Below are positions 1 through 64,000 of a stretch of DNA of 64,000 nucleotides, in pieces. Numbering within the stretch: position 1 is the first letter of the stretch; each line of letters opens with the position of its first letter. The stretch spans positions 1,260,572 to 1,324,571 of the forward strand of contig NZ_CP047945.1 of the NCBI RefSeq assembly GCF_014279795.1, in the 5' to 3' direction. A model generated the notes under the pieces. It did no database searches. It was given only the letters and a program-made list of their open reading frames with translations, and was not told the origin of the DNA. A program made the translations under genes and the position numbers. The stretch comes from Synechococcus sp. PROS-7-1. Its GTDB lineage: Bacteria > Cyanobacteriota > Cyanobacteriia > PCC-6307 > Cyanobiaceae.

Positions 1-600
1 ATCTCTGATCGAGGAGATCGCGAGGAGATGGTGGTTCTGCATGAAGAAACTTCAGCGCCCATGCATGCCTTGCTCAGCCTCGCCAACACGGAGAGCCACA
101 ACTTCACAGCTGAGGTGTTGATGCGTCAGGCGGCCGATCTCTGGGACGTGAAGGCTGCATCAAGAGCGACGGAACGCTGGATGTGGGAACAGGGTCTTCC
201 CGTTCAAGGGCTGCGGGTTGCGGACGGAAGTGGTCTGTCCAGGAACAACAGGGTCACGAGCCAAACGATTGCCGCTTTGTTGATGCGTATGGATCAACAT
301 CCTTACGCTCCCTATTACCAGGCCTCCATGGCCATTGCCGGACAACGGGGCACACTCAGAAATCTCTACAGAGGGACTCCTATTGATGGACGTTTCCGAG
401 GGAAGACTGGAACCATCAGCGGAGTGAGGAGCATCTCTGGCATCCTGCAAACCGCAGATGGCCCCCGTTATGTGAGCATGATCTCCAACGGCTCGAGCCG
501 GCCGAACACAGTGATCGGCCAGATTCTTCGATCCGTTTTGAAATTCAGCCCGTGCCCTTCATCTGCCGCACCCGCGATGCTGCACGGCGGGCGCGGCTGA
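1..600 (+). CDS. dacB: D-alanyl-D-alanine carboxypeptidase/endopeptidase, PBP4 (DacB) type, 3' part
   Basis: Only the C-terminal ~199 residues are present; the frame is open from base 1, so the gene starts outside the window. Two penicillin-binding motifs are visible: the SxN-type motif within GSGLSRNN and the KTG motif within RGKTGT. Their order and spacing fit class C PBP4 enzymes, which cut the terminal D-Ala and cross-links of peptidoglycan in the periplasm. The catalytic SxxK would lie upstream. The last ~18 codons run into the 3' end of the convergent coiled-coil gene (56 bp overlap), which gives an odd Pro/Ala/Gly-rich tail. Family assignment is good; the exact substrate is inferred. 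Confidence 0.85.
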   Translation: MSDRGDREEMVVLHEETSAPMHALLSLANTESHNFTAEVLMRQAADLWDVKAASRATERWMWEQGLPVQGLRVADGSGLSRNNRVTSQTIAALLMRMDQHPYAPYYQASMAIAGQRGTLRNLYRGTPIDGRFRGKTGTISGVRSISGILQTADGPRYVSMISNGSSRPNTVIGQILRSVLKFSPCPSSAAPAMLHGGRG

Positions 601-1474
601 TCGGAACAGCTTTCGAGTCGCTTGTTTCGTTGATCGGAGCTTCAGTGCGTCCTGTCTGAATCTTCACCAATTCCTGACGGCCAGCCATCACCACCTGAGC
701 CATCTCTTTCAGGCGCTGTTCGAGCTCACCGAGGGTTTGTTCTGCATAACGGTTGGCACCGTCCTGAACCGACGAAGCTTCCTGGCGACTCCGCTGAATC
801 AGTGACTCGCACTGCTGTTGGGTCTGCTGACGGAATTGCAACGCATCCTGATGCAAGCGTTCGGCTTCGCTCTGCGCTTCTTTCTGAAGCCTCAACCCTT
901 CTTGGCGGATTTGATCGAGCTCTTGCAGGGACTGAAGACGGTTTCGTTCATGTTGCTCGCTGAGCTGGCGTTTCAGTTCAATGGCTTCCTGATCGAGCTG
1001 CTGACGGCGCTGCAGGGCCTCTTGTTCGAGCTGCTGTCTGCGAGTGGCGTACTGCTGCTCCAGTTGGGCCTGCTTGGTTTGCATCTCCTGTTCCATCTGG
1101 GCGGATTGATGACGTGCGGTCTGCAGAAGCTGCTCGCATTGCTGGCGAACCTGTTCACGCATCTCATTCACCTGTCGCTCAGCTTCCTGACGGATGGAGG
1201 CCTGAGACACGAGTTGTTCGCGTTGCTGTTGGGCGTTTGCGACGATCTCGTCAGCTTGGGAGCGAGCCGTGGCGATGAAATCATCGCGCTTCTCCAGAAG
1301 CTGATCGGCCTGAGCGACTTGGGAGGGCATTGCTTCGCGAACTGCGTCCAGCAGTTCGACGGCATCCTGCTCGTTCACGAGCCTCCCACCGCTGAAGGGA
1401 ATACGGGTTCCCTCGAGCATGATCTCCTCGAGCTGATCGAGCTGTTCGAGTACGGAGAACCGGATCTCGCTCAT
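545..1474 (-). CDS. Long coiled-coil protein, DivIVA/Cdv3-like
   Basis: A 309-residue protein that is almost wholly Gln/Glu/Arg-rich heptad coiled coil from about residue 60 to 265. It has a conserved-looking globular N-terminus ([16 protein letters not shown], then [20 protein letters not shown]) and a basic C-terminus. The N-terminal pattern resembles the cyanobacterial DivIVA-like division protein Cdv3, so a cytoplasmic scaffold role in division or cell shape is plausible. That is inference from resemblance only; F0-subunit-b-like coiled coils would look similar. Its ATG overlaps the coaD stop in an ATGA, so the two genes are probably co-translated. Its 3' end overlaps convergent dacB. Confidence 0.7.
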
Positions 1475-1968
1475 CGCGACGGGGGGGCGAAAGCCGAATT
1501 AAAGAACCTTGCAAGGTCTTCCGCCACCACCCGGGGCACCATGTGGTCGACTGCACCACCGAATCGGGCCACTTCCTTCACGACCGAGCTGCTGAGAAAG
1601 CTGTAGTGGGCTGACGTGGTGAGAAAGATGGTTTCGAAATCCGGATCGAGCGAGCGATTGGTGTGAGCAATCTGAAGTTCGTATTCGAAATCGCTCATGG
1701 CCCGGAGTCCACGCAAGATGAGGCGTGTGCCTTGTTCTTTGGCACAGGCCACCGTCAGTCCATCGAAACTAATCACGGACACATTGCCGAGGTGTTCTGT
1801 GGAAGCGGTGATCTGCCGCAGACGCTGTTCAAGGGGAAACGCTGGCGACTTCCCTGGGTTCTGCAGAACGGCAACCACCAGTTCATCGACAAGGGATGCC
1901 CCTCTCTCAATGAGGTCGAGATGCCCAAGGGTGAGAGGGTCGAAGCTGCCTGGATACAGCGCTTTCAT
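1471..1968 (-). CDS. coaD: Phosphopantetheine adenylyltransferase
   Basis: Catalyses the fourth step of coenzyme A synthesis, ATP plus 4'-phosphopantetheine to dephospho-CoA. The nucleotidyltransferase signature [19 protein letters not shown] stands at the N-terminus, with the HxGH-like TLGH. The later [14 protein letters not shown] and the [17 protein letters not shown] segment are also typical. The frame is open 12 codons further upstream to position 2004, but starting at MKALYPGS gives 165 residues, the usual CoaD length. Its stop overlaps the start of the coiled-coil gene by four bases. It is divergent from uvrC with a spacing of about 60 bp, so the two promoters must lie in that short gap. 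Confidence 0.95.
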
Positions 1969-2027
1969 CCGATTGATGTCGCGGTCCGGGCGGATCCTAT
2001 GCACATCGGTCTCCTTAGATTGGCGCC

Positions 2028-3986
2028 ATGCCCACCCTGATTGAGCAACCGGAACGGCTCGAACAGCGCCTCAAGGAGATTCCCACCGAACCCGGCTGTT
2101 ATCTGATGCGGGACGGGGAGGACCGCCTTCTCTACGTCGGTAAATCAAAGAGCCTGCGCAGTCGCGTGCGCAGCTATTTCCGCAGCAGACACGACCTGAG
2201 CCCGCGCATCCGCCTGATGGTGCGTCAGATCTGCGACATCGAATTCATCGTGACTGACAGTGAGGCCGAGGCTCTCGCTCTCGAGTCGAATCTGATCAAG
2301 AACCAGCAGCCTCACTTCAATGTGTTGCTCAAAGACGACAAGAAATATCCCTATCTCTGCATCACCTGGAGCGAGCCTTATCCGCGCATCTTCATCACCC
2401 GTCGTCGACGTTTCCGTAGCCCACTTGATCGCTTCTATGGCCCCTACGTGGATGTCGGTCTGCTCAGGAGAACGCTCTTTCTGGTGAAGAGGGTTTTCCC
2501 GTTGCGGCAACGACCCCGCCCTTTGCATCCCGATCGAACCTGCCTCAACTACAGCATCGGCCGTTGTCCAGGTGTCTGTCAGGAAAAGATCAGCTCAGAG
2601 GCTTACCACCGAACGCTGCGCAAGGTGGCCATGGTGTTTCAGGGGCGCAGTGATGAGCTGCAGACGTTGCTGCACCAGCAGATGGATCGTTACGCAGAAC
2701 GGCTGGATTTTGAGGCTGCCGCAAAGATCAGAGATCAACTGCAGGGGCTGGATCAACTGACTGCTGACCAGAAGATGAGCCTGCCGGACTCCTCGGTGAG
2801 TCGTGATGTGATCGCCATGGCCGGGGATGAACGATTGGCAGCGGTGCAACTGTTTCAGATGCGGGCTGGAAAGCTCGTGGGTCGCCTGGGCTATCTGGCG
2901 GACGCATCCAACCAACCGCCGGGACTCACCCTGCAAAAGGTGATCGAAGAGCACTACAGCCAGGTGGATTCCGTTGAAATCCCTCCCGAACTCCTGGTGC
3001 AGCATTCCCTCCCTCAGCAGACACTGATTGAAGAATGGCTCTCAGAACAACGGGAACGCAAGGTTCAACTTCACTGCCCCAAGCAGCGTCAGAAAGCGGA
3101 TCTGATCGAGCTCGTTCAACGCAATGCCGACTACGAGCTGCAGCGCGCCAAACAAGGTCAGGAACAGCAGGCTCTGGCAACGGAGGATCTAGCCCAGCTC
3201 CTTGAACTACCAGTGCCACCGCGACGAATTGAGGGCTACGACATCAGTCACATTCAGGGGAGTGATGCCGTTGCTTCCCAGGTGGTGTTCATTGATGGAC
3301 TTCCGGCCAAGCAGCATTACCGCAAATACAAGATCCGCAGCAGCAGCATCCGCGCTGGTCACAGCGACGACTTCATGGCCATGGCGGAGATTATGCGCAG
3401 GCGTTTCCGGCGATGGGCTCGGGCCAAGAGAGAGGGTGTGGATGTGGGAGCACTGCGTCAGAAGGGTGGCAGTGCGCTGCAGACCGATGGACTCAACGAC
3501 TGGCCTGATGTGGTGATGATTGATGGAGGGAAAGGTCAGTTATCGGCAGTGATGGAGGCGTTGAGAGAGCTGGATTTGCACGAGGACCTCACCATCTGCT
3601 CTCTGGCCAAACAACGGGAGGAGATTTTTCTTCCGGGGGAAAGCCAGCCGCTCGACACTGATCAAGACCAGCTGGGTGTTGCCCTGCTGCGCCGACTTCG
3701 CGATGAAGCCCACCGTTTTGCCGTCAGCTTTCACCGTCAGCAGCGTGGGGAACGCATGAAGCGGTCGCGCCTCTCAGATATTCCTGGTGTGGGTCCGAAG
3801 CGAGTAAAAGACCTGCTCGCCCATTTCCATTCGATCGATGCCATTCAATTGGCTTCGGTGGAGACCCTCGCGAAAGCCCCCGGTGTGGGGATCGCTCTGG
3901 CGCGCGATATCCGCCGTTTTTTCCATCCCGATGAGGACACACAGCAGGATGGAGCGGTTCAAGTCTCGGAGCCGATCAGCCGATGA
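2028..3986 (+). CDS. uvrC: Excinuclease ABC subunit C
   Basis: Makes both incisions around a lesion in UvrABC nucleotide excision repair. All expected modules are present over 652 residues. An N-terminal GIY-YIG nuclease domain ([11 protein letters not shown], then [14 protein letters not shown]) is followed by the Cys-containing [13 protein letters not shown] segment and a UVR motif near residues 205-240. The RNase H-like endonuclease domain has GYDISH and later MIDGGKGQL. Tandem helix-hairpin-helix motifs ([14 protein letters not shown] and [12 protein letters not shown]) close the protein. The next gene starts within the uvrC stop (ATGA), so uvrC is probably first in a short operon with the secreted protein and the photolyase-like gene. 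Confidence 0.97.
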
Positions 3987-4285
3987 TCCGCGTTCTGCCG
4001 TTGATCCTCTGTCTGATCGGCATGATTTCAACCACCTGGTGTCCCAACGCGGCGCACGCCTCACCAGGACTCTGTACAGGTCCGGTTTGCGCCGATGACA
4101 TCACCAGAAGTGCCAAAAACCACTGGCAACTGGTGCTCAAACTGAATGACCAACAGGGACATCGTGAAAAGGTGGTGATGAATTGCCTGGCAGGGCAGCT
4201 GAGCCCGAGCTCCGGCCCCGTGGATCGGGCCTATGCCACCGCCCTGGGCCGCAGGGCCTGTCGGTTGGCCGGTGAGGGCCGCTGA
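3983..4285 (+). CDS. Small secreted protein, unknown function
   Basis: A 100-residue protein that I do not recognise as a named family. The N-terminus is a clear signal peptide: hydrophobic [13 protein letters not shown], then a likely Ala-x-Ala cleavage near NAAHA. The mature part is short and holds four cysteines, two of them in CTGPVC just after cleavage, so disulfides in the periplasm are likely. The start ATG overlaps the uvrC stop (ATGA) and the stop lies two bases before the following GTG start, so the gene is embedded in an operon. It could be a picocyanobacterial hypothetical; nothing in the sequence points to an enzyme. Confidence 0.7.
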
Positions 4286-4287
4286 CA

Positions 4288-5775
4288 GTGGAGATCACCC
4301 TGGTATTCCCCCATCAGCTGTTTGCGGACCATCCGGCCACCAAGAACGGTCGTCCCGTGGCCCTGATCGAGGACCCGCTCCTCTTCGGTACTGATCCTCA
4401 ATGGCCAAACCGAGTGCATCGGCAGCGTCTTCTGCTGCACAGGGCCTCAATGACGGTCTATGCCGAGAGGTTGCGGGGTGAGGGTTACACAGTTTTCCAT
4501 CGCCGACATCACCAAGCGAGCACCACCGAGGATCACCTTCAAGCTCTTTTGGCAGCAGGGTTCGTCAGCTACCACCTGGCTGATCCGCTCGATCACTTGC
4601 TTGAGAAACGCTTGCGTCGGTTCGTGGACCGCACGGGGGGAGAGCTCCAAATCCTGGACTCGCCGATGCTTCTCACCCCGGCGTCGATGGTTGAGGAGCA
4701 CTTCGCCAGCGGCCGCAAACCCTTCATGGCCAAGTTTTATGAGCATCAGCGACGGCGGATGGGGTTGCTTCTGGACGATGACGGAGGACCGCTTGGAGGC
4801 CAGTGGAGTTTCGATGCCGACAATCGCAAGAAGCTCCCGAAAGGGATCAGCGTTCCAGCCGAGCCCTTTCATGGCAGTGGAGCCGAAGTCGAACAAGCGC
4901 GTCGAGAACTCGAGACTGAGAATTGTCCTGGCATTGGCAGCTGGGAGCCCTTTGGTTACCCCATTCGGCATGAGGACGCGGAACGATGGTTGCAGACGTT
5001 TCTGGACCATCGCTTCCGTGATTTTGGTGCTTATGAGGATGCGATCAGCACCCAGCATCGCGTGATGTGGCACAGCGTTCTCACGCCGATGCTCAACGTG
5101 GGTCTGCTAACGCCACAACAGGTTCTCGACCGCACCCTCGAGCGTGCTGCGGACGGTGACATTCCTCTCAATTCTCTGGAGGGATTCATTCGTCAGATCG
5201 TGGGTTGGCGTGAATTCATGGCCGTGATGTATCGCCGCCATGGTGTGGTTATGCGCAACAGCAATTTTTGGCAGTTTGAGGACAGACCAATCCCTGACGC
5301 CTTCTACACCGGGACAACAGGACTCCCTCCTGTGGATGACGCCATCAGCCATGCCCTGAGCAGTGGCTATTGCCATCACATCGAACGGCTGATGCTGCTT
5401 GGCAACATCATGTTGCTCTGCGGCTTTCATCCCCAACGGGTGTACCAGTGGTTCATGGAGCTGTTTGTTGACGCCTACGACTGGGTGATGGTTCCGAACG
5501 TCTTCGGCATGAGCCAGTTCGCTGACGGAGGGCTCTTCACCACCAAGCCTTACCTCTCAGGCTCGAATTATGTCCGCAAGATGTCCGACTACAAAAAGGG
5601 GGCTTGGTGTGACGTCTGGGACGGTTTGTTCTGGAGTTTCATCAAACGCCACGAAGACTTCTTCCGAAAGCAGTACCGACTGGCGATGATGGCGCGGAAC
5701 CTTGATCGCATGGATCCAGGCACCCTCCTGGATCACCAACGATGTGCTTCTGGGTTTCTTGACGGGCTGGTCTGA
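4288..5775 (+). CDS. Cryptochrome/photolyase family protein of the prokaryotic (6-4) photolyase type
   Basis: 495 residues from a GTG start. The N-terminal Rossmann-like half (ITLVFPHQLFADHPA) and the C-terminal FAD-binding half (VGWREFMAVMYRRHG, NVFGMSQFADGG, YLSGSNYVRKMSDY) match the bacterial PhrB/FeS-BCP branch, which repairs UV (6-4) photoproducts using light. Members such as PhrB hold a 4Fe-4S cluster with four cysteines. Here the first is kept (C362 in GYCHHIERL). The usual YCxxC pair reads Y435-K436-K437-G438-A439, so two ligands are missing; C441 could be a remnant. It is therefore probably a cluster-free member of the family. It follows uvrC closely, giving a DNA-repair operon context. 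Repair activity is inferred. Confidence 0.85.
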   Translation: MEITLVFPHQLFADHPATKNGRPVALIEDPLLFGTDPQWPNRVHRQRLLLHRASMTVYAERLRGEGYTVFHRRHHQASTTEDHLQALLAAGFVSYHLADPLDHLLEKRLRRFVDRTGGELQILDSPMLLTPASMVEEHFASGRKPFMAKFYEHQRRRMGLLLDDDGGPLGGQWSFDADNRKKLPKGISVPAEPFHGSGAEVEQARRELETENCPGIGSWEPFGYPIRHEDAERWLQTFLDHRFRDFGAYEDAISTQHRVMWHSVLTPMLNVGLLTPQQVLDRTLERAADGDIPLNSLEGFIRQIVGWREFMAVMYRRHGVVMRNSNFWQFEDRPIPDAFYTGTTGLPPVDDAISHALSSGYCHHIERLMLLGNIMLLCGFHPQRVYQWFMELFVDAYDWVMVPNVFGMSQFADGGLFTTKPYLSGSNYVRKMSDYKKGAWCDVWDGLFWSFIKRHEDFFRKQYRLAMMARNLDRMDPGTLLDHQRCASGFLDGLV

Positions 5776-5784
5776 ACCCTGCTT

Positions 5785-6399
5785 ATGGTCCCTTCAAGTC
5801 CTTCCCTGGCGATGACGCTTCCTCCCGAGGCCTATCTCTGGTTCAAGACCCTCCACATCGTGGGTGTGGTGGTCTGGTTTGCAGGTCTCTTCTATCTCGT
5901 CCGTCTTTTCATCTATCACGTGGAAGCCGAGGAGCTGGAGCCAGACCTGAGTCTGGCCTTCAAAAACCAGTACGGGCTCATGGAAAAGCGACTGGCCAAC
6001 ATCATCACGACCCCTGGGATGATCGTGGCTGTGTCGATGGCCATCGGACTGCTGGTCGCGCAACCGACATGGCTGCAACAGGGATGGATGCACGCCAAGC
6101 TTGCTTTCGTGGCAGCTTTGCTTGTCTATCACTGGTTCTGCTACAGGCTGATGGGTCAACTGCAGGCAGGCCGTTGTCAGTGGAGTGGCAAGCAGTTGCG
6201 GGCCTTGAATGAACTGCCAACGCTGCTCCTGGTGATCGTGGTGATGCTGGTGGTGTTCAAATCTCAGTTCCCGACGAGTGCAGCCACCTGGTTCATCGTG
6301 GGGCTCGTGGTCTTCATGGCTGCTTCGATTCAGTTTTATGCCCGATGGCGTCGGCTAAAAGCGGAATCCATCGCTGTGGAGTCCAGTCATGCCAGCTGA
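5785..6399 (+). CDS. hemJ: Protoporphyrinogen IX oxidase, HemJ type
   Basis: HemJ oxidises protoporphyrinogen IX to protoporphyrin IX, the last shared step to heme and chlorophyll, in the membrane. The 204-residue protein has about four hydrophobic helices. The family's N-terminal helix reads FKTLHIVGVVVWFAGLFYL with a conserved His, followed by IYHVEAEE; the central MHAKLAFV segment carries the second conserved His. An internal ATG at 5812 (MTLPPEAYLWF) would also give a normal-length protein and may be the true start. It overlaps the downstream PHP gene by 11 bases. With hemA and chlP it is one of three tetrapyrrole-pathway genes in the window. Confidence 0.9.
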   Translation: MVPSSPSLAMTLPPEAYLWFKTLHIVGVVVWFAGLFYLVRLFIYHVEAEELEPDLSLAFKNQYGLMEKRLANIITTPGMIVAVSMAIGLLVAQPTWLQQGWMHAKLAFVAALLVYHWFCYRLMGQLQAGRCQWSGKQLRALNELPTLLLVIVVMLVVFKSQFPTSAATWFIVGLVVFMAASIQFYARWRRLKAESIAVESSHAS

Positions 6400-7045
6400 T
6401 CTGCACCCCCTTCGGGCGATTCTTGAGACAGTCGGCCCTCAGAGCTGCCCCAGTGAGCTCAATTTTCACTGCCACACCATCTGCAGTGATGGAAGCCTTC
6501 AACCGGAGGATCTGATCCGACAGGCCAGTAGCAATGGCCTGCTTCACCTCGCGGTCACAGACCATCATTCGACTGCTGCCTATCTGCCCATGCAGACCTG
6601 GCTGCAGGCGCAGCAGGCCCATGGCCATTCAGTGCCAACACTCTGGACTGGGATGGAAATCAGCTGCATTCTTCGCGGCTGCCTGGTTCATGTGTTGGCT
6701 CTCGGTTTCGAACCGGGACATCCGCGGTTGGCGGTCTACAACCGTGGTGATGCTGTTGTCGGTGAAGCACTACGTGCTGACAGCGTGGTCAAGGCCATTC
6801 ACGACGCTGGGGGATTGGCCGTTCTTGCTCACCCTGCCCGTTACAGGTTGGGATTTCGTGAACTGATCGATGCCGCTGCAGATCTGGGAATCGACGGTGG
6901 CGAAGCCTGGTACGACTACGACATGCAACCTCACTGGCAGTGGACTCCCATGGTCTGTGAACAGATCGATGCTCAGTTGAAGAACCTTGGCCTTTTGCGT
7001 ACGTGTGGAACCGACAGCCACGGAGTTGACCTGAGAGGTCGCTAA
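6389..7045 (+). CDS. PHP-domain phosphoesterase (RNase AM/TrpH-like)
   Basis: A 218-residue metal-dependent PHP phosphoesterase. The metal-binding motifs appear in the expected order: FHCHTICSDGS near the N-terminus, AVTDHHST, then LAHPARY in the middle and GTDSHG at the C-terminus. This spacing matches the YciV/TrpH branch, whose studied members remove phosphate from nucleoside 3',5'-bisphosphates or act as 5'-3' exoribonucleases on short RNAs. The exact substrate here is inferred. Its start overlaps the end of hemJ by 11 bases, so the two are likely co-transcribed, although no pathway link is evident. Confidence 0.85.
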   Translation: MPADLHPLRAILETVGPQSCPSELNFHCHTICSDGSLQPEDLIRQASSNGLLHLAVTDHHSTAAYLPMQTWLQAQQAHGHSVPTLWTGMEISCILRGCLVHVLALGFEPGHPRLAVYNRGDAVVGEALRADSVVKAIHDAGGLAVLAHPARYRLGFRELIDAAADLGIDGGEAWYDYDMQPHWQWTPMVCEQIDAQLKNLGLLRTCGTDSHGVDLRGR

Positions 7046-7072
7046 GTTCAGTCATCGCTCCTGATTTCGGGT

Positions 7073-7648
7073 ATGGGTTTCTTCGACCGTCTGCTCAATT
7101 CCGGTTCCTCCGAAGCCGATCGCTCCCGTGAGGGATCTGGGCCCAAGCAGCCAAAACCCAAGCCCGAGGCCTACTACCTCGACAGTGACAGTTCCTCGAC
7201 CCTCGGGAATAGGGATTACATGCGGGAAGCCAAGACCATCCGCCGTACCTTCCCCGGCACGCTTGATAACCCTGGCGGCAAAGAACTCATCACGGAAGTG
7301 GATGCGCTTGATCTCAAGGTGGACAAGCGCAGTGATGGTCTCGGGGATCCGAAAGCTGAAAAGCCCATGGAAAGCCTGATCAAGGACGGGATTCCTAAGC
7401 CGGTGAAAAAGACGTTCGCCGAGACCATGACCAAGTCGGAGCTGGACCAAAAGCTCAAAGGCAGTGCTCTGAAGGCTTCTGGGGTTAATACTCCAAGTGC
7501 CCCGGATTCTGCTCCTGTGGCACGCAAGGAAGAACTCAAGCCGCAGGAAGCCCCAACAGCCACCCCCACTCGTGGTGGTGCCGCTCCCAGCGACAAGCCT
7601 GGCTCAATCGATCCTTTCCGTGCGATGGTCCGTGACCTCAACAAGTGA
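7073..7648 (+). CDS. Conserved cyanobacterial hypothetical protein, disordered tail
   Basis: 191 residues with no domain that I recognise. The N-terminus MGFFDRLLNS is amphipathic. The middle (about 55-130) is charged and probably folded, with TIRRTFPGTLDNPGG and a Lys/Asp-rich stretch. The C-terminal ~50 residues are Pro/Ala/Thr-rich and likely unstructured before the closing FRAMVRDLNK. It has no signal peptide or membrane helix. It stands 27 bases after the PHP gene and runs convergently into cobN with an 8-base gap. I believe similar proteins occur in marine Synechococcus, but no function can be assigned. Confidence 0.65.
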   Translation: MGFFDRLLNSGSSEADRSREGSGPKQPKPKPEAYYLDSDSSSTLGNRDYMREAKTIRRTFPGTLDNPGGKELITEVDALDLKVDKRSDGLGDPKAEKPMESLIKDGIPKPVKKTFAETMTKSELDQKLKGSALKASGVNTPSAPDSAPVARKEELKPQEAPTATPTRGGAAPSDKPGSIDPFRAMVRDLNK

Positions 7649-7656
7649 TCAGCACG

Positions 7657-10600
7657 TCAACTGTTAGGGCCACCACCGCATTCGACTGCTCGTTCAGCCT
7701 CCAGCAGTAACGCCCTAATCCCCTTGAGAAGGGAGGCATCTGCATCGCTCCATAGCTTGCGGTGGGATGCCTCTAACAACCGTTCAGCCATGTCCCGCAG
7801 AGCCCAGGGATTCACTCTTTGCAAAAAGGTCTGAACCTTGTCATCAAGCAGCCAGCGTTCCGCGATTCGGGCATAGCACCAGTCGGGGACGGCATCCGTG
7901 GTGGCGTCGTAGGCAAAGAGATAGTCGAGGCTGGCACTCATTTCGAAGGCCCCCTTGTACCCATGCCGTTGCATCCCTTCAATCCAGCGTGGGTTCAGCA
8001 GACGACTGCGGACAACCTTGTCGATCTCCCGTTCGAGTCCATGAATCCGCAGACGTTCGCGGCGTGAGTGATCTGCAAACAGAAGTCGGGGTGTCTGACC
8101 GCTGACCTGTTGGATGGCGGCGGCTAAGCCACCCTGAAATTGGTAGTAATCATCAGAATCGAGCAGGTCGTGTTCACGGTTGTCCTGGTTGTGAAGCACC
8201 ACTTGAACCGAGCGAAGCGCCTGTTCCAGACCCTGTCGGTCTGCATGGGCCACGGCATCGCCGTCGTAACGCCAGGAGCTCCAGGCGAGATAAGCCTCGC
8301 CAAGGTCTGTACGTCGCTCCCATTGACCTGAATCGATCAAGGCCTGTAGACCAGCTCCATAGGCTCCTGGTGCTGAACCAAACAGCCTGGACTGTTGTCC
8401 CTCCAACCGGGTGAGATGGGCCAGCGGGTTCTCTGCTTCCGGCTCGTCGAGGCCAGCCACCAAGGTGAGGGCACGATTCACCCAGCCCAGCAGCTGGGGA
8501 AAGGCATCCCGAAACAAACCGGACATGCGCAGGGTCACATCCACGCGCGGCCGTCCCAGCAATGTGAGGGGTATGAGCTCGAGATCCACCATGCGCCGGG
8601 TCGGCCCATCCCAGACAGGGCGGACGCCGAGCAAGGCCAACATCTGGGCGATGTCTTCCCCACCATTGCGCATGGTCGCTGTTCCCCACACCGATAACGC
8701 CAGATGGCGTAAGGGTTCACCGTGCTCAAGTTCATAGAGCTCAACGAGCTGTTCAGCACTTCGCCGCCCAAGATCCCAGGCTGCCTCCGTGGGAAGTCCG
8801 CGCAAATCCACGGAGTAGAAATTGCGTCCTGTAGGCAGCACGTCATCCCGTCCCCGCGTGGGTGCACCCGAGGGACCGCTTGACACGCGTCGCCCGGAGA
8901 TCCCCGCCAGCAAGGCATCGCGTTCCCGCACCCCGCAGTGCTGCAGTCGAGGCCAGAGATCCGTCCTGATGAACTCAAGCGATGCAGGAAGCGACGGCTC
9001 ATCAAGACTGCGATTCAGTGGATCAGCCAGCGCGATGAAAGCGTCGTCTGCATCCTCTGCGTCGAGGCCGAGCAGCCGTTGCAATAGCCGTTGCGCCTGC
9101 CCCTCAAGCCACTCCACTGCATCACTGACCCGACGGCAGCCCGGTGCACCCAAGGCATGCAGGAGGTCTCGATCGGTGGAGACCAGAGGCATTCCGTCTT
9201 CATCACACCATGGGTCAACGCTGAGATTGCACTCGCGAGCAACCCATTGGGTGAGACCCGGGCGGCACGCCACAGGAGCTCTGGCAATAGCGATCAACAG
9301 TTCGAGAAGCGATGCTGATGACGGCAATTCACCCAGTCGATGCAATCCGGTGCGGATCTGGGCTTCCTTCAGTTCGCAGAGATACGTTTCGACCTGTTCC
9401 AGTGTGGCGCTCCAGTGCGAGGACTCGGAGGCTGCATTGAGGGTGTCAGGTCGACCTGGCCAGTCCAATTCAACAAGCAGTGAACTGAGTTGTTGTTCCA
9501 GAGCACGGCAGCGGGATGCGCCGAGCTGACGCGCTTCGATGTACTCATCCAGCAGCGATTCAAGGGATAGCAGGGAGCCGTGCAAGCCAGCCCTGCCAAG
9601 CGGCGGGGTCAGATGATCGAGGATGACGGCATGCCCTCGACGTTTGGCCTGGGATCCTTCCCCCGGGTCATTGACGATGAAGGGATAAAGATGGGGGATG
9701 GCACCGAGAGCCAGGGAAGGGCCACAGGACGCGCTGAGGCCGACTGACTTGCCAGGCAACCATTCGGCACTTCCATGCTTGCCCACATGGATCATCATTT
9801 GGCAGCGCTCTTCTCGGCGCAACCAGAGGTACTGGGCCAGATAGCGATGGGGCGGGGGAAGATCCGGTGAATGGAGATCGCTGAGCTGGTCGGGGTCGTA
9901 TCCACGACTCGGCTGCACCAGCACGGTGATCTTTCCGAATCGAATTCCGTGGATGGCGAATCCTTCGGCATCGAGGTCTTCGGCATCGTGGGGCTGACCC
10001 CAGCGGCATTCAATAGCGTCACGGGCCGATTGCGGAAGCGTTGCCCACCAGCCCGCGTAGGTCTCGAGAGGGAGATGGGTCAGGGGAGATCTGAGATGAC
10101 TCTCCGGATCGTTGGTGCGCCCGGCAAGAATCATCGCCATCAGGGCATCGGAATCCTGGGGTAAGGGCTGAGGTCCAAGGTCGAAACCTTCTGCTTGCAG
10201 CCAGCGAAGGATGTTCAGGCAACTGGCTGGGGTATCGAGTCCGACACCGTTCGCTAGGCGTCCATTGCGGACGGGATAGTTGGCCAGAAGGAGCGTCAAG
10301 CGTCGCTCACTTGCAGAGGTCGTCTGAAGATCGACCCACGCGAGGGCATGATCAGCGATCCAGTGGATGCCTGCGCTGTCGGCTTCGAGACGCTTCACGG
10401 CTGTGCACAGCCGATCGTCCGCCTTGAGCACTTCACGAAAAGCCCCAATTCTTGTGGTGATGCGCCCATCCAGTTCAGGAAGAACAACCTGCAGAGAGAG
10501 GTCGATGGGATCAAGACCCTGGAACGACGACGCCCAAGAGCTGCGTGGACGCGATGAACTCAGGAGCTGGAGAACTGGACAATCGAGACTGTCCCAAAGC

Positions 10601-11433
10601 GGAGCTCCCAGACCAGCTTCCGAGAACTGAACCGATGCGAAGGATGTGGTGGTGATGACCAGCGCAACCTGCTGTTGGCTAAAGATCCGTTGAACGGCCT
10701 CTTGCACAGCCGCGTCCCGGAGGCTGCTGACCCAGAGAGCACGGGGAGAGAGTTTGCGCTGGCGAAGCGTGCTCAGCAGTGCATCGCACCAGAGCAGATC
10801 ACCGGACTGGCGATGCGCTCTGTAAAGGAGAACGCCGATCCGTGGTCCCGACTCCTGCTGCCAGTCGTAAGGGTCAGGATCTGGAGAAGGAACTGCCGCA
10901 AGCGAGGGCGGTTGATGGCATTCCGATCGCTCGTGACCGCTCTCGAGAATCCAATGGAGCCCCGATAACCAGGTTTGAAGATTGTCTGTTCCACCTTCAC
11001 GCAGCAGCAGCGCCATGGCGTCGCTGAGGCCTTCAGGCAGGGATCCGAGGCTGTGAAGCTCGCGATCCTGATCGGCTGTTCCGGCAAGGATGAGAAGAGT
11101 CCGCTCAGGTCTGGCGGATTCCCAGAGAGCGCACTGTTCCAAGCCGTAAGACCAATGCCCCCGTCCCCCGAGGAGACGCACAACGATCAGTCGTGTGAGC
11201 GATGTGCAATTGGACAGATAGTGATCGATCTGTGCCGGATGATTCAGGGCATCGAGGGGAAGTGCTCGGATTCGGTCATCCCACTCCTTCGAGGGAGAAT
11301 CTTCCAAAATTCTTGCCAGAGCCGACAGATCCGTACTGGCGCTGCTGAGAAAAAGCACTTCAGCGCTCGGTTGCTCCACAAATGCAACCGGATCGTCGGT
11401 ATCGCCTCCGGGGAGACTGGTTAAACGATGCAT
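7657..11433 (-). CDS. cobN: Cobaltochelatase large subunit CobN
   Basis: A 1258-residue CobN/ChlH-superfamily chelatase. CobN inserts cobalt into hydrogenobyrinate a,c-diamide during aerobic-type cobalamin synthesis in the cytoplasm. Recognisable stretches are MMIHVGKHGSAEWLPGKS in the middle, the LPTGRNFYSVDLRGLP segment, and ALSVWGTATMRNGGEDIAQM followed by RRMVDLELIPL. CobN is separated from the related Mg-chelatase ChlH mainly by these strings and context, and I judge CobN more likely. Cyanobacteria usually lack CobS/CobT and are thought to use ChlI/ChlD as partners. It is divergent from ilvE. B12-dependent metH lies about 1 kb beyond ilvE, which fits local clustering of B12 making and use. 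Confidence 0.92.
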   Translation of the reverse strand: MHRLTSLPGGDTDDPVAFVEQPSAEVLFLSSASTDLSALARILEDSPSKEWDDRIRALPLDALNHPAQIDHYLSNCTSLTRLIVVRLLGGRGHWSYGLEQCALWESARPERTLLILAGTADQDRELHSLGSLPEGLSDAMALLLREGGTDNLQTWLSGLHWILESGHERSECHQPPSLAAVPSPDPDPYDWQQESGPRIGVLLYRAHRQSGDLLWCDALLSTLRQRKLSPRALWVSSLRDAAVQEAVQRIFSQQQVALVITTTSFASVQFSEAGLGAPLWDSLDCPVLQLLSSSRPRSSWASSFQGLDPIDLSLQVVLPELDGRITTRIGAFREVLKADDRLCTAVKRLEADSAGIHWIADHALAWVDLQTTSASERRLTLLLANYPVRNGRLANGVGLDTPASCLNILRWLQAEGFDLGPQPLPQDSDALMAMILAGRTNDPESHLRSPLTHLPLETYAGWWATLPQSARDAIECRWGQPHDAEDLDAEGFAIHGIRFGKITVLVQPSRGYDPDQLSDLHSPDLPPPHRYLAQYLWLRREERCQMMIHVGKHGSAEWLPGKSVGLSASCGPSLALGAIPHLYPFIVNDPGEGSQAKRRGHAVILDHLTPPLGRAGLHGSLLSLESLLDEYIEARQLGASRCRALEQQLSSLLVELDWPGRPDTLNAASESSHWSATLEQVETYLCELKEAQIRTGLHRLGELPSSASLLELLIAIARAPVACRPGLTQWVARECNLSVDPWCDEDGMPLVSTDRDLLHALGAPGCRRVSDAVEWLEGQAQRLLQRLLGLDAEDADDAFIALADPLNRSLDEPSLPASLEFIRTDLWPRLQHCGVRERDALLAGISGRRVSSGPSGAPTRGRDDVLPTGRNFYSVDLRGLPTEAAWDLGRRSAEQLVELYELEHGEPLRHLALSVWGTATMRNGGEDIAQMLALLGVRPVWDGPTRRMVDLELIPLTLLGRPRVDVTLRMSGLFRDAFPQLLGWVNRALTLVAGLDEPEAENPLAHLTRLEGQQSRLFGSAPGAYGAGLQALIDSGQWERRTDLGEAYLAWSSWRYDGDAVAHADRQGLEQALRSVQVVLHNQDNREHDLLDSDDYYQFQGGLAAAIQQVSGQTPRLLFADHSRRERLRIHGLEREIDKVVRSRLLNPRWIEGMQRHGYKGAFEMSASLDYLFAYDATTDAVPDWCYARIAERWLLDDKVQTFLQRVNPWALRDMAERLLEASHRKLWSDADASLLKGIRALLLEAERAVECGGGPNS

Positions 11434-11505
11434 GAGCCCATTGTCTCCAGTGATGGGCGAAGCGGAGCGTGCAAGTGAGAAGATCTGATCATCGGACCGT
11501 CATCG

Positions 11506-12423
11506 ATGCATCAGTTCCTTCCCTACGCCTGGTTCCAGGGACGCTGCGTCCCGTTTGAGGAAGCCAAGGTTTCGGTCGCGACCCATGCTCTGCATTACGG
11601 GACTGGTGCCTTCGGCGGGATGCGTGCGATCCCAGATCCTTCAAAGCCCGGAGGAATGCTGCTGTTTCGAGCAGAACGGCATGCACGACGTCTTTCTCAA
11701 AGCGCCCGTCTCCTGCTTTCGGAACTCAGTGAGTCCACGGTGATGGATGCACTGGTGACAATGCTGAGAGCCAATCGCCCAGCAACACCGATTTATCTCC
11801 GACCATTCGTATACACCAGTGATCTCGGGATTGCTCCCAGGCTTCACAACATCGAGACCGATTTCCTGATCTATGGGCTGGAACTCGGCGACTATCTGTC
11901 ACCCGAGGGTGTGAGCTGCAGGATCAGCAGCTGGACACGGCAGGAAGACCGGTCCCTGCCGCTGCGAGGGAAGATCAGTGGTGCTTACATCACTAGCTCA
12001 CTCGCCAAGACGGAGGCCGTGAGCAGCGGTTTCGACGAGGCACTGCTGATGAACACCCGTGGCAAGGTGAGTGAGGCCAGTGGAATGAATCTGTTCATCG
12101 TCAGAGACGGCGACCTGATCACGCCTGGAGTGGATCAGGACATCCTTGAGGGAATCACCCGCGCCAGCGTGATCGAATTAGCGAAGTCGATGGGACTGAA
12201 CGTGATCGAGCGACCGGTCGACAAGACAGAACTGTTCATTGCTGATGAAGTGTTCCTGACCGGAACGGCTGCCAAAATCACGCCGATCCGGCAGTTGGAA
12301 TCGACGGTTCTCTCCCATCAACGTCCTGTGATGGATGCCTTGCGTCAGCGCCTGATCGCCATCACCGAGGGGCGGGACGAGGAGTTCCGTCACTGGGTGA
12401 CACGCATCGAGCTCGATCACTGA
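11506..12423 (+). CDS. ilvE: Branched-chain amino acid aminotransferase
   Basis: Fold-type IV PLP aminotransferase of 305 residues that transfers the amino group in the last step of Leu, Ile and Val synthesis. Signature features are the N-terminal FEEAKVSVATHALHYGTGAFGG, the PLP-lysine region ITSSLAKTEAVSSGFDEALLM, and the following GKVSEASGMNLF. The C-terminal EVFLTGTAAKITPI is also typical of IlvE. The length is normal and the ATG at 11506 is the only sensible start, 72 bases from divergent cobN. metH follows after 83 bases, which leaves room for its own promoter. Confidence 0.95.
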   Translation: MHQFLPYAWFQGRCVPFEEAKVSVATHALHYGTGAFGGMRAIPDPSKPGGMLLFRAERHARRLSQSARLLLSELSESTVMDALVTMLRANRPATPIYLRPFVYTSDLGIAPRLHNIETDFLIYGLELGDYLSPEGVSCRISSWTRQEDRSLPLRGKISGAYITSSLAKTEAVSSGFDEALLMNTRGKVSEASGMNLFIVRDGDLITPGVDQDILEGITRASVIELAKSMGLNVIERPVDKTELFIADEVFLTGTAAKITPIRQLESTVLSHQRPVMDALRQRLIAITEGRDEEFRHWVTRIELDH

Positions 12424-12506
12424 GCGTTTGCCTGGAAGTGCTGGAAGACCCGTTGAACGAGGAAGCACGGTGCTTTTCTTAGGATGGTGTCAACGGTTTT
12501 GGTGAG

Positions 12507-15500
12507 ATGCAGGCAGTTCAGAGCAAACCCGGCACTGCAACCTCCCGATTTCTTGAGCGTCTTCACGATCCTTCCAAGCCTGTTCTGGTGTTTGACGGAG
12601 CGACCGGGACATCGCTCCAGCAGATGGACCTCACAGCCGATGACTTCGGCGGAGAAGCCCTCGAAGGCTGCAATGAGAATCTCGTTGTGACCCGTCCGGA
12701 TGCGGTGCAGGCCGTGCACCGTCTGTTCCTCGACGCAGGATGCGACGTGATCGAGACGGACACGTTCGGAGCCGCCTCGGTTGTTCTCGCGGAATACGGA
12801 CTGGAGAATCAAGCCTTTGAGCTGAATCGACGTGCCGCGGAGCTGGCGCGTGAGATGGCCGATCAATACAGCAGCGAGAGCAAGCCGAGGTTCGTGGCCG
12901 GTTCGATGGGACCGACAACAAAACTGCCGACCCTGGGGCATATCGACTTCGACACGCTGCGTGACTCGTTCAAGGAACAAGCCGCAGGATTGCTCGCCGG
13001 CGATGTGGATCTGTTCATCATTGAGACCTGTCAGGACGTTCTGCAGATCAAAGCGGCCCTGCAGGGGGTCGAAGCGGCTTTCCAGGCCAGCGGCCAACGC
13101 CGCCCCCTGATGGTGTCGGTGACCATGGAGACCACCGGCACCATGTTGGTTGGTTCCGACATTGCGGCTGTGGTGTCGATTCTTGAGCCCTTCCCCATTG
13201 ATGTTCTGGGTTTGAACTGCGCCACGGGCCCGGAGCAGATGAAAGAACACATCAAATACCTCTCCGAATTCTCACCCTTCGTGGTCAGTTGCATCCCCAA
13301 TGCAGGACTGCCTGAAAACGTCGGTGGTGTTGCCCATTACCGGCTCACACCCCTGGAGCTGAAGATGCAGTTGATGCATTTCGTGGAAGACCTAGGGGTG
13401 CAAGTGATCGGTGGTTGCTGCGGCACAACGCCGGCTCATATCAAGGCACTGTCAGAAATCTCTGAAGAGCTCAAACCCGCTGTGCGGGATGTGCGTACCC
13501 GTCATCTTGAACGTCAGCAACTGAGTTATGAACCTGCGGCGTCATCGATCTACGGCGCAACTCCCTATTTCCAGGACAACTCCTTTCTGATCATCGGTGA
13601 ACGCCTGAATGCAAGTGGCTCCAAGAAGGTCCGCGAACTCCTCAACGAGGAGGACTGGGATGGTCTTGTAGCAGTGGCGCGTGGTCAGGTGAAAGAGAAC
13701 GCCCACGTTCTGGATGTGAATGTGGACTACGTGGGACGGGACGGAGAGAAAGACATGCATGAGTTGGTGACGCGAGTCGTCACTAATGTGAATCTGCCGC
13801 TCATGCTCGATTCAACCGAGTGGCAGAAGATGGAAGCTGGCTTGAAGGTGGCCGGTGGAAAATGCATTCTCAACTCAACGAATTACGAAGATGGCGATGA
13901 ACGCTTCTTTAAGGTTCTCGAGCTGGCTAGGCGGTACGGAGCTGGTGTGGTCATTGGCACGATTGATGAAGAAGGAATGGCCCGAACTGCTGACAAGAAA
14001 GTTGCCATTGCCAAGCGTGCTTATCGCGATGCCGTTGAATTCGGAATCCCCGCGAGAGAGATTTTTTACGACCCACTTGCACTTCCTATTTCAACTGGAA
14101 TCGAGGAGGATCGTCGTAACGGTGCGGAAACAATTACTGCAATCCGCCGTATTCGCAGTGAACTCCCCGGCGTTCATGTCGTTCTCGGTGTCTCCAATGT
14201 GAGTTTCGGCCTGTCACCAGCTGCCCGGATCACTCTCAATTCGGTGTTTCTTCATGACTGCTGTGAGGCTGGCATGGACGCTGCCATCGTTTCACCGGCC
14301 AAGATTCTTCCTTTGGTCAAAATTGATGCTGATCACCAGCAGGTTTGCCGCGATTTGATCAATGATGCGCGTCGCTTTGAGGGAGACGCCTGCATTTATG
14401 ACCCGCTGACCAAGCTCACGACGTTGTTCGAAGGCGTGAGTGCAAAGGATGCAAGGGCTTCAGGTCCTTCACTTGCTGATCTGCCTGTCGAAGAAAGGCT
14501 CAAGCAGCACATCATCGATGGAGAGCGCATTGGTCTTGAGGATGCACTCAACGAAGGGCTCCAGACCTACCCACCTCTCGACATTGTGAACACATTCTTG
14601 CTTGATGGCATGAAGGTGGTTGGAGAGCTTTTTGGTTCAGGCCAGATGCAGCTTCCATTTGTACTGCAGTCTGCTGAAACGATGAAAGCTGCTGTTGCTT
14701 TCCTCGAGCCTCACATGGAGAAAAGTGAAGGCAAGCGCAGCGCCAAAGCGAAATTCTTAATTGCGACAGTCAAAGGAGATGTTCACGACATCGGCAAAAA
14801 TCTTGTTGACATCATTCTCACAAACAATGGCTATGAAGTCATCAACTTAGGGATCAAGCAAGATGTGGGAGCGATTATTTCAGCTCAGCAAAAGCATGGT
14901 GCTGACTGCATCGCAATGAGTGGTCTCCTCGTGAAATCAACTGCTTTCATGAAAGACAATCTGCAGGCCTTTAATGATGCTGGAATTGACGTTCCCGTGG
15001 TTTTAGGGGGTGCTGCTCTCACGCCGCGGTTTGTGAATAAGGACTGCAGCGATGTTTACAACGGAAAAGTGATTTATGGGCGTGATGCCTTCACCGACCT
15101 GCGTTTCATGGATGCCTTTGTTGACGCGCGCAAGCAGGGGCACTGGGACAACATCAAGGGATTCCTCAACGGCACTCCCGAGGGGATCAGCCTCGGCGGC
15201 GACTTCGAACAATCCTCCGAGGAGAAATCAAACGATGCGGCCCCTGCCTCAATCAGTGATGAAGCAGCCGCCCTTGTTGTCACCGACGAACGCTCGGAGG
15301 TCGTTCCTGAGGAGCCCTCTTTGCGTCCGGATTTTCTTGGCTCAAAGGTGCTGCAGGGAGCTGAACAGATTCCTTTGAAGGACGTCATTGCTTATCTCGA
15401 TCGGCAAGCGCTGTTTGCCGGCCAATGGCAAATGCGGAAGGGCAAAGATCAGTCGAGGGAAGACTACGAGGCAGATCTGAAAGCAAAAGCGGAGCCAGTC

Positions 15501-16124
15501 CTTCAGACCTGGCTTGAGCGATCACTGAACGAGGACCTGTTGCAACCAGCTGTGGCTTATGGCTATTTCCCCTGTGGTCGTGACGGCAATGCCGTTGCAG
15601 TGTTTGATCCCGATTCAAACTGTGAGCTTGGGCGCTTTGCTCTTCCTCGTCAGCGCAGTGGCAATCGCTATTGCATCGCAGATTTCTATCGCGATCTCTC
15701 CAGTGGGCACCCCACTGATGTGTTGCCGATGCAGGCCGTCACCATGGGCGAAAAAGCGTCTGAATTTGCTCAGAAGCTCTTTGAAGCAGATTCCTACAGC
15801 GATTATCTGTTCTTCCACGGTCTGGCCGTTCAGATGGCTGAGGCACTGGCTGAGTGGACGCACGCCCGGATCCGTCGGGAATGTGGGTTCGCGGATCCCG
15901 AAGACATGCCTCTCAAGGATGTGTTGGCACAGCGCTACCGCGGCAGCCGTTATTCCTTCGGTTATCCCGCCTGCCCCAATGTGGCTGATTCTCGCCAGCA
16001 GCTGCTCTGGCTCGGTGCTGACCGAATTGGGCTGAGCATGGACGAAAGCGATCAACTGCATCCCGAGCAGAGCACAACGGCTCTCGTGGCCCTCCACAGC
16101 GCTGCCAGGTATTTCAGCGCCTGA
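12507..16124 (+). CDS. metH: B12-dependent methionine synthase
   Basis: Transfers a methyl group from methyltetrahydrofolate through cobalamin to homocysteine. All four modules are present in 1205 residues. The homocysteine-binding barrel has zinc cysteines C238 (GLNCATG) and C304/C305 ([10 protein letters not shown]). The pterin-binding domain has [13 protein letters not shown]. The B12 domain contains DVHDIGKN with the lower-ligand His at about residue 760. The C-terminal reactivation domain ends with the [15 protein letters not shown] and [11 protein letters not shown] motifs for AdoMet. A variable acidic linker lies near residues 900-935. No recognisable cobalamin riboswitch fits in the 83-base gap upstream. 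Proximity to cobN links cofactor and user. Confidence 0.97.
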
Positions 16125-16169
16125 GTCTGCGGGTTGTTGCAGACTGCAGCGGCCTTATCCCTTCAGTCC

Positions 16170-16442
16170 ATGGATCTCAGCGGGCCTGACGCCATCGACA
16201 AAGCCATTGATGCAGGGGTTGATCTCGATGGATCACCTCTGCCCGATGCCATGCTTTCCCTCTATCGGGAGGTGATGACCCTCGAAGGCCAACGCAAGCG
16301 CAGCGGTGTCAAGAAGTCGATGCGCAATCGCGTCGTTCGCACAGGTGCCAAGCACTTTGACCAAGACACACTCAACAAGCGTTTGCTTCAAGCGGGCTGG
16401 GAGGGTCTGAAGGCCAAGGAGATTGCCTTCTTCTTCGGCTGA
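16170..16442 (+). CDS. Conserved small protein, unknown function
   Basis: About 90 residues from the ATG at 16170; a TTG at 16134 would add 12 residues but starts only nine bases after metH. The protein is cytoplasmic-looking, with a basic stretch (QRKRSGVKKSMRNRVVRTG) in the middle and an amphipathic C-terminus ending EIAFFFG. I do not recognise a domain. Position directly behind metH suggests read-through transcription, and a hairpin follows the stop. It is probably a picocyanobacterial conserved hypothetical. Confidence 0.65.
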   Translation: MDLSGPDAIDKAIDAGVDLDGSPLPDAMLSLYREVMTLEGQRKRSGVKKSMRNRVVRTGAKHFDQDTLNKRLLQAGWEGLKAKEIAFFFG

Positions 16443-16459
16443 CCCGAACCGTCATCGAG

Positions 16460-16485
16460 GCTCTGCCGCTCAGTCTTGGCAGAGC
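16460..16485. terminator. Inverted repeat between convergent genes, possible bidirectional terminator
   Basis: Arms gctctgcc and ggcagagc (8 bp, perfect) flank a 10-base loop. It sits just after the stop of the plus-strand small gene and overlaps the last codons of the minus-strand gene. A short ttctcc follows on the plus side. There is no strong T tract, so termination efficiency is uncertain. Confidence 0.35.
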
Positions 16486-16700
16486 TTCTCCATGGTGTCG
16501 ATCACTTCCTGCTGAAATTCATCGAGCGCACTCGACTCACTCAGATCAATCCCTTCACCTGCCGCGTTCTGGGCAAGGTCTTGAAAATGGAAGGCACCCT
16601 CACCATTGGCCAAAAACTCCATGGCAGAGGACTCGCCGCTTTCGCGGAAGGCATCGCAGAGGGCGAGGAACGCCGCGTCTTCAGTGAACTCCCAATCCAT
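16470..16700 (-). CDS. Small acidic conserved protein, unknown function
   Basis: 76 residues, strongly acidic (many Glu/Asp, few basic residues), with no signal peptide or membrane helix. It begins MDWEFTEDAAFLALCDAF and ends EKLCQD, with two cysteines. I recognise no domain. The composition and length resemble small regulatory or chaperone-like picocyanobacterial proteins, but that is only an impression. It converges on the preceding small gene and is divergent from the DUF2237 gene. Confidence 0.6.
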   Translation of the reverse strand: MDWEFTEDAAFLALCDAFRESGESSAMEFLANGEGAFHFQDLAQNAAGEGIDLSESSALDEFQQEVIDTMEKLCQD

Positions 16701-16811
16701 CGAGGAGGCATAACTGAATGACCTTTAACGCCTCGCCCCCGGGATCCGTCAACCACCTGGTCGCGCAATGTGGCACTCCTTCGTCAGAATCGCTGGGCTT
16801 TAGAGGCCAGA

Positions 16812-17219
16812 ATGACCAGCCTGAGCAACGCTCAAATCAATGTTCCGAGAACGGATCTCAACGTTCTTGGCTCTGCGCTTGAGCTCTGCAGCTGTGAACC
16901 TCTAACGGGATGGTTCCGCGATGGTCATTGCAGGAGCGATTCTTCAGATCACGGACAGCACACTGTGTGTTGTGTGATGACGGAACGCTTTCTCAGTTAC
17001 AGCAAGGCCCTGGGAAATGATCTGAGCACTCCGATGCCTGCTTATGGGTTTCCCGGCCTTCAACCTGGGGATCACTGGTGCGTCTGCGCACCACGCTGGA
17101 AACAGGCCATGGAGGACGGGATGGCACCCCCGGTTCGCCTTGAGGCGACCGAACAGGGCTCTCTGGCAGTGATTCCCCTTGAGATCCTGCGTGAACACGC
17201 TCACCAAGGGATGCACTGA
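16812..17219 (+). CDS. DUF2237 family protein
   Basis: A close fit to DUF2237 (COG3651), small bacterial proteins of unknown biochemical role. Hallmarks in order are LNVLGSALELCSCEPLTGWF, the Cys-rich HTVCCVMTERFL, then SKALGNDLSTP, AYGFPGLQPGDHWCVCAPRW and PVRLEATEQGSL. The repeated cysteines (about six in 135 residues) are conserved in the family and could bind metal or form disulfides. A GTG at 16770 would add 14 residues; the ATG at 16812 is closer to family length. The 3' end overlaps the convergent SDR gene by 19 bases. Confidence 0.85.
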   Translation: MTSLSNAQINVPRTDLNVLGSALELCSCEPLTGWFRDGHCRSDSSDHGQHTVCCVMTERFLSYSKALGNDLSTPMPAYGFPGLQPGDHWCVCAPRWKQAMEDGMAPPVRLEATEQGSLAVIPLEILREHAHQGMH

Positions 17220-17929
17220 CCATCCCAGGCCAGAAACGCACCTGTTTGCTCGGGCGTCTGCTGAAGCAAGACATCGAGTAGGTGACCGGCTGCTCGCTCT
17301 GGGCTAAACAGCTTGTCCGGTGGCACGAAGCTCTGAAAGGGTTGCGACAAAGGAGTATCGGTCGTACCCGGATGAAGCATCGTCACTGTGGCTTCGGGAA
17401 AGCGCCGCGCCCACTCCACGCTGAGCGTGCGAAGCATCATGTTCTGGGCCGCCTTGGCAGCGCGATAGGCATACCAGCCGCCACTGCGGTTGTCTCCGAT
17501 GCTTCCGACCCTGGCGCTAAGACTTGCGAAATGAAAGGGTTCATTGCGACGTAGCGCCGGCTCAACCGCCTTGGCCAGGAGCAGGGGGCCGGCCGCGTTG
17601 ATTTTGAAGGATTCGATCAGTTGGTCTGACTGGACATGCTGAAGACGTTTCTCGGGCTGCAGAGAGGGGCCGTGCAGGCGACCAGTGGCGTTGAAGACCA
17701 GTCGCAGGGGGTGGTGGTCATTGGAGAGTGTTTGGGTGAGCCTGGAGAGGCTCTCGAAATTCTCCAGATCGAGAGGCCAGTCGGATGCGTCTTTCGGGTT
17801 TCGGCGACAGAGCGTGACCGTGAGCTGCGGGCAGCGATCGGCCAGCCGGGACGCCAGCACTTCACCGATGCCACCGCCACCCACAATCAGGGCACGGCCC
17901 AACCACCGTTCCGGGCTTGATTCAGGCAT
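17201..17929 (-). CDS. Short-chain dehydrogenase/reductase
   Basis: A 242-residue classical SDR with a Rossmann fold. The nucleotide-binding turn ALIVGGGGIGEVLASRL is near the N-terminus and LVFNATGRLHG replaces the NAG-type motif. The catalytic YRAAK (YxxxK) is preceded by FASLSARVGSIGDN, which supplies the Ser. The pattern is close to C-factor/CsgA-like SDRs found widely in cyanobacteria; the substrate cannot be told from sequence. It overlaps the convergent DUF2237 gene by 19 bases and starts only about 24 bases from the divergent SpoIID-like gene. Confidence 0.85.
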   Translation of the reverse strand: MPESSPERWLGRALIVGGGGIGEVLASRLADRCPQLTVTLCRRNPKDASDWPLDLENFESLSRLTQTLSNDHHPLRLVFNATGRLHGPSLQPEKRLQHVQSDQLIESFKINAAGPLLLAKAVEPALRRNEPFHFASLSARVGSIGDNRSGGWYAYRAAKAAQNMMLRTLSVEWARRFPEATVTMLHPGTTDTPLSQPFQSFVPPDKLFSPERAAGHLLDVLLQQTPEQTGAFLAWDGQCIPW

Positions 17930-17953
17930 GATTCAGCCGCCGCTGTCGCGGAT

Positions 17954-18895
17954 ATGCAATTCACTCCCTCACTGTCACTGTTGTTGACCACCTTCACCAG
18001 TGTTCTTGCGCTGGGTCTTTGGTGGGGGTCTGGAGGTCGCTCTTCACAGCCGGACCCAACAGCCTCAGAAACCCTCTTGCAAACCTTGCTTGAGGGTTCC
18101 GATGAGAGAGGGGCATCAACCGTTCCCGCCAAGGGGAGCATGGATGAGCCTCCAACTCCCAGCGCTGTCACCGTTCCGGTGATTCCTGAAGCAGGTCGGT
18201 CAGCTGACCCTCAGCTGAAGGTTGCCCTGCTGAGTCAGTCACCACCCCGCAGCATCTCGCTTCAACACGGAGCCCGTTGCCGTCGTGCTTCTGGGAAGGT
18301 GATCTCAAAAGAGACGCTGATGGATCTTCTGGCCGTTCAGCGGCAGGGACTGATCAGTTGTGGTGGCGAACGCGGACGTGTGTTGGTGAATGACAGGGCT
18401 TACGAAGGAATCATCCATCTTTTAAACAGAGGCAACGGCTGGACTGCCATTAATCAGATCAACCTCGAGCGCTACGTGGCCTCCGTTGTGGGAGCTGAGA
18501 TGCCTTCGCACTGGAACGGGGAAGCACTGAAAGCGCAAGCTGTAGCAGCACGTTCCTATGCACTCGTGCATGTGATCCGTCCAGCATCGGCTGACTGGAA
18601 TCTTGGCGATACAACGCGATGGCAGGCTTACGCCGGCCTGATGAGCAACACCGCGTCGACCCGCAAAGCTGCCTCCGCTACGAATGGAATCGTGCTCAGT
18701 TTTCAGGGAGGCCTGGTGGAATCCCTGTATGCAGCAACCCGGGAAATCTCAACAGAAGCCCACGGTCATCTGGGCGCCAGCATGAGCCAGCATGGAGCTC
18801 AGAAACTGGCTGAGGAGGGTTTGCGTTTCAACGAAATCCTTGGCAGGTACTACGTCGGAGCCTCTCTGGCAAGAATCAAAACCGATCGTGAATGA
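17954..18895 (+). CDS. SpoIID/LytB domain protein, membrane-anchored or secreted
   Basis: 313 residues. Residues 1-25 form a hydrophobic signal anchor. A Pro/Ser/Thr-rich linker of about 60 residues follows. The SpoIID domain starts near residue 110, with the core NLERYVASVVGAEMPSHW and ALKAQAVAARSYAL, the latter carrying the catalytic-type Glu and Arg region. It ends with MSQHGAQKLAEEG. SpoIID of Bacillus is a lytic transglycosylase acting on denuded glycan; cyanobacterial homologues are presumed cell-wall enzymes. The stop overlaps the GTG start of the next gene by 8 bases. Confidence 0.88.
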   Translation: MQFTPSLSLLLTTFTSVLALGLWWGSGGRSSQPDPTASETLLQTLLEGSDERGASTVPAKGSMDEPPTPSAVTVPVIPEAGRSADPQLKVALLSQSPPRSISLQHGARCRRASGKVISKETLMDLLAVQRQGLISCGGERGRVLVNDRAYEGIIHLLNRGNGWTAINQINLERYVASVVGAEMPSHWNGEALKAQAVAARSYALVHVIRPASADWNLGDTTRWQAYAGLMSNTASTRKAASATNGIVLSFQGGLVESLYAATREISTEAHGHLGASMSQHGAQKLAEEGLRFNEILGRYYVGASLARIKTDRE

Positions 18896-19781
18896 ACACT
18901 TCTGGACAGCAGCGCTAAGCCGATCCAGCCAAGCGCTCGAGCAAGGAGCTCTGATCCCTCTGACAACCTCTCGGTTGCCATGCCCAGGACCTGGCGGCGA
19001 ACATTTCGAGCTGCGTCAACTCAATGCCCGGCTGCCCAGACACCATCAACCGGAGGGACCTAAGCCGAATCCATTCAGTCCCTGGGATCCAGAACTCGAA
19101 ATCGATTCGATCGGGGTCGACCATGTGCTGATTCTCAATAAATACCCAGTTCAGACAGGCCACATGCTCCTGATCACAAGGCAGTGGGCGTCGCAGGCTC
19201 ATTGGCTCACCCACACAGACTGGAACGCCCTCGTGCACGTTGACCGCGACACCAGTGGGTTGTGGTTTTTCAACAGTGGGCCGAAAGCTGGAGCTAGCCA
19301 ACCTCACCGCCATTTGCAGCTGCTGCGACGCCAGAGCGGTGAAAGGACATGCCCGCGCGAAAACTGGTTTCGCCGCCTGCTCGAGGTCAGCAACACAGGA
19401 GGGGTGGCAGAGAGTCACGATCCGCTGATCGGCAGTTGCGCCGTCGCCCAGCGTCCCAAGCTCTCCGACCCAGAGCAGGAGTCCCGCGCTCTGCACGCTC
19501 TGTACCGCACCCTCGCGATGACGTTGGCCCTTGGCGATGCCGATGCGGAGCAACCTCCTCTGGCTGCCTACAACCTTCTGCTCTCTCCAGATTGGATGGC
19601 CCTGATCCGGCGCAGGAAGGAGCGAGCTTCAGGGTTCAGCCTGAACGCCCTTGGTTTCGCCGGCTATCTGCTCGCCACTGAGAATTCAGATCTTGGCTGG
19701 CTGGAGCACCATGGAGCTGAACGGCTGCTTCAGGAAGTTGTGAGCCGCATCAGTGATGCCACGGATGACAGCGAGTCCTGA
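18888..19781 (+). CDS. Ap4A phosphorylase-like ATP adenylyltransferase
   Basis: 297 residues from a GTG at 18888; the frame is open further upstream inside the SpoIID gene, and the nearby ATG at 18892 is out of frame. The catalytic HxHxQ motif of Ap4A phosphorylases is seen as H140-R-H142-L-Q144 in QPHRHLQLL. The N-terminal DHVLILNKYPVQTGHMLLIT and the C-terminal AAYNLLLSPDWMALIRRR also match the family. Such enzymes phosphorolyse diadenosine tetraphosphate to ADP and ATP, limiting a stress-linked nucleotide. The overlap with spoIID is presumably translational coupling. Confidence 0.85.
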   Translation: MNEHFWTAALSRSSQALEQGALIPLTTSRLPCPGPGGEHFELRQLNARLPRHHQPEGPKPNPFSPWDPELEIDSIGVDHVLILNKYPVQTGHMLLITRQWASQAHWLTHTDWNALVHVDRDTSGLWFFNSGPKAGASQPHRHLQLLRRQSGERTCPRENWFRRLLEVSNTGGVAESHDPLIGSCAVAQRPKLSDPEQESRALHALYRTLAMTLALGDADAEQPPLAAYNLLLSPDWMALIRRRKERASGFSLNALGFAGYLLATENSDLGWLEHHGAERLLQEVVSRISDATDDSES

Positions 19782-19836
19782 ATGACGACTGGATGGGATG
19801 AGTCCCTGCCGAGACAGGGGATCACGAAACCAATCC

Positions 19837-20433
19837 ATGAAGAAGCAAACAATCCAGCGCAACCAGAGGGTGAACGACCATTGGGAGCTCGTTCTTCCGA
19901 TCGCGAGGCACTACGCCCGACGCTGCGGAATCGACGCCGACGACCTGAGACAAGTGGGTCTGATGGGCCTGCTTCGAGCAGCGGAAAACTTCAACGCAGA
20001 CCGCTGTACAGCGTTCAAGTCATTCGCTAGACCACATATCCGTGGCGCCATCCTTCATTACCTGAGAGACAACGCATCGGTCGTGCGCTGTCCAAGACGG
20101 TTGCAGGAAAGCAAAGGCAAAGCAGATCCTGGGAAGCAGTGGCACGGAGCCGTGCTTCGAAGGGTGTACTGCTGCGATGAAAGCCTTGCGGACCCTGGGC
20201 ACGAGACCACCCAAGGGATCGAGCAGCTGGAGCGCTCAAAACTGATTCAAGACAGCCTGAATGAATTGGGTGTCCCTGAACGATCAGCCATCCAGGACGT
20301 TGTCCTTGATGGCCGTAGCCTCAGAGCTGCAGGGAAAATGGCCGGTGTTAGTGCCATGACCATGCAACGACGCGTGAAGCGAGGCTTAGAGCAGCTCCGT
20401 TTGAAACTCCAACCTCAGCTCTGGGCGGACTGA
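19837..20433 (+). CDS. RNA polymerase sigma factor, alternative sigma-70 (group 3-like)
   Basis: About 198 residues from ATG 19837 (an ATG at 19798 would add 13). Region 2 is clear: WELVLPIARHYARR, DADDLRQVGLMGLLRAAENF and FKSFARPHIRGAILHYLRDN. Region 4 is at the C-terminus, with RSLRAAGKMAGVSAMTMQRRVKRGLEQLR as the helix-turn-helix. The stretch between them is short and atypical, so region 3 is reduced. It looks like the alternative sigma factors of picocyanobacteria, perhaps SigF-related. Target genes cannot be inferred. Its end overlaps a small minus-strand gene by 19 bases. Confidence 0.85.
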   Translation: MKKQTIQRNQRVNDHWELVLPIARHYARRCGIDADDLRQVGLMGLLRAAENFNADRCTAFKSFARPHIRGAILHYLRDNASVVRCPRRLQESKGKADPGKQWHGAVLRRVYCCDESLADPGHETTQGIEQLERSKLIQDSLNELGVPERSAIQDVVLDGRSLRAAGKMAGVSAMTMQRRVKRGLEQLRLKLQPQLWAD

Positions 20434-20597
20434 TCACGTTCGATTTGCTGTTCAAGGGTTGTGATGGCAGCAGAAACGGCCGCCAGCTGACGCTCAAGTC
20501 CATCGCGCCAGAAGCGGAGCATGCGCAACTTCCGTGATTTCTGCTTGTGCTGCCACTCGGCATCGGCACAGGGCATGCAATCGAAGGGGGGAAACAT
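20415..20597 (-). CDS. Small coiled-coil protein with N-terminal CxxC, unknown
   Basis: 60 residues. The N-terminus has FDCMPCADAEWQHKQ, where the CxxC plus nearby His could bind metal. The rest is a basic segment followed by an amphipathic helix (LERQLAAVSAAITTLEQQIE) likely to be coiled coil. It is convergent with the sigma-factor gene and overlaps its 3' end by 19 bases. Regular heptads and normal codon use favour a real gene over a shadow, but this is moderate evidence only. Confidence 0.5.
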   Translation of the reverse strand: MFPPFDCMPCADAEWQHKQKSRKLRMLRFWRDGLERQLAAVSAAITTLEQQIERDQSAQS

Positions 20598-20734
20598 GAG
20601 GTGCGTTCAGTTGACACCATCCTGCCGACAGAAATTTCCAGGCGCGGGGTCGTAGGCGACTTGGCGGTTTTTGATCTGCCGATTAAGTTTGGAACTTGCG
20701 CCATCGCAGGCGCCCTCCGAGGATCCAGTCTCGC

Positions 20735-22369
20735 GTGTCTCACCGAATCCCACAACTGGTCCTAATTGGCGTCTCGGTTGGGATTGGCGCGGCTGCAGAG
20801 ATTCGTCCGGCCCATGCGTATGTGCCTTTGATGGCAGGTCAACGCGCCAGGCCCTTGAATGGCACGTTTAATAATGTGCCGGTCCTGCATTCCAATCAGC
20901 CAGAGATTGTTAAAGGGCCGGGTATTTTAGTTAACACAGCACCTGGACAAGCCATTGCGGTGGAAACAAATCAAGCTTTAAAGAATGCTACTTACACCTT
21001 CAATGGTGAGTTCGGTGTTCACATGCACCATAAATACTATCCGCAAGATTCCAGCAAATTGGGAGGACGAAGGGCCAGGGGGCTTTTGACTGTGGCCGCA
21101 ATAGCTATTAACCCAGGATCAACACCGGTCACACTGCGATTTGAGCAGGGTTCGGTTAAAAACAGTTTTGAAGCGCCCTATCAAGCCAATCGCCTGATGG
21201 GTGTGAAGCCCCTTGGTCGCAGGCCCTGGAACACTGGGCCAGGCGATGCGACTGCCGTGCAAATTCTGCGAAGAGAGCTCGATCGCCGTCTTCCTGAAAC
21301 AGTGGTCATTCCACCAAACAGTAAAAAAGTGATCGTGAGCAGCGTTCTTCCCGCACGCGGAATCATGAATGGGCTGCTCCGTGGAAACAGTGATGGACCA
21401 TTTCAGATGGCAGTGATCGCTGCTGAAGAAACAAAAGACGACAATGAATTAATTGCCGTACTCAACAAAGGTCGCCTCGCCCCAGGCCGGATCTATCTCA
21501 ATCGCGTGAGAGAGATTCAAGCGGGAACAATCTTTTCTCGTGTTGCTGGCGTCGCTTTAGGCGATGAATACAAAGCTTCAATCAGGCACGATCTTGATCA
21601 AGGTCCTTTGCATGTGCCGTTCACGAGTACACGTAAGCATCACTTTGGAACCCGTGACATTCAAGTCAACCAATTAACCACCAAGATGGTCGATTCGGCT
21701 GTCAATAATGTTGGTACCTACGGCGTTCGTTTTGATGTTGAAATGAATTTGTCTGGTGAGGGTCCCCATGACCTAGTGCTGAGTCATCCAGTGGCCTCTG
21801 GTCGCCCAGCATTCACTGCCTTTCGAGGTTCGATTGGTATCAAGACAGACGAGGGATATCAGGAGGTTCACGTTGGTATGCGCTCTGGGCAGAGTCTTTC
21901 CATTGCCAAGCTCAATCTCAAAGGAAATTCACCGAATAAGGTCACGGTGAGTGTTGTGTATCCAGCGGATGCCACCCCCGGACACCTGCTGAGCGTGGTT
22001 CCTGATACCCAGCTCGCCATGCTCAGGCAACGGGAAGAAATGCTGGAGGCAGCACGTAAGGCCCAAGCCGCAGCCAAAGCTCGCAAAGTTCGTCCAGCGA
22101 CTCCCCCTCCTGCAGTCACTGCCAAACCGAAACCAACAACCACCACCACAAATCCAGCACCAAAGCCGGCCACAAAGCAAAACGCTCCGAAGCCCAACAC
22201 CTTTATGCCGCCGCCGCCCCCGCCGGTCATCGTGGCACCCCGTGGTGGACTTAATCCGATGCCTCCGGCGATGATCATGCCCCAACGGGTGAACAGCACC
22301 CTGGAGCAGCGTTATCGCGAGGCGATCAAAGCCCAACAAGAATGGCTACGACGCCTCCAGGGTCGATAG
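20735..22369 (+). CDS. Secreted DUF3370 family protein with Pro-rich tail
   Basis: About 544 residues from GTG 20735; a TTG at 20696 would add 13. From this GTG the protein has a normal signal peptide (PQLVLIGVSVGIGAAA, cleavage after AHA). The large beta-rich body fits the cyanobacterial DUF3370 family: RPLNGTFNNVPVLHSNQPE near the mature N-terminus, GLLTVAAIAINPGSTPVTL, then IYLNRVREIQAGTIFSRVAGVA. After about residue 420 come an Ala/Lys helix, a Pro/Thr/Lys-rich linker with a run of seven prolines, and a helical end. The export signal and linker suggest a periplasmic or surface protein. Function is unknown. Confidence 0.8.
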   Translation: MSHRIPQLVLIGVSVGIGAAAEIRPAHAYVPLMAGQRARPLNGTFNNVPVLHSNQPEIVKGPGILVNTAPGQAIAVETNQALKNATYTFNGEFGVHMHHKYYPQDSSKLGGRRARGLLTVAAIAINPGSTPVTLRFEQGSVKNSFEAPYQANRLMGVKPLGRRPWNTGPGDATAVQILRRELDRRLPETVVIPPNSKKVIVSSVLPARGIMNGLLRGNSDGPFQMAVIAAEETKDDNELIAVLNKGRLAPGRIYLNRVREIQAGTIFSRVAGVALGDEYKASIRHDLDQGPLHVPFTSTRKHHFGTRDIQVNQLTTKMVDSAVNNVGTYGVRFDVEMNLSGEGPHDLVLSHPVASGRPAFTAFRGSIGIKTDEGYQEVHVGMRSGQSLSIAKLNLKGNSPNKVTVSVVYPADATPGHLLSVVPDTQLAMLRQREEMLEAARKAQAAAKARKVRPATPPPAVTAKPKPTTTTTNPAPKPATKQNAPKPNTFMPPPPPPVIVAPRGGLNPMPPAMIMPQRVNSTLEQRYREAIKAQQEWLRRLQGR

Positions 22370-22404
22370 CCTTCCAGGCCTAAAGGCCCGAACGTTTCGT
22401 AGAT

Positions 22405-23424
22405 ATGCCAGGCAAACGGATCAGCCTCGAATTACCTGAACATCTCGTTGACCGGCTCGATCAGCTGCGCAGGGAATGGCATGCCCGTTCAAGGGGGGCT
22501 TGCCTGGAACGTCTGCTTGAAGAGATCTTCGAAGCCGAAACAGAGTTTTCGTCCGCTGAGTCTCCGGACGATGCTGACTTCACTGCAAACAATGTCAGCA
22601 GCTCGGATGGCACTGATCCTGTCTACGACGAGGACAGGGCCATTGTGCTGGTTGGGTCCCGGCTTCAAAGATCCACAGTGGAGCTTGATGAGCCCATCAA
22701 CTCGGCTCCACCCCCGCCTCGACGAGCTCCGGGATCCAACGGGGGTGGAATCGATCTTCCAGGCTTTGTCAGAAATCGCACAGCCGCAATTCGAACCAGC
22801 TTGGAAGTCACGGATCGGCCCGTCGACGCACCAGTGGTGCCAACAATCAGCGAAAGCCAACTGCAGGCATGGTCTGATACAGCGCTGCAACACTGGATGA
22901 ACCTTTACGGCTCATCTCCTGGCGAGACAGTGATGGAAGCGGTCATGCTCTGGATGGCCAGGGATATCTGGCCGCAGATTGATGGAAGCGAGGGGCGGAC
23001 GTTCACCTGGTCTCAGGTGAAAAATGCAATGGATCAGATCTGTGGCAACTGGCCTGTGCAGTCCCCACGATTTGAGCAGGTGATCGTCGCAGCAGCGGTG
23101 TTGGAAGACCCGTTTGCCACAGCAACGGTCAATGATCGGATTCCAACGTTGATTCGTCGGTTTGTGAACCGATTCAAACGCAGCCGAAAAGTCACGTCCT
23201 TCGAAACCCTTGAATCCACGATGACGCTGCATGGAGCATTGCGGCAACTTGAGCTGCCAACCCAAGCAGGGCAATCGTTGACCTTGCGCACGATTCGTGA
23301 TGCTTATAAACGCAAGGCCGTGGAGGTCCATCCCGACTCAGGTGGTTCGACTGAAGCAATGCGTCGCTTGAATGAGGCTTATCAGATGCTGAAGGAGCTG
23401 TATCGCCAGAAAGAATCAGGCTGA
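22405..23424 (+). CDS. Ribbon-helix-helix/J-domain fusion protein
   Basis: 339 residues with two recognisable ends. Residues 1-45 (KRISLELPEHLVDRLDQLRREW) look like a CopG-type ribbon-helix-helix. Residues about 285-337 are a J-domain-like hairpin (IRDAYKRKAVEVHPD, then MRRLNEAYQMLKELY), with the HPD tripeptide at 309-311 that stimulates DnaK ATPase. Between them are an acidic, Pro-rich linker (~50-130) and an unassigned helical domain (~150-280). A DNA-linked co-chaperone is a reasonable guess. Neither DNA binding nor DnaK partnership is demonstrated by the sequence. It follows the DUF3370 gene after 35 bases. Confidence 0.7.
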   Translation: MPGKRISLELPEHLVDRLDQLRREWHARSRGACLERLLEEIFEAETEFSSAESPDDADFTANNVSSSDGTDPVYDEDRAIVLVGSRLQRSTVELDEPINSAPPPPRRAPGSNGGGIDLPGFVRNRTAAIRTSLEVTDRPVDAPVVPTISESQLQAWSDTALQHWMNLYGSSPGETVMEAVMLWMARDIWPQIDGSEGRTFTWSQVKNAMDQICGNWPVQSPRFEQVIVAAAVLEDPFATATVNDRIPTLIRRFVNRFKRSRKVTSFETLESTMTLHGALRQLELPTQAGQSLTLRTIRDAYKRKAVEVHPDSGGSTEAMRRLNEAYQMLKELYRQKESG

Positions 23425-23430
23425 GTGATA

Positions 23431-23448
23431 GGGGTGCGTGAACACCCC
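23431..23448 (+). terminator. Hairpin after the RHH/J-domain gene
   Basis: Arms ggggtg and cacccc with a 6-base loop, starting six bases after the stop codon and followed by catttctgtgt. The T tract is weak, but position and stability suggest a terminator. Confidence 0.5.
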
Positions 23449-23897
23449 CCATTTCTGTGTCTCGCGATTCCCTTATGAGACACTCAAAGAGTCTTGATAA
23501 GCGTCCCAATTAAAACCAATGAGACGTTTCTGTGATCAATTGATTTTCTTGCAGTTTTAATTGAATCAACCATGTGTCCTCTTGCTTCGGGGTGGTGTCT
23601 TGCCGTTTTGCCCGCACAACCACTAATCGAGGCTCGTTTGGCGGTCCATTTCCGTCCACCTTGCGTCCAAGCAGCTTTCGTTCGCTCAAATTGCACTAAA
23701 TAACTGGGCTCGATGAATGGCGTACCTGCTGTAGACACAGTGACGCAGGCTTGAGCGAAGTCTGTTTCGGCTGCTCAATGGGCGGAAAAAACGTGGTCTC
23801 ACAAGTCTCGGCTAAGAGGCTGAATGAGTCTCGCTTCTTGTCTTGGTTGAGATGAGTTGACGCGAACGATTCTGTAGCCCTCGGCTTGCTGTGACAT
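23449..23897. other. Non-coding spacer between the RHH/J-domain gene and apcD
   Basis: About 450 bases without a convincing gene. The longest frame (minus strand, 84 codons) has a low-complexity, non-family-like translation. The stretch contains several inverted repeats (gtgtctc/gagacac at 23457-23483, and a 10-bp pair at 23507-23563) and repeated gagact/gtctc words. A small RNA or apcD-related transcript end could lie here, but nothing proves it. Confidence 0.5.
23507..23563. repeat. Long-loop inverted repeat in the spacer
   Basis: caattaaaac and gttttaattg are perfect 10-bp complements separated by 37 bases. The loop itself contains the palindrome atcaattgat (23535-23544), so the RNA could form a two-stem structure or the DNA a regulatory site. 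Confidence 0.45.
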
Positions 23898-23920
23898 AAA
23901 AAAAGCCCTCATCTGAGGGC
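23898..23920 (-). terminator. Intrinsic terminator of apcD
   Basis: Read on the minus strand, a GCCCTC/GAGGGC stem with a 4-base loop is followed by a run of seven T, about 28 bases after the apcD stop. This is a textbook rho-independent terminator and the clearest one in the window. Confidence 0.85.
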
Positions 23921-23947
23921 CTTGCGTCAATGCATGGAACAGAACAA

Positions 23948-24442
23948 TCAGGTGCTGGTCTGCATTCCCTGAATCAGAAAATCAAAATAGGGTCCCGCAA
24001 GTCTCTGTTGATCATCGGAGAGAAGAACTAAAGAAGCTTCACGCATAGCTCGCATGGCATCCACCATTCCAGGCATAGGAACGCCAAGGCTGTTGTACAT
24101 CTCGCGTGCGCCGACCAGACCGATCTGTTCAATCATCTCGGTGCTACCGGCAAGAACGCCATAGGTCACAAGCCGCAGATACCAGCTGTAATCCCTTAGG
24201 CATTGGGCACGCTGTTTCTGACCGTAGGCGTTACCGCCGGGAGCGACATACTCAGGGCGAAGACTGAATAATTGCCGAGCCGATTCGTCAACAATCTTCT
24301 TCTCGTTGTCAGACAGGATCCGTACCACTGAGAGACGAACGGATCCTTGGCTGAGAAACTCCACAATCGAGTTCAGCTCGCCGCTGCTTGGATAGCGCAG
24401 ATCGTCATCGGCTTTGAGGATCAGATCCCTTACAACGCTCAT
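23948..24442 (-). CDS. apcD: Allophycocyanin alpha-B subunit
   Basis: Phycobilisome core pigment protein that passes excitation energy from the antenna to the reaction centres, chiefly photosystem I. Starting at MSVVRDLILKADDDLRYP gives 164 residues, close to the usual 161; the frame extends four codons upstream. The chromophore cysteine is C81 in QCLRDYSWYLRLVTYG. APGGNAYGQKQ, EMYNSLGVPMPGMVDA and the C-terminal PYFDFLIQ are characteristic of ApcD rather than ApcA. It stands alone with its own terminator, divergent from rlmD, as apcD commonly does. It shows the organism uses phycobilisomes, which excludes Prochlorococcus. Confidence 0.95.
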   Translation of the reverse strand: MSVVRDLILKADDDLRYPSSGELNSIVEFLSQGSVRLSVVRILSDNEKKIVDESARQLFSLRPEYVAPGGNAYGQKQRAQCLRDYSWYLRLVTYGVLAGSTEMIEQIGLVGAREMYNSLGVPMPGMVDAMRAMREASLVLLSDDQQRLAGPYFDFLIQGMQTST

Positions 24443-24522
24443 GACGGCTGGCATGCTGGGGAAAGTTTAAAGCTCCTGAACCCCAGCCATGGATGTGAGG
24501 TCGGGGGTGTTACGCCTTTGCA

Positions 24523-25923
24523 ATGACATCACGCCCTGATTCACCAATGCCAGGCCTGACCATCACGGTTCAGGGAGAGGATCTCGATCAGCAGGGACGG
24601 GGAATCGCTCGCTGGAATGGCTGGGTGGTCACGGTGCCAGAACTCATTCCTGGGGAGGACGCCAGAGTTCAGTTGTTGCAACGGCAGCGACGGCTATGGC
24701 ACGGCAAAAAGATCCAGAGCATTCAACCCTCACCCGATGCCCGACGACCGCCGTGCATCCTTGCCCATGTCTGTGGCGGATGCACTCTCCAGCACATCAG
24801 CGTTGATGCGCAGAACCATTGGAAACAGGAGAACCTCATCGCAACCCTTCAACGAATCGGGGGTGTCTCGGCCTTGGTTGGGCCCTTGATCAGTCCTGAG
24901 GTTGAGTCCCTCGGCTATCGCAATCGAGCGCTGATTCCGATGCAACGTGACGAAGGAGGACTTCGGCTCGGCTACTACCGCCGAGGCAGTCACCGCATCG
25001 TCAACCTGAATCACTGTCCCGTTCTCGACCCGCGGCTGGATGCCTTGATTGAGCCCATCAAGAACGATCTGGCCATGACCGACTGGCCGATCGATTCTGA
25101 TTTGAGAGGTAAGCCGGGTCTCCGGCATCTCGGACTGCGCATTGGCATGCGAACCGGTCAGGTTCTGATCTCGCTTGTTGCAGCAACTGATCGCCTTCCT
25201 GGACTGGAGCAACTCGCTGCGCAGTGGATGCAGCGTTGGCCACAGTTGAAGGGGGTCACCCTGAATGTGCAACCCAAGCGCAGTAACACCGTGCTTGGTG
25301 ATCAGACCCTCTGCATTGAGGGGCATGACGGGATTGAAGAGCACTTCTGCGGGCTATCGCTGGAGCTCGGAACCACCACGTTCTTTCAGGTGAATACCGA
25401 ACGGGCGGAGCAGGTTGTCGCGATGATTCGCGACTGGATCAAGGCTTCAGCTCCGTCAGCCAGCGTGATCGATGCCTACTGCGGCATCGGAACCATCGCC
25501 CTGCCCTTGGCCGCCGCAGGATTGAACGTGCTCGGTCTGGAAATCAATCGAGCCTCCGTGGTCCAGGCCCAAGAGAATGCTCGCCGCAATGGGCTTGAAA
25601 ACGCTTGCTTCCTTGATGGCGACGTCGCTGAACATCTGCAGAAATTGCTGCCAATCCATCAAGTGCTTGTTGTCGACCCTCCCAGAAAGGGCCTGACCCC
25701 GGCGGTCTTGCAGATCATTCTGGCGATTCCACCTGCCTTCCTGATTTATCAGAGCTGCGACCCCGCGACTCTGGCAAGAGATCTGCAGCAACTGACGGGG
25801 CCTGATGGGCCCTATCGGATTGAACAGATCCAGCCTGTGGATTTCTTCCCCCAAACCTCCCATCTGGAATGTTTGGTCATGATGGTTCGCGTCAACTCCG
25901 AAGCTCCACCTCAAACTGCTTGA
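24523..25923 (+). CDS. rlmD: 23S rRNA (uracil-C5)-methyltransferase, RlmD/TrmA family
   Basis: 466-residue AdoMet-dependent RNA m5U methyltransferase. An N-terminal TRAM domain (ITVQGEDLDQQGRGIAR) is followed by Fe-S cluster cysteines (CILAHVCGGCTLQH and a later NHCPVL). The SAM-binding domain has IDAYCGIGTIALPLA. The catalytic Cys lies in IYQSCDPATLARDL near the C-terminus. RlmD methylates U1939 of E. coli 23S rRNA; cyanobacterial members could instead act on U747 or tRNA, so the target is inferred. It overlaps the 3' end of convergent pheT by 32 bases. Confidence 0.88.
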   Translation: MTSRPDSPMPGLTITVQGEDLDQQGRGIARWNGWVVTVPELIPGEDARVQLLQRQRRLWHGKKIQSIQPSPDARRPPCILAHVCGGCTLQHISVDAQNHWKQENLIATLQRIGGVSALVGPLISPEVESLGYRNRALIPMQRDEGGLRLGYYRRGSHRIVNLNHCPVLDPRLDALIEPIKNDLAMTDWPIDSDLRGKPGLRHLGLRIGMRTGQVLISLVAATDRLPGLEQLAAQWMQRWPQLKGVTLNVQPKRSNTVLGDQTLCIEGHDGIEEHFCGLSLELGTTTFFQVNTERAEQVVAMIRDWIKASAPSASVIDAYCGIGTIALPLAAAGLNVLGLEINRASVVQAQENARRNGLENACFLDGDVAEHLQKLLPIHQVLVVDPPRKGLTPAVLQIILAIPPAFLIYQSCDPATLARDLQQLTGPDGPYRIEQIQPVDFFPQTSHLECLVMMVRVNSEAPPQTA

Positions 25924-28348
25924 TCAGGGCTTGACGCACCTTCTCGTGCACTGGCTGGATCTGGTCATCGGTGAGGGTGCTGTCCTTGCCGCGGTAGCGC
26001 AGTCGAAACGCCTGGCTGCAGCGGTCTTCACCCAATTGCTTGGCTTCGAAACGATCGATCAGTTCGACTGACTCCAGTAAGGGCTTGCCGGCCTTGCGAA
26101 TGGCCTGGAGCAGATCACCCGACGGCAGAGATTTTGAAACCACCATTGCCAGATCTCGCTCCGACGCTGGCAGGTTGGAATAAGGCTTGAACTGAGGGAC
26201 CCAGCGGTTTTGACGGGAAGCGGCATTGAGAAGCAGTGCCGTGTCGAAATCGAAAAGGTATGTCTCTGACGGCAACTCAAACGTTTCGCAAAGCGACGGA
26301 TGCAGCTGTCCGAAGCATCCCAGGGGTTTGCCTTCCACAACAACCGTTGCGGCACGGCCTGGGTGCAGACGACCATCGTCTGTGAGGCATCGATCCTGAC
26401 TCTCAATTCCCAGGGACGAGAACAGAGAGCCAAGGATGCCCCGAGCCTCGTAGTAATTCAGAGGCGAAGGTTTCCCGCTGGTGCACCAGCGGGAGACGCG
26501 TCGCTCACCACAGATCACGCCACCGAGGCGGGATTGCTGAAGAACGCCGCTGGCATCAGGAGAGAAGACATTGCCGATTTCAAACAACCAACAACCGGGT
26601 TGTGATGCCTGCAGATTGCGCTGGCAAATTTCGAGATGTTCCTGCCAAAGCGTCGTACGTAGATGGCTTGTTTCGGCCAGGAGGGGGTTGCTGATAGCAA
26701 TTCTGGCCACGTCGGTGGCGTCAGCACCGGTGAGAGAGAGTGTTGTGACCTCTTGAAGCCCAAGCGCACACAGGCGCTGGCGCACACGACGTTCGGCTTG
26801 CTGGCCAAGGGAAAGCTGTCCTGGCCGTAACGGATCGGGCAAGTGAGATTCAAAGTGATCGAATCCCACCAGACGAGCCACCTCTTCAATGAGGTCCACT
26901 TCACGCAACAGGTCAAGCCGTCGAGACGGAGGAACAACCACCTCCCAGCCGTCCTCGGTCGGCGTGAGGGCGCACCCGAGGGACTTCAGGCAAGCTTCAA
27001 CGCGTGCATCATCCAGGTCCTGAGCATCTGAATCAGCGGCTGTGGGGGCCAGTGGTCCAAGCAATTGATGCAGAGCGCAGCGACGAAGTTCCACCACGGG
27101 ATCAGGGCCCGGATCTGACGCGCATTGCCAGGTCTGTCCGATTTCGGCTCCTAACATCGATTCGAGGAGAGACAGAGCACGGCCTGCAGCCAACAGAGTG
27201 ATTTCCCGTGGCAACCCTTTCTCATAACGACTACTGGCATCTGTGCGTTGTCCAGTGGCGCGGCTACTGCTGCGCACAGAAGCTGGCGTGAACAGCGCTG
27301 ATTCCAACCAGATCCGCTTTGTTTGCTGGCTCACACCGCTGTCCTCACTGCCCATCACGCCAGCAATGGCGACGGCCCGATCGCAGCACGTCACCACCTG
27401 AACCCTGGAGTCGAGCGTCAGGTCTCGGCCATCCAAACCACGAAAGGGTTCTTGTTCGCGGGCCTGACGCAGGCCGAAGTCAGATGCAGTGATGGGTTGT
27501 CCGCATAGGGATTCGAGGGCATCGGCGTCAAATGCATGCAGGGGTTGGCCCTGTTCCAGCATCACCAGATTGCCGATATCCACCACGGCATTGACCGGCT
27601 TGACCCCGGCGCGTTGGAGACGCTGCTGAATCCATTGAGGAGAGCAACGTGAGCCATCGACTTGCTTGATTTCGGTCACGGCGTAAACCCCGCCCTTTTG
27701 CATGGCCACAGCCGCGTCTGTGCTGGGATTCAGTGAATGAATTTCAGTCGGTGCTGCTGTCTCAGGGAGAGACAACTCAGCGCCGGTTAGGGCCGCCACT
27801 TCACGGGCGATGCCTGTCATTGACAGGCCATCGGGTCGATTGGCTGTAATCGCCAGCTCAAGAACGGTGTCGTCGAGCCCAAGCACTGGGGCAATCGATG
27901 CGCCGGGTGCAGGAACCTCAGAAACCAGATCCTCGAGAATGGCAATTCCGTCGACATCACTGGTTTGCCCCAGTTCTGCGAGGGAGCAAATCATGCCCTC
28001 ACTGCTTACCCCTCTCAGCTCACCGGCCTTGATTGTGAGATTCACCGCAGGAAGGACTGCGCCAACGATGGCCACTGGCACGTGGATCCCTGCGCGCACA
28101 TTGGCCGCACCGCAAACGATCTGAAGCGGAGCATCAGCTCCAACATCCACCGAGCACACACTCAACTTGTCGGCATTGGGATGCTTGTTCTTCTCAAGCA
28201 CATGACCCACCACAACGCCCTGGGCCAGAAGGCTGAGATCGTCGAGCTCCTCCACCTCAAACCCCGCCATGGACAGCCGATCCCCCAGCTGAACGGCAGG
28301 CTCATTCACCTGAACCAGATCCTTCAGCCAGGAGAGGGAAACCCGCAT
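25892..28348 (-). CDS. pheT: Phenylalanyl-tRNA synthetase beta subunit
   Basis: 818 residues, normal for the bacterial beta chain of the alpha2-beta2 enzyme that charges tRNA-Phe. The N-terminus (MRVSLSWLKDLV) leads into a tRNA-binding EMAP-like domain around 40-150 with VVGHVLEKNKHPNADKL. The B3/4 editing domain contains the conserved RYEKGLPREI stretch. The B5 and catalytic-like core follow. A ferredoxin-like anticodon-binding domain ends the protein (FKPYSNLPASERDLAMVV to the last ~95 residues). pheS is not in the window. It is divergent from rpmG and convergent with rlmD. Confidence 0.97.
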   Translation of the reverse strand: MRVSLSWLKDLVQVNEPAVQLGDRLSMAGFEVEELDDLSLLAQGVVVGHVLEKNKHPNADKLSVCSVDVGADAPLQIVCGAANVRAGIHVPVAIVGAVLPAVNLTIKAGELRGVSSEGMICSLAELGQTSDVDGIAILEDLVSEVPAPGASIAPVLGLDDTVLELAITANRPDGLSMTGIAREVAALTGAELSLPETAAPTEIHSLNPSTDAAVAMQKGGVYAVTEIKQVDGSRCSPQWIQQRLQRAGVKPVNAVVDIGNLVMLEQGQPLHAFDADALESLCGQPITASDFGLRQAREQEPFRGLDGRDLTLDSRVQVVTCCDRAVAIAGVMGSEDSGVSQQTKRIWLESALFTPASVRSSSRATGQRTDASSRYEKGLPREITLLAAGRALSLLESMLGAEIGQTWQCASDPGPDPVVELRRCALHQLLGPLAPTAADSDAQDLDDARVEACLKSLGCALTPTEDGWEVVVPPSRRLDLLREVDLIEEVARLVGFDHFESHLPDPLRPGQLSLGQQAERRVRQRLCALGLQEVTTLSLTGADATDVARIAISNPLLAETSHLRTTLWQEHLEICQRNLQASQPGCWLFEIGNVFSPDASGVLQQSRLGGVICGERRVSRWCTSGKPSPLNYYEARGILGSLFSSLGIESQDRCLTDDGRLHPGRAATVVVEGKPLGCFGQLHPSLCETFELPSETYLFDFDTALLLNAASRQNRWVPQFKPYSNLPASERDLAMVVSKSLPSGDLLQAIRKAGKPLLESVELIDRFEAKQLGEDRCSQAFRLRYRGKDSTLTDDQIQPVHEKVRQALIKQFEVELRS

Positions 28349-28475
28349 GGGGATACGCGACGTCGGTGGGGGATCCTACGGACTCTTTCGTGCTGAGAGG
28401 GTGATGAGGCAGTGGGGGGCTGCCCTGTAGAGTTGTTGTTTGTCATTCGCTTCGCAAGCGCGGCGTAACGTCCTT

Positions 28476-28670
28476 ATGGCCAAGAACAAGGGCGTCCGGA
28501 TCGTTGTCACTCTTGAGTGCACCGAATGCCGGTCCAGCACCGAAAAACGTTCACAGGGTGTGTCTCGATACACCACTGAAAAAAACCGTCGGAACACCAC
28601 CGAGCGGTTGGAGCTCAAGAAGTTCTGTCCTCATGACAACAAAATGACGATTCACAAAGAGATCAAGTGA
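28476..28670 (+). CDS. rpmG: Large ribosomal subunit protein bL33
   Basis: 64 residues starting [18 protein letters not shown]. The frame extends 12 codons upstream, but this ATG gives the standard start. The CTEC near the N-terminus is present, while the second pair is reduced to a single Cys in KKFCPHDN. Its 51-base spacing to rpsR and the same order in other cyanobacteria indicate one operon rpmG-rpsR-rnb. Confidence 0.95.
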
Positions 28671-28720
28671 TCTCTCGAATCTGAAATTTCTGTCCAAACT
28701 TCTTCTCCAACAGCATCGCA

Positions 28721-28942
28721 ATGTCCAGCTCCTTCTTCAAGAAGCGTCTTTCACCGATCAAGCCCGGCGATCCCATCGACTACAAAGATGTGGATCTGCT
28801 CAAGAAATTCATCACAGAGCGCGGCAAGATTCTCCCTCGGCGCCTCACTGGCCTGACGGCAAAACAGCAGCGTGACCTCACCAATGCAGTTAAACGCGCT
28901 CGCATCGTGGCGCTCCTGCCATTTGTGAACCCAGAGGGCTGA
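28721..28942 (+). CDS. rpsR: Small ribosomal subunit protein bS18
   Basis: 73 residues with the S18 core [39 protein letters not shown] and the closing ALLPFVN. S18 binds next to S6 in the 30S platform. The last codons carry an AGAGG-like ribosome-binding sequence (28933-28938) that would serve the downstream RNase II gene. Confidence 0.96.
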
Positions 28943-28945
28943 TTT

Positions 28946-31003
28946 CTGGCGTCCGCTGACTTCAAACCCGGTGACCTCGTCGGGGTCAGCGACCTGAAAT
29001 CTCCTCAACTTGCAGTTGTTCTCTCTGCTCAAGGCAGCAAGCGCCGCCTCAGCATTGGGTTTAGGGCTAAGGAGCAAGTTCTCCCAGCCCGTCAATTCAC
29101 CTTGATTGCCCCCAATCCGTCTTCCACCGATGTGGCAGGCAAGTTGGGGGTTTTTCCATGGGAATTCGACGAGCAAGCTCTATCGAAAGCCTGTCTTAAT
29201 CATCGCGACTGGGGCCAGGCTTGGGTCTTGCTGAGTGAATCAAATGAGACTGCCGAGCTGCCGGACTTTGCTGATCTCGTTTATGGATCCCGGGAAGCCC
29301 TGTACTGCGCATCCACCTGGTTGAACCTTGAATCCGGTCATGATCTGTTTCGTCTCAAGCAAAGCAGGGTGAGTCCGAGATCGCTTCCTGAGATTCGCTC
29401 CAGGCGGCTCGAGAGACGACGGCATCAACTTGAGCAGGCCCGGTTTCAGTGCTGGATCAATTATTTCGGCGCCAAGCAGAGTAGTGATTACCAAGAGCTC
29501 GACCGGCTCCATCACCAATGGATTGAACAGCTCATTCGTTTTTGCGCCGGTACCATCACCCTCGACGACCTCCCAACTGAACTTCGTCAGTCTTTGGCGA
29601 TGTTGCGTTTGGATCAAAGCCGTGGAGATGTCCGCGAGCGACTTGTGAGTCTTGGCCAGCTGGATCCTCACCAGCTGACATCCATGGCCGGTACGCCTTG
29701 GACTGACGGCTTCAATGTTGATCTCACTGCTGAAGCCGAGCGCCTGATCCAGCTCAGCCTTGAGGATCAACCCGGTGATTCAGAGCGTATTGATCTCACC
29801 CATCAGCCTTGCGTCACCATCGACGATGCCGAGACAAGGGATATTGACGATGCCCTAGGCCTTGAGCGACTGGCTAATGACCAACTCCGGATCTGGATTC
29901 ACATTGCAGATCCAGGTCGCTTGATCACAGCTGGTTCGCCCCTGGATCTCGAAGCACGCCGCAGGGCCAGCAGTTTGTATCTCTCCAGGGGAATTCTGCC
30001 GATGTTTCCTTCGATCCTCTCCACCGAGGTGTTCAGCCTTCAAGCAAGCCGCCGAAACGCCGCCTGGAGCACATGGGTTGATCTTGATTCCACGGGGAAC
30101 GTCGGCGCCAGCGGGATCTGTCGAAGCTGGGTGACGCCTCGCTATCGGCTCACTTACGACGACGCCGACGAACTGATTGATTTTGCGCCACCGGAAGAGG
30201 CCGATCTTTCCGATCTTCACGCACTGCTGACCACCAGGCGTCATTGGCGTGAGCAACGGGGAGCATTGATGATGGATTTACCGGAAGGCCGCATCCGCTG
30301 TCGTGATGGTCAGCCAACCGTTGAGATCACCGAGCCCAGTCCATCTCGGAACATGGTCGCCGAAGCCATGATCCTTTGCGGCACTGTGGCTGCTACCAAG
30401 GCCATCGAGAAAGACCTTGCGCTTCCGTTCCGAAGCCAGCTGCCTGCAGAGCTTCCATCGCCGGCTCAACTTGAAAGTCTTGGTGATGGTGCCGTTCGGT
30501 TCGCCGCCATTAAGCGCTGTCTCAGTCGCGGGTTGATGGGAACCGCACCGGCAGCCCATTTCAGCCTTGGTGTTCCTGCCTATACCCAGGCCACATCACC
30601 GATCAGACGCTATGGCGATCTGTTGGTGCAGCGTCAGTTCGCCGCTCTGCTCTCCCTGGATGGACATGATGAACCTCTGGATACGGAGTCTTTGCAGACT
30701 CTTCTTCAACAGCTTGAAACGGCTGTTCGCGAAGGAATTGCAGTAACCCGCGAAGATCAGCGGCACTGGCAACAGGTTTGGTTCGAGCAACATTCCGGTG
30801 AGTGCTGGCCGGTCGATTTTCTGCGTTGGTTGCGTCCACAGGATCGGTTAGGGCTGGTGCGTATCGAAGACCTTGCACTCGATCTTGCTGCTACCTGTCC
30901 ACCCGGTAGTCAACCCGGTGATTCGCTGGTGCTGGGGGTGGTAGGAGTTGATTCCGTTCGCGATCAGCTCCATCTGGTTGCGGACGTCCCTGGAAGTGGT
31001 TGA
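28946..31003 (+). CDS. rnb: Exoribonuclease, RNase II/R (RNB) family
   Basis: RNB-domain 3'-5' exoribonuclease that degrades mRNA. The RNB signature is clear: DAETRDIDDALGLER with the metal-binding aspartates, then IWIHIADPGRLI and the C-terminal TSPIRRYGDLLVQRQ. A TTG at 29102 is a possible start, but the frame reads back without interruption through a KPGDLVGVSDLK-type segment that looks like real protein. The only in-frame stop is the rpsR TGA. There is no in-frame ATG, GTG or TTG in that stretch, so a CTG at 28946 (8 bases after an AGAGGG) is the likely start, giving about 685 residues. An S1 domain is not obvious. Confidence 0.85.
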   Translation: MASADFKPGDLVGVSDLKSPQLAVVLSAQGSKRRLSIGFRAKEQVLPARQFTLIAPNPSSTDVAGKLGVFPWEFDEQALSKACLNHRDWGQAWVLLSESNETAELPDFADLVYGSREALYCASTWLNLESGHDLFRLKQSRVSPRSLPEIRSRRLERRRHQLEQARFQCWINYFGAKQSSDYQELDRLHHQWIEQLIRFCAGTITLDDLPTELRQSLAMLRLDQSRGDVRERLVSLGQLDPHQLTSMAGTPWTDGFNVDLTAEAERLIQLSLEDQPGDSERIDLTHQPCVTIDDAETRDIDDALGLERLANDQLRIWIHIADPGRLITAGSPLDLEARRRASSLYLSRGILPMFPSILSTEVFSLQASRRNAAWSTWVDLDSTGNVGASGICRSWVTPRYRLTYDDADELIDFAPPEEADLSDLHALLTTRRHWREQRGALMMDLPEGRIRCRDGQPTVEITEPSPSRNMVAEAMILCGTVAATKAIEKDLALPFRSQLPAELPSPAQLESLGDGAVRFAAIKRCLSRGLMGTAPAAHFSLGVPAYTQATSPIRRYGDLLVQRQFAALLSLDGHDEPLDTESLQTLLQQLETAVREGIAVTREDQRHWQQVWFEQHSGECWPVDFLRWLRPQDRLGLVRIEDLALDLAATCPPGSQPGDSLVLGVVGVDSVRDQLHLVADVPGSG

Positions 31004-31011
31004 GCACGGAA

Positions 31012-31389
31012 TCAGGCCAGCAATGCACGGAGACGTCGTGCCAATGCCTCAAGGGGAGCACCATCCATCGGAGCTGAGCAGCGTTCACCGGTCTCCCCAT
31101 TCATCCAGACAGGGTGCTGTCCGTGCCAAAGGATTGGACGTGCGGGCTGATCGGCCCAAGACAGTGTGAGATTGAGATCGGAGCCGCTGCGATAGAGCTC
31201 CAACTCGAGATCATTGTCTTCGAGACGAATCCCATGGACATCGCGGCATTCGATCCTGCCGCAATAATCCTCGATGGTTGCACTTTCTGCTGACACAACC
31301 GCATGAAGCAATGGCTTGCGACAGAGATCTGCCGCTGCTGCGATCAGGGTTTCAAGCGGCGCACAGGACGCCATCTCAGAAGGCTTCAA
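31012..31389 (-). CDS. Conserved hypothetical protein
   Basis: 125 residues, cytoplasmic-looking, no domain recognised. The middle has alternating beta-type strands (IEDYCGRIECRDVHGIRLEDNDL). The end holds GQHPVWMNGETGERC and a Leu/Arg-rich helix. Its start overlaps the end of the CIA30 gene by 14 bases, and it ends 8 bases from the convergent RNase II stop. It is the last gene of the minus-strand chain pgl, CIA30, this protein. An internal Met (codon 6) is also possible as start. Confidence 0.6.
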   Translation of the reverse strand: MKPSEMASCAPLETLIAAAADLCRKPLLHAVVSAESATIEDYCGRIECRDVHGIRLEDNDLELELYRSGSDLNLTLSWADQPARPILWHGQHPVWMNGETGERCSAPMDGAPLEALARRLRALLA

Positions 31390-31948
31390 TCGAACGGATC
31401 AACAGCTGGATCGATCCAGATCGGTAGCCAGGATTGGCTTCACCGTCGTCACCGAATCGGGAATGGAGAAGCTGAAGACGTGTGATGCAAGACGAATCAA
31501 ATCGAAGTGGCAGCTTGATTGGACTCGCCCTCACCACGGGCTTGAGCTGATCAAAGGGAATCTCAACCACGGTTGTGCCATTCGTCTGGGTCGGCACAGT
31601 CGACACCCATCGCAACCCGCCAGGAATGAGCTCAGTCAGGCCGAGAACGCCATCGCGGCAGGCCACTGCAAACTTGAAGCTTCGCCCTTGACCATTCAGG
31701 GAGAGGCGAAGACCACGGAAATCACTCAGATCCAGCGGCGGCTTGTAGACCGGAGAGCGACAACTGACGAAGCCACCCCCTTCGCTCACCACTTCACCTT
31801 CGAGCAGAAGTCCGTCACCGGTGACACGACAGCCAGCTTGGCTTGAGCCACCCATGATCGTGTCATTCAAATTGGACCAGGACTGGAAGGTCGCCCCTGA
31901 TGCAATGACACGAATCTGGGGTGCGGGTTGGGGGGGTGGCGTCGTCAA
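31376..31948 (-). CDS. CIA30/NDUFAF1-like protein
   Basis: 190 residues with the jelly-roll-like CIA30 pattern: FQSWSNLNDTIMGGSSQAGC near the N-terminus, GGGFVSCRSPVY, FRGLRLSLNGQGRSFKF and later VEIPFDQLKPVVR. In mitochondria NDUFAF1 helps assemble respiratory complex I; cyanobacterial relatives are abundant and presumed to act on NDH-1 or as carbohydrate-binding-like proteins. That role is unproven. The ATG overlaps the pgl stop (ATGA), so it is translationally coupled to pgl. Confidence 0.8.
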   Translation of the reverse strand: MTTPPPQPAPQIRVIASGATFQSWSNLNDTIMGGSSQAGCRVTGDGLLLEGEVVSEGGGFVSCRSPVYKPPLDLSDFRGLRLSLNGQGRSFKFAVACRDGVLGLTELIPGGLRWVSTVPTQTNGTTVVEIPFDQLKPVVRASPIKLPLRFDSSCITRLQLLHSRFGDDGEANPGYRSGSIQLLIRSIEAF

Positions 31949-32661
31949 AGACCTTGTGATGCTGCCTGATCAGCGAGCACAAGAATCTCCGTGCTCGGTG
32001 TTACAAGTTTCGCAGGAGTCCGTTCGGATGATTCCGAAGGGTCAATCAGGCGTGACAGTGCCTGATGTTTGCCTTCTCCACTGACAAGAAACAGCACCTT
32101 TCTCGCTGCACTCAACACCGGCGCTGTGAGCGTGATCCGATCGAGTCCCTTGCCACGGCCAATGGTGGTCCATTGATCACGCACCGTCGGAGCTTCCGTT
32201 CCCGGAAACAGCGAAGCGGTGTGACCGTCATCACCAAGTCCGAGAAGCATGAGATCAAAAACCGGCGGATCTCCTTCACAGACCTTGGTCACCAATGATG
32301 CAAAAGCCTCCGCACTGGCTTCTGCTGTGGGAAGTTCCACGGTGGGGACAGGATGAAAGCAGGCACGTGAGCCCGGGTGCCCCGCTTTCAGAAGCGTGTT
32401 GCGCAACATCCGAGCATTGCTGGATTCATCATCAGCGGCGACCCAACGTTCATCTCCAAGAAAGACATCCACCCGGTCCCAGGGCAGATGTGCTTCACCG
32501 AGAAGGTCGTAGGCACGGGCGGGAGTGCTGCCGCCCGAGAGAGCAATCTGAGCTCGATCACGCTGATCCAGAGCCAAATCAATGGCAGCACCAATGTGCT
32601 CGGCGGCGCGGCGGGCCAGATCCTGTGGATCTGATGCCCGCTCGATGCGATAGGAGGTCAT
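31945..32661 (-). CDS. pgl: 6-phosphogluconolactonase
   Basis: 238-residue DevB-type lactonase of the oxidative pentose phosphate pathway, hydrolysing 6-phosphogluconolactone. Diagnostic motifs are IALSGGSTPARAYDLL, VFLGDERWVAADD with SNARMLRNTLL, and LLGLGDDGHTASLFPG. It lies 10 bases after gnd, whose enzyme uses its product, so the two consecutive steps are co-transcribed. It supplies NADPH and pentoses in the dark. Confidence 0.94.
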   Translation of the reverse strand: MTSYRIERASDPQDLARRAAEHIGAAIDLALDQRDRAQIALSGGSTPARAYDLLGEAHLPWDRVDVFLGDERWVAADDESSNARMLRNTLLKAGHPGSRACFHPVPTVELPTAEASAEAFASLVTKVCEGDPPVFDLMLLGLGDDGHTASLFPGTEAPTVRDQWTTIGRGKGLDRITLTAPVLSAARKVLFLVSGEGKHQALSRLIDPSESSERTPAKLVTPSTEILVLADQAASQGL

Positions 32662-32671
32662 CGGTCTGAGC

Positions 32672-34090
32672 TCAGTTCAACCACTCAGTGTGGAAGATTC
32701 CGTCCTTATCGACACGCTCATAGGTGTGTGAGCCGAAGCAATCGCGCATGGCTTGCACCAGGTTCTGAGGCAAACGCGCAGTGCGATAGCTGTTGATGTA
32801 GTCGAGGGTGCTGCTCAGGCAGGGAACAGGGATTCCAGCTTCGGCAGCACCAGCCACCACCTTGGCCAGGCCTGGCAGCCTGCGGTTTACCTGCTCCGCA
32901 AACCATGGATCGATCAGCAGGTTTGCCAACTGAGGATCAACGTTGAAGGCATCCTGAATGCGCTTCAGCAAACGGGCACGGATGATGCAGCCACCCTTCC
33001 AGATCTGAGCGATCGAAGGCATGTGCAGGTTGTAGTTGTGCTCGGCAGATGCAATGCGCAACAGCTCCATCCCTTGGGCGTAGCTGGCCATGCAAGCCAG
33101 AACCATGGCATCCATCAGTGGTGCCATGCCATCGGCGGGGGTTCCCATGTCGAAGGACTTGATCGCGGGGCCTTTGAGAATCGGTTCTGCCTTGATCCGC
33201 TGTTCCTTCATGGAACTCATCACCCTCCCGTTCAAGGAGGCGTAGATCGTGGGCACGGATGCTCCCATCTGCAGAGCACTCACTACGGTCCAGAGGCCCG
33301 TTCCTTTCTGGCCGGCCTTGTCCTGGATTTTCTCTACGAGATCGGCTCCATCATCAGGATCTTTCGTGCGCAGGCACACTTCCGTGATCTCAACGAGGTA
33401 AGAGGAAAGCTCTTCGGTGCTGTTCCAGTGGGCGAACACGTCGGCCATCTGAGTTCCGTTCATGCCACCCACCCGCTTCATCAGGTCGTAGCCCTCGGCA
33501 AGAATCTGTTCGATTCCGTATTCGATGCCGTTGTGAACGGTTTTCACGAAGTGACCTGAACCACCCGGACCGATGTAAGTCACGCAGGGGCCGTCCTCCA
33601 CCTGGGCGGCCATTTTTCGAACAAGGCTCTCAATCGCGTCGTAGGACGCCTTGGTTCCTCCAGGCATCATGCTCGGCCCCTCAAGAGCACCTTTGGCGCC
33701 ACCTGATACGCCCATGCCGATGAAGCCGAAGCTCTTGCTCTCCAGCTCAGCGACGCGACGTTCTGTGTCGTGATACTCGGAATTACCGCCATCGATCAGC
33801 AAATCACCCTCTTCGAGGAAAGGTGAAATCTGCTGGATCACGGCATCAACAGGGCCTCCAGCCTTCACCATCATCAGGATGCGACGGGGGCGCTCCAGCT
33901 TGCTAACGAAGTCCTGGAGGTCTGTGGCTCCTTGAATGTTCTTGCCGGCACCGCGCCCAGACAGGAACTCTTCGGTTTTGGAGTAGGTGCGGTTGTAGAC
34001 AACGCTTGAGAAGCCGTTGCTCTCGGCATTGAGGACGAGGTTCTCCCCCATCACTCCGAGACCGATCAGACCAAAGTGGGCCTTGGACAT
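32672..34090 (-). CDS. gnd: 6-phosphogluconate dehydrogenase (decarboxylating)
   Basis: 472 residues from MSKAHFGLIGLGVMGENL; a frame extension of five codons upstream is ignored because this Met gives the standard length. The Rossmann motif GLGVMGEN and the substrate-binding GPGGSGHFVKTVHNGIEYG with the catalytic Lys are present, along with GGCIIRARLL and the C-terminal domain. It forms ribulose-5-phosphate, which rpe nearby interconverts. It is followed by pgl on the same strand. Confidence 0.96.
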   Translation of the reverse strand: MSKAHFGLIGLGVMGENLVLNAESNGFSSVVYNRTYSKTEEFLSGRGAGKNIQGATDLQDFVSKLERPRRILMMVKAGGPVDAVIQQISPFLEEGDLLIDGGNSEYHDTERRVAELESKSFGFIGMGVSGGAKGALEGPSMMPGGTKASYDAIESLVRKMAAQVEDGPCVTYIGPGGSGHFVKTVHNGIEYGIEQILAEGYDLMKRVGGMNGTQMADVFAHWNSTEELSSYLVEITEVCLRTKDPDDGADLVEKIQDKAGQKGTGLWTVVSALQMGASVPTIYASLNGRVMSSMKEQRIKAEPILKGPAIKSFDMGTPADGMAPLMDAMVLACMASYAQGMELLRIASAEHNYNLHMPSIAQIWKGGCIIRARLLKRIQDAFNVDPQLANLLIDPWFAEQVNRRLPGLAKVVAGAAEAGIPVPCLSSTLDYINSYRTARLPQNLVQAMRDCFGSHTYERVDKDGIFHTEWLN

Positions 34091-34177
34091 GGTCACATAA
34101 ACCATTCACTGGAGTCAGTGTGACCACGTCACCGAGGTTCGGCTGCAACCTGGATAACCTCTGTCAGGAATGAGTGA

Positions 34178-35473
34178 TCAGATCACCGTTCCATCAGGAA
34201 TCGAGGCGTTCTTTACGACAACGACGATCCCGTTACGAATGTAGAAGCCATGCTCAGGGCGATCAGCTTCTTCGACGTGATCCTTGTTGACGATGGTGAC
34301 GTTGCTTCCAATGCGGGCATTTTTGTCAAGAATCGCTCGCTTCACGGTCGTTCCCTTGCCGACACCCAGCGGAATGCCGCCTCGTTCCTTCAGTACAGCC
34401 CTTTCGCTCGATGATTCGAAGAAATCTGAACCCATGAGCAGAGAGTCCTGAAGAACCACTTCGTCTTCAACGCGGCTGCGCACCCCAAGCACCGAGTGGT
34501 GGATGCTGCAGGACTTAAGGATGGAGCCTTCACCGATGATCGAATCGGTGATCTGAGAGTCCACCAGCTTGCTGGGAGGCAAATACCGAGGCCTGGTGTA
34601 GATCGGGAACTCGGCGTCGTAAAAACTGAACGGCGGTGATGGCTGCTGCGTTAACGCCAAATTGGCTTCATAGAACGCACCGATGGTGCCGATGTCTTCC
34701 CAATAATCATCGAAGACATAACTCTTCAGACGATCTCCACGCTCGAGTGCTTCGGGGATGACTTCTTTGCCGAAATCCTTGTGGGTTGGATTTTGGTGAA
34801 GAAGATCGAACAGGGTGTCACGACTGAAGACATAAATGCCCATGGAAGCGAGGTAGGGGCGCTCCTTCGCAGACTCAGCACTCAGTCCGAATCTGGAGGT
34901 ATCAACAGCCATTTCTAGAAGAGAGTCACCCTTGGGCTTTTCCCTGAATTCCATAATCCGACCTTCGGGATCGGTTCGCATCAGACCAAAGGCTTCAGCC
35001 TGCTTTGCGTCAACGGGGAGGGCCGCGACGGTCAGGTCAGCGCCGGTGCTGCGGTGGTGATTGATGAACAAGCTGTAGTCCATGCGATACAGCTGGTCAC
35101 CGGAGAGGATCAGATATTCATCAACATCCCATTCTTGAAACAACCACTGGTACTTGCGAACAGCATCAGCCGTTCCTTCAAACCATGAAGGACTTTCTGG
35201 AGTCTGCTGAGCAGCGAGAACCTCAACGAACCCTTGACCAAAGCCAGCGGACAGGTTGTAGGTCTGGCTCAGGTGTCTGTTGAGAGAGGCGCTATTGAAC
35301 TGCGTCAACACATACATCTTGTTGATGTTGGAGTTGATGCAGTTACTGATCGGGATATCAATCAGTCGGTACTTACCAGCGAGTGGCACTGCGGGCTTTG
35401 CCCGCATCTTGGTGAGGGGGTAGAGACGCGTTCCTGCGCCTCCCCCGAGAATGATGGCCAGAACGCGCTTCAT
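34178..35473 (-). CDS. glgC: Glucose-1-phosphate adenylyltransferase
   Basis: 431 residues, the ADP-glucose pyrophosphorylase that commits carbon to glycogen. The N-terminal [21 protein letters not shown] and [11 protein letters not shown] are typical of the cyanobacterial/plant enzyme, which is activated by 3-phosphoglycerate. Substrate-site [11 protein letters not shown] and the left-handed beta-helix C-terminal domain ([26 protein letters not shown]) are present. It lies between hemA and gnd on the same strand. Confidence 0.96.
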
Positions 35474-35567
35474 GCCGCCCCCGCAGATCGGCGTTGCGGA
35501 GCAAACTTACCGGACTTTTCCCATTCTCAACCGGGTGATGGGCAAGATCCGCCAAGAATGGTGCGAA

Positions 35568-36884
35568 TCAGTTCTGGACAGAGTCCTCGTCGGCTTGCAG
35601 ATCAAACAGCCGCTCCACGACTGAGAGGGCATTCTGACGATCAGAACGCGGCTGAGGGCTTCTGAGCGCAGTTACAGGGGTGTGCAGAATTTTATTGATG
35701 ATGCCCTTGCTGAGGGCTTCCACAACCTTGCGTTCCCGGGCTGAGAAATCCGGCCCCATGCGACTGAGTGCCTTCATCAGCTCCTCAGACCGGATGGATT
35801 CCATGGAGGAACGAAGGCGATTGATTGTGGGCACCGCCTCCAGGGAGTCCCACCATTCCAGGAACTGTCGTCCTTCCTCATCCAGAAGGCCCTGGGCTTC
35901 TCGTGCAACCTGCTGACGGGCCTCTTGGTTGCGTTCCACCACCTCTTTGAGGTCGTCGACGTCATGGGCTTCAACGCCCCCGAGTCCCACGACATCCGCT
36001 GCGATATTGCGTGGGACCCCGATGTCGATTAACCGAAGCGAGCTGCGTCTGTTGAGGGTCGATAAACGCTGAGCATCGATGATCGGATCGTCAGCAGCTG
36101 TACTGGTGAAGACCAGAGAACAGGTGCTCAAGCAATGATCAAGATCCTCCAGTGGTCTGCACTGGACGGGAAGAGTCGGGAAATCCGCAGCGAGAGACTC
36201 GGCTCTCTCAACCGTTCGATTCAGCAGGACAACACCGGAAGCCCCCTTGGCCTGGAGATGTTGCAGTAGCAGGCGACTCATCCTGCCGGCGCCGACCACG
36301 GCGACCTGCTCACCCTCCAGCGTGACAAGTTCGTCGAGACCTCGGGCCTGACCAACCTTGAGCTGGGCCAATTCAACAGCAGCGGAACTGATTGATACGG
36401 CTCCTGTGCCGAGATTCGTTTCTGAGCGGACGCGTTTACCGGTACTAACGGCCTGGGTCAGAAGCCGGTTCAAAATTGGGCCAAGGGACTTGTGCTCCTG
36501 GCCCAGACGCATCATTTTCTTGACCTGGGAGAGAATCTGCCCCTCGCCAAGCACCAGACTGTCGAGTCCAGCAGCCACACGCAGTAGATGCGCCACAGCA
36601 TCTTCGTGGTGATAAGCAAAGAGGTGGGGCTTTAGATCCCCGGTTTTCAAACCGGAGTGACCACTGAGAAACTCCCGAACAGCACTGATTCCCAACTCGG
36701 GGTTGCGGACAAGCGTGTAGATCTCGAGTCGGTTGCAGGTGCTGAGAATCGACGCTTCCAGCACCTGGTCATGACCGCGCAGATTGTGAAGGGACTCCTC
36801 CATGGTCTGCTCAGGGATGCTGAGCTTTTCGCGCACTTCAACCGGTGCCGTTCGATGACTGAGGCCGACAACGGCGATGTGCAT
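35568..36884 (-). CDS. hemA: Glutamyl-tRNA reductase
   Basis: 438 residues. Catalyses NADPH-dependent reduction of glutamyl-tRNA to glutamate-1-semialdehyde, the first committed step of tetrapyrrole synthesis for heme, chlorophyll and bilins. The catalytic Cys lies in ILSTCNRLEIYTLV. LVLGEGQILSQVKKM and the NADPH-binding VVGAGRMSRLLLQHL are present, and a C-terminal dimerisation helix follows. It is 30 bases downstream of glpX on the same strand, a conserved neighbour in this group as far as I recall. Confidence 0.96.
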   Translation of the reverse strand: MHIAVVGLSHRTAPVEVREKLSIPEQTMEESLHNLRGHDQVLEASILSTCNRLEIYTLVRNPELGISAVREFLSGHSGLKTGDLKPHLFAYHHEDAVAHLLRVAAGLDSLVLGEGQILSQVKKMMRLGQEHKSLGPILNRLLTQAVSTGKRVRSETNLGTGAVSISSAAVELAQLKVGQARGLDELVTLEGEQVAVVGAGRMSRLLLQHLQAKGASGVVLLNRTVERAESLAADFPTLPVQCRPLEDLDHCLSTCSLVFTSTAADDPIIDAQRLSTLNRRSSLRLIDIGVPRNIAADVVGLGGVEAHDVDDLKEVVERNQEARQQVAREAQGLLDEEGRQFLEWWDSLEAVPTINRLRSSMESIRSEELMKALSRMGPDFSARERKVVEALSKGIINKILHTPVTALRSPQPRSDRQNALSVVERLFDLQADEDSVQN

Positions 36885-36914
36885 GGAGAAATCCCTTGTT
36901 GCGTGAAAAAGAGG

Positions 36915-37919
36915 TCAGCTCAGCGCGATGCTTTGAGCCCCGTCCTTGATGTGCACCGTGTTGGTGAAACGGCAGGTGTTGTCGAGATTGCTGATCACCA
37001 GGCTGCTTGTGCGTGTGCAGTCCGACTCGAACTTAACGCCGTGGAACAGGAGGCCATCGGTGATTCCACTGCCTGCAAACACCACATGCTCTCCAGAGGC
37101 GAGCTCTTCGGCTTCATAGATCTTGTCGGGATCGGCAATTCCCATTTCAGCCAAGCGGGCGAGATTGCCCTCTTTGGTCAGATCGGCCCACTCCTTGGTC
37201 TGCGCGACTGCGGGGTCGTACACGAGCTGACCCTGGAAGTGACCGCCAAGAGCGCGCATGGCCGCAGCGGAGATCACACCCTCGGGAGCGGCACCGATGC
37301 CCATCAAACAGTGGGTTCCTGTTCCAGCAAATCCACAAGCAATCGCAGCCTGCACATCACCATCAGAAATCGGCTGAACGCGAGCGCCAGTCGCGCGGAT
37401 TTCAGCGATCAGATCCTTGTGGCGTGCACGATCCATCACCACTATGGTGAGTTCACTCGCCGCCATTCCCAGACACTCGCTGAGAATTTTGATGTTTTCA
37501 GTGGCTGACTTGCGGATGTCAACCTTGCCTTTGGCAGCCGGAGGAGCCGCCAGCTTCTTCATGTAGAAGTCCGGGGCATTGAACAGACCCCCGCGATCTG
37601 AGGCAGCCAGGACGGCCATGGAGCCCCTCTGGTTGTTGGCACACAGATTTGTTCCTTCGCAGGGGTCGACGGCGAAGTCGACTCCCGGACCGGATCCACT
37701 GCCCACTTCTTCACCGATGTAGAGCATGGGGGCTTCATCACGCTCCCCTTCACCGATGACGATGCGGCCCTGCATTTGGATCTGACCCATGCGCTCACGC
37801 ATGGCTTCGACTGCTGCAGCATCGGCTTCATCCTTTTTGCCGAGACCAGTGAGGCGGGCGGAGGCGATGGCCGCCTGCTCAACGACCTCGAGAATTTCCT
37901 GGATGAGAGTGCGATCCAC
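36915..37919 (-). CDS. glpX: Class II fructose-1,6-bisphosphatase/sedoheptulose-1,7-bisphosphatase
   Basis: 334 residues from a GTG start. In cyanobacteria this bifunctional GlpX-type enzyme runs the regenerative part of the Calvin cycle. Signatures are the N-terminal [37 protein letters not shown] and VVMDRARH, with metal-binding acidic residues. It is divergent from rpe across about 143 bases, so both Calvin/pentose genes may share a regulated promoter region. hemA follows on the same strand. Confidence 0.95.
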
Positions 37920-38062
37920 GGGAGTGCGGCGGGGGGGACGAATGCGGAGAGTGTCAGCTCACTGGGCTTGGTGCCACAGGGCTTTTCACTCAAAAGCGCG
38001 GCTCACTGTATCAGCGACTTCCGCACTCTTTACAATCGCTGGGTCTCAGCAGTCTTCCCGTC

Positions 38063-38746
38063 ATGAGCACCAAGTCCCTGGTGGTCTCCCCATCCATCCT
38101 TTCAGCGGATTTCTCACGACTCGGCGAGGAGGTCAAAGCTGTTGACCAAGCTGGCGCTGATTGGATCCACGTCGATGTGATGGACGGACGTTTCGTCCCA
38201 AACATCACCATCGGTCCCCTGATCGTTGAAGCCTTGCGGCCGGTCACGACCAAGCCGTTGGACGTGCACTTGATGATCGTTGAACCTGAAAAGTACGTTC
38301 CTGATTTCGCCAAGGCCGGCGCCGACATCATTTCGGTTCAGGTTGAGGCCTGCCCACACCTGCATCGCAACCTGGCTCAGATCAAGGATCTCGGCAAAAT
38401 GGCCGGTGCTGTTCTGAACCCCAGCACCCCACTGAGCACCCTGGAGTACTGCCTCGAGTTGTGTGATCTCGTGCTGATCATGAGCGTGAACCCTGGTTTC
38501 GGCGGCCAGAGCTTCATCGACAATCAGGTCCAGAAGATTCGTGATCTCCGTCGCATGTGTGATGAGAAAGGTCTCGATCCCTGGATTGAAGTGGATGGTG
38601 GCGTGAAAGGTGGAAATGCTTGGAAGGTGATCGAAGCGGGTGCCAACGCCATTGTGAGCGGGTCTGGAGTCTTCAATCAGCCCGATTACGCCGCTGCCAT
38701 CCAAGGCATCCGCGACAGCAAGCGCCAAGAAGCTGTCTTGGTCTGA
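38063..38746 (+). CDS. rpe: Ribulose-phosphate 3-epimerase
   Basis: 227-residue TIM-barrel epimerase converting ribulose-5-phosphate and xylulose-5-phosphate. Motifs are [47 protein letters not shown] and [12 protein letters not shown], with the metal-binding His and Asp residues visible. It serves both the Calvin cycle and the oxidative pentose phosphate pathway, matching its neighbours glpX, gnd and pgl. A possible terminator follows at 38764-38804. Confidence 0.96.
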
Positions 38747-38763
38747 TGCCGTCGTGAGCTGGT

Positions 38764-38804
38764 CCCACTGATTGGATCACCTTGTTCGGGGAGTCATCAG
38801 TGGG
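38764..38804 (+). terminator. Possible rpe terminator (weak)
   Basis: cccactgat and atcagtggg are perfect 9-bp complements with a 23-base loop, 17 bases after the rpe stop. There is no T tract and the loop is long, so this is only a candidate. Confidence 0.3.
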
Positions 38805-38814
38805 AACCATTGCA

Positions 38815-38916
38815 TCAAAGGAAATCGCAATGGTCGTCGTCACTGTCTGCCTCCCTGGCTTGGATAGCCAGTGCAGACAGGGGCAAAAGAATTGCAAGTC
38901 CAACAAAAATTTCCAT
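38815..38916 (-). CDS. Tiny membrane/secreted peptide candidate, 33 residues
   Basis: Short frame with an ATG preceded by an AAGAGAG-like ribosome-binding sequence about six bases upstream. The product is a hydrophobic helix (MEIFVGLAILLPLSALAIQA) resembling a signal peptide or TM segment. It is followed by an acidic end (EADSDDDHCDF) with one Cys and one His. Such tiny membrane peptides occur in picocyanobacteria, often in accessory regions. No homologue is known to me; it could be chance. Confidence 0.35.
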   Translation of the reverse strand: MEIFVGLAILLPLSALAIQAREADSDDDHCDFL

Positions 38917-39115
38917 GTAGCGCTCTCTTGGAAATCCGAGAATGAGTTAATTTCTCGAAAAGAACTGCAGTAGTCAATACCTTTCAAGGAACATATTTCC
39001 TTTCCTGGGCGAACCAACATTGTGTTCATCATCAAAGTTTACGTGTTTCCGTTGCAACAAGCACAATTCCGAACGATTGAAAACCATTACCTTGAATTCA
39101 ACTGCTCAAGGATCA

Positions 39116-39322
39116 ATGGCTTCAATGCAGACACCCATGCATTCATCAGTAAAAAGCTCATTCACTGCCCCAGACTACGCAGGTGATTACTATGTTTGTG
39201 ATAACGATCACAACTGCAGAGTTGTCTCCAATTCCTGGATTGCCGAACAAACATCGAGATTGACAATGCATTATTCTCAATCGGTCTTAGAAGCCAAAGC
39301 ATATTTTATTATTTCTGAATAA
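39116..39322 (+). CDS. Small hypothetical protein, 68 residues
   Basis: The frame is longer upstream (to 39020), but the ATG at 39116 has an AAGGA three bases before it, and an ATG at 39125 is an alternative with better spacing. The product has a Ser/Thr-rich start and a central PDYAGDYYVCDNDHNC segment with two cysteines. It looks compact, with no signal peptide and no recognised family. Real-gene status rests on length and plausible composition only. Confidence 0.4.
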   Translation: MASMQTPMHSSVKSSFTAPDYAGDYYVCDNDHNCRVVSNSWIAEQTSRLTMHYSQSVLEAKAYFIISE

Positions 39323-39461
39323 CATCAATGAGCCCGGGCAGTGATAGACCACTCTCAGTCCAATCTCAGGGAACTCTCAGATAGCATAGAGCTTATCAAA
39401 TACATTGAAGACAGGAGGGAAATGCTCATGCTCCAATGCCAATTCAACTCGCGAGATAGCT

Positions 39462-39644
39462 ATGCAAGTCCACAAAACCGACTGCAAAATCACAGCGACA
39501 GACTGCGGGTTGAGAAACCAAACAATCATCTACGACAAAGGCTTTGACAAGCTATGGAGGATGCGGCAGTTCTCATCCGAAGGAGTACTTATACCCGGCT
39601 GGTCTACCGAGCATGTTCAGACCTATCTGAACACATTTTGGTGA
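39462..39644 (+). CDS. Small hypothetical protein, 60 residues
   Basis: From the ATG at 39462 (the frame opens at 39405). Contains two cysteines near the start (HKTDCKITATDC) and an aromatic C-terminal half (FDKLWRMRQFSSEG, then VQTYLNTFW). It shares the two-Cys, aromatic-rich style with the previous small frame but no alignable sequence. It has no recognised domain and may be spurious. Confidence 0.3.
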   Translation: MQVHKTDCKITATDCGLRNQTIIYDKGFDKLWRMRQFSSEGVLIPGWSTEHVQTYLNTFW

Positions 39645-39770
39645 TAGAGAAAAACCTGAAAATGGTGAATCAAGATTGATTCCTGTCGATGCAGCGAGGG
39701 CCGCAGAGAAAGACTGAAACGAAGCAAATCGTTCAGCATTGTCTAGTCATCGTCAAAACATCAGAGCCAG

Positions 39771-40742
39771 TTATGAGCCAAAAAACCATCCATAACTATG
39801 CAAGCCGATACCGAGCAGGTTAACTCCGATGTAACAAACCACAATCACGACCAAACCCAAGGAAGCAACCATTGCCGGTCTTCGACCTTGCCATCCGCGG
39901 CTGAGACGAGTATGCAGGTAAGCCGCGTAAACCAACCAACAGATCAACGCCCACGTTTCTTTTGGGTCCCAGCTCCACCAGCTCCCCCAAGCCTCATTGG
40001 CCCAGACGGCGCCACTGATAATTCCTACTGTTAAAAGCAGAAATCCCACGGTGATGGTTCGATAGCTCAGGCTGTCGAGCTGTTCACTGCGACTGAAATC
40101 AAGCGATGACAACTGCAGCTCGGGAGACGTTTGCAAAGCAACGGAACTGTCATGCCCAGAGATCGCAACGGCTCTTCGAAAGGCACCAGTTCCGATCGAG
40201 CTGCTGCGTAGTTCCAGCTGTTGACCGCGATCCGTCACAAGAACAGCAACTGAGAGCAGAGATCCCACCAGTAGAGCGGCATAGCTCACCATGATCACGC
40301 TCACATGCATCACTAACCAGCTGCTACGAAGCGCAGGAACCAAGGGGGAGGCCTGCTGCAATTGATCAGGCAGGGCAAAGCTGGCAAAAGCGATACACCC
40401 CAAACCCATGGGTGTGGCAGATGCCGAGACAAGGGGTGAAGGCCACTGACGTTCCACTAGCAATTGGGTGAGCGTGCAAGCCCACGCCAGGAAGCAGAGG
40501 GATTCGTAAAGATTGCTGATCGGGAAGTGACCGGACTGCCACCAACGCAACACCAGCTGCGCAGTCAAGAGCAGATTGGCAAGGGCCAGGAGAGAGCGCA
40601 CGCCACTGGAGCTACGACCATTGGATAGGGCCCAAAAGCTCCACGGAAGGGCCGTGAGCAGCAAGGCAAACGCGGCCAATCCCAGCACCAGTACCGGCTC
40701 TGAAGCGATTGATTGCAGATCGAGACTCCCCAAAGCAGACAA
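39771..40742 (-). CDS. ccsA: System II cytochrome c biogenesis protein CcsA
   Basis: 323-residue polytopic membrane protein (about eight TM helices) that, with Ccs1/CcsB, delivers heme to the lumenal side and attaches it to apocytochromes c. The tryptophan-rich heme-handling motif [10 protein letters not shown] is at about 254-264. Conserved histidines are seen in [15 protein letters not shown] and the final LHSYGW. In thylakoids it matures cytochromes f and c6. ccs1 is not in the window. A long spacer follows its 5' end. Confidence 0.93.
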
Positions 40743-41104
40743 CGGATAATCGAGAGTGATCTGATTCTGCCTCGCAGGATCATCCGGTGGCGAAATCAGA
40801 TGAGACCCCAGCAGTGACTTCGATCAAACGAAGCCATTGGTGTCGTCCGATTCACGTTCTTTCTGTGCTCCCCCGATTCAAGGAAGAGGAAGCAACCTAG
40901 ATCGCAGCGTGTTCATTCCGCTCCCGAATGCACGCTGCAGCTGGCACCAGTCTGATCAAGCAGAGAACGTGGGGACGCGGCATGAACCTTGGTGATCCCG
41001 ACCCCATGCATCCTGGTGGCTTCCTATTAAGAAAAATGACAAACCCTTTCCATGCCATATCCACGCACAACGAGCAGAATAGGGGTCGATTCACTGGTTC
41101 GTAG
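40743..41104. other. Intergenic region between ccsA and the first coq4-like gene
   Basis: 360 bases carrying the divergent promoters of ccsA and the island. The only frame of interest is a 58-codon one on the plus strand ending directly at the coq4-like start (listed separately). The ccsA half is G/C-normal and the last ~80 bases become A/T-rich, which may mark the island's left edge. Confidence 0.5.
40928..41104 (+). CDS. 58-codon frame abutting the coq4-like gene, doubtful
   Basis: Opens at ATG 40928 and its TAG is immediately followed by the ATG of the coq4-like gene. The product has no Cys. It begins MHAAAGTSLIKQRTWG and continues with Gly/Pro/His-rich sequence (NLGDPDPMHPGG). There is no strong ribosome-binding site. 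The exact abutment could mean translational coupling, or be chance. A shorter start at codon 19 is possible. Confidence 0.25.
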   Translation: MHAAAGTSLIKQRTWGRGMNLGDPDPMHPGGFLLRKMTNPFHAISTHNEQNRGRFTGS

Positions 41105-41758
41105 ATGCTTCTCAATTTGCCTCAGAAACTTCAGAACCTAAAGATGGTCGCGGCTGTTTCCAATTTTCTTGAGAAACCGGATCTCGATAATGTTTATGGG
41201 GTAGGGGCCAGCCTCCAGGGTTCTGAAATGTCGCGCCAAATGGGTCGACACTTAATGGAGAACCCGCGCTTCCGTGCTCTTGTTGAGGAAAAGTGGCGTC
41301 CACCTGTAGTTCGGCTTGACGAACTGCTGGCCATGCCAGATGGAAGTTTGGGACATGTTTATGCACATCAATTGTCCTCTCAGGGGCTTGATCCGGAAAG
41401 CACGATTGATCACTCTGAAATCAACTCAACGGCAAGTTATATCAAACACCGCATGCGAGAAACCCACGACATCATTCATGTTCTTACAGGCTTTGGTGTG
41501 GATGCATCAGGCGAAATGGGTGTTCTTGCCTTTGGCCTAGCTCAAAATCGACATCCATTAGCGGTACTTCTCATTCTCGGTTCGCTTCTTAAAGCGCTCC
41601 AGGAAGACGTTGATTTAACACCAATTTTACGAGCAATCAGCAAGGGCTTTAAGCTTGGTTTGGCTGCTCAGACAGCAGTAGCATTTAAACTGGAAGATGG
41701 TTGGCAGCGCCCAATCGAGGACTGGAGAGAAGAAATCGGTCTTCCTCGCAATCCATAA
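41105..41758 (+). CDS. Coq4-like protein, copy 1
   Basis: 217 residues with the Coq4 metal motif HDxxHx11E: H121-D-I-I-H125 and E137 in ETHDIIHVLTGFGVDASGE. NPRFRALVEEKWRPP and LAFGLAQNRHPLAVLL also match the Coq4 family. In mitochondria and proteobacteria Coq4 acts in ubiquinone synthesis, where it is credited with C1 oxidative decarboxylation. Cyanobacteria make plastoquinone instead, so this copy probably modifies another prenylated or aromatic substrate. A second copy lies 3.1 kb downstream. It has no signal peptide or TM helix. Confidence 0.8.
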   Translation: MLLNLPQKLQNLKMVAAVSNFLEKPDLDNVYGVGASLQGSEMSRQMGRHLMENPRFRALVEEKWRPPVVRLDELLAMPDGSLGHVYAHQLSSQGLDPESTIDHSEINSTASYIKHRMRETHDIIHVLTGFGVDASGEMGVLAFGLAQNRHPLAVLLILGSLLKALQEDVDLTPILRAISKGFKLGLAAQTAVAFKLEDGWQRPIEDWREEIGLPRNP

Positions 41759-41886
41759 CTGCCGTGTTCATGGAATGATTTGAATTTTCAATATTGGGAC
41801 TATCAGTTTTAATTCAACTTGCTTGGACAATATCCATTAAAAGTTTTATTGAGTGATGTAGAGGTTTGGTGTAAGCCTCGAGTTCA

Positions 41887-43449
41887 TCAGCGAAAGGGAG
41901 ACAGTTTTGAAAATTGACTGCCTATATAGCTTGTCCATCGTCGACCTCCTCTTGATTGCAATAAAAGAATGAAAAAAGCAAACATATACAGGGCTATGGC
42001 CAACACATAAAAGTCTCTATATCCATCAACAAAAGCAAGTTTTGCTGATGATATCAGTGTATTACGTTCATTCTCTGGCAAGGATTCAGCAACCCGAAAG
42101 GCTCCACCGATTGAGCCGGTCGCATTTAACTTCATTGACTCCCCCATACGAGAGAGTGTCTCGTTCATCATCGATGACAAATTGGTTGAAAGGACCAAAC
42201 CCGAAAGGGCAATACCTGTTGACAGACCGTATCGCATGACCATTGCATTCAGGGATGCACCGAAGCTCCTTTGATCTTCATCGTATGATGCTAAAACTCC
42301 ATGGACCATTATCGCTGGCTCAATTCCAGCACTACCGGAAAGAATGAAGCCAACGGTTAAGACAAATGGGTTAGGGCTTACACCGGCAAAACCGATTAAT
42401 CCATAGCCGATTGATGCAGTAATTAATCCCAACATTGCGAGCCGATATGAACCAATAGATTTGCTTAGTACTCCAGACAATGAGCTACACAGAATCCATA
42501 CAAGAGTTGCTGCTACAACGAGCAGAGCTGCCTTGAATGCCGACAAACCGACGACAAGCTGTAAATATTGCATATTGAGGAAGATCATGCCGCCATACAC
42601 CAACTGAACAATCCAGTTGATTCCTGTCGGAACTAGAAAAGATCGTTTGCGTAATTGTTTTAACTGAAATAAGGGATTTGAACATCGCGATTCATGGATT
42701 AAAAGAGTTATTAGTGAAAGAACAGAAATCGCGATCGAAAACACTGAAATAAATCGATTATTTGATTGGTTCGATAAATTCACTAAAAAGAGCAGGCTAC
42801 TGGTTCCAAATAGAGCTGTAAGAGTTGCTCCAATTTGGTCGAAGGAACGTGGTTTGCCTGTAGGACCTGCGCGCTTTGGTATTTCAGAACATACAATCAG
42901 AATTGATACAAGCAACAAAGGCGCTACAGATAATAACGCTGCTCTCCAGGAAACAGTTGTAATCAAATAGCCAGCAAGAAGAGGTCCAAGAAGACCACCG
43001 ATCGCTTGAGCTGCGGTGACAAGTCCTATAGCAGTAGGACGCTTGGATTCATCTACAACTTGGTATGCCAAGACAAGAGCAGAAGGCATCACGAGGGCAC
43101 TTCCCAGACCAGAAAAGGTTCGAAAAGCAATCAGCGTGTTCACGTCTAGGACCATCGAGGCGCCAACAGCCGACCCCATCAGGATTGACAATCCGATCAC
43201 GAGTACACGTCGAAAACCGTAAAGACTTGCCCAGTAGCCACCAAAAAGCATGAACGCTGATGCCGCCAGCGGTGTGCAATTCACAATCCAGGTAAGCTGC
43301 TCCGAATCAACCACAAACGCTTTTGAGATCGGAGGCAGCGCGACGCTGGCGACAGTTGTGTTAATCGCTACTGCAACATAAGCAAGTACAAGACCCCAAA
43401 AGGCAACAGGCATTTGAGGTAGAAGTCGCTTTGATGAAATCAAGTTCAT
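41887..43449 (-). CDS. MFS exporter, DHA2 (14-TM, EmrB/QacA) type
   Basis: 520 residues from MNLISSKRLLPQMPVAFW; the frame extends 24 codons upstream, but this ATG overlaps the preceding stop as ATGA. About 14 hydrophobic helices are seen. The early motif VAINTTVASVALPPISKAF is typical of drug:H+ antiporters, and YWASLYGFRRVLVIG is the loop 2-3 signature. The substrate is unknown; export of the island's product is an inference. It is translationally coupled to the peptidase-like membrane protein, so the two probably work together. Confidence 0.85.
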   Translation of the reverse strand: MNLISSKRLLPQMPVAFWGLVLAYVAVAINTTVASVALPPISKAFVVDSEQLTWIVNCTPLAASAFMLFGGYWASLYGFRRVLVIGLSILMGSAVGASMVLDVNTLIAFRTFSGLGSALVMPSALVLAYQVVDESKRPTAIGLVTAAQAIGGLLGPLLAGYLITTVSWRAALLSVAPLLLVSILIVCSEIPKRAGPTGKPRSFDQIGATLTALFGTSSLLFLVNLSNQSNNRFISVFSIAISVLSLITLLIHESRCSNPLFQLKQLRKRSFLVPTGINWIVQLVYGGMIFLNMQYLQLVVGLSAFKAALLVVAATLVWILCSSLSGVLSKSIGSYRLAMLGLITASIGYGLIGFAGVSPNPFVLTVGFILSGSAGIEPAIMVHGVLASYDEDQRSFGASLNAMVMRYGLSTGIALSGLVLSTNLSSMMNETLSRMGESMKLNATGSIGGAFRVAESLPENERNTLISSAKLAFVDGYRDFYVLAIALYMFAFFILLLQSRGGRRWTSYIGSQFSKLSPFR

Positions 43450-44741
43450 TTCACTGTCCCAGACAATTGCAATAGGCCAGAAATTGCCTGGGAGTATTTC
43501 AGCAATCCAGTCGTTGTCCATGCAAAGGAACGTGCACGAAATCGTATCGATGCTGCTTGCCAGAAAAGATCGTTCAATATCAATTTGGTTAACAGAAATC
43601 CATTGCGTTGATATTGTGAATACCAGGCACAGATGGCAGCATCCACAGCATCAACAACTGTTGTGCAGCAGTTCTGTCTAGTGATATGGTAAGTGAGCTC
43701 CTGGCGTGCATACTTTTGGTAATGTAGAAGTCTTTGATACGAATAATCTTCAATTAGGACTGTATGCGTTGGTTCACCCCGTAGTTCGAGATCATCCTTG
43801 AACGATATCCTCCAGCGTGCTGGCATTCGATAATGCTGATCCATACGTATTGCTCGTTTCATATTGGATGCACTGCTTTTGGATGGATCCATGTGAGCTA
43901 GATCATTTTGGGGACAAAAACTGATATAGACATCCGATCCACATTCCAGTGTTGCGTGATGAGCAGTTGGCCCAGAATTAGCACGATGAGGTGACAAGGT
44001 TGAAGTGAAGAAATTCCAGAGTTCAGCGATATAAGGATAGGGAACGATTTGCTCGCTCTCAGTGAGCCATATTCGAATCTTAATTGGAACTGGACGACCG
44101 TCATCTGCTCTTAGCGGGCCTAAATCATTCTCCGTGAATGATCCAGTTTTGAACATCGGAATCGCAGGATTAGTCAAACGTCCTCGGCGAACGATCACAC
44201 GAATACATGACAAAGAAAACACAATGAGCAGTATGGATAAAAATAAACGCGGTTTTTGATAATCGGGTATAAAATCAAATACAAAAAAGGCGCCTAGGAG
44301 CAGATACAGAAAACCTTTCAAACATTGTAATTGCCAACGCATTGGTCGTATCATTATAGAAAAGAGAACAAAAATAATGGCATTGATTATGAATATGACG
44401 CCAATAATTTCTCCCCAAAGCAAGTCGAACCATGCGCTAAACTGACTCATCCCAAAGAGCAAGGCAAGCGCAGTAAAGCCAATCAGAAAAAGTCGCGGTT
44501 GATTCAGGCGGGACCTCGTAAACGCTGCATTGGTCGGACGAAAAATCCCAATCCATAAGGTCGCCAGCAGAATTAACGCAAAGGCAATCGCTAACCAATG
44601 CACCAATAGATTTGGTTCAGCATTGATATGCAAGGCAAGGTAAATACCTGTTCCCATGCTTGCCAAGGCTATGATTCCTATCAGCAAGCGGTATCGAGAA
44701 ACACCACGAGCTCCTAAAAGGAGAGGGAGCAAATCGAGCAT
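43446..44741 (-). CDS. HdeD-like six-TM protein fused to a papain-like Cys/His domain
   Basis: 431 residues. Residues ~18-185 contain six TM helices with the short-loop pattern of HdeD/DUF308 proteins. The C-terminal ~230 residues are soluble. They hold HHATLECGSDVYISFCP (H262) and, 96 residues later, QNCCTTVVDAVDAAI (C358/C359). His before Cys, with the Cys opening a helix, is the order seen in circularly permuted papain-like (NlpC/P60, LRAT, DUF4105-type) enzymes. A membrane-tethered peptidase or acyltransferase is inferred, not certain. It heads the two-gene unit with the MFS exporter and is divergent from coq4 copy 2. Confidence 0.65.
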   Translation of the reverse strand: MLDLLPLLLGARGVSRYRLLIGIIALASMGTGIYLALHINAEPNLLVHWLAIAFALILLATLWIGIFRPTNAAFTRSRLNQPRLFLIGFTALALLFGMSQFSAWFDLLWGEIIGVIFIINAIIFVLFSIMIRPMRWQLQCLKGFLYLLLGAFFVFDFIPDYQKPRLFLSILLIVFSLSCIRVIVRRGRLTNPAIPMFKTGSFTENDLGPLRADDGRPVPIKIRIWLTESEQIVPYPYIAELWNFFTSTLSPHRANSGPTAHHATLECGSDVYISFCPQNDLAHMDPSKSSASNMKRAIRMDQHYRMPARWRISFKDDLELRGEPTHTVLIEDYSYQRLLHYQKYARQELTYHITRQNCCTTVVDAVDAAICAWYSQYQRNGFLLTKLILNDLFWQAASIRFRARSFAWTTTGLLKYSQAISGLLQLSGTVK

Positions 44742-44795
44742 GAATCGTGTCTAACCAAATCAATGCTAGCTACAAAATTTATTTTTACCATTTTC

Positions 44796-44824
44796 TTGGC
44801 AATCAATACACTTCTGACTATGCT
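44796..44824 (+). promoter_or_regulatory. Near-consensus sigma-70 promoter for coq4 copy 2
   Basis: TTGGCA, a 17-base spacer, then TATGCT. Transcription would start near 44831, leaving about 15 bases before the ATG at 44846. This argues for the ATG at 44846 rather than the open frame from 44747, which would begin upstream of the promoter. Confidence 0.6.
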
Positions 44825-44845
44825 TGGAATAATTGTTTTATCCAG

Positions 44846-45502
44846 ATGCTTTTCAACCTCGACAAAAAGGCTCAAGCCCTGAAGATGGTTGCCGGATTAT
44901 CCAAATGGATGAAAAATCCAGATGAGCTGGAGAACGTTCGTGCGGTAGCAGGAAGCCTTCGTGGAACTAATTTATTTGCACAATCAATGGCACATCTATT
45001 GAGCCATCCACGCTTCAAGGCGCTTGCAGATGAACGTTGGAGACCTCCTTCCAAATCCCTTAAGGAACTTTCATTGTTACCCGTTGGCTCCCTAGGTAAA
45101 ACCTATGCTGACGAATTGATCAAGCAAGGTTTCTCGCCAGACGAGTTAATGGACAACGGAGAAGTGACAGATCTAAAAAGCTTTGTCTCCCATCGACTCC
45201 ATGAAACACACGATATAATCCATGTTTTGACAGGTTTTGGAACTGATCTCGTTGGTGAGATGGGCCTTCAGGCCTTTGCATTAGCGCAAAACCGTGCACC
45301 GCTTGCTGTTCTTTTAATCTCGGGATCACTTCTACGTGCATTGCAAAATGATGAACCCCTTGAACCTCTGCTTAAGGCTATTAGTCACGGATTTGAGATG
45401 GGTTTGAGTGCTGATTTGGTTATTGCCTATAAATTAGAAGATCAATGGGATCTATCTGTAGAAGAGTGGAGAAAAGCTCTTGGTTTCAACGGTAGTAATT
45501 GA
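44846..45502 (+). CDS. Coq4-like protein, copy 2
   Basis: 218 residues, clearly paralogous to copy 1: MLFNLDKKAQALKMVAGLSK aligns with that protein's start, and HDIIHVLTGFG is identical. The metal motif is H122-D-I-I-H126 and E138. Copy 2 is as complete as copy 1, so both may be active, perhaps on different substrates or as a heteromer. The shorter start was chosen from the promoter position and the match to copy 1. It runs convergently towards the MNIO partner gene with a 51-base gap. Confidence 0.8.
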   Translation: MLFNLDKKAQALKMVAGLSKWMKNPDELENVRAVAGSLRGTNLFAQSMAHLLSHPRFKALADERWRPPSKSLKELSLLPVGSLGKTYADELIKQGFSPDELMDNGEVTDLKSFVSHRLHETHDIIHVLTGFGTDLVGEMGLQAFALAQNRAPLAVLLISGSLLRALQNDEPLEPLLKAISHGFEMGLSADLVIAYKLEDQWDLSVEEWRKALGFNGSN

Positions 45503-45553
45503 ACTGTAGACGTCAATTTTGATTCTTTGTTATAAAGACCAATGAGGCTCGAC

Positions 45554-46414
45554 TTACTTCAATTCATCCTGTAGATCCACGATAATGCCTTCAATTATTA
45601 ATTGATGAACAAGATTGATTGTATCTAAATCCGTATAGTTGAAATAACTACCTTCGTGCTTCAAAGAAGCAAGCGTATGTGTTCCATCACAATGGTTTAG
45701 TAAAAGTGTTTCTTGATGATTCAAGCGACGGACTATGACTTGATTGTCGAAGTCAGAAAAAATCAAAAATGTTGCTGTACCACCCTCAACCATTGGCAAG
45801 CGGTGATGTTCCGAAGCATCAGTTCCCACAAGCTCTCGGAGTGCTTGTAAGTCAACACCTGATATGCACAGTCTTGAACCTCTATTCAGTCTTGGGCGCG
45901 CCCAGATATGGCAACGATGCTGCAGTTCTTGTATGAGCATTTGTACGGGTTTACGATTGCGGGATGGCGCTAAACGTGCCCACAAGCATCGCCAATCAAG
46001 CATGCCAGCTGCCAATAACATTTGAGGGAAATTGACATTTGCAATATTAATGCTGTAGGTGGCCGATAATGAATCAAGGGTTTCCTTGTCTATGCACCCT
46101 AAAAATGAAGCAAATTCAGTCGCTAATGTCTGAGCATTAAGAGGTTCTCCTGGGGACGAGATGTAAAATTTTTCGAGAAGCTTCTCAAACGCATCGGCAC
46201 CGATCAGCCACCGCACCGTCTTGAAAACATCGTGCAGTGGGTCGACAGTACGAGCCATCGCTCGATGGAGGTAAATATTGAGGATTTCTTCAGCGTCTGC
46301 AAATCCCTGTGCAGGAATAATTTGATCAACGAGCCATGGTGTTGGTTCTCGGTGCAGACTCGCCAAGAATTGCTGTTGAAGACGCAAAAGTTGGGGTGAT
46401 TTCATCTCAAGCAA
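45554..46414 (-). CDS. DUF2063 (HvfC/BufC-like) MNIO partner with PqqD/RRE-like C-terminus
   Basis: 286 residues in two parts. Residues 10-110 fit DUF2063, partner proteins of MNIO oxidases: LQQQFLASLHREP, then ILNIYLHRAMARTVDPLHDVF. The last ~70 residues (213-283) resemble the PqqD-type RiPP recognition element: VRRLNHQETLLLNHCDGTHTL followed by LVHQLIIEGIIVDL. In related systems such partners bring the precursor peptide to the oxidase. It lies 150 bases downstream of the MNIO gene on the same strand, separated by a perfect inverted repeat. The DUF2063 part is fairly sure; the RRE call is by eye. Confidence 0.75.
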   Translation of the reverse strand: MLEMKSPQLLRLQQQFLASLHREPTPWLVDQIIPAQGFADAEEILNIYLHRAMARTVDPLHDVFKTVRWLIGADAFEKLLEKFYISSPGEPLNAQTLATEFASFLGCIDKETLDSLSATYSINIANVNFPQMLLAAGMLDWRCLWARLAPSRNRKPVQMLIQELQHRCHIWARPRLNRGSRLCISGVDLQALRELVGTDASEHHRLPMVEGGTATFLIFSDFDNQVIVRRLNHQETLLLNHCDGTHTLASLKHEGSYFNYTDLDTINLVHQLIIEGIIVDLQDELK

Positions 46415-46499
46415 GCATTAGAAGGGTGGTTGGGTTCTGTGACTATGACCTGAAAGCAATAAGCTAGGATTCAGGATGTATGTGGTAAATGTTGTGAGT

Positions 46500-46532
46500 T
46501 CTGTCATTGTCCATAATATGGACAATGACAGA
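46500..46532. repeat. Perfect 15-bp inverted repeat between MNIO and partner genes
   Basis: Left arm tctgtcattgtccat, spacer aat, right arm atggacaatgacaga: 15 of 15 pairs match. It lies 32 bases beyond the MNIO stop and 86 bases before the partner's start. No T tract follows on either strand, so it is not a standard terminator. An operator, an attenuating hairpin or an mRNA-processing stem is possible. Confidence 0.7.
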
Positions 46533-46564
46533 TGATATGGTCACAATTTAATTGTTTCTTTGTT

Positions 46565-47452
46565 TCATAATGCACCTGATGTTATAGATAACTCGTCAAG
46601 GCAACGACGGATGCGGTTGACTTCCTGGAGTGTACGTTCAAGTGGTGGGACATGGTTCTCCCATTCCAACAAAGTTGGCCAGGCACCAAAATATCCAAGC
46701 GCTTTTGCATACAGATCCCAAACAGTTTCATGAACTGCCTCGCCGTGATAGTCAATGTAAACTTCACCGTTGCCAACCTTCTGTCGGGTGCATCCTGCAA
46801 GATGGTAACCACGGATGCTGTCTTGGCGATACTGCATCAACTGTGTGAGCGGGTCATCGCCAAAATTGACTGCATTTGCCCAGAGGTTGTTAACATCCAT
46901 CAATACATATGAGCCTGATCGTTTGGTTAACGCATTGATGAATGAGGGCTCATCATAGGTTGAGTCTCGAAAACGCATGTAACTGCTGATATTTTCGAGC
47001 AATATGGGCTGTCCGATTAATTCTTGAGCCTGATCAATACGTTCCACCATATAGTCGAGAGTCTCATCATTCATTACCAATGGAAGCAAATCGTGGAAGT
47101 GATGATGCGATAGTGAGCTCCAAGAGACATGATCAGAAAAAACGGCCTCGGGATGTTCCTTTAAGACCTGCTTCACAAGCTGCAGATAGTCCTGATCCAA
47201 AGGGGCACATGAACCTAAGGACAAACCGAAGCCGTGGAGGATAATGGGATAGGCGTGCCTCAGGTCATCCAGCTGGTCACGGTACGTGCCACCTTCCTCT
47301 TGAATCAGATGTTCTGGATGAATCTGCAGAAAATCCAACGATGGCCTCTGATGCCAAACGTCCGATGCATTTTCATGGCAGAGGTTCAGTCCAGCAGATG
47401 CTCTCGGAAGACCGGTGGACAATGGTGACAGTGTCGTCGTTGTTGACTGCAT
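46565..47452 (-). CDS. DUF692 multinuclear non-heme iron oxidative enzyme (MNIO)
   Basis: 295 residues spanning the whole MNIO TIM barrel. Family motifs with likely metal ligands are LHGFGLSLGS (H73), SDHVSW (D107, H108), LLENISSY (E153), LMDVNN (D186, N188), YHLAG (H217), DYHGE (D234, H236) and LLEWEN (E263). Known MNIOs (MbnB, TglH, bufferin enzymes) oxidise cysteines or other residues in precursor peptides with Fe2/Fe3 clusters. Here the usual SEHLSW has Asp instead of Glu, a conservative change. The partner gene is next, but no precursor was found nearby. It has a plausible own promoter. Confidence 0.9.
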   Translation of the reverse strand: MQSTTTTLSPLSTGLPRASAGLNLCHENASDVWHQRPSLDFLQIHPEHLIQEEGGTYRDQLDDLRHAYPIILHGFGLSLGSCAPLDQDYLQLVKQVLKEHPEAVFSDHVSWSSLSHHHFHDLLPLVMNDETLDYMVERIDQAQELIGQPILLENISSYMRFRDSTYDEPSFINALTKRSGSYVLMDVNNLWANAVNFGDDPLTQLMQYRQDSIRGYHLAGCTRQKVGNGEVYIDYHGEAVHETVWDLYAKALGYFGAWPTLLEWENHVPPLERTLQEVNRIRRCLDELSITSGAL

Positions 47453-47489
47453 AAATCAAGCCCAATGATTCGCTGGAGGCGCGATCGAT

Positions 47490-47518
47490 TTAATATCCTC
47501 ATTTTGATCAGTGGACAA
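47490..47518 (-). promoter_or_regulatory. Putative promoter of the MNIO gene
   Basis: On the minus strand TTGTCC and TATTAA are separated by exactly 17 bases, about 38 bases upstream of the ATG. The -35 box overlaps a TTGTCCA word shared with the inverted repeat at 46500-46532. Confidence 0.45.
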
Positions 47519-47648
47519 CGTTTGCGCACCCCTCAATTGACTGAAAAGTCAAACTTCAACACCTTTTATTGATTTCACGACCAACCTGCTGACGCCAAAG
47601 GGGAAGAAACCGAGCCCTACAACTCAGACCAGGCAACGCGGTGGGCAT

Positions 47649-47675
47649 CTCAGCAGACAACCGTCGTCTGCTGAG
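47649..47675. repeat. 10-bp inverted repeat downstream of lptF/G
   Basis: ctcagcagac and gtctgctgag with a 7-base loop, about 60 bases past the lptF/G stop. It could end the long minus-strand lpt transcript, but no T tract is present on that strand. The surrounding 280 bases (47453-47736) hold no other convincing feature besides the MNIO promoter. Confidence 0.4.
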
Positions 47676-47736
47676 GCCGCTTGGCCAAGTTCTCCGACAT
47701 CCCCGACAAATCACTGTTTGCCGAGACAGGTGTGCA

Positions 47737-48903
47737 TCAACGACTAGCTTGCCTCAACAACCATCCACCACCAGCCAGTGAAATCAAAACAGGAATCCAA
47801 GCTGCCATCAGCGGGGGAAGGGTGCCCTTCACTCCTAACGAGCTGAAGCTGAAACTGAGCACGTAGTACACAAGAATCAAGACAACGCTGATCCCGAAGC
47901 CCTGGCTACGACTCGTGCGGCTGTTTGGCTTGGCGCCCAAGCTGGCCCCGATTAGGCCAAAGACCAGGCAGGCCATCGGCAGAGTGAACTTTTCCTGAAT
48001 TCTCACTTGTAGCCGTCGTGCTTCTTTGATGTCACCAGCTTGCTCCAGCAAATCTCTGGCACGAAGCGCTTCAGCAACCGTCATATTGTTCGCATCCTTC
48101 GGCAACTGCGCGATCCGGATTGGAGCCGCGCTGAGTGGATAGAGATACTGATCAAAATCAGCCGATGTTGTACTTCCAGACGGCGTCAGCGTAAGAATCT
48201 GTCCATCGAAGAACTGCCATTTTGCTTGGCTTTCGTTCCAAACAGCACGATCAGCCACAAGCATTTGGGTGAATCCAGCACGGGTGAAATCGAGAACAGT
48301 GACTCCGCTCATCACGCCATCCAGGAACTGCCTGGCATAGAACAGCTGGGCGAGTCCCTTGCTACTGCTGCCATCGGGGTCCTCAATACGACCAAATCGG
48401 GAGTACACAATGTTGCTTCCTTTTTCTGTAGCAATGGCTTTTCCGAGAGCACGACGCAGGGTGATCTCGGCAGAACGATTGGCTCGGGGCACCACCACGT
48501 CGTTGAAGACGAAGGTGAGGCCGGACATCAGCAGCGCCACGACCAGAGCAGGCACGATCATGCGCGTTGCGGTGACCCCAACACTTCTCAGGGCAGTGAG
48601 CTCACTGTTGGCTGACAGACGGCTGTAGGCCAATAGCGAGGCCATGAGGGTTGCCATCGCAAATGAGATCACCAGAAAGCTGGGCAGCCTGAGCAAGAGC
48701 ACTTGCACAGCGATGGCGACAGGAAGATTTGACTCAACGATCTGACGCACCAGTTCGAACATCACCCCCACCGAGAGAGAGACCACCGTGAAGGCGGCAA
48801 TCGCGAAGAGCAGGGGACCGAGAAGCTCGCCGATCAACCAACGATCCAACAGAGGGATCCGTTGAATGAGCCGTCGGATGGAAAGCCTGATGGATTCGTT
48901 CAC
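47737..48903 (-). CDS. LPS export permease, YjgP/YjgQ (LptF/LptG) family
   Basis: 388 residues with an N-terminal pair and a C-terminal set of TM helices around a periplasmic beta-jellyroll, as in LptF/LptG. FELVRQIVESNLPVAIAVQVLLLRLP and AYSRLSANSELTALRSVGV (the coupling-helix region) are family hallmarks. With LptB it extracts lipopolysaccharide from the inner membrane. Cyanobacteria often have one such gene, perhaps acting as a homodimer, so F or G is not chosen. Its start overlaps the lptB stop in an ATGA. Confidence 0.9.
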   Translation of the reverse strand: MNESIRLSIRRLIQRIPLLDRWLIGELLGPLLFAIAAFTVVSLSVGVMFELVRQIVESNLPVAIAVQVLLLRLPSFLVISFAMATLMASLLAYSRLSANSELTALRSVGVTATRMIVPALVVALLMSGLTFVFNDVVVPRANRSAEITLRRALGKAIATEKGSNIVYSRFGRIEDPDGSSSKGLAQLFYARQFLDGVMSGVTVLDFTRAGFTQMLVADRAVWNESQAKWQFFDGQILTLTPSGSTTSADFDQYLYPLSAAPIRIAQLPKDANNMTVAEALRARDLLEQAGDIKEARRLQVRIQEKFTLPMACLVFGLIGASLGAKPNSRTSRSQGFGISVVLILVYYVLSFSFSSLGVKGTLPPLMAAWIPVLISLAGGGWLLRQASR

Positions 48904-49628
48904 AACTGGAATCCCTCACCGAGGTAATGACGCCGGACCAGCGGGTCATTGGCGACCTGTTCGGACAATCCGGAGGCCAGGATGCTTCCATCGGTGAGGA
49001 TGTAAGCACGATCGGTGATCGCCAGGGTTTCACGCACGTTGTGGTCTGTGATCAAAATTCCCATTCCTCGTTGGCGCAGGGAGTGAATGAGTTGCTGAAG
49101 GTCGGCGACGGCAAGTGGATCGACGCCTGCGAAGGGTTCATCCAGGAGTAGGTATCGGGGACCTTCCAATCCCACTGCCAAGGCCCGGGCGACTTCGCAG
49201 CGTCGACGCTCCCCACCTGACAACTGGTAGCCGCACCGGTTGAGAAACGGATCAAGATGAAAGTCCCTGATCAGTTGCTGCAGGCGTTCGCGGTACTGAA
49301 TGCCGCTAAGCCCACTCTGACTAAGCACCAATTGCAGGTTCTCCCGCACCGTGAGCTGACGAAAGACGCTGGGCTCTTGGGGCAAATAGCCGATTCCGAG
49401 ACGTGCCCGCTGGGGCATGGACAAGTTGGCGACGGGATGGCCATCCAACAGAACTTCTCCGCTGTCTGGACGGAGCAATCCGATCACCAAATTGAAGCTG
49501 GTTGTTTTACCAGCGCCATTCGGTCCAAGGAGTCCAATCACTTCCCCGGGATCCAAGCTGAGGGTGAGATTTCTCACCAACGGTCTCCCCCCCAGTGTGA
49601 GAGAGACGCCATTGAGGCTCAAACTCAT
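48900..49628 (-). CDS. lptB: LPS export ABC ATPase
   Basis: 242 residues, the ATPase of the LptB2FG transporter. Walker A is GLLGPNGAGKT, the signature is YQLSGGERRR, and Walker B is YLLLDEPFAGVDP. These and the closing ILITDHNVRETLAITDRAYIL fit LptB specifically. It overlaps both neighbours: the lptA-like stop with its start, and its stop with the permease start. Confidence 0.95.
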   Translation of the reverse strand: MSLSLNGVSLTLGGRPLVRNLTLSLDPGEVIGLLGPNGAGKTTSFNLVIGLLRPDSGEVLLDGHPVANLSMPQRARLGIGYLPQEPSVFRQLTVRENLQLVLSQSGLSGIQYRERLQQLIRDFHLDPFLNRCGYQLSGGERRRCEVARALAVGLEGPRYLLLDEPFAGVDPLAVADLQQLIHSLRQRGMGILITDHNVRETLAITDRAYILTDGSILASGLSEQVANDPLVRRHYLGEGFQL

Positions 49629-50110
49629 GGCGTTAGAGGTGTCTGTGCAGGCTGGTCTGGGCGCAGAATCATGGTGGATCTCACTTGCCCGCCCTCATTC
49701 GGAACGGCCAAAGCCCTTTCATCTTCAAGGTTGTATGTCACTCTCTCTGCTTGCAGTGTGCTGCCATCCTCCTGAATCACATCCACATCACCACTGAGCA
49801 CCAGGCGACCTTCACGGCTGAAGTATTGGGCTTGTCGCGATGTGGCCACCATTCCCCTTGCGGGGTAAACGATCCGAACATTGCCGGACGCAGTGACCAC
49901 ACCTGTGACATTGTCAGCGCTCTGGCTGTCTGACTCGATGGTGATCAGGCCGTCATCCATCGCCCCTGCATCATCGGATGTCGCAGGCAGGGGCTGGGAG
50001 CGCACGAGCCCAACGGACGCCAGTGCCACCATCAAGAACAGGAGGCGTGTCAAGGCTGGAATGACAGTCATCGAACGCGACTTGAACACTGGTGCTCGGC
50101 GATTGACCAT
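49625..50110 (-). CDS. LptA/OstA-like periplasmic protein
   Basis: About 161 residues from the ATG at 50110, eight bases after the DUF309 stop; ATGs at 50182 and 50071 are alternatives. A signal peptide (LTRLLFLMVALASVGLVRS) precedes an OstA-type beta domain: LITIESDSQSADNVTGVVTASGNVRIVY, then RLVLSGDVDVIQEDGSTLQA. LptA-like proteins form the periplasmic bridge that carries LPS to the outer membrane. The operon with lptB and the permease supports the role. Confidence 0.85.
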   Translation of the reverse strand: MVNRRAPVFKSRSMTVIPALTRLLFLMVALASVGLVRSQPLPATSDDAGAMDDGLITIESDSQSADNVTGVVTASGNVRIVYPARGMVATSRQAQYFSREGRLVLSGDVDVIQEDGSTLQAERVTYNLEDERALAVPNEGGQVRSTMILRPDQPAQTPLTP

Positions 50111-50117
50111 CAGGTGG

Positions 50118-50492
50118 TCATGATCCCACGGCATCATTCGTGAAAGAGAGGGTTGGGGGCGGATCGTTGTCCGGGTTCCCATCGTTTTGAAGTGAATAAA
50201 GGCGAGAGCTAGCCACCACGTGCAGTGCCATGAGATCTAGCCCCAAGGCTGATGGCAGTGACGGCTTGATACGTCCAATCCCCTCGCCCAGAAGGATGGT
50301 TGCCCCGCGCGTGTTTCCGCGCTCGAGGTGAACATGGGCAACTGCGATTTGAAGGATGCCCTGGAGCAATCGTCTGTTGGGATCGACCTGCTCATGCCAG
50401 AGCTCTTCAAAAGCATCATGGGCTTCATACCAGGCCCCTGAGTTGAACAACTCAAGAGCCCTCGTGAAACGAGCGTCTTCAGACAGGTTCAA
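50118..50492 (-). CDS. DUF309 family protein
   Basis: 125 residues of the small all-helical DUF309 family. The hallmark is NSGAWYEAHDAFEELWHE, with RRLLQGILQIAVAHVHLERGN after it. The conserved His/Glu residues could bind metal; biochemical function is unknown. It sits between typA (4-base overlap) and lptA, so it belongs to that operon, but a role in LPS export is not implied by family knowledge. Confidence 0.85.
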   Translation of the reverse strand: MNLSEDARFTRALELFNSGAWYEAHDAFEELWHEQVDPNRRLLQGILQIAVAHVHLERGNTRGATILLGEGIGRIKPSLPSALGLDLMALHVVASSRLYSLQNDGNPDNDPPPTLSFTNDAVGS

Positions 50493-52297
50493 CGTTTTGA
50501 CTTAGCCGCCTTCTTAGAGGGCAGTTTGCGAAGACGGATGGATTCTGGCGTTACTTCGAGCATTTCATCGGGACCGATGTACTCAAGGGCACGCTCGAGC
50601 GTCATCTGAACAGGAGACTGAAGGGTATCGAGTTCTTCTGCACCAGCTGAACGCATGTTGGTGAGCTGTTTGGTCTTGCAGACGTTGATCTCCAGATCCT
50701 GAGGACGATTGTACTCACCAATAATCATGCCCTTGTACACCTTGGTACCAGGGGAAATGAAGAACTGACCACGGTCTTCGGCGTTCTTGAGGGCATAGAA
50801 GGTTGCGGTACCTTCCTCGAAAGCAATCAGCACGCCATTGCGTCGTGTATCGAAATCGCCGAGCATCGGACGATATTCAAAGAACGAGTGACTCATGATC
50901 CCTTCGCCTCGAGTCGCTCGGATGAATTCGCCCCGGAAACCAATCAGGCCTCGAGATGGCACTACAAATTCCAGCTGGGTTCTGCCGTCCTGACCAGTCT
51001 CCATGTTCTGCATCTCGCCCTTGCGCGTACCGAGCTTCTCAATGCAACTGCCCACTGACTCCTCGGGCACATCCATCACCAGTGTTTCCACCGGTTCACA
51101 GGGAGTGCCGTCAATCGTGCGGTAGATCACCTGTGGTTGGGACACCTGGAATTCGTAGCCCTCACGGCGCATGGTTTCAATCAAAATGCCCAGGTGAAGT
51201 TCACCGCGGCCACTAACGGCGAAGCGATCCGGAGAATCGGTGTCTTCAACACGCAGAGCCACGTTGGTTAGCAGCTCGCGCTGAAGGCGATCTCTCACCT
51301 GGCGGCTGGTCACAAATTTGCCTTCCTGACCAGCGAAGGGTGAATCATTGACCACAAAGGTCATCTGAAGCGTTGGTTCGTCAACCTTGATCAGAGGCAA
51401 GGCCAAAGGCTCGTCTGGACAAGCAATGGTTTCGCCAATATTCACGTCATCAAAGCCTGCAACAGCGACGAGATCTCCTGCTGAAGCCGTTTCGATTTCA
51501 ACCCTTTGCAAGCCTTCAAAACCGAGAAGCTTGCTGATACGTCCTTTTTTGACGCTTCCGTCATCTTTGATCAGCGCAGCATTTTGCCCCTGCTTGATCC
51601 TGCCGTTGTGTACGCGGCCAATGATGATTCGACCAAGAAAATCGGAATAATCAAGTGTTGTGATCTGGAGCTGAAGAGGCTTTTCGGGGTCGCCAACCGG
51701 AGGCGGAACATGGCGCAGGATGGCATCAAACAGCGGCCGCATATTTTCGCTGTCTGTCTTCATGTCCGGCTTAGCGAAACCTCCCAAGCCACTCCCGAAC
51801 AAATAAGGGAAGTCGCACTGATCGTCGTCAGCACCCAACTCGATGAACAGATCCAACACTTTGTCGACCGCTGTTTCGGGGTCGACACGGGCTCGGTCGA
51901 TTTTGTTGACAAAAACAATCGGGCGAAGTCCCTGCTCGAGAGCCTTTTTCAGCACAAAGCGGGTCTGGGGCATGGGACCCTCGTTGGCATCAACAATCAG
52001 TAGACAACCGTCCACCATGCCAAGCACCCGCTCCACTTCGCCGCCGAAGTCGGCGTGGCCAGGGGTATCAACGATGTTGATGCGCGTGTCGTTGTAGTTG
52101 ACCGCTGTGTTCTTGGAGAGAATGGTGATTCCGCGTTCACGCTCCAGATCGTTTGAGTCCATCACGCAGGTGGGAACTGCCTCGTTGTCCCGGAAAATGC
52201 CCGACTGGGCCAGCAGAGAGTCGACCAAGGTCGTCTTGCCATGGTCAACGTGGGCGATGATCGCGATGTTGCGAATCGCCTTTTGCTGGGCGCTCAT
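50489..52297 (-). CDS. typA: Ribosome-associated GTPase TypA/BipA
   Basis: 602 residues from [22 protein letters not shown]; the frame is open 79 codons upstream, but only this Met gives the standard protein. The P-loop [10 protein letters not shown], switch [14 protein letters not shown] and NKID motif (VFVNKIDRA) are present. EF-G-like domains and the TypA-specific C-terminal part ([18 protein letters not shown]) follow. TypA supports ribosome assembly and stress growth. Its stop overlaps the DUF309 start by four bases. Confidence 0.96.
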
Positions 52298-52361
52298 GGG
52301 GGTCCGTGTTGGGGGCGAAGGGTCGCTGGGACGCCCGCAGGCGCAGCCGGTGAAGACTATC

Positions 52362-54926
52362 TCAACGTGAGATCGATGGAGTCCCCTGCGCATGATCTGC
52401 GCGAAGACTGCCCCGGGTGACACCGAGGCGATGTTCAATCTGTTCGCGGCACCACACCTCGGCAGAGGGCATGCGTCCACGCAGTGCCTCGCCGTAAAGC
52501 AGCACGCGCCGCTTGGCGTCCTCTGCATCTTCATCGAGGAGATCCAACCGGAAATGCCTTAACCCGCGCGAACGCATGGCTGGGAAGGCCTCGATCCCGG
52601 TTTGAGCAGTTCCGTTGAACAGTGTGTTGCGACATCCGAGGTCTGCTCGCAAGGGGTGCTCAACACCGCTGCGGTCCTTGAGCAGAACGGTGTGGGACTC
52701 ACAGGGCCTACCGCAATCCGTGTGGTCGTGCCCATCAGAGAGCAGTGCGCAGAACAGGCAATGCTCCATATGAAAGAGAGGCATGTGTTGGTGCAGCACG
52801 ATCTCCAGCCGATCAGAGGGTGAGTTCTCGGCTAAATCCAGCAGCTGCTGGAGGTTCAAGTCACAACTCGCTGTGACCCGTTGCAGTCCCCAGCGCTCAA
52901 GGAACCAAAGCAGGCTGAGAGGATTGGCCACATTGAGGCTGAAATCGCCCCGGCAGGGGGCTAACTCGCAGAGTCGTTCGAGCTGATCGGCATTGCGCAC
53001 AAGGAAGCCATCGGGGTTGGCACGCACAAGTGGGTCCAATGTCCACCCCTCGTCGGGACGCGTCACCTTGGAGCCGGTCAACCAGATGCCATCACTCCAG
53101 CAACCCCGGGCTATAGACACGGCCTCCTTGAGCTCACGGGGCTGCTCCAGGTCGGCAACGACCCCCTGAATCGGCGTTTCATCGCCGAGCTCCATCAGGC
53201 CCTTGAGCTGATCAAGACTTCTCACCAGCACCGTAAGACGAGGGGACTGATCGCCTGTGTCTGTTGGTAGTCGGTTCATGCAGTTCCGGATCAGCTGGCG
53301 TCGCTCCTCTCGCTTGGGTGGTGCAGGCCATTGATGGTGTGTTGTTCCAGGGTTCCCCGGAACAACACCCGCTTCCGCCATCACCTGAAGCAAAGCTCGA
53401 CGCAGACGGTTGAGATCGCCAACTGGCAGAAACAGCGACTCAGAGAGTTCAATCCTGAGATGTTCAAGTCGCCAGCCTGTTCCCCCAAGACGTCCAAGCT
53501 GAGCGATCAGACGCTCACGATTGAGACCATGGTCCTTGGCTGGCTCGAGCAAGCGGTCACTGTGAACCGCCAATGGTTGGCCCTTTGAGCAGTGCGGTGC
53601 CTCCAGTTCGAGCACCAGTGGCTCACCGATTCGCCCGCGAACGACCAGGGAAAGCGCCGCGTCCTTCGGTGGGGTTTCTCGACCGGCTTGACGGCTCCAG
53701 GTGGAGTGCCACTGGGGATCACTGGTCAGCCAGACGGGAGCTCCGGTGCGGAGCCCCCTTGAATCAACCCGGCCTGGCCCCAGCTTCAGACGCCAGCAGC
53801 CTGGTCTTGAAGACACAGCGTCCATAATCCTGCCTCCAACCTCTCGGGGAACCTGAAAGGCCCCACCCTCTGCGGCAGCAACTTCAAGCACGACGCCCTG
53901 ACCGCGGATTGGCTCGATCTCTGCCTGAACCTCGATCCAGCCGTTGGGATGCACCTTGACAAGATGACCGAGGGACGGACCCCGTTTCTTGCTCCAGCGG
54001 CCATGCACCAGAGCCGCATGATCAATGCCCTCAAGCCAACCTGTGCTCAGGCCCCGTGAAAAACCGAGCTCCAGCTGACGTCGAACGCTATCGGGGTCCT
54101 CAAGGATGCCGTCAAGAGCGCGGCGATAGACATCGGTAACTGCAGCAACGTAGGTCGCACTTTTCAGCCTTCCCTCAATTTTGAGGCTGCTGATGCCGAT
54201 GCTCGCGAGTTCAGGGATTAAGGACCATGCAGCAAGATCCTGGGGTGAGAGCAAATAACGTTGTTCTTGAAGGTCACGCTCCTCACCATCCACGATGAAT
54301 TGGTAGGGGAGACGACAAGCTTGGGCGCATTCCCCCCTGTTGGCACTGCGCTGGCCAAGAGATTCGCTGGTCAGGCACTGGCCTGAGTAAGCCACACACA
54401 GCGCGCCATGAACAAAAACTTCGAGCGGCACATCAAGCTGGCGCTTCTTGAGCTGTTGCTGGACACGTTGGAGGTCTTTGAGCGTGAGTTCCCGCGCCAT
54501 CACAACCCGCTCGCAACCAGCGGCGGCGGCTTGAGCAACACCTGCGGCACTGGTGACCGACATCTGGGTTGAAGCATGCAAGGTCAGGCCAGGCACAAGC
54601 TCTTTGGCGAGAAGGCAGAGACCAAGGTCCTGCACAATCAAGGCATCGACCTTGGCCATCCAGCACTCCACCAACAGCTCGGAGACCTGCTCGAGCTCTT
54701 CGGTGAAAACCAAAACATTGAGGGTGAGAAACCCCTTGACGCCACGCGCATGCAACCAGCCCATGATTTCGGGGAGATCACGACTGTTGAAATTTTCAGC
54801 TCGCAGTCGGGCATTGAAGCTCTCAACCCCGAAATACACCGCGTCAGCTCCTCCAGCGACGGCAGCCTTGAGGGCATCCCAATCTCCAGCAGGTGCAAGG
54901 AGTTCCGGTAGGAAGGCCATCGTCAC
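52362..54926 (-). CDS. U32 family peptidase-like protein
   Basis: 854 residues. The N-terminal U32 domain is clear: LLAPAGDWDALKAAVAGGADAVYFG, HASTQMSVTSAAG, VFVHGALCVAYSGQC. The Cys-rich SANRGECAQACRLPY is the probable Fe-S motif. The C-terminal part (DUF3656-like collagenase extension) includes further cysteines (CLFCALLSDGHDHTDCGRPC). Bacterial relatives RlhA and TrhP hydroxylate rRNA C2501 or tRNA U34, so an RNA-hydroxylation role is more likely than proteolysis. The start overlaps the stop of the peptidoglycan peptidase gene in an ATGA. Confidence 0.88.
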   Translation of the reverse strand: MTMAFLPELLAPAGDWDALKAAVAGGADAVYFGVESFNARLRAENFNSRDLPEIMGWLHARGVKGFLTLNVLVFTEELEQVSELLVECWMAKVDALIVQDLGLCLLAKELVPGLTLHASTQMSVTSAAGVAQAAAAGCERVVMARELTLKDLQRVQQQLKKRQLDVPLEVFVHGALCVAYSGQCLTSESLGQRSANRGECAQACRLPYQFIVDGEERDLQEQRYLLSPQDLAAWSLIPELASIGISSLKIEGRLKSATYVAAVTDVYRRALDGILEDPDSVRRQLELGFSRGLSTGWLEGIDHAALVHGRWSKKRGPSLGHLVKVHPNGWIEVQAEIEPIRGQGVVLEVAAAEGGAFQVPREVGGRIMDAVSSRPGCWRLKLGPGRVDSRGLRTGAPVWLTSDPQWHSTWSRQAGRETPPKDAALSLVVRGRIGEPLVLELEAPHCSKGQPLAVHSDRLLEPAKDHGLNRERLIAQLGRLGGTGWRLEHLRIELSESLFLPVGDLNRLRRALLQVMAEAGVVPGNPGTTHHQWPAPPKREERRQLIRNCMNRLPTDTGDQSPRLTVLVRSLDQLKGLMELGDETPIQGVVADLEQPRELKEAVSIARGCWSDGIWLTGSKVTRPDEGWTLDPLVRANPDGFLVRNADQLERLCELAPCRGDFSLNVANPLSLLWFLERWGLQRVTASCDLNLQQLLDLAENSPSDRLEIVLHQHMPLFHMEHCLFCALLSDGHDHTDCGRPCESHTVLLKDRSGVEHPLRADLGCRNTLFNGTAQTGIEAFPAMRSRGLRHFRLDLLDEDAEDAKRRVLLYGEALRGRMPSAEVWCREQIEHRLGVTRGSLRADHAQGTPSISR

Positions 54927-55675
54927 CGACCGGCAGCCAACCTTCGGGCCGGTTCAAACGCACGTAGGGCCTCTGATGATCCTTCAAAACGCCAATGCCA
55001 GGGCTCGTAACTCACCCCCTGGGGGTTAACGACCGGAAATGAAAGCGTGAAGTGGTAACTGGCTGCATGGTCTTGCAACCAACGGAAGGCGCGCGTGTTT
55101 TCAAAGGATTGCGAGAGGTTCGTGGCGGGATCTTCACCGTCCCCGAGATCAACGGCAAATCCAGTGCTGTGTTCGGAATAGCCTGGTGGTGCAGAGACCT
55201 TCGCCCGTTCGGCTGCCGATTGATTGCGCTCCGACTTCACATCAAAAAAGATGCTTTTCTGGAGATTGTGGGATCGATAGCCGCTGAGAAGACGCAGATC
55301 CACACCATCCGCAGCAGCTGATCGACGCATGGCATCGAGCGCCAGAGCCGCATCCCGATGCAACTCAATCCCTGCCTCCACTGGCACAAGGACATCAACG
55401 CCGGCCTCCGGATAGGGAAAGTGCCCAAGCAAACGCCCGTCGCCCGAGGGACGGGCATCAATCCCCTCAATCGGTGCAGAGGGACGAGTCCCATTCAGCC
55501 ACTCGGGAACAAACAGCACCGTGGCAAGGGATGCGGAGAACACCAGTCCGCAGGCCAACAGGAGACCGAAACCACCGCGACGCTTCGGACTGGCCGATCG
55601 GCTACGACGCGCCACCGGAATATCGTCGCGGTTGACATCGCGGGATCTGCTGCGGCTGGCGACAGCCCGTGACAC
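54923..55675 (-). CDS. M15B D-alanyl-D-alanine carboxypeptidase (VanY-like)
   Basis: 250 residues. An N-terminal basic stretch precedes one TM anchor (GLLLACGLVFSASLATVLFV), so the enzyme faces the periplasm. The zinc-peptidase motifs are LLSGYRSHNLQ, SEHSTGFAVDLGDG (SxHxxGxAxD) and YEPWHWRFEG (the ExxHW). It trims terminal D-Ala from peptidoglycan pentapeptides. It is the first gene of the chain leading through the U32 gene, and is divergent from chlP with about 110 bases between. Confidence 0.9.
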   Translation of the reverse strand: MSRAVASRSRSRDVNRDDIPVARRSRSASPKRRGGFGLLLACGLVFSASLATVLFVPEWLNGTRPSAPIEGIDARPSGDGRLLGHFPYPEAGVDVLVPVEAGIELHRDAALALDAMRRSAAADGVDLRLLSGYRSHNLQKSIFFDVKSERNQSAAERAKVSAPPGYSEHSTGFAVDLGDGEDPATNLSQSFENTRAFRWLQDHAASYHFTLSFPVVNPQGVSYEPWHWRFEGSSEALRAFEPARRLAAGR

Positions 55676-55784
55676 GACGTTTTTTGCAGTGTTGTTTCGA
55701 TCGTAAGGGGGGGCGCCAGTGCAACCCTCACTAAGCCCTCAGCGGTGATAGCTTTTCAGTAACAATCCAGCGGAGTGAGCTGAG

Positions 55785-57158
55785 ATGCTGAGAGTTGCCG
55801 TCGTCGGAGGTGGTCCGAGCGGATCCTGCGCAGCCGAGATTCTTGCCAAGGCTGGCATCAGCACCTGGTTGTTTGAGCGAAAACTCGACAACGCCAAGCC
55901 TTGTGGGGGCGCGATTCCCTTGTGCATGGTTGAAGAATTCGATCTGCCGGAATCAATCATCGACCGCAAGGTGCGGAACATGAAGATGATTTCCCCCTCC
56001 AACAAAGAGGTTGATATCAAGCTTGATCCCCTCGGGTATGACGACAATGCCTACATCGGGATGTGCCGCCGGGAAGTCTTCGATGCCTTCATGCGCAATC
56101 GCGCTGCTGAGCTCGGTACAACCCTGATCAACGGCCTTGTTCAAAAAATTGATACCGGCAGCGCACGTCAAGGTCCCTACACACTCCATTACGCCGACTA
56201 CAGCTCCGGTGGGCCGACCGGTGAACTCAAGTCCCTTGAGGTGGATTTGATCATCGGTGCTGATGGCGCCAATTCTCGCGTCGCCAAAGCCATGGATGCT
56301 GGCGATTACAACGTGGCGATTGCATTTCAGGAACGCATCAAACTCCCTCCCGAGGAGATGACGTACTACGAGGATCTGGCCGAGATGTACGTCGGAACCG
56401 ATGTGTCTCCCGATTTTTATGCGTGGGTCTTCCCCAAATACGACCATGTGGCCGTTGGAACTGGGACCATGCAACAAAATCAGTCCTTGATCAAGGGGCT
56501 GCAGAAGGGAATTCGTGAGCGGGCCCGCAAACGTCTGTTCAAAGGCGAGGTGATCAAAGTGGAAGCCCATCCGATTCCAGAACATCCCAGACCACGACGC
56601 GTCGTTGGCCGGATGGCTCTTGTGGGTGATGCCGCCGGCTATGTGACCAAGAGCTCTGGCGAGGGGATCTATTTCGCTGCAAAAAGCGGTCGTATGTGCG
56701 CCGAAGCCATCGTTGAGATTTCAGCGAACGGCAGCCGCATCCCCACAGAAAAAGAAATTAAGTCCACCTATCTCAAGCGCTGGGACAAAAAGTACGGAGC
56801 CACTTACGCCGTTCTCGACATTCTCCAGAGAATTTTCTATCGCAACGATGCGGCACGAGAAGCATTCGTGGAAATGTGTGATGACCGCGATGTGCAGAAA
56901 CTCACCTTCGACAGCTATCTGTACAAGAGGGTGGTGATGATGAACCCCTGGCAACAGATCAAACTCACCCTGCGCACGTTCGGAAGTCTGCTGCGAGGTG
57001 AAGCCCTAGCTCCGGCTGGCTATGACGCCGTTCCTTCCGCCGTGGGACGCTCAGAGGGTGATTTTCTAGCCGATGAAGCCGCACAGGCCATCAAGGCTCA
57101 GGCTCACAGTGAATCAACGACTGAGCCGAACGAACGTCCGACCGTCACCACAGGCTGA
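55785..57158 (+). CDS. chlP: Geranylgeranyl diphosphate/chlorophyllide reductase
   Basis: 457 residues. Reduces the geranylgeranyl side chain to phytyl for chlorophyll and tocopherol synthesis, in the thylakoid membrane. The FAD dinucleotide-binding motif AVVGGGPSGSCAAEILA is at the very N-terminus. KPCGGAIPLCMVEEF, MCRREVFDAFMRNRAA and ALVGDAAGYVTKSSGEGIYFA complete the flavoprotein pattern of ChlP. A Thr/Glu-rich tail ends the protein. With hemA and hemJ it gives a local set of pigment genes, though not one operon. Confidence 0.96.
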   Translation: MLRVAVVGGGPSGSCAAEILAKAGISTWLFERKLDNAKPCGGAIPLCMVEEFDLPESIIDRKVRNMKMISPSNKEVDIKLDPLGYDDNAYIGMCRREVFDAFMRNRAAELGTTLINGLVQKIDTGSARQGPYTLHYADYSSGGPTGELKSLEVDLIIGADGANSRVAKAMDAGDYNVAIAFQERIKLPPEEMTYYEDLAEMYVGTDVSPDFYAWVFPKYDHVAVGTGTMQQNQSLIKGLQKGIRERARKRLFKGEVIKVEAHPIPEHPRPRRVVGRMALVGDAAGYVTKSSGEGIYFAAKSGRMCAEAIVEISANGSRIPTEKEIKSTYLKRWDKKYGATYAVLDILQRIFYRNDAAREAFVEMCDDRDVQKLTFDSYLYKRVVMMNPWQQIKLTLRTFGSLLRGEALAPAGYDAVPSAVGRSEGDFLADEAAQAIKAQAHSESTTEPNERPTVTTG

Positions 57159-57166
57159 ATGCCACC

Positions 57167-57197
57167 CAGCTGAATCTGCGATCAGCGGATTCAGCTG
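57167..57197. terminator. Bidirectional hairpin between chlP and glyS
   Basis: cagctgaatctgc and gcggattcagctg pair over 13 positions with one G-T wobble, around a 5-base loop, in the 52-base gap between convergent stops. A strong stem in this position suits a shared terminator, though T tracts are weak. Confidence 0.55.
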
Positions 57198-57210
57198 CAC
57201 GATTTCGATT

Positions 57211-59370
57211 TCAAGACTGAATGTTCTCGAAACGAGCCAGAACAGATGCCTGATTGCGCAGAACGCCGAGCAAGTTGAGGCGATTGCGCCTTACGGAAGG
57301 ATCGTCGGCCATCACCATCACACTCTCGGCCCCATCAAAGAACTCTTCCAGGGTGCGGGCGGCACCCTCAAGTTTTTGCGCCAAGCCTTCGTAATCTCTT
57401 ACCTGGGCTAGAGGACTCAGGGCTTCGAGTTCTACCAGCAGTGCGGCTTCGCTGGCGGAATCAAAGAGCGCAGCATCCACGACGCCTTCAACAGACAGCG
57501 TCGACGGAGGCAGATCACCTTTGTCGGCTAATCGGGATGCACGCTGGACAACAGCTTGAAGATTTTGCAGGCAGCCAGAATTGCGCAGATTTTTCAACAG
57601 CAACAGGCGATCTCTTGCATCCACTGGATCCTCCAGCAAGCGGTCAGTACTGACTCCATCGCCGCTGACTGCCTGAACCAAATCGATCGCAAATCCATCC
57701 TCTTCGAACTGGGACACCATCCGCTGACAGAGGAGCTGTTCAAGATCATCGGCCAGGGCTGAAGCTTCAACCTTGAAATCTGGGAAACGCTCAGCCCAGT
57801 GCATTGCAGCGGTTCTGAACAGTGACTGGAGGGGAAGTCTCCAGCCTCGGTTCCAGAGGATCTGCACAATTCCATTGCCTGCTCGCCTCAGGGCATAGGG
57901 ATCAGAGGATCCCGTAGGGCGCTGACCCTTGGCAAAGATGCTCAACAGCAACTCGATCCGTTCCGCTAAGGCCAACAGGGCTCCTGCGTCACTGGTTGGA
58001 GGTGCTTCACCGGAACCAGCAGGCTGGTAATGCTCTGCTACTGCCAGAGCAACTTCACGGGCTTCTCCTTCCTCAAGAAGGTATTTGCCGCCCATCAACC
58101 CCTGAAGCTCAGGGAATTCACCCACCATCTGGCAGACCAGATCATGTTTGCAGAGATGGGCAGCGCGTTTGGCATGACTGGCAATGCTCCCCTCGAGTTG
58201 AAGCACGAGAAGAAGTTGGTTCATGACCCAGCTGATCCGTTCACTTCTGTCGAGAAGCGTGCCCAGTCCCTCCGCAAAGGTGACCCGTTCCAGGCTTTGC
58301 CGCCGTTGCTCACTGGACTGACGCCGATCCACGGTGAGGAAGAATTCGGCATCGGCCAGTCGGGCACCAAGTACGCGTTGATTCCCGCTGACAATGGTGT
58401 CTGAAGCGGACTCCAGCCCATTGCCCACTAGCAGGAATTCCGGCTTAAGCACGTTGCGGGACTGAAGCTGCAAGGGGTCTGCCTCAGCCTGCGGGTGTCT
58501 CAGCGGCACATAACGCTGATGGGCCTGCATCACCGTGACAATCACTTCCGGTGGAAGCTCAAGGAAGCGATCCTCGATTCTTCCCTGCAGCACTGCAGGG
58601 GATTCAACAAGATCAACAAGTTCCTGAAACAGAGCTTCAGGACAATCCGCTTGTCCACCACAACGCTCGGACTCAAGCGCGATCGCAGCGCGGATGGATT
58701 CAGCCCGTTGTTCACGGTTCACCATCACCCCTGCTTCGCTGAGTTGCGTCAAGAGGTCCTCGGCGGATTTCACCTCCTTCAACGGTTGTTGAAGACGATG
58801 ACCACGGCTCATGCGACCGCTGGTCACCACTGGATCGGCTGCATCAAGGGTTACAGGAATGACGGCATCCCCCAGCAGGACCACAAGCCAACGAACCGGC
58901 CGACTGAAGCGCTGTTCTCCACAGCCCCAGCGCATGAATCGACGGCCCTGAAGAGCACCGATCCAACGGGGAACACATTCCCCGAGCAAAGCGGAACTGG
59001 CTTGGCCTGGAGTCTTGACCCGTGCGAATAAACAGGGGCCTTTCGGCGTGTCCTTGGGCTGAAGATCCTCTGGATCGACACCGCAGCGCTTGGCAAAACC
59101 AATGGCAGCAGGACCAGGCCGGCCATCAACCAAAGCCTGGGAGACAGGTGGACCTTTGCGGTCTTCCTCTAGATCAGGCTGCGAATCGATCAAGTCCTTC
59201 ACGACCACAAGCAGCCGACGTGGCGTTCCTGTCACTGACAGCTCACCGTGCGCGAGGCGCAAATCGTTGAGATCACTGCGAATCCTCTGCTCCAATTGCC
59301 GGAGGGCCGAGGGAACGAAATCGGCGGGAAGTTCTTCAGTGCCGATCTCAAGCAGGAACGTGTTCGCCAC
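57211..59370 (-). CDS. glyS: Glycyl-tRNA synthetase beta subunit
   Basis: 719 residues, the beta chain of the alpha2-beta2 bacterial enzyme that charges tRNA-Gly. The N-terminus FLLEIGTEELPADFVPSAL is diagnostic. RRLLVVVKDL, MRWGCGEQRFSRPVRW and LPPEVIVTVMQAHQRY follow, and the C-terminal region carries the DALR-like anticodon-binding helices. glyQ is not in the window. It is divergent from sir with a very short gap. Confidence 0.97.
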   Translation of the reverse strand: MANTFLLEIGTEELPADFVPSALRQLEQRIRSDLNDLRLAHGELSVTGTPRRLLVVVKDLIDSQPDLEEDRKGPPVSQALVDGRPGPAAIGFAKRCGVDPEDLQPKDTPKGPCLFARVKTPGQASSALLGECVPRWIGALQGRRFMRWGCGEQRFSRPVRWLVVLLGDAVIPVTLDAADPVVTSGRMSRGHRLQQPLKEVKSAEDLLTQLSEAGVMVNREQRAESIRAAIALESERCGGQADCPEALFQELVDLVESPAVLQGRIEDRFLELPPEVIVTVMQAHQRYVPLRHPQAEADPLQLQSRNVLKPEFLLVGNGLESASDTIVSGNQRVLGARLADAEFFLTVDRRQSSEQRRQSLERVTFAEGLGTLLDRSERISWVMNQLLLVLQLEGSIASHAKRAAHLCKHDLVCQMVGEFPELQGLMGGKYLLEEGEAREVALAVAEHYQPAGSGEAPPTSDAGALLALAERIELLLSIFAKGQRPTGSSDPYALRRAGNGIVQILWNRGWRLPLQSLFRTAAMHWAERFPDFKVEASALADDLEQLLCQRMVSQFEEDGFAIDLVQAVSGDGVSTDRLLEDPVDARDRLLLLKNLRNSGCLQNLQAVVQRASRLADKGDLPPSTLSVEGVVDAALFDSASEAALLVELEALSPLAQVRDYEGLAQKLEGAARTLEEFFDGAESVMVMADDPSVRRNRLNLLGVLRNQASVLARFENIQS

Positions 59371-59447
59371 AGCACGCAGATATCCAAGAGGCGACTGTAT
59401 TGGAAGCCGCTTCGCTAGCTTCTATTGGTATCTGCAGCTCTTTGCCG

Positions 59448-61208
59448 GTGAGTCAGTCCAGTGTGGAATCCGCCACGGAATCAATCACTGCCAGGCTGCC
59501 GAAGGCTGAGCAACGCAAGCTTGACAGTCGTCATCTGCGCGACCCCCTGCTCGAGGAGCTTTCTAACGAACTCCCCTACTTCAGTGAAGATGCTCTTCAG
59601 TTGCTGAAATTTCACGGCAGCTACCAGCAAGACGACCGGGACAAGCGCGAAAAAGGCAAAGACAAGACCTGGCAGATGATGCTGCGGCTGCGCAGCCCCG
59701 CTGGCCGGATCCCTGCCCAGCTCTTCCTAGCCATGGATGACCTGTCCAATCGCCTGGGCGATGGCACCCTGCGAGCAACGACTCGACAGGCCTTTCAGAT
59801 GCACGGCATCCCGAAAGGAGATTTGAAGGAAGTGATTGGAACCATCGTTCAAAATATGGGCTCCACCCTGGCGGCCTGTGGAGACATCAACCGCAACGTC
59901 ATGGCGCCTGCTGCGCCCTATGCCAGAGGCGCTTACCCAGCGGCACGTCAATTGGCCGATGAAATTGCGGACGTTCTCAGTCCCGAGGCTGGTGAAGCCT
60001 CCTATCTCGACTTGTGGATCGATGGAGATCTCAGTTATCGCATTCGACCTTCGAGATCGGTGAAGGCGGTCCGGTCACGTCAACGCGATTCCAACATTTT
60101 TTCTGGTAGCAACGACGAGCCTCTCTATGGCGACACCTATCTCCCAAGAAAGTTCAAGGTGGCCGTGACGGTCCCTGGAGACAATTCTGTTGACCTCTTA
60201 ACCCAGGACATCGGTCTTGTGGCTTTCACCGATGCCACAGGGGCCCTCATTGGCTGCAATGTCTATGTGGGAGGCGGCATGGGCCGCACCCACAACAAGG
60301 ATGAGACCTTTGCGAGGGTCGCTGACCCCCTTGGTTATGTCGCAGCAAGCGAAGTGCTTGATCTGGTGCAGGCGATCCTGGCCCTGCAGCGGGATCACGG
60401 TGATCGGCAGATCCGGCGGCACGCCCGGATGAAATATCTTCTCCACGACAAAGGCGTGTCCTGGTTCAGGAACGAGCTCACGCAGAACTACTTCCGTGGT
60501 GATCTGAAGGGTCTTCGCAACGAACCGAAAGCGAAACTCAGTGATTACCTCGGTTGGCACCGACAGCAACCTGGTGTTTGGTTTGTCGGTATTCCTCTGC
60601 TCTGCGGACGGCTGGAAGGTTCATTCAAGGCTGGGCTACGCGAAATCGTTGATCGCTACCAGCTTGAACTGCGTTTAACGCCCAACCAGGACCTGCTTCT
60701 TTGCAACATCGGCAGCTCCCAGCGAAATTCCGTGCGTGACGCCCTCTCGGATCTTGGGATCCATACGCCGGAGGCACCGCCACCGCTTGCCCGTCATGCC
60801 ATTGCCTGCCCTGCTTTGCCAACCTGCGGGCTTGCCATCACAGAATCCGAACGCATCCTTCCTCAGGTCCTTGAGCGTCTGGATGCCCAACTCAGCAAGC
60901 TCGAAATCGAGAAGTCCTTGCTGTTTCGCATGACCGGATGTCCCAATGGTTGTGCTCGTCCGTATATGGCTGAGCTCGCGCTTGTCGGCAGTGGTGTGAA
61001 TCAGTACCAGTTGTGGCTTGGTGGAAGTGCCAACCTGCAACGTCTGGCGAAACCCTTCTTGCAACGCATGTCGCTGGATGAGCTCGAGAACACTCTGGAA
61101 CCCCTCTTTGTGAGCTGGAAGGAAGCGGGTGGACGAAGAGGCTTTGGTGATCACGTGAGCCGATTGGGTGACGAACGGGTTGCCGAACTGCTCGCTTCTG
61201 CGCACTAG
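59448..61208 (+). CDS. sir: Ferredoxin-sulfite reductase
   Basis: About 586 residues from GTG 59448 (a TTG at 59400 is also in frame but lies only 30 bases from divergent glyS). Reduces sulfite to sulfide with six electrons from ferredoxin. The siroheme/4Fe-4S cysteines appear as CPALPTCGLAITESE and TGCPNGCARPYMAE, the classical C-x5-C and C-x3-C pairs. GTLRATTRQAFQMHGI and the basic siroheme-binding residues are present. The pattern fits Sir rather than nitrite reductase NirA. Its 3' end overlaps the VanX-like gene by four bases. Confidence 0.93.
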   Translation: MSQSSVESATESITARLPKAEQRKLDSRHLRDPLLEELSNELPYFSEDALQLLKFHGSYQQDDRDKREKGKDKTWQMMLRLRSPAGRIPAQLFLAMDDLSNRLGDGTLRATTRQAFQMHGIPKGDLKEVIGTIVQNMGSTLAACGDINRNVMAPAAPYARGAYPAARQLADEIADVLSPEAGEASYLDLWIDGDLSYRIRPSRSVKAVRSRQRDSNIFSGSNDEPLYGDTYLPRKFKVAVTVPGDNSVDLLTQDIGLVAFTDATGALIGCNVYVGGGMGRTHNKDETFARVADPLGYVAASEVLDLVQAILALQRDHGDRQIRRHARMKYLLHDKGVSWFRNELTQNYFRGDLKGLRNEPKAKLSDYLGWHRQQPGVWFVGIPLLCGRLEGSFKAGLREIVDRYQLELRLTPNQDLLLCNIGSSQRNSVRDALSDLGIHTPEAPPPLARHAIACPALPTCGLAITESERILPQVLERLDAQLSKLEIEKSLLFRMTGCPNGCARPYMAELALVGSGVNQYQLWLGGSANLQRLAKPFLQRMSLDELENTLEPLFVSWKEAGGRRGFGDHVSRLGDERVAELLASAH

Positions 61209-61939
61209 TTGCCATCGACGCGGCCATACCTGGCCATTGAGGCCTTTATGGTCCAAGCCCACAGCTGATCGCCATAGCTGAAGTGCCACCATTCATTGGG
61301 ATGTCGGACAAATCCGGCTTCGGCCATGGCTGCATGCAACGTTGATCGGCGCTGATGCCAGAGGGCTTCAGGACTGCTGGGATTGGCACTTGCAGCAGAT
61401 GCATAGTGATCTGGCAGTGACTGAGGGCCAATCGCATCAATCTCTCCCCCCATCATCAGGGATGTTCCATGCGGATCGGCCAGCGTTAGATCGATCGCTC
61501 CTCCCGTGCTGTGAGGGGGTGGCATCGAAGGGTCATCACTTGGTGGTGCCCAGAAACGCCCAACATCGCGCTGCACGTCCTCCAGCGCCAATGCCCAGTG
61601 AGGCATGGTCGGTTCAAGTCCTCGCCGCTCACATTCCTCCTTGACTGCGTGCTCCACCATGAAGGCTTGAACACTGACGGGACGCCAGGCATCAAACACA
61701 AGCAACTGAATCGGACCTAACTCGGGATCCTGATGCTGGGTGAGATGGTTTTGCACTTGAACGAGACGGGTCAACACGCCCGAGCGCACCCTGAAGGGGT
61801 CACCCAAAGGTCCGTAAGGAGCCCCAAGTTCTGCGTAGGGATGGGGTTCAAGACAGAGAAACGCCCGTCTGAGTGACTCCAGCGGTTCACCGCAATCCTT
61901 GATGGCCACATCACTCCAGGGCCGGCGCATCGTTGGCAT
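61205..61939 (-). CDS. ddpX: D-alanyl-D-alanine dipeptidase (VanX/DdpX, M15D)
   Basis: 244 residues of the M15D zinc dipeptidase family that hydrolyses D-Ala-D-Ala. Motifs: LLVFDAWRPVSVQAFM with the catalytic Arg, PHSTGGAIDLTLAD (SxHxxGxAxD zinc ligands) and NEWWHFSYGDQLWAW (ExxH zinc/catalytic). No signal peptide is obvious, so it may act in the cytoplasm on recycled dipeptide. The convergent sir gene overlaps its 3' end by four bases. Confidence 0.9.
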   Translation of the reverse strand: MPTMRRPWSDVAIKDCGEPLESLRRAFLCLEPHPYAELGAPYGPLGDPFRVRSGVLTRLVQVQNHLTQHQDPELGPIQLLVFDAWRPVSVQAFMVEHAVKEECERRGLEPTMPHWALALEDVQRDVGRFWAPPSDDPSMPPPHSTGGAIDLTLADPHGTSLMMGGEIDAIGPQSLPDHYASAASANPSSPEALWHQRRSTLHAAMAEAGFVRHPNEWWHFSYGDQLWAWTIKASMARYGRVDGN

Positions 61940-62013
61940 TCAAATCACAAGAACTTTATTCACCAGATCTCCGACCTTGCGTCGCTCCATGACCTAGCGC
62001 TTTGTTGAATCGT

Positions 62014-64000
62014 TCAGTTCAACTGAGCAGCTGAGGTCACTCGATTGCGTTGATCATCGAGCAAGCAGCGAAGCACCGGGTGATTGTTCAGATCAGGATC
62101 ATTGCGGAGAATATCGGCCGCTTCGTCTCGGGCCTCCTCCAAAACGGAGCCGTCATCCGCCAGGCTTGCCAGTGCCAGGTCTGGCAAACCAGATTGGCGG
62201 GTTCCCAACACTTGCCCGGGGCCACGGAGCCTTAGGTCCATCTCGGCGATCTCGAAACCGTCCGTGGAACGCACCAACACCTCAAGTCTCTGCCGGGCCA
62301 ACGGATTGCGACTGTCGTTAATCAACAAACAGCGAGATGCCGCAGCACCCCGGCCAACGCGCCCTCGCAGTTGGTGAAGCTGGGCCAGTCCGAAACGATC
62401 AGCGTGATCAATCATCATCACGCTTGCCTCAGGAACATCCACACCAACTTCCACAACAGTGGTTGACACCAAAACCTGCGTTTCCCCGCGCGCGAAAGCC
62501 TGAATCACGGCCTGCTTCTCCGCACTCGGAAGGCGTCCATGCAGGAGCCCGACCTTGAGATCCGGAAACTCCTCCTCCTCAAGCTGACGATGCACGTCAA
62601 CGGCAGACCTCAAGTCCATTTTTTCTGACTCCTCCACAAGCGGAAGCACCACATAAGCCCTCTGGCCCTTCTCCACCTCCTCACGGATCACGTTGTAAGC
62701 CTGATCACGCTGCGAGCCTGCCAACATCGTGGTCAAGATCGGCGTGCGTCCCGGCGGAAGTTCATCGATCTGACTGACATCCAGATCCCCATGGAGTGAC
62801 AGAGCCAGCGTTCGTGGGATCGGTGTCGCCGTCATCGTGAGGAGATGGGGCTGAAGACCTTTTCCAAGCAGTCGATTGCGTTGACGAACTCCGAAACGGT
62901 GTTGCTCATCCACCACCACCAGTCCCAGCCGGTCGAAGGCAACTGGATCTTCCAGCAGGGCATGGGTCCCCACGAGAACCTTGCAGGAGCCTGAAGCCAC
63001 ATCAGCGAGAAGCTGCCTCCGTTTCTTGAGAGGCGTGGAGCCGGTCAGAAGCTCAACCGTGACATGCAACGGTGGGAGCCACTGGCAGAGACTGCGGTAG
63101 TGCTGTTCCGCAAGCACCTCAGTGGGAGCCATCATTACCCCTTGCCAACCGGCCTGGATGGCCTTGAGCAAGGCAGCAACAGCGACGACCGTTTTCCCAC
63201 TGCCCACATCACCCTGCACCAGCCTGGCCATGGGCTCCGAACGTTCGAGATCTTCATCGATCTCCGCCAGCACTCTGTTCTGTGCATTGGTGAATTGGAA
63301 CGGGAGATGATCCAGGAAGCGACCCAGGAGACCGTCGCGATCCGAGGCGACCCTCAGGGATGGTGCTGACCGCTGACGCAGTGCCGCCCTGCGCTGCATC
63401 AATCCGAGCTGAAGCAGCAGAAACTCATCGAAGACAAGACGGTGACGGGCCTGCTGAAGCTGATCGGACGTCTCCGGTCGATGGATCGCCGTCAGCGCCT
63501 GATGTCTGCCCAGCAACTGCCTAGCTTGGCGTCTCTGAGGTGGCAGTGGTTCAGGCCAGAGACGGACCGATGGCAGCGCCGCTTCCACCAAGGTTCTGAA
63601 ACGATCGGCCGTCAGACCTTCCGTCAGGGAATACACCGGTAACAACCTGCCGATTCGTTTTGATTGCAAAGGAGCTTGAGCGCTCTCCATCACTTCAATC
63701 AGCGGATCTTGAAAGCTCAGGCCGTAGGGACCTTCCTTGACCAGACCACTCACAGCGACGGTGGCTCCATTTGGATAGAGCCTGGTCTGTCCATGGAGAT
63801 AGGAGGGATTGCTGAAGCGGCGACCTGCCAGAAAACGACTGACCTTGATCCGTCCGGTGGGGTCCTGAAGCTGCAGCTCGATGATCGAGAGATTGGGATT
63901 TCTCGGACTGGTGAAGCCGTGACAGCGACGGACGGTGGCAACAATGGTGGCTGTTTCCCCGGGCACCAAGGCCTCAATCCGGCGCAAGGCGGAGTAATCC
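62014..64000 (-). CDS. recG: ATP-dependent DNA helicase RecG, 3' part
   Basis: At least 660 residues; the frame stays open to the window edge and reads DYSALRRIEALVPGE before the listed part, so the gene starts outside the window and is the usual ~800-residue cyanobacterial RecG. A wedge/OB domain (SIIELQLQDPTGRIKVSRF) precedes the helicase core: Walker A QGDVGSGKT, DEQH (VVVDEQHRFG), TATPIPRTL and QLRGRVGRG. RecG remodels stalled replication forks and Holliday junctions. Confidence 0.95.
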   Translation of the reverse strand, partial: DYSALRRIEALVPGETATIVATVRRCHGFTSPRNPNLSIIELQLQDPTGRIKVSRFLAGRRFSNPSYLHGQTRLYPNGATVAVSGLVKEGPYGLSFQDPLIEVMESAQAPLQSKRIGRLLPVYSLTEGLTADRFRTLVEAALPSVRLWPEPLPPQRRQARQLLGRHQALTAIHRPETSDQLQQARHRLVFDEFLLLQLGLMQRRAALRQRSAPSLRVASDRDGLLGRFLDHLPFQFTNAQNRVLAEIDEDLERSEPMARLVQGDVGSGKTVVAVAALLKAIQAGWQGVMMAPTEVLAEQHYRSLCQWLPPLHVTVELLTGSTPLKKRRQLLADVASGSCKVLVGTHALLEDPVAFDRLGLVVVDEQHRFGVRQRNRLLGKGLQPHLLTMTATPIPRTLALSLHGDLDVSQIDELPPGRTPILTTMLAGSQRDQAYNVIREEVEKGQRAYVVLPLVEESEKMDLRSAVDVHRQLEEEEFPDLKVGLLHGRLPSAEKQAVIQAFARGETQVLVSTTVVEVGVDVPEASVMMIDHADRFGLAQLHQLRGRVGRGAAASRCLLINDSRNPLARQRLEVLVRSTDGFEIAEMDLRLRGPGQVLGTRQSGLPDLALASLADDGSVLEEARDEAADILRNDPDLNNHPVLRCLLDDQRNRVTSAAQLN

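Follow-up and report, generated by a model that had tools for sequence, protein, structure and literature searches.

Between ccsA and lptG, with lptB also on the lptG side, the window (the whole 64,000-nucleotide stretch of Synechococcus sp. PROS-7-1 DNA that we analysed) carries an AT-rich inserted segment of about seven kb, Table 1. Its six genes, all intact, encode two Coq4-like proteins (A and B), an MFS transporter, a membrane protein, an MNIO and the DUF2063-RRE partner of the MNIO. The GC content of positions 41105-47452 is 0.445, compared with 0.567-0.570 in the flanks. Improved starts were obtained for the MFS (43449), Coq4B (44846) and DUF2063 (46405) genes. The start of the MFS gene and the stop of the membrane protein gene overlap by four nucleotides, ATGA (43446-43449), as they do in WH7803, so the two proteins are probably translated together.

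Table 1. Features of the inserted segment and its flanking genes, in positions of the window.
Feature	Position	Strand	Description
ccsA	39771-40742	-	flanking gene
AT-rich inserted segment	40743-47736	.	between ccsA and lptG; about seven kb
Coq4-like protein A, 217 aa	41105-41758	+	PF05019 74.9 bits; HDxxHx11E metal motif; dN/dS 0.05
MFS transporter, DHA2-like, ~520 aa	41887-43449	-	MFS_1 139.5 bits
Membrane protein, 431 aa	43446-44741	-	helical N-terminal half; putative C-terminal Cys/His domain (H262, N357, C358), possibly Lnb_N/DUF4105-like
Coq4-like protein B, 218 aa	44846-45502	+	PF05019 73.8 bits; HDxxHx11E metal motif
DUF2063 + C-terminal RRE domain, MNIO partner (PME-type 1)	45554-46405	-	PF09836 52.2 bits; AF2 pLDDT 83
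MNIO (MbnB/TglH/ChrH family), BufB-related	46565-47452	-	PF05114 299.8 bits
lptG	47737-48903	-	flanking gene

Within the genus the whole block is found only here and in WH7803 (G002), at the same position and in the same gene order. In all eight other genomes of the genus that were examined lptG directly abuts ccsA, and among these genomes the site is therefore no general hotspot. Strong purifying selection acts on the five of the six genes with measurable dS, whose dN/dS between the window and WH7803 is 0.03-0.07. The membrane protein evolves faster than these five, with a dN of 0.22 and a saturated dS. The shared place and order and the low dN/dS show that the island has been maintained as a unit and is not debris. 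Together, the observations support one discrete insertion that was inherited intact by two species. A phage origin was considered and rejected, as the MNIO has no relative in viral contigs.

A first-pass annotation, made by a model from the letters alone, had listed the same six genes in A/T-richer DNA between core genes, and both statements hold: the two Coq4 proteins, MFS_1, DUF2063 and the MNIO all score over their Pfam cut-offs, the RRE domain is recovered by fold matches, and the A/T-richer DNA is flanked by ccsA and by lptG/lptB. It had also proposed to compare gene order across genomes for co-occurrence beyond chance, which the block in WH7803 and the empty sites elsewhere bear out.

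Two small features were seen at the locus. Between the MNIO and DUF2063 genes there is a perfect 16-bp inverted repeat with a 1-nt spacer and no T run (46500-46532), missing from the WH7803 island. Between rpe and ccsA, in a GC dip (45.7%), a small ORF (39020-39322) has a C-D-x-D-H-x-C-R motif that is kept in other genomes of the genus (L142 7861-8079, L143 3665-3895, L149 10555-10794); it is probably a real uncharacterised short protein.

Both island Coq4 proteins belong to the Coq4 family, having the PF05019 match and the metal motif that they share with COQ4 of ubiquinone biosynthesis. They differ from the latter in their host, a cyanobacterium, which makes plastoquinone and not ubiquinone, and in their number, as 29 of 31 genomes of the genus have Coq4 genes, about three each and in many contexts. 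COQ4 has been reported to catalyse oxidative decarboxylation at C1 (PMC11495197). The transporter is a general MFS_1 protein; against the DHA2 efflux family TIGR00711 it scores 130.9 bits, below the cut-off of 230.2.

For the membrane protein, Pfam gave no significant match and the PDB sequence search chance hits only, and the structure model is poor (pLDDT 50). Homologues are limited to three of the 400 family genomes and to four loci, two of which are the orthologous island. At every locus found, a Coq4 gene is no more than about 3 kb from the membrane protein gene, and an MFS gene is beside the latter in two of the three contexts; at the second WH7803 locus the two are coupled in the order reverse to that of the island. 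All four family members retain H262 and N357-C358, and two of the four have subthreshold matches to Lnb_N (PF13387)/DUF4105, best E 0.15. The invariant His and Asn-Cys and these weak matches suggest a Cys/His enzyme domain, and the first-pass description of a membrane protein with a peptidase-like Cys/His domain is no more than plausible. A likeness to Lnb/DUF4105 membrane proteins would lie in this motif and the weak matches in homologues, whereas nothing in the family is over the cut-off and the window's own member has no match.

The MNIO is a clear member of the PF05114 superfamily (cut-off 25 bits), and can be aligned to MbnB and to 3bww, a DUF692 structure (E 2e-49). Residues E153, D187, H217, D234, H236 and E264, among which we take the iron ligands to lie, match MbnB/HvfB-type motifs and are intact. 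Against the BufB equivalog NF050167 it scores 268.8 bits, below the cut-off of 310, and its scores against the HvfB and MbnB profiles are far under their cut-offs. The predicted fold of the partner matches NGO1945 (3dee; Z 15.0, rmsd 2.9, 195 aligned residues), TglI (8hi7; Z 12.1) and the RRE domains of TruD and PqqD (Z 7-8). Its layout, a DUF2063 domain followed by an RRE domain, is that of the bufferin type.

The MNIO clade, with 57-88% identity to the protein of the window, is rare and was found in two of 31 genus genomes and nine of 400 family genomes. Outside the island its MNIO and DUF2063 genes stay paired, without the island's Coq4A, Coq4B or membrane protein. The G147 MNIO is a fragment. 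The MNIOs of G208 and G284 (L033:8196-9077, L030:8297-9178) carry substitutions in the conserved metal site (D187 to N; H236 to R or N).

The island may be divided into two modules, the MNIO with its partner (module 1) and the Coq4A, MFS, Lnb-like membrane protein and Coq4B genes (module 2), which would be a separable unit. Elsewhere the module 2 set (Coq4 and membrane protein, mostly with MFS) and the MNIO/DUF2063 pair sit at separate loci, and outside the island the membrane protein is nowhere found with an MNIO. WH7803 also has a second cassette (L026:8414-13750), consisting of MNIO, DUF2063, flavin amine oxidase, MFS-like protein and Coq4, between clpX and clpP, names that are our reading of the flanking ORFs. 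The same five-gene cassette is present in G083. Its Coq4 is only about 30-35% identical to the island Coq4s. A chance linkage of Coq4 and MNIO is unlikely, about 1% by a rough estimate of ours that takes some three Coq4 genes per 2.5 Mb genome and ignores clustering in islands. The two modules may work together, since Coq4 and MNIO share two different cassettes.

The alternative that a variable lptG-ccsA site simply gathered unrelated genes would fit the AT-rich DNA and the separate existence of each module, but it has to account for the empty site in eight other genomes, for the identical gene set and order in two species with low dN/dS, and for the second cassette that again joins Coq4 and MNIO. 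We regard chance co-location as distinctly unlikely.

The steady partner of the MNIO pair lies outside the island and is a giant multicopper oxidase of about 1,500 residues (about 1,450-1,760). All four copper motifs of multicopper oxidases are present, most copies have a single Cys (the type-1 copper ligand), and the protein contains FG-GAP-like repeats and a conserved GFF C-terminus; inspection by eye showed no Sec signal peptide. The four copper motifs are shared with Thermus laccase, CueO and PhsA, whereas the giant oxidase is two to three times longer, lacks an obvious Sec signal, and is set apart by its repeats, its C-terminus and its linkage to the MNIO. In the window's genome the gene is about 350 kb from the island (G000:C1, about 952961-958237), at a locus that is common to this genome and WH7803. 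In both genomes a Cu/Zn superoxide dismutase gene is located downstream of the oxidase, here at a distance of 1.7 kb (L064:15953-16510).

The oxidase or its relic is present in all nine of the 400 Cyanobiaceae genomes that have this MNIO clade, while a full-length oxidase without the MNIO occurs in five of the remaining 391. The hypergeometric probability of this co-occurrence is 3e-15, uncorrected for shared ancestry. G011 and G004, close relatives of the two island genomes, lack both genes. In seven genomes (G083, G258, G270, G284, G098, G147 and, with a relic, G208) the MNIO adjoins the oxidase, in about four genomic contexts. The DUF2063 gene accompanies the MNIO beside the oxidase in genus g5, G083, G098 and G147, and beside the relic in G208; in G083 the oxidase also adjoins the five-gene cassette. 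G208, with its relic of the oxidase, has lost MNIO metal-site residues, whereas G284 has an intact oxidase and two altered MNIO metal-site residues. Among 386 genomes sampled across the phylum, only two outside the family, of one genus, have the oxidase, and in both an MNIO (53-55% identity) is divergently adjacent. No DUF2063 partner was found near the MNIO in these two, and a nearby MFS is 40% identical to that of genus g5; MFS genes recur by the MNIO/oxidase clusters. This association is the most interesting result, and it is correlational.

Two further observations concern the oxidase copies. The residue before GFF is S in all eight MNIO-linked Cyanobiaceae oxidases and T or V in the five unlinked ones. 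One MNIO-linked copy from outside the family ends in AGFF, so SGFF is no firm marker, and we rejected the idea that this tail marks an MNIO-modified oxidase. In G098 the same MNIO/oxidase cluster is found at both ends of one contig (C68) in inverted order (L031, L032), probably an assembly artefact.

Modified peptides are the products for which MNIO enzymes are known. In the known cases the chemistry is mostly on Cys, and some of the enzymes act on other residues. Aminopyruvatides and biphenomycin-like peptides are among the products (PMC12452194). Here, the MNIO and its helper travel with the oxidase through the cyanobacteria, so the likely client is a large protein system and not an exported peptide. 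The oxidase usually has only its type-1 copper Cys, and if it is the substrate the chemistry should hit a non-Cys residue. Direct modification is plausible. Most likely the MNIO and RRE partner would modify the oxidase chain oxidatively while it is still in the cytoplasm, at a residue other than Cys, and the oxidase would then be exported by a route other than Sec and work outside the cell with copper. That the pair is in this way a maturase of a large redox enzyme of about 1,500 residues is a tentative proposal, possible and somewhat doubtful. Against it, co-occurrence is no proof that the oxidase is the substrate, as both could simply be copper-responsive; five genomes have the oxidase without the MNIO, the known chemistry favours Cys, G284 combines an intact oxidase with an altered MNIO, and a DUF2063 gene is missing near the MNIO in both genomes from outside the family.

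The pair might instead process a precursor from another locus into a small copper-handling peptide, similar to bufferins or methanobactin, that would supply or buffer copper for the oxidase. The MNIO is closest to BufB, its partner is of the type typical of bufferins, and the oxidase is copper-dependent with a Cu/Zn superoxide dismutase gene nearby. Bufferins are copper chelators whose precursor genes are often unlinked (PMC12452194). We searched for a precursor by comparing all small ORFs around nine related MNIO loci, and found no conserved small ORF fit for this role, i.e. no identifiable precursor of the kind that defines a RiPP cluster. Two small ORFs were rejected: the only conserved intergenic one at these loci, which encodes an RlpA-like protein in genus g5, and a 4-Cys ORF at 47556-47714, which has no counterpart in WH7803. 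DUF2282 (PF10048), the bufferin precursor, has no match in the window's own genome and none beside the MNIOs of this clade. With DUF2282 absent, a bufferin system at the island was rejected. An unlinked precursor of a new type may exist, and the wider copper-peptide reading is, in our view, rather unlikely.

Elsewhere in the family, a bufferin-type pair of a DUF2282 precursor followed by a distant MNIO is found in G083 (L035, G083:C1:2296239-2297233), the sole strong DUF2282 match. The island resembles the bufferin systems (BufABC, Buf1/Buf2; PMC12452194) in its adjacent MNIO and DUF2063-RRE partner genes and the copper theme, but differs by the missing precursor, the lower MNIO score and the giant oxidase as constant companion. 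With HvfABC and MbnABC (methanobactin) it shares the MNIO family and the partner fold (matches to 3bww, 8hi7, 7dz9); it differs in having no precursor peptide that we could find and in the low HvfB and MbnB scores.

A third possibility is a single pathway of the six island genes and the unlinked oxidase: an aromatic or quinone-like compound would be made by the Coq4s and the flavin oxidase, coupled by the multicopper oxidase and exported by the MFS, with the MNIO maturing the multicopper oxidase. The Coq4 gene in both MNIO cassettes, the MFS genes in the oxidase clusters and the single insertion kept intact in two species are consistent with it. However, Coq4 is missing from the MNIO/oxidase clusters of genus g5, G098, G147 and g90, the Coq4s of the two cassettes are divergent, and the membrane protein keeps no company with an MNIO beyond the island. 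We consider such a pathway quite unlikely.

The reading that we prefer, and hold to be about evenly balanced between true and false, is that the island combines two functional modules in one block, with module 1 belonging to a wider copper-oxidase system centred on the giant oxidase. Module 2 would probably modify and export, or place, a prenylated aromatic or lipid-like molecule, a weak suggestion for which the substrate is deduced from Coq4 alone. The first-pass annotation had read all six genes as one biosynthesis-and-export system, and this survives in part: the block is heritable as one, Coq4 and MNIO meet again in a second cassette and an MFS recurs, while no peptide was found, the parts occur separately and the main partner lies outside. 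The modified and exported peptide that it placed at the centre is not borne out by the precursor search. Separate loci in other genomes, which it had named as evidence against linkage, are seen for MNIO/DUF2063 and for Coq4/MFS/membrane protein, and here too the outcome is mixed.

In the papers on MbnB/DUF692 that were searched, multicopper oxidases are not mentioned and modification of such an oxidase by an MNIO is not described, and the main text of the WH7803 exoproteome papers does not mention a multicopper oxidase. The survey of the MNIO landscape raises protein substrates (PMC12452194), and a term search of it found neither multicopper oxidase nor cyanobacteria. For WH7803, a CRISPR tool has already yielded loss-of-function mutants (PMC10651935). 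The constant link to the oxidase gives a concrete, testable protein client for an MNIO in this strain, and offers a route to the role of giant oxidases in marine picocyanobacteria.
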